From contig JAFAKN010000316.1 of NCBI GenBank assembly GCA_019235415.1, positions 1 through 40,218 on the forward strand: a stretch of DNA of 40,218 bases, in the 5' to 3' direction. The DNA comes from Alphaproteobacteria bacterium. Its GTDB lineage: Bacteria > Pseudomonadota > Alphaproteobacteria > Reyranellales > Reyranellaceae. The translations under genes and the position numbers were made by a program. A model generated the notes under the pieces. The model saw only the letters and a list, made by a program, of their open reading frames with translations, searched no databases and had not been told where the DNA came from. Positions 1 to 40,218 of the stretch are shown here, piece after piece. Position 1 is the first letter of the stretch, and each line of letters opens with the position of its first letter.

Positions 1-3467
<3,467 letters not shown>

Positions 3468-3715
3468 GAAACGGTAAATACAGGCTTCTTGAGGCGAAGG
3501 ATGCTTGTCGTCGAGTTGTGGCGACCGGCATAGACAATCGAAAGTTGCAGGTGCCGCAACGCTCCTCAAAAGAGCAATGGAAAGAGGCCTCGTCTGATCG
3601 ACCTCGGCCGGGCGTAGCGGCAAGCGTTCTTGGGCTTTGCGTGGGCGCGTGAAACTCACCTGCCCGTGATCCCGTTTGAACAATCCGCCGGCGCGCCTGA
3701 TAGAGTATCTCGGTC

Positions 3716-5506
3716 ATGCCGCGCGCCACCTGGACATGGACCTTCGATCTTGCGCCGGACGAGCTGTGGCCGGTGCTGGCCGACACCAATCGCTTCAACG
3801 AGGCAATGGGGCTGCCGGCCTACACCCTGGAGGAGACGCCGCAGGCCAACGGCACGGTGGTGCGCCGCGGCCGCGGCAAGGCCGCGGGCTTCGATCTCGC
3901 CTGGGAGGAGAAGCCGTATGAATGGATCTGGGGCCGCCACTTCCGCCAGGCGCGCGTCTTCACCAAGGGGCCGTTCCGCCAGTTCGGGCCGGTGTTCGAT
4001 CTCGAGCCGCTGGCGCTGCCGGACGGCCGAATTGGCAGCAAGGTCACCTATGCGCTGGAATACGAGCCGCTGACCTGGCTCGGCCGCCTGTTCGGCGCCC
4101 GGCTGGCACGGCAGGCCGGCGAGGCGGTGGGCAAGCGCGTCCTGCAAGCCGTCGCCTACGCGAAGGGCGAGCGGACCGCGCAATTCGATCTGCCGCCGCC
4201 GGTCCTGCCCGAGAGCGCCCGCATCCGCGCCACGGCGCTTGCTGGGGAAATCGATCGCAGTCCATACGGCAACGGGCTCGGCAAGGCGCTCGCCGACTTG
4301 GTGCTGAGCGCCATGGCGAGCGACCTGATGCCACTCAAGCCCAAGCGGCTTGCGCGCGAACTCAAAGTCGCACCGCGCGCGGCCATCGAGGCCTGCCTCG
4401 CCGCCACGCGCAGCGGACTTTTGGCGATGAAATGGGACCTGCTGTGCACCAACTGCCGCGGCGCCAAGTTCAGCACCCCGACGCTCGGCGACCTGCCGCG
4501 CGGCGCCCACTGCCCCTCCTGCAACATCGATTACGGCCGCGACTTCGAGAAGAACGTCGAGCTGTCCTTTGCGCCGTCGCCCACGATTCGGCCGCTGGCG
4601 TTGGGGGCCTTCTGCCTGTCCGGCCCGATGAGCACACCGCACGTTGCGGTTCAGCTCCTGCTGGCGCCCGGCGAGACGCGCACGATCGCAGCCGAGCTGC
4701 CAGCCGGAGCTTATCGCTTGCGAACACTGCACCCTGGCGAAGTCGTCGACTTCGATCACTCGGGCGGGCCGCTCCCCGGCCTGCGCATAACCGCGGCGGG
4801 CGTCGAAGCCCTGCCCCCCGGCGAACGCGGCACCATCACCTTCCACAACGAAGCGGGCTTCGAGCTTGCGGCCGTGATCGAGGACCGAACCTGGACGCGC
4901 GATGCGCTGACCGCGCCCGAGGTGATCTCGCTGCAAGCGTTCCGCGACCTCTTCGCCGCCGCCACGCTGCGGCCAGGGGACGAAGCCGGCGTGAACCAGG
5001 TGGCGCTGCTGTTCACCGACCTGCAGGGGTCGACTGCGCTCTACGAGCAGGTCGGCGATGCGCAGGCCTACAACATCGTGCGCGAACACTTCGCGCTGCT
5101 GGCCGGCATCGTGCGCGACCACGATGGCGCCGTCGTCAAGACGATCGGCGATGCGGTGATGGCCGCCTTCGGCGATCCCGCCGACGCAGTCAGGGCGGCG
5201 CTCGCCATGCAGGCCCGCATCGCCGACCAGCATCTCGTCCTGAAGGTCGGCGTGCATGCTGGCGGCAGCGTCGTCGTCACCCTGAACGACCGGCTCGACT
5301 ACTTCGGTTCGACGGTCAACATGGCGGCACGGTTGCAAGGCCAGAGCCACGGCGGCGACATCGTGCTGAGCCGTGCCGTCGCGCAGGACCCCGCCGTCAA
5401 GCCGCTGCTTGCGGGCTTGCCGGCCAGCGAGGAAAGCATGCCGCTAAAAGGCTTCGCCGAGCCGATCAGCTTCCTGCGGCTGGTTGCCCCTTCGGCCTCG
5501 CCCTAA
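3716..5506 (+). CDS. SRPBCC / zinc-ribbon / class III adenylate cyclase fusion protein
   Basis: 596 residues, cytoplasmic by lack of signal or membrane segments. Residues 1-~150 look like a START/SRPBCC lipid- or ligand-binding domain. The middle region resembles the DUF5939 type found in front of cyclase domains; it carries a probable zinc ribbon, C244/C247 and C266/C269. Residues ~425-585 are a class III nucleotidyl cyclase domain. Metal-binding aspartates are D435 (FTDLQGST) and D479 (KTIGDAVMAAF). K475 and D528 sit at the two base-recognition positions that favour ATP over GTP, and N535/R539 (STVNMAARL) are the transition-state residues, so all key residues are present and cAMP is the expected product. 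The probable job is sensing a hydrophobic ligand and changing cAMP, which is inference. It converges on the lysozyme-like gene, the two stop codons sharing bases 5503-5506 (CTAA). Confidence 0.88.
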   Translation: MPRATWTWTFDLAPDELWPVLADTNRFNEAMGLPAYTLEETPQANGTVVRRGRGKAAGFDLAWEEKPYEWIWGRHFRQARVFTKGPFRQFGPVFDLEPLALPDGRIGSKVTYALEYEPLTWLGRLFGARLARQAGEAVGKRVLQAVAYAKGERTAQFDLPPPVLPESARIRATALAGEIDRSPYGNGLGKALADLVLSAMASDLMPLKPKRLARELKVAPRAAIEACLAATRSGLLAMKWDLLCTNCRGAKFSTPTLGDLPRGAHCPSCNIDYGRDFEKNVELSFAPSPTIRPLALGAFCLSGPMSTPHVAVQLLLAPGETRTIAAELPAGAYRLRTLHPGEVVDFDHSGGPLPGLRITAAGVEALPPGERGTITFHNEAGFELAAVIEDRTWTRDALTAPEVISLQAFRDLFAAATLRPGDEAGVNQVALLFTDLQGSTALYEQVGDAQAYNIVREHFALLAGIVRDHDGAVVKTIGDAVMAAFGDPADAVRAALAMQARIADQHLVLKVGVHAGGSVVVTLNDRLDYFGSTVNMAARLQGQSHGGDIVLSRAVAQDPAVKPLLAGLPASEESMPLKGFAEPISFLRLVAPSASP

Positions 5507-6078
5507 GACCAGTCTTCGGCGTAGAAGCGGCCGCGCTCCCAGACGTCGTTCGAATAGTCGTGCCCGGTGGTGACGGCGTCGGCCTTGTCCGGACTCGCCA
5601 CGCCGCCGGAACCGCAATTGTAGGCCGCGAGTGCGGCTTGCAGTTGCCGCTCGGGTGCCGCAGCCGGAAATCTCGCTGCCATCGCTTTGACGCAGTCCGC
5701 CATGATCCGGGAGGCTTGGTCGATATGCGCTTGGCTCTTCGGATCCGGCTCGCCGTCGATGACGGGATGAGAACGGCGGTCGACCTGCATGATGCCGAAG
5801 GCGTGCCCGCCATCGCCGTTGCCGCTGGGGTCGAGGACATTGCCGCAGCGGCTTTCCCGGCTGGCGATGGCGGCGAGCAGGGCCGGCGGCAAACCGGTCA
5901 AGGCGGCCGCAGCATTGAAGCGATCTTTTAGCGGCGTCACCCGCCCGAGGTCCGTCTTGGCCATGGCGCGTGAGGCGCCGACTCCGCCCGCCAGATGGTC
6001 CTGCTTCGCGGTTTGCGCCGATGCGCCGGTACCGTTGAATTTGCCGAAAATCGTGTTGTCGAATGCGATGGCAGTCAT
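5503..6078 (-). CDS. goose-type (G-type) lysozyme-like protein, GH23 fold
   Basis: 191 residues. Residues ~60-190 match the G-type lysozyme pattern: catalytic-glutamate motif ASRES with E75, then a glycine-rich loop with D89, then FGIMQVDRRSH with D100, and near the C-terminus AAYNCGSG and HDYSNDVWERGRFY. The expected reaction is cleavage of the MurNAc-GlcNAc bond of peptidoglycan. The usual glutamate and both supporting aspartates appear present. The first ~50 residues (Gly/Ala/Ser rich) show no obvious Sec signal, no lipobox and no membrane segment, so export is unexplained; no holin or spanin lies nearby. GGGAGGG about 5 bases upstream supports the start at 6078. The gene is divergent from the cytochrome c gene, with a palindrome between them. 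A soluble lytic transglycosylase of the same fold is the main alternative. Confidence 0.8.
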   Translation of the reverse strand: MTAIAFDNTIFGKFNGTGASAQTAKQDHLAGGVGASRAMAKTDLGRVTPLKDRFNAAAALTGLPPALLAAIASRESRCGNVLDPSGNGDGGHAFGIMQVDRRSHPVIDGEPDPKSQAHIDQASRIMADCVKAMAARFPAAAPERQLQAALAAYNCGSGGVASPDKADAVTTGHDYSNDVWERGRFYAEDWS

Positions 6079-6109
6079 TTCGCCCTCCCAGGAGCGGTCC
6101 CATTCATGA

Positions 6110-6122
6110 TTGTATCATACAA
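6110..6122. promoter_or_regulatory. 13-bp palindrome, probable repressor operator
   Basis: TTGTAT-C-ATACAA is a perfect inverted repeat in the divergent spacer between the lysozyme-like gene (start 6078) and the cytochrome c gene (start 6207). Read on the minus strand it contains TACAAT, a good -10 hexamer for the lysozyme-like gene, although I see no matching -35. GntR-family operators often have this kind of symmetry. Two direct copies of AGTCGTAYAC follow at 6122-6131 and 6139-6148, which could be a second site. The regulator is not in the window. Confidence 0.4.
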
Positions 6123-6206
6123 GTCGTACACACGGAATAGTCGTATACCTGGTTGACCGCGCGAGCGGACAATGCGATTCGACTTGGCAGCATTGGGGGA
6201 GGGGAG

Positions 6207-6704
6207 ATGGGGAAGGGCGTATTGAAAGGCGTCTGCGTGTTGGCCCTGTTCGGCTGGGCGTGCACGGCACAGGCGGCCGATCCGGCGACGATCGCGCGCG
6301 GCAAATATCTCGTCACGATCATGAGTTGCACCGATTGCCATACACCGGGTTACTTTCTCGGCAAGCCCGATTTCACGCGCAGCCTGGGCGGCTCCGAGGT
6401 TGGCTTCGAGCTCCCCGAGCTCGGCGTGTTCTATGGGCCCAACCTCACGCCCGACAAGGAGACCGGGCTCGGCGCCTGGACCGACGAGCAGATCGCCACG
6501 GCCATCACCACCGGCGTCGTGCCGAGCGGCCGGGAGCTTGCACCCATCATGCCGTGGCGTGCCTTCGGCAACCTCACCAAGCAGGACGCGGCGGCGATCG
6601 TCGCCTACCTGCGCAGCCTGCCGTCGGTCAGCAACAAGATTCCGGGCCCGTTCGGGCCACAGGAGAAGCCGACCTCATTCGTGATGAAGGTGGTGCCCCC
6701 GTGA
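6207..6704 (+). CDS. exported monoheme cytochrome c
   Basis: 165 residues, a small periplasmic electron carrier. The ATG at 6207 is chosen because a strong purine-rich site (GGGGGAGGGGAG, 6195-6206) sits directly before it and residues 1-23 then form a normal signal peptide ending AQA; an in-frame ATG at 6153 would turn that site into protein. Heme attachment is C41-T-D-C44-H45, and M115 (APIMPWRAF) is the likely distal ligand. The fold resembles the cytochrome domains that accept electrons from membrane alcohol/aldose dehydrogenases, ending in AIVAYLRSLP. No dehydrogenase partner is adjacent, so the donor is unknown. The stop codon lies inside the first of three 12-bp tandem repeats. Confidence 0.85.
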   Translation: MGKGVLKGVCVLALFGWACTAQAADPATIARGKYLVTIMSCTDCHTPGYFLGKPDFTRSLGGSEVGFELPELGVFYGPNLTPDKETGLGAWTDEQIATAITTGVVPSGRELAPIMPWRAFGNLTKQDAAAIVAYLRSLPSVSNKIPGPFGPQEKPTSFVMKVVPP

Positions 6705-6736
6705 CCTTGCCCGTGACCTTGCCCGTGACCTTGCCC
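6701..6736 (+). repeat. three perfect 12-bp tandem repeats at the cytochrome c stop
   Basis: GTGACCTTGCCC occurs three times head to tail (6701-6712, 6713-6724, 6725-6736). The TGA of the first unit is the stop codon of the cytochrome c gene. A short 6-bp stem, GTCACC (6749-6754) and GGTGAC (6762-6767), follows and may be a weak terminator. The array is too short and its units too uniform for a CRISPR. Confidence 0.8.
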
Positions 6737-6921
6737 GATACTCTGATCGTCACCTTGGTGTGGTGACAGCCGGTGTGAGCGTTCAGAGCGGCAGAAAATC
6801 GCAGGTAACGCGGATATGGCTTGCAAAGTTCCTGCATAGAGACCCCAATATAGGGTAATCCAAAATACTGATTCGCGCGGTCGTCGGGCGTTGTGCCGAT
6901 TCCGGCGATTTCGGAGGCGGA

Positions 6922-8100
6922 ATGGCCAACCTCAAGAGAACCGGCTTCGCCGTTGTCGGCGCGCTCTGCCTCGCGGCGGCTGGCGGCTATTTTTATCTCG
7001 ACCAGGCATCGCGTGACGGGGCAAGGGCTGCCGCCAGCAGCACGGCGCGGCCCGCCGTGCCGGTGACGGTGGCGCTGGCCGTAGCCCGCGACGTGCCGGT
7101 CTACCTGCGCGGGCTGGGCAACGTGCAGGCCTACAAGACGGTGGCCGTAAAGTCGCGCGTCGACGGCCAGATCGTGAAGATCTCCTTCGAGGAGGGCCAG
7201 GACGTCAAGGTGGGCGACCCCTTGTTCCAGATCGATCCGCGCCCGTTCCAGGCGATGCTCGATCAGGCCCAGGCCAATCTGAAAAAAGACGAGGCCCAGC
7301 TCGAGGGCGCCCAACTCGATCTCGACCGCTACGCCAAGCTGGTGCCAACCGGCTTCCAGTCCAAGCAGAGCTACGACCAGCAGAAGGCGACGGTTGATTC
7401 GCTCAGGGCCGCCATCCAATCGGACAAGGCGCAGATCGACAACGCGAAGCTCAATCTCGCCTACGCCGACATCCGAGCGCCGATCGACGGCCGTACCGGC
7501 CAGCGCCTGGTCGACCTCGGCAACCTGATCCAGGCCAACCAGAACACCACGCTGGTGACCATTACGCAGATCAAGCCGATCTACGTGAACTTCACGGTGC
7601 CGCAATACGCCAACCACAATCTGCGCAAAAACCAGGCTAAAAGTCCGTTGACCGTCGTCGCCTACTCGGCCGACGACAGCTACAAGCTGGCCGAAGGCGA
7701 GCTCACCCTGGTCGACAACCAGATCGACACCCAGACCGGCACGCTGAGGCTCAAGGCCACCTTCGCCAACACCGACGAGAAGCTGTGGCCGGGCGAGTTC
7801 GTGAACGTCCATCTGCAGCTTGCGGTGCGCAAGGACGCCGTCACCGTGCCGCAGCGCGCCGTGATGCAGGGCGCGGCCGGCCCGTATGCCTACGTCATCA
7901 AGCCGAACAACACGGCGGAGCGGCGGGCGATCGAGGTCGAGGCGACGCAGGACGGCATCTCGGTGATCGGCAAAGGCATTGCCGTGGGCGAGAAGGTCGT
8001 GGTCGACGGCCAGTACCGCCTGTCCAACGACAGCCCGGTGCGCATCGACCAGCCCAGCGCTACCGCACCCGCCGCCACCGAATCCGGCCGCAAGAGCTGA
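6922..8100 (+). CDS. RND efflux periplasmic adaptor (MdtA/AcrA-like), locus 1
   Basis: 392 residues, membrane-fusion protein that links an inner-membrane RND pump to an outer-membrane channel. Residues ~6-25 form an N-terminal membrane anchor or signal; there is no lipobox cysteine. The lipoyl/HlyD half-motifs (VKSRVDGQIVKISFEEGQDV) are at ~73-95, an alpha-hairpin rich in Gln, Asp and Lys at ~112-180, the second lipoyl half (IRAPIDGRTGQRLVDLGN) at ~190-208, and the beta-barrel and membrane-proximal domains to the end. GGAGG about 5 bases before the ATG supports the start. It is followed after 10 bp by its permease, so they form one transcript. The substrate cannot be read from the sequence. 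Confidence 0.93.
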   Translation: MANLKRTGFAVVGALCLAAAGGYFYLDQASRDGARAAASSTARPAVPVTVALAVARDVPVYLRGLGNVQAYKTVAVKSRVDGQIVKISFEEGQDVKVGDPLFQIDPRPFQAMLDQAQANLKKDEAQLEGAQLDLDRYAKLVPTGFQSKQSYDQQKATVDSLRAAIQSDKAQIDNAKLNLAYADIRAPIDGRTGQRLVDLGNLIQANQNTTLVTITQIKPIYVNFTVPQYANHNLRKNQAKSPLTVVAYSADDSYKLAEGELTLVDNQIDTQTGTLRLKATFANTDEKLWPGEFVNVHLQLAVRKDAVTVPQRAVMQGAAGPYAYVIKPNNTAERRAIEVEATQDGISVIGKGIAVGEKVVVDGQYRLSNDSPVRIDQPSATAPAATESGRKS

Positions 8101-8110
8101 CGCCCGTTCC

Positions 8111-11100
8111 ATGAACATCTCCGAGACCTATATCAGGCGGCCGATCGCCACCTCGCTCATGATGCTGGGCATGCTGGTGTTCGGCGCGGCGACCTACAAT
8201 CTGCTGCCGGTGTCGGCGCTGCCCAACGTCGACTTCCCGACCATCACTGTGTCGGCCACCCTGCCCGGGGCCAGTCCCGAGACCATGGCCTCGTCGGTCG
8301 CCACGCCGCTCGAGCAGCAGTTCGCGGCCATCCCCGGCCTGGCCTCGATGAACTCGACCAGCGGCCTTGGCGCCACGGCGATCACCCTGCAGTTCGACCT
8401 CAACCGTTCGATCGACGGCGCCGCCACCGACGTGCAGACCGCGATCAATGCCGCGAGCGGCCTGCTGCCCAAGGACCTGCCCAACCCGCCGACCTATCGC
8501 AAGGTCAATCCGGCCGACCGCGCCGTGCTGATCTACGCCGTCTATTCCGACGACCTGCCGATGTACAAGGTCGACGACTACGCCTTCGTCATCCTGGCGC
8601 AGAAGATCTCGGCGGTCGCCGGCGTGTCGCAGGTGCTGGTCGCAGGCCAGCAGGACTTCGCCGTGCGCGTGCAGGTCAACCCAGCGGCTCTCGCTAGCCG
8701 CGGCATCGGCATGGAGGACGTGCGCACCGCACTCGCCGGCGCGACGCTGAACCAGGCCAAGGGCAACATCGAGGACGAAGACTTCTCGATCATGCTCGAT
8801 ACCAACGACCAGCTGTTCAACGCCGAGGCCTACAAGAACATCATCGTCGCCTACCGCAACGGCGCCCCGGTCAAGCTGCAGGACGTGGCGCAGGTGATCG
8901 ACGCCACCAAGTCGCCGCGTACTGGCGCCTGGTTCGACGGCAAGCGCGCCGAGCTGCTGCTGATCTTCCGCCAGCCGGGGGCCAATACCGTCGAGATCGT
9001 CGACCGCATCAAGGGCATGATGCCGCGCCTATTGGCCTCGATCCCGCAAAGCGTGCATGTCGACCTGGTGTCGGACCGCTCGCAGTCGATCCGCGATTCG
9101 GTGGCCGACGTGCAGTTCACCATGCTGCTGACCATCGGCCTGGTGATCCTGGCGATCTTCGTCTTCCTGCGCCATTTCTGGGCCACCGTCATTCCCTCGA
9201 TCACCGTGCCGCTCGCCCTGGTCGGCACGTTCGGCATCATGTGGGTCTGCGGCTACTCGATCGACAACCTGTCGCTGATGGGTCTCACCATCGCCACCGG
9301 CTTCGTGGTCGACGACGCCATCGTCATGATCGAGAACATCGTGCGCTACATCGAGCAGGGCGAGAAGCCGTTCGAGGCGGCGCTGAAGGGCGCCGGCCAG
9401 ATCGGCTTCACCATCGTATCGATCACCTTCTCGCTGATCGCCGTGTTCATTCCGCTCTTGTTCATGGGCGGCATCGTCGGCCGCCTGTTTCGCGAGTTCG
9501 CCGTGGTCGTGACGGTCGCGGTCTGCATGTCGGCGTTCGTATCGCTCACCTTGACGCCGGTGATGTGCGCCCAGTTCCTGAAGCAGCAGACCGGTCACAA
9601 GCGCGGCCGCTTCGACCAGATGTGCGAGAACCTCTTCGACGCCTGGGTGCGGCTCTACGACCGCGGCTTGAAATTCGTGTTCCGCCACCAGTTCATCACC
9701 CTGATGTCGACAGTCCTGCTGGTGTTCCTGACCGGCTATCTCTACGTGAAGATTCCCAAGGGCTTCTTCCCCGAGCAGGACACCGGCTTCATCTTCGGCC
9801 AGGCCGAAGCGCGCCAGGACATCTCCTTCTATGCCATGGCCGAGATCCAGAAGAGGCTGGCGGACATCGTCAAGAAGGATCCGGCTGTCTCCGGCGTGGT
9901 CGGCTTCGTCGGCTCGACCGGCGGCAACTCGGCCGAGAACACCGCCCGCATGTTCATCCAGCTTAAGCCGTTCGACGAGCGGCCGGGCGATTCGGCGCAG
10001 AAGGTGATCCAGCGCCTGCGGCCCAAGGTGGCGCAGATCCCGGGCGTGCGCTTCTTCATGCAGGCCGGCCAGGACATCAACGTCGGCGGGCGGCTCAGCA
10101 AGACCGAGTTCCAGTACACCATCACTTCGACCGATGCGGAGGAGCTCAACCACTGGGCGCCGATCATCGAGGAGGCGATGGCCAAGCTGCCCGAGCTGCA
10201 GGACGTCACCTCCGACCAGCAGATCGCCTCGCCGCACGTCGCCATCGACATCGACCGCGATTCGGCGTCGAAGCTCGGGCTGTCGCTCGCCCAGATCGAC
10301 CAGACGTTGTACGACTCGTTCGGCCAGCGCCAGGTTCAGACGATCTACACGTCGAGCACCCAGTACAGGGTCGTGCTCGAGGTCCAACCCGAGCTGCAGA
10401 AGGATCCGACGGCGCTGCAGCGCATCTATGTCAATGCGCCCAACGGCACGCAGGTGCCGCTGAGCACGGTGGCGCGCTTCGTCACCCGCATTGCGCCCTT
10501 GACGCTCAGCCACCAGGGTCAGTTCCCAGCGGTCACCATCTCGTTCAACCTCGCGCCAGGCTTCGCGCTCGGCCAGGCGGTCGAGAAGATCCAGCAGCTG
10601 GAGCAAGACCTCAAGACCCCGATCACGCTCGACGGCTCGTTCCAGGGCACGGCGCAGGCCTTCCAGTCCTCTCTCAGCTCCACGCCGCTATTGGTCGCGG
10701 CCGCCATCCTCGCCGTCTACATCGTGCTCGGCATGCTCTACGAGAGCTACGTGCACCCGATCACCATCCTGTCGGCGCTGCCCTCGGCGGGCGTCGGGGC
10801 GCTCCTGATGCTGATGCTGTTCCACTACGATCTCAGCGTCATCGCCCTGATCGGCATCATCCTGCTGATCGGCATCGTGAAGAAGAACGCCATCATGATG
10901 ATCGACTTCGCGCTCGAAGCGCAGCGCGAGCAGGGCAAGAGCCCGTTGGAGGCGATCCACGAGGCCTGCCTGCTGCGCTTCCGGCCGATCATGATGACGA
11001 CATTCGCTGCGATCGGCGGCGGCCTGCCGCTCGCGCTTGGCCAGGGCGCCGGCTCCGAGCTGCGCCGGCCTCTGGGCATCGCCATCGTCGGTGGCTTGCT

Positions 11101-11269
11101 CGTGTCGCAGTGGCTCACGCTCTACACCACGCCGGTGATCTACCTCTACTTCGACCGGCTGAGCCACTGGCTGTCCGGCAAGCGGCGGCGGCCGAGCGGC
11201 GAGGTGCCGGCGGTGGTCCCGCATCCTACCGACAAGGAGGCTGACGCCGGCACGCGGGCGGCCGACTGA
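8111..11269 (+). CDS. RND efflux permease (MdtB-like), locus 1
   Basis: 1,052 residues, proton-driven inner-membrane pump of the hydrophobe/amphiphile efflux family. The start MNISETYIRRPIATSLMM is typical of the family, so the ATG at 8111 is preferred although the frame stays open upstream inside the adaptor gene. The order is TM1, a large periplasmic loop, TM2-6, a second periplasmic loop, TM8-12. The proton relay is intact: D401 and D402 in TM4 (GFVVDDAIVMIENIV) and K925 in TM10 (VKKNAIMMIDFA). It belongs with the adaptor 10 bp upstream and the small membrane protein 11 bp downstream. It has the same length and the same Asp positions as the first permease of locus 2, so the two are close paralogues. 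No TolC-type channel gene is present. Confidence 0.93.
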   Translation: MNISETYIRRPIATSLMMLGMLVFGAATYNLLPVSALPNVDFPTITVSATLPGASPETMASSVATPLEQQFAAIPGLASMNSTSGLGATAITLQFDLNRSIDGAATDVQTAINAASGLLPKDLPNPPTYRKVNPADRAVLIYAVYSDDLPMYKVDDYAFVILAQKISAVAGVSQVLVAGQQDFAVRVQVNPAALASRGIGMEDVRTALAGATLNQAKGNIEDEDFSIMLDTNDQLFNAEAYKNIIVAYRNGAPVKLQDVAQVIDATKSPRTGAWFDGKRAELLLIFRQPGANTVEIVDRIKGMMPRLLASIPQSVHVDLVSDRSQSIRDSVADVQFTMLLTIGLVILAIFVFLRHFWATVIPSITVPLALVGTFGIMWVCGYSIDNLSLMGLTIATGFVVDDAIVMIENIVRYIEQGEKPFEAALKGAGQIGFTIVSITFSLIAVFIPLLFMGGIVGRLFREFAVVVTVAVCMSAFVSLTLTPVMCAQFLKQQTGHKRGRFDQMCENLFDAWVRLYDRGLKFVFRHQFITLMSTVLLVFLTGYLYVKIPKGFFPEQDTGFIFGQAEARQDISFYAMAEIQKRLADIVKKDPAVSGVVGFVGSTGGNSAENTARMFIQLKPFDERPGDSAQKVIQRLRPKVAQIPGVRFFMQAGQDINVGGRLSKTEFQYTITSTDAEELNHWAPIIEEAMAKLPELQDVTSDQQIASPHVAIDIDRDSASKLGLSLAQIDQTLYDSFGQRQVQTIYTSSTQYRVVLEVQPELQKDPTALQRIYVNAPNGTQVPLSTVARFVTRIAPLTLSHQGQFPAVTISFNLAPGFALGQAVEKIQQLEQDLKTPITLDGSFQGTAQAFQSSLSSTPLLVAAAILAVYIVLGMLYESYVHPITILSALPSAGVGALLMLMLFHYDLSVIALIGIILLIGIVKKNAIMMIDFALEAQREQGKSPLEAIHEACLLRFRPIMMTTFAAIGGGLPLALGQGAGSELRRPLGIAIVGGLLVSQWLTLYTTPVIYLYFDRLSHWLSGKRRRPSGEVPAVVPHPTDKEADAGTRAAD

Positions 11270-11280
11270 GCAGGCGGGCC

Positions 11281-11514
11281 ATGAGCAGTCAGTACGAGGA
11301 GGAAGAGTACTTGGAGCCGAACGAGGAGGAGCTCGAGGCCGCCGCCCGCCGCCGCAAGCTGATCGTGCTCGGCATCATGGCCGCCCTGGTGATCGCGGGC
11401 GTCGTGCTGGTCAACAAGCTCAGGGTGGTGTCGCAGCTGCAGGACTGCCTGATGACCCGCGCCACCAACTGCAACGACCTCGTCGAGCCGCCCAAGCCGG
11501 TCGGGGTGCGCTGA
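11281..11514 (+). CDS. small acidic single-pass membrane protein of RND locus 1
   Basis: 77 residues, not a family I recognise. The N-terminus is strongly acidic (nine Glu among residues 5-19), followed by ARRRK and one hydrophobic segment (LIVLGIMAALVIAGVVLV), then a short tail with two cysteines (CLMTRATNC). The positive-inside rule places the acidic end in the cytoplasm and the cysteine tail in the periplasm. It starts 11 bp after the permease stop, so it is almost certainly co-transcribed. A role as an accessory subunit, like AcrZ for AcrB, is possible on position, size and topology only; there is no sequence evidence for it. Confidence 0.75.
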   Translation: MSSQYEEEEYLEPNEEELEAAARRRKLIVLGIMAALVIAGVVLVNKLRVVSQLQDCLMTRATNCNDLVEPPKPVGVR

Positions 11515-11551
11515 GAGAGGGACGGTTACGCGGCGATTGTGTGGCTCGGCA

Positions 11552-12733
11552 TCAGCGGCACCCGGTGACGATCGCGTCGGCGACGGCCGCGAGATGGGCG
11601 CTGCCCTCGGCCCGTCCGTCGAGCCGGTTTGTTAGGTAGGCGAAGACCAAATTCCGGTCAGGATCGGCCCAGCCGATACAGCAGTTGCTGCCATTGTGAC
11701 CGAAGCTGTGCGGGCTGCTGAGCCAGCCAAACGGGCTCGCGCTGCTCGCGCCCGTCCTCGGGCCTCCGAGCTGGAAGCCGTTCGACCAGCGCAGAGGGAG
11801 CCGGGCGCTCCGGTCCATCTCGCCATCCGAAGAGGGCTTGCGCGCCTCCCTGAGGATCGCCGGGCTCAGGAGTTGTTGGTCTCCATGTCGGCCGGACCGC
11901 ATGAGCATCAGATAGAATTGCGCAAGGTCGGCGGCGGTCGTCGAGATGCCGGCGGCGGGAATGACGGCCCGGCGGACGAACTTCCGGTTGGCCAAGGCCG
12001 AGGTGAGGCGGCCGCGGAAGCCAGACCCGATGATCGGAACGCGCCGCTCCCATTCGCTGACTGGCAGGCCAAGGTAGGTATCGCGCAGGCCGAGCGGCCG
12101 GAGCAGATCGGTGGCGAGCACCTCTCCGACGGGCCGCTGGGTGATGCGCTGAACCAGCTCACCGAGAATGAAGCCGTAGGTGAGCGGCAGGTAGGCAGGC
12201 GCCTGGCCGGCAGGCAGCACTGGCTGGGCTCTCACGACGCGCCTGATTGAGCGGCGCCAGTTGGTGAAGCTGAGGACGGCGTTGATGGGGTCTCGGTCCG
12301 CCAACCCGGACCGATGCTGCAGCACCTGTCGGATCGTGATCGCCCCCTTACCGTAAGCGGCGAATTCTGGCCAATGGGCGCATACCGGATCATCAAGGCC
12401 AAGCAGGCCGCGGTCGGCCAACATCAGGATGAGTACGGCTGCATAGGGCTTGCTGGCCGAGAAAATCCAGAACAGGTCCCGCTCGTCGCATTCGAAGCTT
12501 CGTTTCAGAACAACGTCGCCATGGCGGATGACGCAGATCTGGGATGCACAGCCCCTGGCTCGGACGAGCTCGATCGCTTTGGATGCCGCGCCCGGATCGA
12601 GCCCTTCCGACCTCACGTGGCGTTCAGCCTGGCCGACGTCGATGCCCGCCAGCCGTAGGCTAGAATCGCTGGACGGCCGCAATCGCTTCGGCGAACCTTT
12701 GACCGAGGCTGGGCCCGCTTCGCAGATCAGCAT
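11552..12733 (-). CDS. beta-lactamase-family serine hydrolase (class C / esterase EstB type)
   Basis: 393 residues of the penicillin-binding-protein-like serine hydrolases. The SxxK motif is S92-A-S-K95 (WIFSASKPY), with S92 the nucleophile. The second motif lies in PAYLPLTYGFILGELV, where the usual Tyr-x-Asn is replaced by a YLPLTYG form common in esterase-like members. A GHNGSN element near residue ~345 stands for the KTG/HGG box. No clear signal peptide is seen, so it is likely cytoplasmic. These features suggest an esterase rather than a true beta-lactamase. The first ~40 residues are poorly conserved in such proteins, so a later start is possible. It converges with RND locus 1 (37 bp gap). 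Confidence 0.82.
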   Translation of the reverse strand: MLICEAGPASVKGSPKRLRPSSDSSLRLAGIDVGQAERHVRSEGLDPGAASKAIELVRARGCASQICVIRHGDVVLKRSFECDERDLFWIFSASKPYAAVLILMLADRGLLGLDDPVCAHWPEFAAYGKGAITIRQVLQHRSGLADRDPINAVLSFTNWRRSIRRVVRAQPVLPAGQAPAYLPLTYGFILGELVQRITQRPVGEVLATDLLRPLGLRDTYLGLPVSEWERRVPIIGSGFRGRLTSALANRKFVRRAVIPAAGISTTAADLAQFYLMLMRSGRHGDQQLLSPAILREARKPSSDGEMDRSARLPLRWSNGFQLGGPRTGASSASPFGWLSSPHSFGHNGSNCCIGWADPDRNLVFAYLTNRLDGRAEGSAHLAAVADAIVTGCR

Positions 12734-12885
12734 CGTCGTTCTTCCTTCACGTCAACGTCCGCGCCTCGAAACCGAAGGTCTGAGTCCTGCCGGGCGCGCC
12801 ATCTCGTCATTGCCAAGTCGCCCAATAGACTCCATCGCGTTTCGGACTCAAGCGAGGTCGCGGCTGCGGGGCGTCAGACGCGTGA

Positions 12886-13080
12886 AATGTATCAAGTGCT
12901 GTAGGTAATGCTGAGGCCGCAGGGCTTGCACTCGCGTACTTCTATGGGTCATTGGGACTAAATGTGGGCCAGGCCGGAAGGTTCGACTATCAGCGCCGGG
13001 GAAACATGATCACCGGCTATACTCAGTTGCCGCACTTTCGCAACGTTGCCAACGTGAATGTCGGCCTCGACTTGGCGTGA
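12886..13080 (+). pseudogene. orphan C-terminal coding remnant
   Basis: A 64-codon open stretch with no plausible start codon, bounded upstream by TGA at 12883 and ending at TGA 13078-13080. It reads like a natural protein tail (GLALAYFYGSLGLNVGQ, then NMITGYTQLPHFRNVANVN), with balanced composition and a GC-rich third codon position. I take it as the end of a lost larger gene. The family is not identified with certainty. The next reading frame overlaps its stop. Confidence 0.35.
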
Positions 13081-13478
13081 GTTCCGCAAATACGCGATCA
13101 TGCTCGTGTCGCTGTTTGCCATCCTGGAATCCGCGCGGCAGCTGTGGATCTGGAGGGCCTGTTTCACGGAGTTGCTCGGCGCGCCCTGTGAGGTCGCGGG
13201 TTTCCAATTTGAAGTGCGACGATTGCTGGAATTCTCCGGCGGTCAGTGTCTTTATCTCGATACCCGGAGGAGACAAGAAGGCTCGCCTGTTTCAATACGA
13301 GCGTGGGCGCAACCGACTTCCGGAAATCACTTCGATCGACGACAACAGAATTCGCGTCTCGCTCTCGGACGCCACGTCCATCTATTGCCGCAAGGAAACA
13401 TGGGGGAAGTTGAGGGTTGAATACGACATAGGGTCGGTTGAATACCACGGCCGCGCTGGAGACCCGCACGAGTGCTAA
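13058..13478 (+). pseudogene. possible frameshifted small membrane-anchored protein
   Basis: Two overlapping plus-strand frames look like halves of one protein. From 13058 the frame gives a hydrophobic N-terminus (KYAIMLVSLFAILE) and continues protein-like to ~13245. From there a different frame reads SIPGGDKKARLFQYERGR, then ITSIDDNRIRVSLSDATSIY, to the TAA at 13476-13478. The first frame loses protein character where the second gains it, which suggests a one-base indel near 13200-13260. No family is recognised. It overlaps the preceding remnant by 23 bp. The rest of the 12734-13494 interval (12734-12885) shows nothing beyond the probable promoter region of the serine hydrolase gene. Confidence 0.35.
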
Positions 13479-13494
13479 CCGGCCACGGAGCAGT

Positions 13495-16400
13495 TCACCT
13501 CCAGAGGTGGGCAATCCTCAACCGCAGGCGTTCGAACGAAAGGTAGATCACCGGCGTCGTGTAGAGGGTGAAGACCTGGCTGAGCAGCAGGCCGCCCACG
13601 ACGGTGATGCCGAGCGGCTGGCGCAGGGAGGCGCCCTGGCCGATGCCGATGGCCAGCGGCACGGCGCCCAGCACCGCGGCAGCGGTGGTCATCATGATCG
13701 GCCGCAGCCGCACGATGGCGGCCTCGAGGATGGCATCCTCCCCGCTGCGGCCTTGCTCGCGTTCCAGGTTGATCGCGACGTCGATCATCATGATGGCGTT
13801 CTTCTTCACGATGCCGATCAGCAGGATCATGCCGATCAGGGCGATCATCGAGAACGGCACGCCGGACAGCAATAAGGCGAGCGTGGCGCCGATCCCGGCT
13901 GACGGGAGGGTCGACAGGATGGTGAGGGGATGGATCGTGTTCTCGTACAGGATGCCGAGCACGATATAGACCGCGACCAGGGCGGCCAGGATCAGGAGCG
14001 GGATGGTCGCCAGCGACTGCGAGAAGACCTGTGCGGCGCCCTGCAGGCTGCCGCGGACCGATGCCGGCGCGCCGAGCTGGCGCATCGCCCCCTCGATCGC
14101 CGCCTGCGCCGTGCCGAGCGAGCCGCCGGGCGGCAGGTTGAAGGAGAGGGTGGCGGCGACCAGGCCGCTCTGATGGTTGACCTGGATCGCGGTGTGGCTG
14201 TCGCTTGCCTTCGCCAGCGCCCGCAATGGCACCATCGTCTCGGGCGCCGTGCTGTCGGCGCTGCCGGTCGAGGCGCCGCCGCGGCTGTTGGATATCGCGT
14301 TGGTCGCCTGGTTGGCCTGAGCGTTGGCGTTGAGCGCGTTGGCCGCGACGGTCGTCGGGCGCGGTGCGACCGGCTGGAACGTCTTCTGGCCCGAGACCAG
14401 GCGGTTGGGCATCTGCGTTTGCTGCGTGCCGCTGACATTGCCGGCGGCGGTGCTGAGCCAGATCCGATTGAGGTCCTGGGGATGCTGCCAGTACTTCGGC
14501 GCCACCTCCATCACCACCATGTATTGGTTGAACGGATTGTAGATCGTCGACACGGTGCGCTGGCCGAAGGCGTCGTAGATCGCCGCGTCGACCTGGTTCG
14601 GCGCCAAACCGTAGCGCGCCGCCGTCGCGCGGTCGATGGTGACGTAGGTCTGCAGGCCGTTCTGCTGCATGTCGGTGTTGACGTCACTGAGCTCGTTGGG
14701 GTGCTTGGCGAGCTCGGCGATCAGCTTGGGGACCAGCGTGTAGAGCACGCTGGGATCGTCGCCGCTCAACGTGTACTGGTATTCCGCCGCTGACTGCCGG
14801 CCGCCGATGCGCAGGTCCTGCTGCGCCTGCAGGAACAGCCGCGCGCCGGGGATGCCGGTAAGCTTGGGCCGCAGGCGCTGGATGACCTGCTGCGCCGACA
14901 GCCGCCGCTCGGCGAGCGGCTTTAGCGCGATGAAGATGTTGGCCGTGTTGCCGGCGCGACCGGCCGAGCCCGAACCCGCGAAGCCGAACACCGAGGCGAC
15001 GGCCGGATCCTTCTGCACGATGCCTTGCAGCTCGCCGAGCTTCTGCGACATGGCGGGGAAGGAGATGGCCTGGTCGGCGATGATCTGGCCCAGCACCAGG
15101 CCGGTGTCCTGCTCGGGGAAGAAGGTCGCGGGCAGCAGCCTGAACAGGAAGACGTTGCCGACGATCAGGCCGACCATGACCAGGCCGGTCAGCAGCGTGT
15201 GGCCGAGCACGGCCCGCAGGCTGGCCGCATAGGCATTGCGGAAGCGGTCGAACTGGCGCTCGGTCCACACCGCCCAGCGCGCCTGCGAATGCAGGTCCGC
15301 CCGACCGTGCAACAGATAGGCGCACATGCACGGTGTGATGGTGAGCGAGATCACCATCGAGATCAGGATGGCGATGGTGAGCACGACGGCGAATTCGTGG
15401 AACAGCAGCCCGACCGTGCCGGGCATCAGCAGGATCGGGATGAACACCGCGACCAGCGACAGGCTCATCGACACCACGGTGAAGCCGACCTCGGCGCTGC
15501 CGCGGAGCGCGGCTTCCTGCGGCTCTTGGCCTGCCTCGAGATGGCGCACGACGTTCTCGAGCACGACCACGGCGTCGTCGACCACGAAGCCGGTGCCGAT
15601 GGTGAGCGCCATCAGCGACAGGTTGTCGATGCTGTAGCCCAAAAGGTACATCGGTCCGAACGTGCCGATGATCGACAGCGGCAGGGCCACGCCCGGCACC
15701 AGGATCGAGCGCGGCGATTGCAGGAAGGCGAAGACCACGCCGATCACCAGCACCACGGCGATGATCAGCGTGCGCTGCGTGTCGTCGACCGCGGCGGTGA
15801 CCGATTGCGAGCGGTCCATGGCGATGTGGACCTGGGTGCCGTGCGGCAAGGTCGCCTGGATCGAGGGCAGGACCTGGCGGATCTGGTTGGTGGTCGCCAC
15901 GATGTTGGCGCCGGGGATCGGATAGACGATGACGCCGACCGCCGGCTTGCCGTCGTACAGCCCGATATTGCGGATGTTCTCGTTCGAATCGCTGACCTCG
16001 GCGACATCGCTCAGCAGGACCGGGGCGTCGTTGCGGTAGGCGATCACGAGGTCGCGGTAATCCGCCGCGGTCGTCGCCTGGTCGTTGGAGGTGACCTGGT
16101 ATCGTCGCTCGCCCTGATCGATGTCGCCCTTGGCGCTGTCGGCGTTGGCGGCCGACACCGCCGCCCGCAGGTCTTCCATCCCGATGCCGTAGTTGTTGAG
16201 CTTGTCGGGCTCGAGCTCGATGCGCACCGCGGGCAGCGCGGCGCCGCCCAGGGTGATCTGTCCGACGCCGGTGATCTGCGACAGCTGCTGCTGGATCACC
16301 GTGTTGGCGCTGTCGTAGAGCTGCGCGCTGGTCAGCGTGTCCGAGGTCAGCGCCAGCACCATGATCGGCGAATCGGCCGGGTTGAATTGCCGCCATGTCG

Positions 16401-16779
16401 GGTTGCCGCGCAAGGTCGTCGGCAGGTCGGCGCGCGCCGCCTGGATCGCTGCCTGCACGTCGCGTGCTGCGCCGTTGATGTCGCGGTCGACGCCGAACTG
16501 CGCCACGATCCGGGCCGAGCCGACGTAGCTCGTCGAGGTGAGCTCGTTGACGCCGGCGATCGTGCCCAGCCGCCGCTCGAGCGGCTCGACGACCGACTGG
16601 GCCATGATCTCGGGCGATGCGCCCGCCATGGTCGCCTGCACGACCACCACAGGGAAGGTGATGTTGGGCAACGGCGCCACGGGCAGGCGCGAATAGGCGA
16701 GCAGGCCCGACAGCAGGATCGCGACGCCGAGCAGCGTGGTCGCGACCGGCCGTCGGATGAACAGGGCCGACATGTTCAT
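13495..16779 (-). CDS. RND efflux permease (MdtC-like) with periplasmic insertion, locus 2
   Basis: 1,094 residues, inner-membrane proton-driven pump. It opens with MNMSALFIRRPVATTLLG. The TM4 aspartates are D401/D402 (GFVVDDAVVVLENVV) and the TM10 lysine is K993 (VKKNAIMMIDVA), 67-68 positions later than in its two paralogues here. The extra length comes from a low-complexity Ala/Asn/Gln/Thr/Ser stretch at about residues 779-848, inside the second periplasmic loop; comparable insertions occur in one branch of the family. Its ATG overlaps the stop of the preceding permease (ATGA, 16776-16779), so translation is probably coupled. Two different permeases behind one adaptor mirror MdtABC, where MdtB and MdtC form a heterotrimer. 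Confidence 0.93.
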   Translation of the reverse strand: MNMSALFIRRPVATTLLGVAILLSGLLAYSRLPVAPLPNITFPVVVVQATMAGASPEIMAQSVVEPLERRLGTIAGVNELTSTSYVGSARIVAQFGVDRDINGAARDVQAAIQAARADLPTTLRGNPTWRQFNPADSPIMVLALTSDTLTSAQLYDSANTVIQQQLSQITGVGQITLGGAALPAVRIELEPDKLNNYGIGMEDLRAAVSAANADSAKGDIDQGERRYQVTSNDQATTAADYRDLVIAYRNDAPVLLSDVAEVSDSNENIRNIGLYDGKPAVGVIVYPIPGANIVATTNQIRQVLPSIQATLPHGTQVHIAMDRSQSVTAAVDDTQRTLIIAVVLVIGVVFAFLQSPRSILVPGVALPLSIIGTFGPMYLLGYSIDNLSLMALTIGTGFVVDDAVVVLENVVRHLEAGQEPQEAALRGSAEVGFTVVSMSLSLVAVFIPILLMPGTVGLLFHEFAVVLTIAILISMVISLTITPCMCAYLLHGRADLHSQARWAVWTERQFDRFRNAYAASLRAVLGHTLLTGLVMVGLIVGNVFLFRLLPATFFPEQDTGLVLGQIIADQAISFPAMSQKLGELQGIVQKDPAVASVFGFAGSGSAGRAGNTANIFIALKPLAERRLSAQQVIQRLRPKLTGIPGARLFLQAQQDLRIGGRQSAAEYQYTLSGDDPSVLYTLVPKLIAELAKHPNELSDVNTDMQQNGLQTYVTIDRATAARYGLAPNQVDAAIYDAFGQRTVSTIYNPFNQYMVVMEVAPKYWQHPQDLNRIWLSTAAGNVSGTQQTQMPNRLVSGQKTFQPVAPRPTTVAANALNANAQANQATNAISNSRGGASTGSADSTAPETMVPLRALAKASDSHTAIQVNHQSGLVAATLSFNLPPGGSLGTAQAAIEGAMRQLGAPASVRGSLQGAAQVFSQSLATIPLLILAALVAVYIVLGILYENTIHPLTILSTLPSAGIGATLALLLSGVPFSMIALIGMILLIGIVKKNAIMMIDVAINLEREQGRSGEDAILEAAIVRLRPIMMTTAAAVLGAVPLAIGIGQGASLRQPLGITVVGGLLLSQVFTLYTTPVIYLSFERLRLRIAHLWR

Positions 16780-19700
16780 GTCGGCCTCTCAGCCGGCGGG
16801 CCGGCGGGAGGCGGACCGGCAGGCGACGAACTGGCCGCTGGCGGCGCGTCCGACGCCGGACGTGGCCGGAAACGGCGCGCGAGGCGGTCGAAGGCAAGGT
16901 AGATCACCGGCGAGGTGAAGAGCGTCAGGATCTGGCTGAGCGCCAGGCCGCCGATGATGGTGAGGCCGAGCGGCTGGCGCAGCTCGGAGCCGGTGCCGGT
17001 GCCGACCAGCATCGGCAGCGCCCCCAGCATGGCCGCCAAGGTGGTCATCAGGATCGGCCGGAAACGCAGCAGCGAGGCTTCGAAGATCGCTTCCTCCGGC
17101 GACTTGCCGTGCTCGCGCTCGGCTTCCAGCGCGAAGTCGACGATCATGATGGCGTTCTTCTTGACGATGCCGATCAGCAGCACGATGCCGATGATGCCGA
17201 TCACGTCGAGGTCCTTGCCGGCCATCATCAGCGCCAGCAAGGCGCCGATCCCGGCCGACGGCAGGGTGGAGAGGATGGTGACGGGATGGATGAAGCTCTC
17301 GTACAGCACCCCCAGCACGATGTAGACGGCGACGATCGCGGCGATCAGCAGGAAGACCTCGCTCGAGAGCGAGTCCTGGAAGGCCTGTGTGGCGCCCTGG
17401 AAGCTGGCCGTGATCGACGGCGGCAGGTGCACCGCCTGGATCGCCTGGTCGATCTCGGCGATCGCCGTGCTGAGCGAGGCGCCTTCGACCAGGTTGAACG
17501 ACACGGTGACGGCCGGGAACTGCGCCAGGTGGCTGATCACCAGCGGCGTCTTGCCGACCTTGATGTCGGCGATGGCCGACAGCGGCACCTGCCCGGTGGT
17601 GCCGGTCTGGGTCGGCAGGTAGAGCGAGCCCAGCGCCTGCAGGTTGGGCAGGCGATCCTTCTGGGCGGTCAGGATGACGCGATACTGCGTCGACTGGTTG
17701 AAGATGGTCGTGACGATGCGCTGGCCGAGCGCGTCGTAGAGCGCGTTGTCGATGCTCGCCGGCGTGATGCCGTAGCGCGCCGCCAGCTGGCGGTTGATGG
17801 CGACGTTGACAGTGAGGCCGTCATTGTTGAGGTCGCTCGCGACGTCGGCGATCGACTTGATCTCTTTCAAGCGGGCGATGATCTGCGGGACGTACTTGTC
17901 GAAATCCTGCGGGTTGGGCCCACGCAGCACGAACTGGTACTGGTTGGGCGAGACCGTGGTACTGAGCGTGAGGTCCTGCTCGGGCTGCAGGTAGAGCCGG
18001 ATGCCGGGGACGTCGGCGGTTTCGCGCTGGATGCGTCGGGCGACCTGGGCCGCCGAGAGCGAGCGGTCGTCGACGCCTTTCAGGTTGATCAGGAAGCGGC
18101 CGCTGTTCAGCGTCGGGTTGGTGCCGTCGATGCCGACATAGGACGTCAGGCTGGTGACGTCGGGGTCCTTCAGGATGGCGCTGGCCAGGGCCATCTGACG
18201 CGCCGTCATGGCCTGGTAGGAGACCGAGTTGTCGGCGACGCTGATGGCCTGGATGACAGCGACGTCCTGCACCGGGAACAGCCCCTTGGGGATGACGACA
18301 TACAGCACGCCGGTCAGGACCACCGTGAGCGTCGCCACCAGCAGGGTCAGGCCCTGATGGCGCAACACCCAGGTGAGGCCACGCTCGTAGGCGGCCAACG
18401 TGGCGTCGAAGGCCCGCTCGCTCAGCTGCTCGAACCGGCTGGGACGGCGTTCCGACCGGCGGCGCAGCATGCGCGCACAGAGCATCGGCACCAGGGTCAG
18501 CGACACCACCGCCGACAGCACGATGGTGATGGCAAGCGTCATCGCGAACTCGCTGAACAGGCGGCCGATGACGCCCCCCATGAAGAGCAGCGGGATCAGC
18601 ACGGCGATCAGCGAGATGGTGAGCGACAGGATGGTGAAGCCGATCTGCCCGGCGCCGGTTAGCGCCGCCTCGAGCGGCGACAGGCCCTCCTCGAGGTAGC
18701 GCACGATGTTCTCGATCATCACGATCGAATCGTCGACCACGAAGCCGGTGGCGATGATCAGCGCCATCAGCGACAAGTTGTCGATTGAGTAGCCGAGCTT
18801 GTACATCACCGCCAGGGTGCCGATCAGCGACACCGGCACCGAGATGCTGGGGATGACCGTCGCGGGCAGATTGCGCAGGAAGACGAAGATCACCAGCACG
18901 ACCAGGGCGATGGCCAGCACCAGCTCGAAGAAGGCGTCGCCGACCGAGGCGCGGATGACGCCGGTGCTGTCGGCGACGACGTCGACATGCATGGCGGTCG
19001 GGAGGCTGGCCAGCAATTGCGGCAGCTGCTGTTTGATCTGGTCGACGGTCTTGATGACGTTGGCGCCGGGCTGGCGCTGCACGTTGAGCACGATCGCCGC
19101 GGTGTCGTTGTGCCAGGCGCCGAGCTCGGTGTTCTGCGCCGCCTGGGTGACCATCGCCACGTCGCGCAGCAGCACGGGCGCGCCGTTCTGGTAGGCGATG
19201 ACGGTGTCGAGATAGTCCTTGGGATCGGAGATCTGGTCGTTGTCGTTGATCGTGTAGTCGAGCTCGGGACCGTCGAAATTGCCCTTGGGCTGGCTTGTCG
19301 TGATGTAGCTGAGCAGCGTGCGCAGGTCGTCGATGTTGAGCCCGTAGGCCGCGAGCTTCTGGGGATCGGCCTCGACGCGGATCGCCGGCACGTTGCCGCC
19401 CGACGGGCTGACCTGGCCGACGCCCGGCACCTCGGCGATCTTGGACGCCAGCCGGTTGTTGGCGATGTCCTGCAGCTCGGTGAGCGGCATGGTCTTGGAC
19501 GTCACCGCGAGCGTCAGGATCGGCCGGTCGGCCGGGTTGACCTTGGCGTAGGTCGGCGGTGCCGGCAGGCCGCTCGGGAGCAGGCTGGCGGCGGCGTTGA
19601 TGGCCTCCTGCACGTTCTGCTCCGCGATGTCGAGGTTCACCGCCAGGTCGAACTGCAGCGTGATGACCGAGGCGGTGGCCGAGCTCGACGAGGTCATCTG

Positions 19701-19934
19701 CTGCAGGCCGGGGATCTGGCCGAGCTGGACTTCGAGCGGCGCGGTGACGGTGGTCGACATCACCTGCGGGCTGGCGCCGGGATAGAAGGTCTGCACCTGG
19801 ATCGTCGGGTACTCGACATCGGGCAGCGAGGAGACCGGCAGGAAGGCGACGGACACCGCGCCGACCAGCACCAGGGCGACCATCAGGAGCGAGGTCGCCA
19901 CCGGCCGGACGATGAACAGGCGGGAGATGTTCAT
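16776..19934 (-). CDS. RND efflux permease (MdtB-like), locus 2
   Basis: 1,052 residues, starting MNISRLFIVRPVATSLLM. It shows the full RND layout with TM4 D401/D402 (GFVVDDSIVMIENIV) and TM10 K926 (VKKNAIMIVDFA). The C-terminal tail after TM12 is Pro/Ala/Ser rich. It starts 15 bp after the adaptor stop and ends overlapping the next permease by 4 bp, so all three genes are one operon. It is closer to the locus 1 permease than to its operon partner in length, motif positions and local sequence (for example GAGQIGFTI and IPLLFMGG are shared), which suggests duplication of an ancestral pump. Confidence 0.93.
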   Translation of the reverse strand: MNISRLFIVRPVATSLLMVALVLVGAVSVAFLPVSSLPDVEYPTIQVQTFYPGASPQVMSTTVTAPLEVQLGQIPGLQQMTSSSSATASVITLQFDLAVNLDIAEQNVQEAINAAASLLPSGLPAPPTYAKVNPADRPILTLAVTSKTMPLTELQDIANNRLASKIAEVPGVGQVSPSGGNVPAIRVEADPQKLAAYGLNIDDLRTLLSYITTSQPKGNFDGPELDYTINDNDQISDPKDYLDTVIAYQNGAPVLLRDVAMVTQAAQNTELGAWHNDTAAIVLNVQRQPGANVIKTVDQIKQQLPQLLASLPTAMHVDVVADSTGVIRASVGDAFFELVLAIALVVLVIFVFLRNLPATVIPSISVPVSLIGTLAVMYKLGYSIDNLSLMALIIATGFVVDDSIVMIENIVRYLEEGLSPLEAALTGAGQIGFTILSLTISLIAVLIPLLFMGGVIGRLFSEFAMTLAITIVLSAVVSLTLVPMLCARMLRRRSERRPSRFEQLSERAFDATLAAYERGLTWVLRHQGLTLLVATLTVVLTGVLYVVIPKGLFPVQDVAVIQAISVADNSVSYQAMTARQMALASAILKDPDVTSLTSYVGIDGTNPTLNSGRFLINLKGVDDRSLSAAQVARRIQRETADVPGIRLYLQPEQDLTLSTTVSPNQYQFVLRGPNPQDFDKYVPQIIARLKEIKSIADVASDLNNDGLTVNVAINRQLAARYGITPASIDNALYDALGQRIVTTIFNQSTQYRVILTAQKDRLPNLQALGSLYLPTQTGTTGQVPLSAIADIKVGKTPLVISHLAQFPAVTVSFNLVEGASLSTAIAEIDQAIQAVHLPPSITASFQGATQAFQDSLSSEVFLLIAAIVAVYIVLGVLYESFIHPVTILSTLPSAGIGALLALMMAGKDLDVIGIIGIVLLIGIVKKNAIMIVDFALEAEREHGKSPEEAIFEASLLRFRPILMTTLAAMLGALPMLVGTGTGSELRQPLGLTIIGGLALSQILTLFTSPVIYLAFDRLARRFRPRPASDAPPAASSSPAGPPPAGPPAERPT

Positions 19935-19949
19935 CGGATGGCCCGTCGT

Positions 19950-21170
19950 TCAGCGATTCCGCGCTGCCGCGTCGCTGCCGTTGGTGGGATTGGTGCTCGC
20001 CGGCGGCCGCGACGCCACGGGCGCCTGATATTGCGGCGAGGCAGAGATGCGCACCTTGGTGCCGTCGCTCAAGCGGTCGGTGCCGTCGGTCACCACCGTG
20101 TCACCGGCGCCAAGGCCGGTCAGGATGACGGTGTTGGTGCCGTCGGTCGGTCCGGTCGTCACGGGATGCACCGACACCGTGTCGTCCTTGCCGACCAGAT
20201 AGACATAGGCGCCCGGCGCCCCGGTCAGCACCGCCGTGGTCGGCACCAGCACCGCCTGGTGCAGCGTGTCGACCAGCAGCTGGATGTTGACGAACTCGTT
20301 GGGGAACAGCGCCTCGTCCTCGTTGGGGAAGGTGGCGCGCATCATCACCGTGCCGGTGCTGGTGTTGACCTGGTTGCCGATGGCGTAGAGCGTGCCCGTG
20401 GCGATCGGCTTGCTGGCGTCGCTGGAGTAGGCCGTGACCGGCAGCTTCTTGCCGGCGGCGTTGAAGCGATCGACGACGCGATGCAGGTCGTTCTGCGCGA
20501 CGGTGAACTGGACGGTCATCGGCTTCATCGCGGTGACCACGGCGATGCCGGTATTGGCTGAGCCCGTGATGTAGTTGCCGGGATCGACCAGGCGCAGGCC
20601 GACGCGGCCGGCAACCGGGGAGGTGATCGTTGTGTACGAAAGGTTGAGCCGCGCGGTCTCGACCGCCGCCTCGTCGAGCTTCACGGTGCCTTCGTCCTGC
20701 GCGACGACATAGACCTGGTCCTCGGCCTGCTGGCGGGCGATCGAGTTCTGCTGGACGAGCTTCTGATAGCGCGCGAGGTCCATTTTCGCCTCGGCAAGCA
20801 GGTTTTGGTCGCGCTGCAGCGTGCCGCTCGCCTGGTCGAGGGCAGCCTGGTACGGCTTGGGATCGATCTGGGCCAGCAGCTGGCCTTTCTCCACGTCGGT
20901 GCCCTCTTGGAAGGGCACCTCGGTCAGGTAGCCGCTCACCGCCTGGTTCGGCATGACGGTCACCGTCGCCGTCGGCGTGGCGGTGCCGAGCTCGTTCAGG
21001 ACCACGGGCATGTCGCCGAGCGTCGCCTGCGCTGCACTGACAATCTGCGGTGCGGGTGGCTTGGCCGCTGGTTTCTGCGCCAGTCGTTGCCACAGCACGG
21101 CTGCGGGCACTGCGATCAGTACCGCCACGGCAACGAACAGCAACAGGCGACGGGGGCGGCGGGGAGACAT
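19950..21170 (-). CDS. RND efflux periplasmic adaptor (MdtA-like), locus 2
   Basis: 406 residues. A signal-anchor is at ~7-27 (LLLFVAVAVLIAVPAAVLW). The first lipoyl half-motif (VSGYLTEVPFQEGTDVEKGQ) is at ~79-98, a helical hairpin at ~105-175, the second lipoyl half (SPVAGRVGLRLVDPGNYI) at ~185-203, then the beta-barrel and membrane-proximal domain (VFYL-type strands around VPTTAVLTGAPGAYVYLV). The C-terminus is low-complexity Pro/Ser/Asn. The ATG at 21170 has no clear ribosome site in front, so the exact start is less certain. It is the first gene of the operon with the two permeases; the upstream spacer holds hairpins. Confidence 0.92.
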   Translation of the reverse strand: MSPRRPRRLLLFVAVAVLIAVPAAVLWQRLAQKPAAKPPAPQIVSAAQATLGDMPVVLNELGTATPTATVTVMPNQAVSGYLTEVPFQEGTDVEKGQLLAQIDPKPYQAALDQASGTLQRDQNLLAEAKMDLARYQKLVQQNSIARQQAEDQVYVVAQDEGTVKLDEAAVETARLNLSYTTITSPVAGRVGLRLVDPGNYITGSANTGIAVVTAMKPMTVQFTVAQNDLHRVVDRFNAAGKKLPVTAYSSDASKPIATGTLYAIGNQVNTSTGTVMMRATFPNEDEALFPNEFVNIQLLVDTLHQAVLVPTTAVLTGAPGAYVYLVGKDDTVSVHPVTTGPTDGTNTVILTGLGAGDTVVTDGTDRLSDGTKVRISASPQYQAPVASRPPASTNPTNGSDAAARNR

Positions 21171-21285
21171 GGGGGCTGCGGTTCTCGAGTCGGTTCGACT
21201 TGAATACGTGAGGGGTCACCGCGGCGTTCCCCCGACCAACTTTCACATTTGCACGATTGCGTACGCCGTGCAGGACGCCCTGCGG

Positions 21286-21314
21286 ATGCGAACCATTGTC
21301 GTGGCGGTTCGCAT
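21286..21314. repeat. 9-bp perfect inverted repeat upstream of RND locus 2
   Basis: ATGCGAACC (21286-21294) and GGTTCGCAT (21306-21314) pair perfectly around an 11-base spacer. It lies 116 bp upstream of the locus 2 adaptor start, so it could be an operator or an mRNA leader hairpin. No T-run follows on either strand. Confidence 0.4.
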
Positions 21315-21335
21315 TCGTGCCTCCGAGCGCATCTT

Positions 21336-21424
21336 TGTCATCCCGAGCGCAGCGAGGGACCTTTCCTGTTGCCTCAAAGGTCCCTCGCTTCGCTCGGGAT
21401 GACAGCGAGGCTCGGGATGACAGC
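21336..21424. repeat. 29-bp near-perfect inverted repeat element with extra half-copy
   Basis: The left arm 21336-21364 and right arm 21376-21404 are reverse complements with one mismatch, separated by 11 bases. Each arm contains a TGTCATCCCGAGCG-type core. A further copy of the arm end, CTCGGGATGACAGC, recurs at 21411-21424 after the one at 21393-21406. Elements of this TCATCCCGAGCG kind are known as dispersed repeats in many genomes. It begins 5 bp after the esterase stop (minus strand), so a stem-loop in that transcript could act as terminator or 3' stabiliser. Confidence 0.75.
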
Positions 21425-21428
21425 CGCC

Positions 21429-22376
21429 TTACGTGCCGAAATGCGCGCCCAACACCGCCGCCGCTTCGTCGTTGGCCTTGAGGCCTTGGCTCAGGAACCG
21501 CGTCAGCGAGAAGAAGCCGTGGATGGTTCCTGGATAGTTGACGTAGGTCGTCTTCACGCCTGACTCGATCAGGCGCTCGGCATAGGCGCGGCCCTCGTCG
21601 CGCAACGGGTCGTAGCCGGCGGTCAGCACGAAGGCCGGCGGCAGGCCGGCAAGGTCCTTGGCGAGCAGAGGCGACAGGCGGAGATCCGCGAGATCGGTGT
21701 CCGCCGGCACATAGGCCTTCCAGAACCAGTCGATCAGCTCCTTGGTGAGGAAATAGCCCTCGCTGAACGCCTGGCGCGAAGCGCTCTGCCGGCTTGAATC
21801 GGTCGCGGGATAGATCAGCATCTGGAAGGCAGGGCCGGCCTCGTGCGCATCGCGCACCGCCTGGCAGACCACGGCGGCGATCGCACCACCCGCCGAATCG
21901 CCGCCGACTGCAAGCCGCGTCGGCTCGGCACCGAGGGCAACGGCGTTATCGCGGATATGGCGGAAAGCGGCGACGCCGTCGTCGATCGGCGCCGGGAAGG
22001 GATGCTCGGGCGCCAGCCGGTAGTCGATCGCGATCACCTGGCAGCGGCTCTTGTTGGCCAGACGCCGGCAGGTGGAATCGTGCGTCTCGAGCGTGCCGAT
22101 CACGAAGCCGCCGCCGTGATAGTAAACCAGCGTCGGCAGCAAGCCGTCGGCTGCGCCGATCGGCTTGTAGCGGCGATAGCCGATGTCGCCGCCCGGGCCT
22201 GCGAATTTGCCGTCGATCACCGCCGCGACCTCCGGCGGCTCAGCCTCGCTGTCCTCCGACATCTTGTCGACGGCGGCACGGCCTACGGCATAAGGCAACG
22301 TGTGCAGCTTGGGGCGGCCCTCGGCCACGGCCTTGTCCATCAGGTCCAAGAGCATGCGGGCTTCGGCATCGAGCAT
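21429..22376 (-). CDS. alpha/beta hydrolase, hormone-sensitive-lipase (HSL) family esterase
   Basis: 315 residues, cytoplasmic. The HSL oxyanion motif is H87-G-G-G90 (YYHGGGFVIG), the nucleophile elbow is GGDSAGG with S161, and the other triad members are D256 (GYDPLRDEG) and H286 (GTIHGFF). The expected role is hydrolysis of short- to medium-chain carboxylic esters. The frame is open far upstream, but the ATG at 22376 is right: AGAGGAGA lies a few bases before it and homology begins here. It is divergent from the DUF3592 gene over a 111-bp spacer and followed by the inverted repeat element. Confidence 0.92.
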   Translation of the reverse strand: MLDAEARMLLDLMDKAVAEGRPKLHTLPYAVGRAAVDKMSEDSEAEPPEVAAVIDGKFAGPGGDIGYRRYKPIGAADGLLPTLVYYHGGGFVIGTLETHDSTCRRLANKSRCQVIAIDYRLAPEHPFPAPIDDGVAAFRHIRDNAVALGAEPTRLAVGGDSAGGAIAAVVCQAVRDAHEAGPAFQMLIYPATDSSRQSASRQAFSEGYFLTKELIDWFWKAYVPADTDLADLRLSPLLAKDLAGLPPAFVLTAGYDPLRDEGRAYAERLIESGVKTTYVNYPGTIHGFFSLTRFLSQGLKANDEAAAVLGAHFGT

Positions 22377-22487
22377 GGCGTCTCCTCTGGTCGGGTCGCC
22401 CGTGTAGATCGCACAGCCCTTGGTAGAACGGCAAACACCAATGCCGTAGTGTTTCGCTCCTGCTCCGGAACACTGGGTTGGCAACGC

Positions 22488-23492
22488 ATGGAACCCGGCT
22501 GGATCGCGCTGCTCCTTTGCCTGCTGATACCCGCCGGGTTGGCCGCCGCGATCATTCGCGTGCAATGGCAATTCCGGCGCCTGAGATCGTGGAAGGAAGC
22601 GATAGGCGTCATCGAGCACGCGCGGTCGGTGGCGCGCGAAGTGCGCTCGAAGCGCTTCAGCACGAATGACAGCGACGACAGCACCGAGTTCGTCACCAAA
22701 GAAACTGTCGAGACGCGCAACTACGCCGAGATTTTGTACAGCTTTACGGTCGGCGCGAGGACCTACCGCGGCAACCGCGTTTCCCTGGCGAAGGACCCCG
22801 ACAGCGCCGAGGTCGTCGCGACCTTGAAACGTTACCCCAAGGGCAAGACCGTCCCCGTCTACTACAACCCAAAGAACCCGGACGACTGCATCCTCGAGCG
22901 AGACGACAAAGGCAATATCGGGCTGGCGTGGAAGGCCGTAGCCAGCCTGGTTGGCTTCATATTGGCAGGTTTCGTCGCCCTCACGGTGGGAGCGGACTGG
23001 TTGCGCGGCGTCGTTGCCAACCAGCACCGGGTGCCGTTGGTAGTCGCGTTCGTCGTGTTCGCCCTGGTGATGATCCTGTTCGCCCGGGTGCTGAGCAGGA
23101 AGACGCGTGCCATGAGGAAGTGGCCCAAGACGCCCGGCCGGATCGTCCGGTCGGACGTGACCACGACCGTCGAGCAGCACGATCGCTCCGGCAGCGCGCG
23201 AGACTACAGCGTCACGATGTATGTCCCGCGCATCGTCTACGCCTACGAGGTGGACGGCAACGCATTCCAGGGCGACAACATCGGCTGGTCGTCGAGTGCC
23301 AACACGCCCGCGGTCGCCGAGAAGCAGGTCAAGCGCTTCCCACTGCAAACCCAGGTCCAGGTGTTCTATGACCCCGACGACCCAACGCAATCGACACTGG
23401 CGCCGCCGCGAGGACTCCTCGCTCTGGTCTTCTGGGCCATCGCGGTGGCGTTTGCCTTCGGCGCCTATGCCGTCGGCTGGCTGCTTCCGTGA
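22488..23492 (+). CDS. membrane protein with two DUF3592 domains
   Basis: 334 residues. The layout is TM1 (~5-24), a soluble domain (~38-145) with the DUF3592 pattern ending VPVYYNPKNPDDCILE, two TM segments (~155-175 and ~183-202), a second soluble domain (~210-300) ending VQVFYDPDDPTQSTL, and a final TM (~310-330). The two soluble halves share the F/YYDPxxP-type ending and look like an internal duplication. The function of DUF3592 is unknown. The ATG at 22488 is chosen because the protein-like sequence and TM1 begin there. It ends 2 bp from the stop of the convergent PLP-enzyme gene. Confidence 0.85.
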   Translation: MEPGWIALLLCLLIPAGLAAAIIRVQWQFRRLRSWKEAIGVIEHARSVAREVRSKRFSTNDSDDSTEFVTKETVETRNYAEILYSFTVGARTYRGNRVSLAKDPDSAEVVATLKRYPKGKTVPVYYNPKNPDDCILERDDKGNIGLAWKAVASLVGFILAGFVALTVGADWLRGVVANQHRVPLVVAFVVFALVMILFARVLSRKTRAMRKWPKTPGRIVRSDVTTTVEQHDRSGSARDYSVTMYVPRIVYAYEVDGNAFQGDNIGWSSSANTPAVAEKQVKRFPLQTQVQVFYDPDDPTQSTLAPPRGLLALVFWAIAVAFAFGAYAVGWLLP

Positions 23493-23494
23493 AG

Positions 23495-24520
23495 TCAGTG
23501 CGGATCGAACAAATGACGGTAGGCGAACAGGGCCGGCGCCCCACCGGTATGAATGAACACGACGTCGTCGTCGGCCGACCAGCGCTCGGCGCGGATCAGC
23601 GCCAAGAGTCCGGCCAGGCCCTTGCCCGAGTAGACCGGATCGAGCACCAGCGCCTCGAGCCGCGCCGCCAGCCGGATCGCCTCGACGGTGGCGGCATGCG
23701 GCACGCCGTAGGCCGGCCCGGCGTGGCCGGCGACGACCTCGACGTCGGCTTCGTCGAACGGCTGCCCGAGCAGCTCCGCGGCCGCCCGGCCGTAGCTGAC
23801 GACGTCGCGCCGCACGCGCTCGGGCTCGGCGTCGATGTCGATGCCGACGATGCGCGTGCCGGGCAATGCGAGCCGCGCGCCGACGACCAGCCCGGCCTGC
23901 GTGCCGGCGCTTCCGGTGCAATGGACGATCGCCTTCGGCACGATGCCTTGCGCGGCGCACTGGGCCGCGATCTCGACAATGGTCGAGGCATAGGCGACCG
24001 CGCCGAGCGGATCGGACACGCCATAGGGAACGACGTACGGCTTGCGTCCCCTGGCGCGGAGCGTCTCGGCCAGCGCCCGGATGGCGCCGTTGCGGTCGCC
24101 GTCCCACGGCACGTCGTGCAGGGTGGCGCCGAACAGGCGGTTCAACAGCGCGTTGCCGCTCAACTCGTAGTCGGGCGAGGGCGGCGCGACGCGGCCGTGA
24201 TAGACCGCGAGATGGCAGTCGAGGCCGAGCTTCGCCGCCGCCGCGGCGACCTGGCGCTGGCTGTTGGATTGCACCACGCCGCCCGAGACCAGGGTGTCGA
24301 CGCCTTGGCTGAGCGCTGCGTGCAGCACGTAGTCGAGCTTGCGCAGCTTGTTGCCGCCGAAGCCCGGGCCGGTGCAGTCCTCGCGCTTGACCCACAGTCG
24401 CGGGCAGCTTCCGGCGTCGGCGAGATGCGCCGTCAGGCGTTTCATCGGCTCGAAGGGCGTCGGCAGGATGCAGAGACCGACGCGCTCGAAGCGCGCCAGC
24501 GCCTCGGCGAGGCGGCTCAT
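23495..24520 (-). CDS. PLP-dependent D-cysteine desulfhydrase / ACC deaminase family enzyme
   Basis: 341 residues of the tryptophan-synthase-beta (fold type II) PLP family. The cofactor lysine is K58 in GFGGNKLRKL. The following substrate loop reads QSNSQRQVAAAAAKLGL; most relatives have QSNH/T at the Ser-Asn-Ser site. DPVYSGKGLAGL near residue ~295 and the phosphate-binding CTGSAGTQAG near ~200 are typical. Members release H2S from D-cysteine, open ACC, or desulfonate L-cysteate; sequence alone does not settle which. The ATG at 24520 overlaps the stop of the upstream hydrolase gene by 4 bp. It is the last gene of the Bug/hydrolase/PLP operon, suggesting an imported amino-acid-like or sulfonated substrate, which is inference. 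Confidence 0.85.
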   Translation of the reverse strand: MSRLAEALARFERVGLCILPTPFEPMKRLTAHLADAGSCPRLWVKREDCTGPGFGGNKLRKLDYVLHAALSQGVDTLVSGGVVQSNSQRQVAAAAAKLGLDCHLAVYHGRVAPPSPDYELSGNALLNRLFGATLHDVPWDGDRNGAIRALAETLRARGRKPYVVPYGVSDPLGAVAYASTIVEIAAQCAAQGIVPKAIVHCTGSAGTQAGLVVGARLALPGTRIVGIDIDAEPERVRRDVVSYGRAAAELLGQPFDEADVEVVAGHAGPAYGVPHAATVEAIRLAARLEALVLDPVYSGKGLAGLLALIRAERWSADDDVVFIHTGGAPALFAYRHLFDPH

Positions 24521-25332
24521 CGCAAGAAGGTGCGTGCGTGGGCCGCGATGTCCTCGGCGCGCTCCCAGCTCATGCAGAAGCGCGCGCCGGGCACGATCGC
24601 GACTTTTGCCTGCGGGCACTTCGCCTGCAGCAGCGCGCGATGCCGGCCGTAGATGAAATGCTCGCCGTACAGCATCAGCACCGGGCATGTCAGCGCCGCC
24701 ATGCCGCCGAGCGTATCGAACCTGGCGAGCGCACCCATCGCCTGCCAGCGGTCGCGTCCGATCTCCAGCTGCGCGATGTTGATGCGGTCCATCCACGACT
24801 GCGTCGGCTGCATCGGCGCATGCTCGGGATCGTGTTGCAGCAGGAAGTCGATGGTGCGCGGCGCGGGAAAGCCGGTCGGATCGCTCGGCCGCACCTTGGC
24901 GATGTCGGCGATGTCGCGGCTGGCGGTATCGGCGTCGGTGAAGTAGGGGGTGTTTATGAGCACCACCTTGTCGATGCGCTCGCGCCATGCGCCGCCGAGC
25001 GCGATCGACACCGCCGCGCCGACCGCTTCGCCCATGGCGACGGCGCGCTCGATGCCCAGCGCATCCATGACCTCGATCACGGCGCGCGCGTAGTCCTCGA
25101 TCGTCGGCTGCCAGTCGATGTGGTCGGAATGGCCGTGGCTCGGATAGTCGATCGCGACCGCACGGAAATGCGGGCCGAGCGCCTGCAGAAGCTCGACCAT
25201 CACCGCCGAGCTCTGCTGGTTGATGTGGCTCACCATCACGACGGGGCCCCCATTGGCGCTTGACCCGCAGGCCCGCCAGTGGATGTGGCCGGCGAAGGTC
25301 TTCGCCAGCCCGCGTTCGATCGGCAGAGTCAC
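24517..25332 (-). CDS. alpha/beta hydrolase-fold protein lacking the nucleophile serine
   Basis: 271 residues with the usual fold landmarks: strand VVMVSHIN in the place of the oxyanion HG, AIDYPSHGHSD after strand 4, the elbow at AVAMGEAVGAA, and VLMLYGEHF near ~220. The GxSxG elbow reads G101-E-A103-V-G105, so the nucleophile serine is alanine. The usual catalytic-histidine segment near the C-terminus is GARFCMSWERAEDI, without histidine. The protein is therefore unlikely to work by a normal Ser-His-Asp mechanism; it may be a binding protein or use another chemistry. It lies 4 bp after the Bug-type gene and overlaps the PLP-enzyme gene, so it is translated with them. Confidence 0.82.
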   Translation of the reverse strand: MTLPIERGLAKTFAGHIHWRACGSSANGGPVVMVSHINQQSSAVMVELLQALGPHFRAVAIDYPSHGHSDHIDWQPTIEDYARAVIEVMDALGIERAVAMGEAVGAAVSIALGGAWRERIDKVVLINTPYFTDADTASRDIADIAKVRPSDPTGFPAPRTIDFLLQHDPEHAPMQPTQSWMDRINIAQLEIGRDRWQAMGALARFDTLGGMAALTCPVLMLYGEHFIYGRHRALLQAKCPQAKVAIVPGARFCMSWERAEDIAAHARTFLR

Positions 25333-25336
25333 TGCG

Positions 25337-26305
25337 CTACTCGAGCTTCACGTTGGCGAACTTCACGACCTCGGCCCACTTGGTCCCTTCCTCCTTGAGG
25401 AAAGCTTTTAGCTCCTCGGTCGTGCCGCCGCCCACCACGCCGCCGGCCGCAGCATAGGCCTCGGCAACCTCCTTGGTCTTGAGCGCCGCCGTCGCGGCAT
25501 CGAAGATCTTCCTGCGGGCGTCCGCCGGCGCGCCGCCGGGCGAGACGAGCGCATACCAGTTGTCGGAATTGACCTTGGGATAGCCCATCTCGCGCATGGT
25601 CGGCACGTCGGGCAGGAGCGGCGCGCGGGTGTCGGATGTCACGGCCAGCACCTTCACGGAGCCCGAGCGCACATGCGGCAGCAGAATCGAGATGTCGAGC
25701 AGCACGGCGTCGACCGTGCCGGCCAAAAGGTCATTGGTGGCAGGTGCGGCGCCGCGATAAGGCACGTGCAGAAGGTCGGTGCCGGTCTCGTGCTTTAAAA
25801 GCTCGATGGCGAGATGGGTGATGCCGCCGGTGCCGGCCGAGCCGCAGGTCACTTTGCCGGGATTGGCCTTGGCGTAAGCGACGAAGCTCTTGAGGTTGCC
25901 GACACCGAGCTTGGCGCTGACGGCGAACACCTCCTGCACGCGCACCACCAGGATCTGCGGCGCAATGTCCTTGGCCGGGTCGAACGGCATCTTAGGCATC
26001 AGGCTCTGCATGATGGCGCCGGCCGAGGCGCTCATCAGGCCCATGACATGCGCGTCGCTGCCGGCCTTGGCGACGAAGTCGACGCCGGTGACGCCGGCCG
26101 CACCGCTCTTGTTCTCGATCACCACCGGCTGGCCGAGGAACGGCGCCATGCGCTCGCCGAGGTTCCGCCCGAAGATGTCCGCCGGCCCGCCGGCCGGGAA
26201 CGGTACGACCAGGGTCAGCGGCTTGGCGGGAAACGACTCGGCTTTCGCCGGCGAAAGCGGCAAGGCGGCAAGACCGCCGAGGGCGACGCGACGCGTGATA
26301 CGCAC
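25337..26305 (-). CDS. Bug-type (tripartite tricarboxylate transporter) periplasmic binding protein
   Basis: 322 residues. The signal peptide is ~1-23 (TRRVALGGLAALPLSPAKA, with a twin arginine). The mature protein has the Bug signatures: VVPFPAGGPADIFGR, VIENKSGAAG, then GSAGTGGITHLA, VPYRGAAPATNDLLAGTVD and LLPDVPTMREMG. It captures small carboxylates or related anions in the periplasm. The start is GTG at 26305, preceded by GGAGG about 10 bases upstream. No TctA/TctB membrane genes are near, which is common for orphan Bug proteins. It is the first gene of a three-gene operon, so the PLP enzyme and hydrolase may act on its ligand. Confidence 0.92.
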   Translation of the reverse strand: MRITRRVALGGLAALPLSPAKAESFPAKPLTLVVPFPAGGPADIFGRNLGERMAPFLGQPVVIENKSGAAGVTGVDFVAKAGSDAHVMGLMSASAGAIMQSLMPKMPFDPAKDIAPQILVVRVQEVFAVSAKLGVGNLKSFVAYAKANPGKVTCGSAGTGGITHLAIELLKHETGTDLLHVPYRGAAPATNDLLAGTVDAVLLDISILLPHVRSGSVKVLAVTSDTRAPLLPDVPTMREMGYPKVNSDNWYALVSPGGAPADARRKIFDAATAALKTKEVAEAYAAAGGVVGGGTTEELKAFLKEEGTKWAEVVKFANVKLE

Positions 26306-26403
26306 TCTCTCTCATCCTCCGGTCGTTGCGCCGACTGTGCACGTGGCCACAGGGAGAGACAAGAGGCGACGTTCTCGTTTACTTTTTTTCTTAAGTCTAT
26401 AGC

Positions 26404-26432
26404 TTGACTAATGTGAAGTGATGCTATATACA
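26404..26432 (+). promoter_or_regulatory. sigma70-type promoter for the 26474-27347 gene pair
   Basis: TTGACT (26404-26409) and TATACA (26427-26432) are separated by exactly 17 bp in a locally AT-rich stretch. The implied transcription start is ~26439, 35 bp before the ATG at 26474, which has its own GGAGGGG ribosome site. It lies in the divergent spacer with the Bug-type gene. Confidence 0.6.
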
Positions 26433-26473
26433 GTCAGGCGAGCGTCGCGCCAGCGGCAGAGTCCGGAGGGGAA

Positions 26474-26971
26474 ATGTTCAATTTTTGGCCCACCCGACAA
26501 AGACTGCCCGTTGGACCGATCGACGAGGCTTCCTTAAGCAACATAGAACCCACAGGGACCTTCCGTGGGGCGGGTGGGGCTAGCAACCCAACTGGCGACC
26601 TGCGAGGTCTGTTGGAGCGTAATCCGTATATTGCTTTGGGACCGACCTCAGGTGCCGTAGTTGGGATACAACCGCAGCCTGATCAAGCGTGGCCTCAGAT
26701 TGGTCGGCAGGCGCCCGTTTGGGATGGCACTTCGACTCGTCCCTATTCTCGGCCGGATGCCATCATTCCCGCTGCATGGGGGGATCTTCGCTGCGAAGGC
26801 GCGTCGAGCGGTGGTGGATGCAGTAGCGGCGGCGACTACGGAACAACAGCAATGTACCAAGTTGAAGGTCGTAATCTTTGCCACAAGTGCGCAGTGAAAC
26901 AACTCGGTTTCGAGGATGAACCCTCAAGCGAGCTTCCCAGGATAATGCGACCGTTCCTATTGGGTGATTAA
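26474..26971 (+). CDS. uncharacterised protein with C-terminal four-cysteine motif
   Basis: 165 residues, not a family I can name. The N-terminal ~100 residues are rich in Pro, Gly and Ser and probably disordered. The C-terminal part has C107, C116, C136 and C139 (the last pair in NLCHKCAVK), spaced as a small zinc-binding module, ending in a basic/hydrophobic tail. No signal or membrane segment is seen. The ATG is supported by GGAGGGG 4-5 bases upstream. Base composition is less GC-rich than its neighbours. The next gene starts 10 bp after its stop, so both are co-transcribed from the promoter at 26404. Confidence 0.7.
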   Translation: MFNFWPTRQRLPVGPIDEASLSNIEPTGTFRGAGGASNPTGDLRGLLERNPYIALGPTSGAVVGIQPQPDQAWPQIGRQAPVWDGTSTRPYSRPDAIIPAAWGDLRCEGASSGGGCSSGGDYGTTAMYQVEGRNLCHKCAVKQLGFEDEPSSELPRIMRPFLLGD

Positions 26972-26981
26972 GGGATGCATC

Positions 26982-27347
26982 ATGGAAAACCGCGAAGGCC
27001 AGCTTGCCCGACTACTTGTCGGCGACATCTTCCATGCGACGTGCGCTAACGGGGCCAGTTTGATATGCCTTGCCGAGGTCGTGACACGGGATCGCATTGT
27101 CGCCCGTCGCATCACCTCGCAAGACCGTTTCGAATTCAATCGGGCAACGGGCAGCAGCGTGGGCGGCAAGTCCCAGTGCAGCATCGACTCGGTGGCGCCG
27201 CTGCCGGTGCCGGTCTTCAACGTCATGCTGGGTCTCGACCGCAAGATGCGCCTGCAGCGCGATCCGGAGAAATTTAAGCTCGACCGGGACGAGAAGGATG
27301 CGCTCCGGTTCGTCGATACCTACTATGCCGGCAATCCGCTACTGTGA
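26982..27347 (+). CDS. uncharacterised small cytoplasmic protein
   Basis: 121 residues, function unknown. The first half reads like a compact beta-rich domain (LLVGDIFHATCANGASLICLAEVV); the end is charged and helical with a closing FVDTYYAGNPLL. No signal, membrane span or known catalytic motif is visible. An in-frame GTG at 26964 is possible, but the ATG at 26982 with AAGGG about 8 bases upstream is better. It is paired with the Cys4 protein in one transcription unit and converges on the glutathione transferase gene (25 bp gap). Confidence 0.72.
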   Translation: MENREGQLARLLVGDIFHATCANGASLICLAEVVTRDRIVARRITSQDRFEFNRATGSSVGGKSQCSIDSVAPLPVPVFNVMLGLDRKMRLQRDPEKFKLDRDEKDALRFVDTYYAGNPLL

Positions 27348-27372
27348 CGGCAAAATCATCGCACCTAGTGAG

Positions 27373-28029
27373 CTAGAACTCGACGTCGAGCTCCTCGACC
27401 TCCTCGGGCTCGGCCTTGGCGGCAGCGGTCCATTCGAGCATCGCGGGAAACCGCAGCATCAGGTCGCGATAGGCGGCGCAGGCGGGATCGAGCTTGACGT
27501 CGTAGGTGGCGAACCGGGTGCAGACCGGCGCGTACATCGCGTCGGCCACCGTCGCGGTCGTGCCGAACAGGTAGGGCCCGCCGTAGCCCGCCAGGCACTC
27601 GCGCCAGATCGCCGTCACGCGTTCGATGTCGGCCTGCGCGCCGGCCCACACCTTGAAGCCGGGGTGGCGGGCCTTGAGGTTCATCGGCAGCGCCGAGCGC
27701 AGGTTGGCGAAGCCCGAATGCATCTCGCCGCACACCGCGCGGCAATGGGCGCGCGCCGCCTTGTCGGCCGGCCACAGCCCCGCCTTGGGGGCGAGCTCGG
27801 CGAGGTATTCGGCGATGGCCAGCGTATCCCAGACCTTCACTTCGCCGTGCTCCAGGCAAGGCACCAGAAACGAGGGCGACAGCAGCAGAAGCTCGGCGCG
27901 GGTCGCCGGATCGTCGATCGGGGCGATCTTCTCGGCGAAGTCGAGGCCGGCCATGCGACACAGCAGGAAGCCGCGCAGCGACCAAGAGGAATAGTTCTTG
28001 CTACTGACGGTGAGAGACGCCTCGGCCAT
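27373..28029 (-). CDS. glutathione S-transferase family protein
   Basis: 218 residues, cytoplasmic. The N-terminal thioredoxin-like domain starts with the KNYSSWSLRG motif, where S14 or S15 is the likely glutathione-activating residue, and has the cis-proline segment FLVPCLEHGEVKVWDTLAIAEYL with the glutathione gamma-Glu-binding acidic residue. The all-helical C-terminal domain (~90-205) contains YLFGTTATVADAMYAPV, the usual N-capping box region. It probably conjugates or isomerises electrophiles with glutathione; the substrate is unknown. It is divergent from phaZ with only 40 bp between the start codons. Confidence 0.88.
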   Translation of the reverse strand: MAEASLTVSSKNYSSWSLRGFLLCRMAGLDFAEKIAPIDDPATRAELLLLSPSFLVPCLEHGEVKVWDTLAIAEYLAELAPKAGLWPADKAARAHCRAVCGEMHSGFANLRSALPMNLKARHPGFKVWAGAQADIERVTAIWRECLAGYGGPYLFGTTATVADAMYAPVCTRFATYDVKLDPACAAYRDLMLRFPAMLEWTAAAKAEPEEVEELDVEF

Positions 28030-28069
28030 GGGTCCGGGGAAGCAATATTCGAGCCGGCAACCCCCTTCA

Positions 28070-29278
28070 ATGCTCTATTCCTTCTACCAGACTGCCGCCG
28101 ACGTGATGCTGCCGGTCCGCACCTGGGCCAGCGCGACGGGCCAGGTGCTGGCAGGGGGCGCTTCGCAGATCGAAAGCTGGCGGGCGGCCAGCGCGCTTTG
28201 CGAAATGCTGACCCGGGCGCGGCTCAGCCACCGCCGGCCCTCGTTCGGGATCGACGAGGTGCGGGTCGGCAATCATCTGGTGCCTGTGCGTGAGGAAGAG
28301 GTCCTCGAAACGCCATTCGGCACACTGTTGCGTTTTGCCAAGGAGGGCGCACCGCCGCAGCCACGCGTATTGCTGGTGGCGCCGCTATCGGGGCATTTCG
28401 CCACCCTGTTGCGCGACACCGTGCGGGTGCTGCTGCCCGAGCACGACGTCCATATCACCGACTGGGCCAACGCCCGCGACGTCGGCCTGTGGCACGGCCG
28501 CTTCGGGTTCGATGAATATATCGAGCATCTGATCCGTTTCCTCGAGGCGATGGGGCCGGGCGCCCACGTCGTCGCCGTCTGCCAGCCGTGCGTGCAGGCG
28601 CTGGCCGCGGTCGCGCTGATGGCCGAGGACGACAATCCGTGCCAGCCGCTCAGCCTCACCCTGATGGCCGGGCCGATCGACACCCGGGTCAATCCGACCA
28701 AGGTCAACGAGCTCGCGACCGGCCATCCGATCGGCTGGTTCGAGCGGAACCTGATCGCTCACGTGCCGCTGCGCTATCCCGGGGCGCTGCGCCGCGTCTA
28801 TCCCGGCTTCTTGCAGCTCATCGCCTTCATGAGCATGAACATGGAGCGGCATTTCAAGGCGCACGTCGACCTGTTCCGCGCCATCGCCAAGGGCGAGACC
28901 GAGCAAGCCGAAACCATCCGGGCCTTCTACGATGAATATTTCGCGGTGCTCGACATGACCGCCGAGTTCTACCTCGAGACGGTGGCCCGCGTGTTCCAGG
29001 ACCACCTGCTGGCCAAGGGCGAGCTCTTGTGGCGCGACCGTCAGGTGCATCCCAAGGCGATCCGCCGCACCGCGCTCTTCACGGTCGAAGGCGAGCGCGA
29101 CGACATCTGCTCGATCGGCCAGACGGTCGCGGCCCACGACCTGTGCACCAGGCTGCGCCCCTATCGCAAGAAGCACTATATGCAGGCCGGTGTCGGCCAT
29201 TACGGCGTATTCAGCGGCCGCCGTTGGGCCGGCCAGATCTACCCCTTGGTGCGCAATACGATATTGGCCAACGAGTGA
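28070..29278 (+). CDS. phaZ: intracellular poly(3-hydroxybutyrate) depolymerase
   Basis: 402 residues. It mobilises stored PHB granules to hydroxybutyrate units in the cytoplasm. The start MLYSFYQTAADVMLPVRTWA matches the family N-terminus, so the ATG at 28070 is used though the frame is open upstream. The active-site cysteine is C171 in VVAVCQPC, the cysteine-type nucleophile known from Ralstonia PhaZ; the histidine is likely in GVGHYGVFSGRRW near the C-terminus, and the aspartate is probably in VEGERDDICSIG. No phasin, PHA synthase or phaR is adjacent. Divergent transcription with the glutathione transferase gene leaves a very compact promoter region. Confidence 0.92.
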   Translation: MLYSFYQTAADVMLPVRTWASATGQVLAGGASQIESWRAASALCEMLTRARLSHRRPSFGIDEVRVGNHLVPVREEEVLETPFGTLLRFAKEGAPPQPRVLLVAPLSGHFATLLRDTVRVLLPEHDVHITDWANARDVGLWHGRFGFDEYIEHLIRFLEAMGPGAHVVAVCQPCVQALAAVALMAEDDNPCQPLSLTLMAGPIDTRVNPTKVNELATGHPIGWFERNLIAHVPLRYPGALRRVYPGFLQLIAFMSMNMERHFKAHVDLFRAIAKGETEQAETIRAFYDEYFAVLDMTAEFYLETVARVFQDHLLAKGELLWRDRQVHPKAIRRTALFTVEGERDDICSIGQTVAAHDLCTRLRPYRKKHYMQAGVGHYGVFSGRRWAGQIYPLVRNTILANE

Positions 29279-29303
29279 CGCTCCGTTGGTGTCGCGCGAT
29301 CGG

Positions 29304-30380
29304 TCACGACATCGGGATGCGGAAGCATGGACCATAGTTTCCCTGACCGGATGGGATAGGAGTCTTCATTAGAGCGACGGCGGGGTCGCTCAGTCCGAAC
29401 GACATCGTGGAGACAGCCTCGTCGAACGAGTCCTGGCTGCCGGTCTCCCAGGCCCGGTTGAGCTGGTCCAGCATTGAGGTGAACTCTCGATCAAAGGTCG
29501 CGAGCAGGTCCCATGTCGCACGGGACACGTCGGCCCGCTGGTATCCGCCCAAAGGCACTGCGGCCACCGGCCATGCGTCAGTCGGAGGAAGCGATGGGCC
29601 TTCGTACAACCAGTTGCCGTTCACTGGTTCCTTCACCAGGCGCCGCCCGTGATAGATTTCGCCAAAGCGATAATAGTGCGAGAGATCGCCGGGACCCGTG
29701 TCCTCAGGCGAACGCTCCGAACCTTCACCCTGGTGCTTGATCAGGCGGATCGCCTGGATCACGTCGTCGAGTTTGGTCACTTTCTTCAGGCCCAGATAGC
29801 CGCTCAACTGTTTCTCCGGTGCCAGTGCGGGGTCGAGGCGGCTCAGGGTCTCTTCGATTGCCGTGTAGAACGCACCGATGGTCTGGAACGTGTTTTTGGT
29901 CGCCGCGGGGGCGGATGGCCTGAATTCCGGGAGTTCGATGGCCATGAACGTGCGCACAGCTTCGCGGGAAAAGCCTTGCAGACCTACCTCGAGCCCAGGA
30001 TGCACGCCCCCAGGCAGCGCGCAGGGATAGAGCGGGACGGCGCCGGGCGCGTTCAACCTGGGAGTGCCTCCGATCGCCGCGAGGACGTTGCACATCGTGG
30101 CCATGTGCAGCATCTCCTCGAGGACGATTTCCAGGATCGACCTTGCGGCGGGGGCGGCCGGATCCTTGATCGACCACAGGGCTGCCAAGTAGGGAGGTAT
30201 GGTCGCGAATTCCAGCTTGATGGCAGTCTGGACGGCGTCGTGCACCCAGTCCTTGTCGTGCTCGGGCGCCGGCACCCGCATCAGTTGGGCCATGGCGGCC
30301 TTCACGCCGATTCCCGACAGGCATGCAGTTGCCGCCGCAGTCGTTCCTGCAACGACAGACCGCCGAGAGACGTTGACCAT
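29304..30380 (-). CDS. exported VioB-type ferritin-like protein
   Basis: 358 residues. The N-terminus VNVSRRSVVAGTTAAATACL is a twin-arginine-type signal. The mature part is the ferritin-like domain found in iminophenyl-pyruvate dimer synthase (VioB): E57 in KLEFATIPPYL, E88/E89 and H92 in IVLEEMLHMA are one half of a di-metal site; the later FYTAIEETL and FGEIYHGRRL supply the other half. Location and metal use in the periplasm are inferred from the signal. The ATG at 30380 is preferred over an in-frame GTG at 30386 because AGGGG sits 5 bases before it. The gene is divergent from the mutase. The reaction is unknown; no violacein genes are near. Confidence 0.78.
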   Translation of the reverse strand: MVNVSRRSVVAGTTAAATACLSGIGVKAAMAQLMRVPAPEHDKDWVHDAVQTAIKLEFATIPPYLAALWSIKDPAAPAARSILEIVLEEMLHMATMCNVLAAIGGTPRLNAPGAVPLYPCALPGGVHPGLEVGLQGFSREAVRTFMAIELPEFRPSAPAATKNTFQTIGAFYTAIEETLSRLDPALAPEKQLSGYLGLKKVTKLDDVIQAIRLIKHQGEGSERSPEDTGPGDLSHYYRFGEIYHGRRLVKEPVNGNWLYEGPSLPPTDAWPVAAVPLGGYQRADVSRATWDLLATFDREFTSMLDQLNRAWETGSQDSFDEAVSTMSFGLSDPAVALMKTPIPSGQGNYGPCFRIPMS

Positions 30381-30493
30381 GGTCACCCCTGGGAGAAATA
30401 GGTCCTATGGGGGGCACGCCGCCGTTAAACGATGAAGACAACCTGGCCCGAGAGGGCTCGCTTTCACTCGGCATGACGCTTAAATAATCGGTC

Positions 30494-32650
30494 ATGTCCG
30501 ACTTCCCGAAGAAGACCCTCGCCGATTGGGAGAAGCTCGCGGCCAAGGAGCTGCGCGACAAGCCGCTCGCGTCGCTCGACTGGACCACGCCGGAAGGCAT
30601 CGTGGTGAAGCCGATCTATACCGCGGCCGACCTCGAGAACCTCGAGTCGGTGGGCTCGCTGCCCGGCTTCCCGCCGTTCACGCGCGGGCCGAAGGCCACC
30701 ATGTATGCCGGCCGGCCGTGGACCATCCGCCAGTACGCCGGCTTCTCGACCGCCGAGGAGAGCAACAAGTTCTATCGCGCCAATCTGGCCGCCGGGCAGA
30801 TGGGCCTCTCGGTGGCCTTCGACCTCGCCACGCACCGCGGCTACGATTCCGACCATCCGCGCGTGGTCGGCGATGTCGGCAAGGCCGGCGTGGCGATCGA
30901 TTCGGTCGAGGACATGAAGATCCTGTTCGACGGCATTCCGCTCGACCAGATGAGCGTCAGCATGACCATGAACGGCGCGGTGCTGCCGGTGCTGGCGGGC
31001 TACATCGTGGCCGCCGAGGAGCAGGGCGTGCCGCAGGACAAGCTCTCGGGCACCATCCAGAACGACATCCTGAAGGAGTTCATGGTCCGGAACACCTACA
31101 TCTATCCGCCCGGACCTTCGATGCGCATCGTGGCCGACATCATCGAGCACACCGCGCACCACATGCCGAGGTTCAACTCGATCTCGATCTCCGGCTATCA
31201 CATGCAGGAAGCGGGCGCGACCTTGGTGCAGGAGCTCGCCTTCACCCTGGCCGACGGCCTGGAGTACGTGCGCGCCGCGCTGGGCAAAGGCCTCGACATC
31301 GACGCCTTCGCGCCGCGGCTCAGCTTCTTCTTCTGCATCGGCATGAACTTCTTCATGGAGGTCGCGAAGCTCAGGGCCGCGCGCTACCTGTGGGCCGAGC
31401 TGATAAGGCCGTTCAATCCGAAGAAGCCCGATTCGCTGTCGCTGCGCACCCACTGCCAGACCTCGGGCGTGTCGCTCACCGAGCAGGACCCGTACAACAA
31501 CGTGATCCGCACCGCCTACGAGGCGATGGCCGCCGTCCTGGGCGGCACTCAGTCGCTGCACACCAACTCGTTCGACGAGGCGATCACACTGCCGACGCCG
31601 GTCTCGGCGCGCATCGCGCGCAACACGCAGCTGATCCTGCAGAACGAGACCGGGGTCACCCGGGTGGTCGATCCGCTGGCCGGCAGCTACTACGTCGAGA
31701 CGCTGACCTCGAGCCTGATCGCCGAGGCGCGCAAGCTCATCGGCGAGGTCGAGGCGCTGGGCGGCATGACCAAGGCAGTCGAAGCCGGCATGCCCAAGCT
31801 GCGCATCGAGGAGGCGGCCGCCCGCAAGCAGGCGCGCATCGATCGGGCTGAGGAAGTGATCGTCGGCGTCAACAAGTTCCAGGCCAAGGAAGAGCAGCCG
31901 ATCGAGATCCTCGAGGTCGACAACGACGCGGTGCGCAACGGCCAGGTGGCGCGCCTGCAGAGGATCCGCTCGACGCGCGACGAGCCCAAGTGCGTCGCGG
32001 CCTTGAAGGCGCTCGGCGAGGCGGCGCGCAACGGCACCGGCAACCTTTTGGCGCTGTCGATCGAGGCGACGCGCGCCCGCGCCACCGTGGGCGAGATCTC
32101 GTCGGCGCTGGAAGGCGTCTACGGCCGCTACCAGGCGACCATCCGCTCGATCTCCGGCGTTTATGCCGGCGAATGGGAAGGCGATGCGGGTCTCGAGCGC
32201 ATCCGCGGCGACATCTCGGCCTTCGCCGAGGAGGAGGGCCGCCGTCCGCGCCTCATGGTCGTGAAGATGGGCCAGGACGGCCACGACCGCGGCGCCAAGG
32301 TGATCGCGACCGCGTTCGCCGATCTCGGCTTCGACGTCGACATCGGCCCGCTGTTCCAGACGCCGGCCGAAGCGGCGCGCGCGGCGATCGAGAACGACGT
32401 GCACGTGATCGGCGTGTCGAGCCAGGCGGCCGGGCACAAGACGCTGGTGCCGCAGCTGATCGAGGAGCTCGGCAAGCAGGGCGGCTCGGACATCTTGGTG
32501 GTCGTTGGCGGCGTCATCCCGGCGCAGGACTACGACTTCCTGAAACAGGCTGGCGTCGCCGCAATTTACGGTCCGGGCACCAATATCCCGGCGGCCGCTG
32601 CGGAGGTCCTGTCGATCCTGCGCCAGCGCGACCAGAAGCGGGCAGCTTAG
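30494..32650 (+). CDS. scpA: methylmalonyl-CoA mutase, B12-dependent, homodimer type
   Basis: 718 residues. It interconverts (R)-methylmalonyl-CoA and succinyl-CoA in propionate and branched-chain degradation. The N-terminal TIM barrel has the mutase signature [17 protein letters not shown], typical of methylmalonyl-CoA rather than isobutyryl-CoA mutases, plus [20 protein letters not shown]. The C-terminal cobalamin domain (~585-718) has D595-G-H597-D-R-G, with H597 the lower axial cobalt ligand, and [12 protein letters not shown] and VVVGGVIP for the nucleotide tail. The length is that of a full catalytic subunit; no small subunit, MeaB chaperone or epimerase is in the window. It is divergent from the ferritin-like gene. 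Confidence 0.96.
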
Positions 32651-32662
32651 GCTGCGCCTGGG

Positions 32663-32836
32663 TTAGCTACCGGCGCACGGATAGGCGAAGAAATGGGAAC
32701 GCCAAAGATCGAGACCGTAGCCGCACAGCAGCAATAGCGCCGCGCCGGCCGCGATCGGAAAGCCGCGTCCGACCTCGCGACGACGGCGGACCGCTGCTGC
32801 AACATAACCTTCGCATTCGTGAAGGAAATCGACCAT
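32663..32836 (-). CDS. possible small single-pass membrane protein
   Basis: 57 codons between the mutase and porin genes, on the opposite strand. The protein has a basic region (AAVRRRREVGRG) followed by one hydrophobic segment (FPIAAGAALLLLCGYGLDLW) and a short tail. This is typical of real small membrane proteins, but there is no convincing ribosome site before the ATG at 32836 and a longer frame from 32938 is also open. No family is recognised. Confidence 0.3.
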   Translation of the reverse strand: MVDFLHECEGYVAAAVRRRREVGRGFPIAAGAALLLLCGYGLDLWRSHFFAYPCAGS

Positions 32837-32879
32837 CAACTGCGACCATGCTGAGCGGAGCCTGAGGGGAGCGTGCTCG

Positions 32880-34613
32880 ATGAGGCTGGGCGCGGGAATC
32901 AGCTCTGCTGCACTGGTCGTCGCCGTGGGTGCGGCCACTCCGGCCTTGGCGCAAGCCGGATCGCAGGATGCGCAGCTCCAGGAACTTCGAGCCCAGATCC
33001 AGCTGCTTCAGAGGCGTATCGACCAGCTCGAGGCCGCCTACAAAGCCCGCCAGCAGTCCACCGACCAGGCTGCACGCGACGCCGCCGCCAGGGCGCGCGC
33101 CGCCCAGGACCAGGCCGCGCGGGCGCAAGCGCGCGCCGACGCCGCGCAGGCCAAGGTTCAGGAACTCGAGGCGGCCAACCAGCAGCGGCCTGCCGGCGCT
33201 CCTGGCTTGGTGTACCCACCGCTGCCGCCCGGCGCATCACCCGAGCCGGTCGGTGGACCGCCGAAGCCCAAGTCGGACAAGCCGAACGGCTCGTTCGACT
33301 TGGGCGGCGTCACATTCACGCTGGGGGGCTTCATCGAGCTTGCCGGCTACTTCCGCTCGAACAACCAGAACCGCAGCATCGCGTCGAGCTTCAACACCAT
33401 TCCCTTCCTCGGTCCGACGCCGCAGGGCGACATCGGTGAGTTCGGCTTGACCGCCCAGCAATCGCGCTTCTCGGGCAAGGCCGAAGGCATGATCGACGAC
33501 GGCCTCAGGGTCGTCGGCTATGGCGAGCTCGACCTCCTGAACGGCGCGGGCAGCGCCAATTCGGTAGAGACCAATTCCTACACGCCGCGCTTGCGCCAAA
33601 TCTTCACCCAGCTCGAGTACGAGCCGTGGCAGGCCTATGGACTGGCCGGGCAAGCCTGGAGCCTGGCGACCCCGTTTCGCAAGGGTCTCGACCCGTTCGC
33701 CACCTGGCAGCCTCCGGTCATCGATGCCCAGTACATCGTCGGTTACGACTTTCTGCGCGTCCCGGCGCTGCGCGTGGTCAAGGGCTTCGGCGACGTTTGG
33801 GTCGGCTTCGAGGCCGCCACGCCGCAGACGGCGTTCGGCGGCGTCAGTAACCCGCCTCCGCCCGGCACGACCATCTTCACGACTTATCCCGGCGGTGGCG
33901 GGTTGAACCCGCAGGCCAACTACAGCGTCAACGTCGCGCCAGACCTGCTCCTCAAGGTCGCGGCCGACACCAAGCCCCTCGAGGACGTCACCGCCCATTT
34001 CGAGGCCTTTGGCCTGGCGCGCTGGTTCACCGACCAGATTTCCTTCGGCGGCCAGAGCGCCAACCTCACGACCTTCGGCGGCGGCATCGGCGGCAGCACC
34101 TACGTGACCCTCGGCAAGTGGTTCGACATCGAGGCCTCGGTGCTCTACGGCAACGGCATCGGCCGCTACGGCGCCGCGCAGCTGCCCGATGTGACCTTCA
34201 ATGCCAACGGCAGCCTGCAGACGCTCAACGAGGGAATGGGCACGGTCGGCGGCGTACTTCACGCCATTCCGGGCAAGTTGGACCTTTACGGGTTCTACGG
34301 CTGGGACTGGATCGGCAACAGCTACTATGCGGGGGGCGGTGGCTACGGCAATCCGGCCAACAGCAACATGGGATGCTTCAACCCCAATGCCCAGGCGCAG
34401 GGGCTGGGGGCGACCTGCACCGGCAACACGCAGTGGGTGAACGAGATCACCGCCGGCCTGAATTGGAACGTGTTCCGTGGCCGATTCGGCACGTGGCGGA
34501 CGGGCTTCCAATACTCGCACATCGCGCGCCAAGCCTATGCCGGCGTCGGCGGCTCGCCCTGGGCTGCGGATGACATGTTCATGTTCAACTTCCGCTACCT
34601 GCCGTTCGAGTGA
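32880..34613 (+). CDS. DcaP-like outer-membrane porin with N-terminal coiled coil
   Basis: 577 residues. A signal peptide of ~24 residues ends PALA. Residues ~28-105 form a heptad-rich coiled coil (LQELRAQIQLLQRRIDQLEA) expected to trimerise in the periplasm, followed by a Pro-rich linker to ~138. From FDLGGVTFTLGGFIELAGYF onward, alternating beta-strands with aromatic girdles run to the end (MFMFNFRYLPFE). This is the plan of DcaP-type trimeric porins, which pass small dicarboxylates and similar solutes; the solute here is unknown. GGGGAG lies about 9 bases before the ATG. The next gene on the same strand, a flavin monooxygenase, starts 100 bp downstream. Confidence 0.82.
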   Translation: MRLGAGISSAALVVAVGAATPALAQAGSQDAQLQELRAQIQLLQRRIDQLEAAYKARQQSTDQAARDAAARARAAQDQAARAQARADAAQAKVQELEAANQQRPAGAPGLVYPPLPPGASPEPVGGPPKPKSDKPNGSFDLGGVTFTLGGFIELAGYFRSNNQNRSIASSFNTIPFLGPTPQGDIGEFGLTAQQSRFSGKAEGMIDDGLRVVGYGELDLLNGAGSANSVETNSYTPRLRQIFTQLEYEPWQAYGLAGQAWSLATPFRKGLDPFATWQPPVIDAQYIVGYDFLRVPALRVVKGFGDVWVGFEAATPQTAFGGVSNPPPPGTTIFTTYPGGGGLNPQANYSVNVAPDLLLKVAADTKPLEDVTAHFEAFGLARWFTDQISFGGQSANLTTFGGGIGGSTYVTLGKWFDIEASVLYGNGIGRYGAAQLPDVTFNANGSLQTLNEGMGTVGGVLHAIPGKLDLYGFYGWDWIGNSYYAGGGGYGNPANSNMGCFNPNAQAQGLGATCTGNTQWVNEITAGLNWNVFRGRFGTWRTGFQYSHIARQAYAGVGGSPWAADDMFMFNFRYLPFE

Positions 34614-34713
34614 AGGGCGGTCAGCGCGCACGTAGGTGCCCTTCTCAAAGTTCGCGTGCGGGCTGGGCCCGTCTGCGCTTAGACTTGGCTCGCAAGCGCA
34701 CGAGCGGAGCACC

Positions 34714-35766
34714 ATGCAACAACCCCTGCGGCTGGGAATCTGGGCCCTGGTCCACGGCAATCGAGCCGCCCTGCACGACCCGGAAGAACCCTACGACGCG
34801 TCGTGGGATCGCAACCGTAAGCTCGTCCTGGAGGCCGAGCAGCTGGGCTACGACTGCACGCTGGTCGCGCAGCACACCGCCAATCCTCACCGCGAGGATC
34901 TCGACCAGCTCGAAGCCTGGACCTCGTCGGCGGCGCTGGCTGCGCTGACTTCGCGCATCGAGATCATCACGGCGATCAAGCCGATGCTCTACCATCCGGT
35001 CGTGCTGGCCAAGATGGCGCTGCAGATCGAGCACATCGCGCGCGGCCGCTTCGCGATCAACCTGGTGAACGCCTGGAATCGGGCGGAGATCGAGAAGGCC
35101 GGCATCGCCTTCCTCGAGCACGACGAGCGCTACGGCTACGGCCGCGAATGGCTTTCCGTCGTCGAGCCGCTGATGCGCGGCGAGCGGGTGAGCTTCAAGG
35201 GCAGGTATTTCGACGTCAGCGACTACATTTTGCGACCGCACCGTACCTTCCGCCCGCGGCCGCGCATCTATGTCGGCGGCGAATCGGAGCCGGCGCGCCA
35301 GCTCGTGGCCGACCTGGGCGACGTATGGTTCATCAACGGCCAACCGCTGGCCGACGTCGCCGGCCTGATCGCCGACCTCGCGCGGCGGCCGCGGGCCGGC
35401 GCACCGCTGCGCTTCGGCCTGTCGGCCTTCGTGATCGCGCGCGCCAGCGAGGCGGAGGCCGAGGCCGAGTACCGGCGCCTGCTGGCGCTCACGGCGCTCG
35501 ACGCCGATGCGCGAGTGATCCAGGAGCGCAACACGGACGCCCACGTCGTCATGAAGCAGACGATGAAAAAGTTCGAGAAGGTCGGCACCAACGGCGGCAC
35601 CGCCGCCGGACTGGTCGGCAGCTACGCGCAGGTCGCCGAGCGCATCCGTCAATTCCATCAGGCCGGCATCGAGACCCTGCTGCTGCAGTTCCAGCCTTTC
35701 GAGCGCGAGATGCGCCGGTTCGCCGCCGAGATCATGCCGCGGCTCAAGGTGCGCCAGGCTGCTTAG
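34714..35766 (+). CDS. luciferase-like FMNH2-dependent monooxygenase (SfnG/SsuD type)
   Basis: 350 residues, TIM-barrel flavin monooxygenase of the bacterial luciferase superfamily. Recognisable pieces are IEIITAIKPMLYHPVVLAKM, GRFAINLVNAWN, HDERYGYGREWL, VSFKGRYFDV and PRIYVGGESEPARQLVADLGD, the flavin-phosphate-binding end. The pattern is nearest to alkanesulfonate or dimethylsulfone monooxygenases, so desulfonation or sulfone oxidation is plausible but not proved. The ATG at 34714 has GGAG about 6 bases before it. No flavin reductase or ABC transporter is adjacent. DUF2332 follows after 31 bp, possibly in the same transcript. Confidence 0.86.
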   Translation: MQQPLRLGIWALVHGNRAALHDPEEPYDASWDRNRKLVLEAEQLGYDCTLVAQHTANPHREDLDQLEAWTSSAALAALTSRIEIITAIKPMLYHPVVLAKMALQIEHIARGRFAINLVNAWNRAEIEKAGIAFLEHDERYGYGREWLSVVEPLMRGERVSFKGRYFDVSDYILRPHRTFRPRPRIYVGGESEPARQLVADLGDVWFINGQPLADVAGLIADLARRPRAGAPLRFGLSAFVIARASEAEAEAEYRRLLALTALDADARVIQERNTDAHVVMKQTMKKFEKVGTNGGTAAGLVGSYAQVAERIRQFHQAGIETLLLQFQPFEREMRRFAAEIMPRLKVRQAA

Positions 35767-35797
35767 CGGTTAGGACCCCTGCATCGAGTCGCCGGAC

Positions 35798-36793
35798 GTG
35801 TCGCAGCAGGACATCGAGGCGGTGGGCGCCTTGTACGAGCGGTTCGCCGACGTCGAGGCGCGAGGTCGCTCGCCGCTCTATGAAGGCTTTGCGCGCGGCG
35901 TCGCCGCTGATGCCGAGCTGCTCGGGCGAATAGCAGACCTGCCGTCGACCAAGCGCCAGCCGAACCTGCTGCTCGCGGCGGTCCGCCACGTTGCAGGCCT
36001 CGCATGCGACCCCACGGCGTTCCGGCGCACGGCCCTTGCGCGTTGGCCGGAGGTGCGCGCGGTCATGCTGGCCCGGTCGACCCAGACGAATGAGCCGGGT
36101 CGCTGTGCGACGCTGCTGCCGTTGCTGGCGTGCCTGCCGCAACCGATCGCCTTGATCGAGGTCGGCGCTTCGGCCGGCCTATGTCTGTTGCCCGACCGCT
36201 ATCGCTATGCCTTCAACGGGCGGGAAGTCGGGACGTCGCGGGCGGCTTGCGAAACACCGGTCTTCGCCTGCCGCACCGAAGGGGCGGTGCCTGTCCCTGG
36301 CGGGCTGCCGGTCGTCGCTTGGCGCGCCGGGCTCGACCTCAATCCGCTGGATGCCACCGACGCCGACGCGACGGCGTGGCTGGAGACGCTCGTGTGGCCG
36401 GAAGCGACCGGGCGCGCCGAGAGGCTTCGCGCCGCCTTGGCGATCGCCAGAACCGTTCCGCCACGTGTGATCCGCGGCGATCTCCGCCACGATCTGCCGA
36501 GACTTGCCGCAGAGGCACCCAGTGACGCCACGCTGGTCGTATTCCATACCGCGGTGCTGGCCTATCTCTCCGATCCCGGAGAGCGGGCGGCATTCGCGAA
36601 CTCGGTTCGCGCGATTTGCGATCACTGGATCTCGAACGAGGCTCCTGCGGTCTTCCCGACGATTGCCGCGCAGGCGGGATCGCCGCCAGCACGCGAACGT
36701 TTCCTCCTCGCGCTCGACGGCCGTCCTGTCGCATGGACCGATCCGCATGGCACAGCGATGAAATGGATCGAGGACGCGCGAACGAGGAAATAG
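35798..36793 (+). CDS. DUF2332 family protein
   Basis: 331 residues, family of unknown function. The N-terminal helical part (SPLYEGFARGVAADAELL, then PNLLLAAVRHV) is typical of DUF2332. The centre has IALIEVGASAGLCL, which resembles the glycine-rich motif I of Rossmann-type SAM methyltransferases, followed later by VIRGDL and LVVFHTAVLAYL; a methyltransferase-like fold is therefore possible. It starts with GTG at 35798; no better start is close and the ribosome site is weak. It probably shares a transcript with the flavin monooxygenase upstream. It converges on the lipase-like gene (20 bp gap). Confidence 0.83.
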   Translation: MSQQDIEAVGALYERFADVEARGRSPLYEGFARGVAADAELLGRIADLPSTKRQPNLLLAAVRHVAGLACDPTAFRRTALARWPEVRAVMLARSTQTNEPGRCATLLPLLACLPQPIALIEVGASAGLCLLPDRYRYAFNGREVGTSRAACETPVFACRTEGAVPVPGGLPVVAWRAGLDLNPLDATDADATAWLETLVWPEATGRAERLRAALAIARTVPPRVIRGDLRHDLPRLAAEAPSDATLVVFHTAVLAYLSDPGERAAFANSVRAICDHWISNEAPAVFPTIAAQAGSPPARERFLLALDGRPVAWTDPHGTAMKWIEDARTRK

Positions 36794-36813
36794 AGCCGGG
36801 CGCCCGCGTTCAT

Positions 36814-38394
36814 TCACTCCCCGTAAGCCGGGGGCGGGCCGGAATGGGGCAGGCCCTTGTGCAACTCCATCAGCCAGCGCAACGCGAGCGCGCGCGACTG
36901 TCCGACGCCGAGGGCATCGAGGCGATTTCCGACGGCGGCCTTGGCGGCGTCTGCCTCCGCATCGGTTGCGGCTGCGGCAACCGCGCCGATGTCCTGCTGG
37001 AGCTTGGCGAACTCTTCCCGGGCGGCCGGGGCGGGGCCGCGGGCGCCCACCAGGACCTCGGCCGCGCCCGGTCGCATGAGGCCCAGGATGATCGAGCGCA
37101 CGTCGGCCCAATCCATCAGCGTCATGTGTTCCAGATGAGGGTCGCCGCTTGCCGGTCCACGCACCGTGTGGACGTGAGCCTGCGGCTGGGTCGCCAGGCG
37201 CGCCGACCAGGCGGGAATGACGCCGTCGCCCGGGCCGCCGAACGTCTTCAGCACGGTCTTGGCTTGCGGCATGCGCGGCTGGCTCGTGTCGTACCAGCCC
37301 CATTGCTGCATGACCTTCGTCTCCAGGGCAGGCGCAGCACCGTTCAGTTGCACGCCGCGGATATTGTGCAGCTTGGCCGACATTGTGGGATCGAGCGCCT
37401 GCGCGACCGCGCGATATTCGCTTCGCCCCTTGTCGACGTAGCTTTGGAACCAGGTCCAATTGTCGCCCGGTTGCGGGCCCCTGATGGGATAGCGGCAGAG
37501 GTTCGGACTACCGGGATTGTCGGGGTCCTGCATGTACGGATCGACCCGGATCGCGCGATCGTCGCTGTCGAAGCTCGGATAGCGATCGAGCGGGAACTCG
37601 GGATCACCCTCCAGCTGCCCGCGATTGGCGTCGTAGGTGTCGCTGTCGAGGAAGAACAGCGAGAAGCCGCCGGGCAGGGTGGCGATGACCTTGGTGATCT
37701 CGTCGAGATTGTAGAGCGGCCCAAGGGCAGGCTCGGAGACGAAAAAGCGCTCGGTCTGGCCGGGGTTGCCATAGAACGGCGTGCCGACGGTGATCGCGAG
37801 CCGCAACTGCCGGCAGAAAGGATGCTGGTGCTTGTTCAGGATCCATTTCACCAGCATGCCGCCGAAGCTGTGTCCGACGATGGTCGCGCCCTGCATCGGA
37901 TCGGGCCAGCCGCGGTCCTGGGCGCGGCGCGTGACTTCAGGGAACAGCAGGTCGAGCAGGAAATTCACGTTCCAGTCGGCGTCGCGACGAAAGTCCCAGC
38001 CGACCATCAGCAGATCGAGGCCGTTGACGTTGCACCAGTTGGTGAAGCCGTCATAGGGATGCAGGGCGCAGTTGCGCAACGGCCCGTTGGCGACGACAAA
38101 CTGCTTGCGGTCGTCCACGTTGCCATCCATCTGCATCAACAGAGCGCCCTGGTCGAGGAAGATCTTCTTCAAGTCGACCCACAGCGTTTCGTACTCGTAG
38201 CTGCCCCCCAGCGCGCCGCTGAACGGCTGCGTGGCCCGTGCGAGCTCGGAGCCCATACCGCCCGGCAGGAGGATCACCGTTCTCTGGTTGTCGCTTCCGC
38301 GATGCGTGCCGTAGCTGTTGAGAAAGCTGTCGATGGCGCCGTTCATCATCCGCAGCTGCTCGTTCATGAGCTGCGCGTCGTAGTCGCTCATCAT
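36814..38394 (-). CDS. large LCAT/lipase-like alpha/beta hydrolase
   Basis: 526 residues. ILLPGGMGSEL near residue 41 is the oxyanion/lid start seen in LCAT-like acyltransferases and lipases. The nucleophile elbow is GHSFGG with S176; the acid is probably the Asp in GGPGDGVIP and the histidine in PHLEHMTLMDW near residue ~440. The last ~70 residues are Ala-rich helices. There is no signal peptide, so it is cytoplasmic or exported by another route. The frame is open further upstream, but the paired ATGs at 38394/38391 preceded by GGGGGATC fit best. It is a monocistronic minus-strand gene; the substrate is unknown. Confidence 0.8.
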   Translation of the reverse strand: MMSDYDAQLMNEQLRMMNGAIDSFLNSYGTHRGSDNQRTVILLPGGMGSELARATQPFSGALGGSYEYETLWVDLKKIFLDQGALLMQMDGNVDDRKQFVVANGPLRNCALHPYDGFTNWCNVNGLDLLMVGWDFRRDADWNVNFLLDLLFPEVTRRAQDRGWPDPMQGATIVGHSFGGMLVKWILNKHQHPFCRQLRLAITVGTPFYGNPGQTERFFVSEPALGPLYNLDEITKVIATLPGGFSLFFLDSDTYDANRGQLEGDPEFPLDRYPSFDSDDRAIRVDPYMQDPDNPGSPNLCRYPIRGPQPGDNWTWFQSYVDKGRSEYRAVAQALDPTMSAKLHNIRGVQLNGAAPALETKVMQQWGWYDTSQPRMPQAKTVLKTFGGPGDGVIPAWSARLATQPQAHVHTVRGPASGDPHLEHMTLMDWADVRSIILGLMRPGAAEVLVGARGPAPAAREEFAKLQQDIGAVAAAATDAEADAAKAAVGNRLDALGVGQSRALALRWLMELHKGLPHSGPPPAYGE

Positions 38395-38553
38395 GGTCGC
38401 GATCCCCCGATTAGGCGGCGTTGGTCCGCCGCCACAATACAGCAGAGGCGCGCGCAGTCTATGCCGATATGCGAGGAGTGAAATGAAATTTCTCGGGATG
38501 GTTGCAGGAGCCGAATGCCTCACCCAAAGCAACCTGCGCTGGGGGCGCGCCAC

Positions 38554-38650
38554 CCTGCCTTCGCCGAAGCGAAGCCGCTTCGGCTCCGCGCAGGCAGGTC
38601 CAGTGGCACGATCTATGGTTTCGGCAAAGACGCGCGACTGAAGTCGCGCG
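38554..38650. repeat. cluster of hairpin-forming repeats
   Basis: Three inverted repeats lie in the 275-bp gap between the lipase-like and Cys-rich exported genes. CCTGCCT (38554-38560) pairs with AGGCAGG (38592-38598) and encloses GCCGAAGCG (38563-38571) / CGCTTCGGC (38576-38584) with a 4-base loop. CGCGCGAC (38631-38638) pairs with GTCGCGCG (38643-38650) around TGAA. The last lies just past the stop of the minus-strand exported gene (38670) and may be its terminator. No T-run follows. Confidence 0.6.
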
Positions 38651-38669
38651 CCCCAGCAACCGCGTTCAA

Positions 38670-39044
38670 CTAGCCGCGAATTTCTCCCGGCGCGAAACAG
38701 TAGACGAAGCCGTCCTTCTCGCAGATGTGCGAGCGCCCGTCGCCGGCAAAATTTGCCGGCAGCACGCGCTCTTGCGGGATGCTGAGCCACGCCGAGCCGT
38801 TCCACGCCCGCCAGTGGCCGTCATCGTCGACGAACGCGCGGGTCGGCCGACAGTCGGCGTTGTTGCAGCAACTCGTGCCGGGGTTCTGCGGCGGATGCCA
38901 GTTCTTATAGATGTCGTGCATGGCGGCGTGGCCATCGCCGTGCTGGCCGCTTTGCGCCAATGCCAGGGCGCCGCCGAGCGCGAGTCCGGCGGCAACGGCG
39001 AACATACAAACGAGCAGGCGGGAGAGAGAACGCGGGAGGGGCAT
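38670..39044 (-). CDS. exported cysteine-rich small protein, function unknown
   Basis: 124 residues. A clear Sec signal peptide (hydrophobic ~10-28, ending ALALA) leaves a ~94-residue mature protein with five cysteines (C59, C60, C65, C108, C116), suggesting disulfides in the periplasm. Motifs are a His-rich start (GQHGDGHAAMHDIYKNWH), SCCNNADCRP, HWRAWNGSAWLSIPQERVL and a C-terminal SHICEKDGFVYCFAPG. I have the impression of similar small exported proteins in alphaproteobacteria but know no function. GGGAGGGG about 4 bases before the ATG fixes the start. Confidence 0.82.
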   Translation of the reverse strand: MPLPRSLSRLLVCMFAVAAGLALGGALALAQSGQHGDGHAAMHDIYKNWHPPQNPGTSCCNNADCRPTRAFVDDDGHWRAWNGSAWLSIPQERVLPANFAGDGRSHICEKDGFVYCFAPGEIRG

Positions 39045-39116
39045 GAACCCCTCCCATATCGGGACGCTTTAACGAGCCGCCGGTGACTAAACAGTGACGA
39101 ACCGACGAGAGTGCGA

Positions 39117-40218
39117 TTACTCGGCGGGCTTGGCCTCGGGTTCACCGTGGCCGTGCATGCGCGAGACTTCACCGGGGAGCGGTTCTAGTCCGGCATACTT
39201 GCCGCACGCGAGTAGAATCGCGCCCATCCCCAGGTAACTGATGACCACGGCTGGCGAACGTCCGATACCGAGCGCTTCGGCATGGATCAGGCCGAAGAAG
39301 GTGAATACCGCACCGGCGGCGGCAAAGGCGGCGGCTTTAACGAAGTCGCGTTCGATAATGAACACGGTGATCGCCGCCAGCACGATGCCGGCGAGCGTGG
39401 CGCCGCCGCCCAGGATCTCCAGGCCCTGATAAAGCACCCCCGTTTGGTCAAGCTTGTCGAAGCCTAGAGCCGCCGCAGACGTGCCGGCCGCAGCGAGTGC
39501 GCCGTCGATCTGCGTCTTGCCCCAGGCGGCGATCTGCGGCACCAGCGCCAGAACGATCGCCGGCGCGTGCCGCATCGGCGTCTCCTGGAAGGCCTGCGAG
39601 CCGATCAGCATGCCGATGTAGAGCAGGATCGGCAGGATCGCGACGACCGGGATCAGCGCCATCATGAGGGCGATGACGCCGAACCACGCCAGCACGATCA
39701 CCAGCGCGCCCGTGGCGGCCGAGTAGCCGATGCGCCCGCCCATCGCCTTCCAGCCGGGATGGCCGATATAGACGGCGTTGATGAACGGGTTGCCCATCAG
39801 GCAGCCGATCAGGCTGACGACGCCGTCGGCGGTCAGCACGCGCGTGGTCGGGAAGGAATCGCCCGCCGCCGCGGCGCTCTCCACATTGTCCATCGCTTCG
39901 ACGAGGTCGTAGATGCCGAACGGGATCGCTGTCACCAGGATGACGCCGATGAACTGAAAGCCCGCAAAGGTGTGGCCGACCGCCGGAACGGGATAGGAGA
40001 ATCCGAAGCTCGCCACAGCGCTTTTCAAGCCCTCGATACCGAGGCCGCCGTAGTTGAAGCCGAACAAGGTCGAGCCCCAGGCGATGACGGCACCGACGAT
40101 GATGGCGACCAAGCCGCCCGGCACGCCCTTGAAGTAGCGTACGCCGCCGAACCAATCGACCATGATTACGGCGAAGCAGACCATGCCGATGATCGGCGTC
40201 ATCGCGATCTGCGCGCCG
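39117..40218 (-). CDS. NCS2-type nucleobase permease-like transporter, N-terminus outside window
   Basis: About 366 C-terminal residues; the frame stays open to the window edge (GAQIAM before MTPIIGM), so the N-terminal helices are missing. At least eight hydrophobic segments are visible. The region GDSFPTTRVLTADGVVSLIG, then FINAVYIGHPGWKAMGGRIGYSAATG, matches the TM8-TM10 core of xanthine/uracil/AzgA-type permeases. The second half of the signature (GGRTG in AzgA-like proteins) appears as GGRIG. The tail is hydrophilic (HGHGEPEAKPAE). The exact substrate is open; a purine or related solute is likely. Confidence 0.82.
   Translation of the reverse strand, partial: GAQIAMTPIIGMVCFAVIMVDWFGGVRYFKGVPGGLVAIIVGAVIAWGSTLFGFNYGGLGIEGLKSAVASFGFSYPVPAVGHTFAGFQFIGVILVTAIPFGIYDLVEAMDNVESAAAAGDSFPTTRVLTADGVVSLIGCLMGNPFINAVYIGHPGWKAMGGRIGYSAATGALVIVLAWFGVIALMMALIPVVAILPILLYIGMLIGSQAFQETPMRHAPAIVLALVPQIAAWGKTQIDGALAAAGTSAAALGFDKLDQTGVLYQGLEILGGGATLAGIVLAAITVFIIERDFVKAAAFAAAGAVFTFFGLIHAEALGIGRSPAVVISYLGMGAILLACGKYAGLEPLPGEVSRMHGHGEPEAKPAE

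Follow-up and report, generated by a model that had tools for sequence, protein, structure and literature searches.

What work is left for an alpha/beta-hydrolase-fold protein that carries alanine in place of its nucleophile, and what does its position between the genes of a Bug-type periplasmic binding protein and a PLP enzyme say about that work? An earlier note raised the question for a 40,218-nucleotide stretch of DNA (the whole of which is called the window here) and proposed that the three proteins are made together to handle one imported compound. Comparison of sequences establishes the gene order, its conservation, the replacement of both nucleophile and catalytic histidine in the hydrolase-fold protein (ABH), and purifying selection; the function of ABH is a matter of more graded argument.

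Operon layout and gene order in the genus

The genes for Bug, ABH and PLP are all on the minus strand, arranged head to tail (Table 1). Their coordinates confirm the junctions described earlier, with a spacing of 4 bp between Bug and ABH and a 4-bp ATGA overlap between ABH and PLP. The promoter scan found 0 sites versus 0.4 expected, and terminator-like sites numbered 4 versus 2.8 expected. The set does not end at three genes as had been assumed: an esterase gene, more widespread than the others, had been missed. At the window locus it is separated from PLP by a DUF3592 gene on the opposite strand, leaving a gap of 1,121 bp versus 7–22 bp in 16 other four-gene genomes, and in relatives it directly follows PLP, ABH or Bug.

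Table 1. Genes and motif of the Bug-ABH-PLP-esterase locus in the window
Feature	Position	Strand	Details
Bug/TctC-type periplasmic solute-binding protein	25337..26305	minus	GTG start, 322 aa
ABH (alpha/beta-hydrolase-fold protein)	24517..25332	minus	GTG start, 271 aa
Nucleophile elbow GEAVG of ABH, residues 101-105	25018..25032	minus	
PLP fold-type-II enzyme, D-cysteine desulfhydrase / D-cysteate sulfo-lyase / ACC deaminase group	23495..24520	minus	ATG start, 341 aa
HSL-type (LipP1 family) carboxylesterase, fourth operon member	21429..22376	minus	315 aa
DUF3592 gene between PLP and esterase, outside operon	22488..23492	plus	PF12158

Across the genus, Bug-[ABH]-[PLP]-esterase was the sole order seen, with ABH and PLP optional. 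Writing B for Bug, A for ABH, P for PLP and E for esterase, we counted BAPE in 17 genomes, BAE in 11, BPE in 2, BBPE in 2, BE in 10, BBE in 1 and BA in 2. Reyranella species with all three of Bug, ABH and PLP on their contigs include R. massiliensis and R. soli. Because every ABH gene found in the genus (30/30) has a Bug gene directly upstream, the adjacency of the two goes beyond chance. The esterase was the most widespread member (51/65 genomes at E <= 1e-85), followed by Bug (45/65 at the same threshold); no ABH copy was found in 35 of the 65 genomes, with G101 judged only from its short Bug-esterase gap. The genus-wide ABH search left out G101–G104, of which G102 and G103 (both BAE) and G104 were read separately.

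ABH and PLP are non-obligate partners. PLP is present in 17 of the 30 ABH-bearing genomes and absent from 13, and four genomes have PLP without ABH; among the 45 Bug-bearing genomes, co-occurrence of the two gave a Fisher p of 0.068, uncorrected for kinship. The three-gene set of the earlier note is thus conserved but not obligate, and a strict three-gene unit was rejected on these gene orders.

ABH family members outside the genus have diverse neighborhoods. Bug is the immediate neighbor at 5 of 13 family loci outside the operon and not adjacent at the other 8; an ABC binding protein adjoins one further locus, and at several the surrounding genes resemble those for acyl-CoA ligases, thiolases, MaoC, RraA or racemases. 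The family occurs in at least 2 of 385 genomes of a class sample (own genome included), at least 1 of 398 of a phylum sample (the own genome), at least 4 of 200 of an Acetobacteraceae-type family and at least 3 of 4 of a Burkholderiales-type family (starting genome included in both); several of these searches scored top candidates only, so further members are possible. In a search of plasmids, 13 records matched ABH; the ten listed were 24–28% identical.

Catalytic positions and conservation of ABH

The alpha/beta-hydrolase fold of ABH is predicted by an AF2 model (pLDDT 87.7), the cap region being less certain (blocks 67–83). All 1,000 of 1,000 chains aligned to the model reached Z >= 8, those listed being alpha/beta hydrolases, and the best VIA-align match was the enol-lactonase 2xua (Z 29.2). 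The elbow reads G101-E102-A103-V104-G105, placing Ala103 at the nucleophile position. The position of the catalytic histidine, after strand 8, holds no histidine: it is Arg251 in alignment with RutD and Ser-bearing relatives and Phe252 in alignment with BphD. Both changes had been proposed from the letters, and the alignments bear them out. No export signal is visible in ABH.

To delimit the family we took 44 of 51 distinct sequences (>300 bits), the other seven (50–115 bits) being other hydrolase-fold proteins. One of the 44 is unreadable at residue 103 and one lacks the C-terminal part; with both excluded, the family formed a clade of 42 rows apart from Ser-bearing relatives (support 99/99), in a tree for which the program warned of long branches among the outgroups. 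Down to 47% identity, Ala103 and Glu102 are found in 43/43 readable distinct sequences, and no Ser, Cys or Asp nucleophile occurs in their GxNuxG motif. Phe252 and Cys253 are likewise present in 43/43, Arg251 in 40/43 (Asn in the other three), and His36, Gln40, His171, Trp180, Asp182, Arg183, Arg193 and Glu224 in 44/44. A strain-specific loss of Ser103 is thereby rejected; with the gene set also conserved, neither of the two observations that the earlier note had named against itself was made. The loop after strand 7 (or 6), which carries the catalytic acid in BphD and RutD, has two residues fewer in ABH, with the invariant Glu224 nearby, but two Ser-bearing relatives have an equally short loop, which alone is therefore no sign of lost catalysis.

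Selection on ABH is purifying, as it is on the esterase. Compared with the window copy, median dN/dS came to 0.22 for ABH, 0.21 for the esterase, 0.22 for PLP and 0.32 for Bug. The values come from a Nei-Gojobori script, applied after removal of short rows, rows containing N and rows of less than 60% identity. The window's own locus may be among the rows kept, as three of the four genes had a minimum dN of 0, and some genomes are represented both by a named contig and by a G handle. A simple pseudogene was rejected on these dN/dS values.

Bug protein, esterase and PLP enzyme

The Bug protein matches PF03401 (197.7 bits, cut-off 27), and an N-terminal export signal is predicted by reading the sequence (MRITRRVALGGLAALPLSPAKA). 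No TctA gene was found beside it; the genome as a whole gave 28 matches to TctC and a single one to TctA, which lies on another contig. The esterase has the serine motif GDSAG, matches PF07859 and passes the cut-off of the LipP1 HSL model NF058653 (355.4 versus 350 bits).

The PLP enzyme matches PF00291 (PALP, 155.9 bits). All 21 of the 21 genomes with an orthologue keep the PLP-lysine motif GGNKLRKL and the loop QSNS, where paralogues have QSNH or QSNY. The loop had been called altered, which holds against the paralogues, but Q, S and N are retained and only the residue after Asn differs. In each of three members tested, the best NCBIfam model was CuyA (NF052482; 344.0, 346.1 and 351.0 bits), below its cut-off of 450; scores also fell below the cut-offs for D-cysteine desulfhydrase (TIGR01275; 239.1, 243.6 and 249.8 versus 289.4) and ACC deaminase (TIGR01274; 250.6, 252.9 and 249.5 versus 392). 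Among paralogues in genus genomes, two pass the cut-off for CuyA (505.5 and 501.4) and one that for ACC deaminase (588.4). Membership in any of the three families was therefore rejected, and by its sequence the enzyme is a separate subfamily near CuyA and D-cysteine desulfhydrase, marked by QSNSQRQ.

Possible functions and known counterparts

We tentatively read the locus, at somewhat less than an even chance, as a modular operon for uptake and catabolism, with ABH acting on a labile intermediate and using no covalent nucleophile. Bug would capture a small carboxylate in the periplasm, and a membrane unit encoded elsewhere would bring it into the cell. An ester or lactone bond could be cleaved by the HSL esterase, and the PLP enzyme, where present, might deaminate an amino-acid-like product or subject it to beta-elimination. 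By analogy with what is proposed for RutD, ABH may accelerate a reaction for which a covalent nucleophile is unnecessary (hydrolysis, tautomerization or decarboxylation of an unstable enamine, imine or keto-acid). It would act through a rebuilt pocket rather than serine-hydrolase chemistry, with Glu102, His36, Gln40, the cap residues Trp180, Asp182, Arg183 and Arg193, and the Arg251-Phe252-Cys253 loop as candidates; for ABH, the suggestion of unusual chemistry is reasonable. A bolder version, which we consider rather less likely than not, makes the GEA[VT]G proteins a new class of enzyme that works on this fold without a nucleophile. Nucleophile and histidine would have been replaced once, in a common ancestor, and catalysis would have passed to a new acid-base pocket formed by Glu102 beside Ala103, the HINQQ loop, a cap rich in Arg and Trp, and Arg251-Phe252-Cys253. 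The reaction would be a lyase- or enamine-hydrolysis-type step on Bug-imported compounds, and in this operon the neighboring PLP enzyme could be a source of aminoacrylate.

Whether ABH is an enzyme at all is the main alternative to weigh. It might instead be non-catalytic and NDRG-like, a regulator or scaffold of the pathway that binds a partner protein or the imported compound, a reading to which we give roughly one chance in three or a little less. Changed nucleophile and histidine positions, as in NDRG3 (PMC7022630), are consistent with it, as is a Pfam Ndr match of 27.4 bits (cut-off 23.3) that recurs at E <= 0.001 in 14 of 19 family members; however, Abhydrolase_1 fits better (43.3 bits, 19/19), the invariant polar residues are more numerous than expected of a scaffold, and operons are shared with catabolic genes. 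It is very improbable that ABH is a hydrolase in decay, carried along in the operon by hitch-hiking. The loss of triad residues, an in-frame TAG in the copy of one genome (G009) and the genus genomes in which no copy was found would suit it, but dN/dS was 0.04–0.28 in the 15 pairs with lowest dS, 67 columns are invariant in a 19-sequence alignment, and identical replacements occur in Reyranella-type, Acetobacteraceae and Burkholderiales records. Family-wide conservation already speaks against decay as a general account, and the shared replacement in the relatives examined suggests that an old fold has been put to new use, not that a gene has broken.

An operon for a sulfur amino acid or sulfonate, with PLP as a D-cysteate/D-cysteine lyase variant and Bug taking the compound up, is improbable, although less so than decay. 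The ranking of CuyA as best model argues for it, and GGNKLRKL, QSN and DPVYSGKG follow CuyA and D-cysteine desulfhydrase, not the DPVYEGK of ACC deaminase. The sulfur substrate suggested earlier nevertheless fares poorly, as the three PLP members score below every listed cut-off while genus paralogues pass that of CuyA or of ACC deaminase, the clade is distinguished by fixed letters of its own (QSNS, PYGVS, AG-AGP), and there is no sulfur-transport or sulfite gene among the four operon genes.

Proteins without catalytic residues are often labeled dead enzymes, and in ABH the replacement is kept under strong selection beside uptake genes. If ABH is an enzyme, the hydrolase fold can be rebuilt for nucleophile-free work; otherwise, bacteria have in ABH a hydrolase fold that serves for ligand binding. 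Since Bug proteins are numerous and mainly unassigned, according to PMC11452294, a fixed genetic partner offers a handle on one ligand.

In the open-licence literature we recognized no description of the ABH family or the Bug-[ABH]-[PLP]-esterase operon. The closest tested precedent for ABH is RutD of E. coli (PDB 3v48), a putative aminoacrylate hydrolase with alanine at its elbow (GHALG versus GEAVG; alignment probability 96.8). Both are small proteins encoded in operons, a catabolic one for RutD. RutD is proposed to speed a reaction that also proceeds spontaneously and was dispensable for uridine use in the tests cited (PMC8113886). The comparison is partial because RutD keeps the triad Asp and His (SDD and GGH) whereas ABH has neither; ABH also scores 41.5 bits with the RutD model TIGR03611, below its cut-off of 238.5, and its operon has no rut-type genes. 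The best match to that model in the window genome is another protein (199.6 bits, below cut-off) with a Ser-bearing GHSTG.

The best structural and profile neighbors of ABH are 3-oxoadipate enol-lactonase and the meta-cleavage-product hydrolases (2xua, BphD), which retain a Ser-type triad. The ABH family profile gave BphD entries with an Ala elbow 59.9 bits versus 57.6 for entry 2og1, about 2 bits more, and S112A mutants are named among the BphD structure matches. The NDRG family shares the fold and the substituted catalytic positions, all of the triad in NDRG3 according to PMC7022630; ABH differs in its closer sequence match to Abhydrolase_1, its bacterial operon and its many invariant polar positions. 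As for its partners, the PLP enzyme shares the PALP family, the PLP-lysine motif and QSN with CuyA, D-cysteine desulfhydrase and ACC deaminase but has QSNS for QSNH/QSNQ and PYGVS for PGGGS. The esterase qualifies as a LipP1-family hormone-sensitive lipase and differs in its role as an operon partner, and the window Bug resembles other Bug (TctC) proteins in PF03401, export signal and lack of an adjacent TctA gene but is set apart by its coupling to ABH.

The esterase gene and the order of the operon

Three minus-strand genes, encoding a TctC-type solute-binding protein (Bug), a serine-less alpha/beta-hydrolase-fold protein (ABH) and a PLP fold-type-II enzyme, are joined by a 4-bp gap (Bug/ABH) and an ATGA overlap (ABH/PLP). 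The arrangement described in the earlier note is confirmed and is extended by a fourth gene, for an HSL-type esterase whose window protein scores 355.4 bits against the LipP1 HSL model (cut-off 350). In relatives, the esterase lies directly 3' of the PLP gene or, where that is missing, of ABH or Bug. The PLP-esterase gap is 1,121 bp in the window versus 7-22 bp in 16 other four-gene genomes, and because this gap and an opposite-strand DUF3592 gene intervene, co-transcription of the esterase with the operon may have been lost in the window genome. That genome contains 28 TctC matches and a single TctA match on a different contig, so the window Bug has no TctA gene beside it. In relatives (loci L031, L034 and L095-L099), a homologue of the window's cyclase-domain protein adjoins the operon at its esterase end. 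The window gene itself stands ~16 kb off, suggesting that the region was rearranged or received an insertion.

Coordinates of the operon genes and other genes discussed (window positions unless a locus is given)
Feature	Coordinates	Strand	Family or motif
Bug	25337-26305	minus	Pfam TctC
ABH	24517-25332	minus	Pfam Abhydrolase_1
PLP enzyme	23495-24520	minus	Pfam PALP
DUF3592 gene, between PLP and esterase	22488-23492	plus	DUF3592
HSL-type esterase, fourth gene	21429-22376	minus	GDSAG; passes LipP1 HSL cut-off
Cyclase-domain protein	3716-5506	plus	Guanylate_cyc + DUF5939
Alpha/beta-hydrolase-like protein	L110:6428-7252	plus	AAKLG elbow

Across 65 genomes of the Reyranella-type genus, with Bug and esterase matches counted at E <= 1e-85, the esterase was the commonest operon member (51 genomes), followed by Bug (45), ABH (30; 27 by genome search, one a partial copy, plus G104, G102 and G103 from region reading) and the PLP orthologue (21). 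Placed matches followed a single order: Bug-ABH-PLP-esterase (n = 17), Bug-ABH-esterase (n = 11, two rows amended after reading regions), Bug-esterase (n = 10), Bug-PLP-esterase (n = 2), Bug-Bug-PLP-esterase (n = 2), Bug-Bug-esterase (n = 1), Bug-ABH (n = 2) and solitary esterase (n = 8), with three further solitary Bug genes (49-51% identical); no other order occurred among them. In the two Bug-ABH genomes, the copy runs off the contig (G007) or the contig ends ~0.35 kb beyond it (G009); the genome search of G009 gave no esterase match, and its ABH copy (L006) carries an in-frame TAG. All 30 ABH genes stood behind a Bug gene, all 21 PLP genes had Bug or ABH before them and the esterase after, and the 0.82- to 0.83-kb Bug-esterase holes read in two genomes both held ABH.

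The earlier interpretation is partly supported: the set is conserved, but ABH and PLP as fixed partners are not supported. Both are optional, and their co-occurrence across the 45 Bug-bearing genomes is weak (17 with both, 13 with ABH only, 4 with PLP only, 11 with neither; Fisher p = 0.068, uncorrected for kinship). In three genomes (L097 in G002, L099 in G016, L132 in G003), two tandem Bug genes are followed by PLP or the esterase with ABH missing from the intervening place, which may hint that ABH loss was accompanied by a change of ligand.

Conserved residues and maintenance of ABH

The ABH family, assembled from 34 tblastn-confirmed loci, genome searches and regions read later, comprises 44 distinct sequences, 43 of them readable at residue 103. 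Many of the closest tblastn loci are named Reyranella, others just 'Alphaproteobacteria' or 'Rhodospirillales'; the window is taken as Reyranella. Both peculiarities reported earlier, Ala103 at the nucleophile position and the missing catalytic histidine, hold throughout. Residue 103 is Ala and residue 102 Glu in 43/43, followed by Val except for Thr in two sequences. The catalytic-His position falls on Phe252 (43/43) in the profile alignment with BphD and on Arg251 (40/43, Asn in the other three) in alignments with RutD and Ser-bearing relatives; none of these alignments places a His there. Compared with the acid-bearing loop of BphD and RutD, the matching loop of ABH lacks two residues, as it does in two Ser-bearing relatives. 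Invariant in 44/44 are His36, Gln40, Asp62, His171, Trp180, Asp182, Arg183, Asn185, Arg193, Trp196, Glu224 and Phe226. Judged from these residues, serine-hydrolase chemistry of the ordinary kind is excluded unless an unrecognised nucleophile is used, for which Cys253 (43/43) would be a candidate.

The family forms one clade (42 rows, 99/99 support) on a long stem, separate from Ser-bearing relatives, which carry SGxSxGG or similar and ..HFPMLDEP and of which two are 26-27% identical to the window ABH; the program flags long branches among outgroups, leaving the exact sister group unsure. In comparisons with the window copy, dN/dS had a median of 0.22 for ABH, 0.21 for the esterase, 0.22 for PLP and 0.32 for Bug, and ABH ranged from 0.04 to 0.28 in the 15 lowest-dS pairs. 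These ratios mark ABH as a maintained protein rather than a relic.

The PLP enzyme and ABH loci outside the operon

PLP orthologues retain GGNKLRKL, QSN and DPVYSGKG (DPVYSAKG in one genome). The altered QSNS loop noticed earlier is a shared trait: Ser follows the Asn in 21/21 orthologue genomes, versus His or Tyr in nine genus paralogues and His or Gln in the three solved relatives shown. Scores of the three members tested stayed below the thresholds of all NCBIfam models listed, at 344.0-351.0 bits for CuyA (cut-off 450), 239.1-249.8 for TIGR01275 (289.4) and 249.5-252.9 for ACC deaminase (392), while paralogues clear theirs (CuyA, 505.5 and 501.4; ACC deaminase, 588.4). By these motifs and scores the enzyme forms a subfamily of its own, whose motif letters follow DCyD/CuyA and not ACCD; it is this kinship that makes a sulfur substrate possible.

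At 13 ABH-family loci outside the operon, where genes without a family search are named from protein reading, the immediate neighbour is a Bug gene (Pfam TctC) in five (L059/L128, L062, L120/L125, L114/L122 and L115/L123). L058 has a tandem ABH pair followed by ABC-transporter-like genes, of which the first was confirmed to encode a binding protein, and an MFS gene precedes the family member in L121. A MaoC-like gene lies downstream in L056, L057 (confirmed) and L061; 4HBT and RraA genes occur in L059/L128; and L060 is adjoined by molybdenum-hydroxylase (family search), thiolase-like and RraA-like genes (protein reading). A kdsA-like gene, from protein reading, precedes the member in L063 and L119. 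Further along L123 stand acetate-CoA-ligase-like, thiolase-like and Asp/Glu-racemase genes (family search) and acyl-CoA-dehydrogenase-like and acyl-CoA-ligase-like genes (protein reading). The shared theme is uptake and organic-acid catabolism; one common substrate does not emerge.

Proposed role and other serine-less hydrolase-fold proteins

The genes are best read as a catabolic operon: the esterase would open the compound, the optional PLP enzyme would take off a substituent or amine, and the optional ABH would speed a labile-intermediate step with no covalent nucleophile, as proposed for RutD. An enamine-handling role is attractive because beta-eliminations by PLP enzymes release aminoacrylate, but it would not be the whole story, since the PLP gene is missing in 13/30 ABH genomes.

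In these bacteria, a nucleophile position occupied by a residue other than Ser seems to be common. Other serine-less alpha/beta-hydrolase-fold proteins have GHHTG (genus genomes) or GTEIG elbows, and G090, with 14 matches in the ABH genome search, has two-domain proteins joining GSHTG to GHNGG, GHQGG or GLNGG (all groups: L133, L134, L135, L141, L142; L136 and L028; L137). The L110 AAKLG gene shares its contig stretch with an ABH gene and adjoins enolase-superfamily-like and iron-alcohol-dehydrogenase-like genes, named from protein reading.

An AlphaFold2 model of ABH from the family alignment (pLDDT 87.7, pTM 0.89; residues 131-200 less certain) matched the enol-lactonase 2xua best in VIA-align (Z 29.2, rmsd 2.6, 247 aligned), with many further hydrolases <=3 Z units away; a profile search with the family placed BphD entries with an elbow Ala best, ~2 bits over entry 2og1. 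Among precedents testable here, Escherichia coli RutD is the nearest in function. Its elbow also has Ala (GHALG), and it aligns at 22% identity with an hhalign probability of 96.8, but it retains SDD and GGH, both absent from ABH. PMC8113886 describes RutC as a 3-aminoacrylate deaminase and RutD as a presumed helper in a reaction that can also proceed spontaneously; uridine use required neither of them in the reported tests. In NDRG3, according to PMC7022630, every triad position is substituted and activity is thought lost. ABH adds a variant to an already known kind, alpha/beta-hydrolase-fold proteins without the nucleophile.
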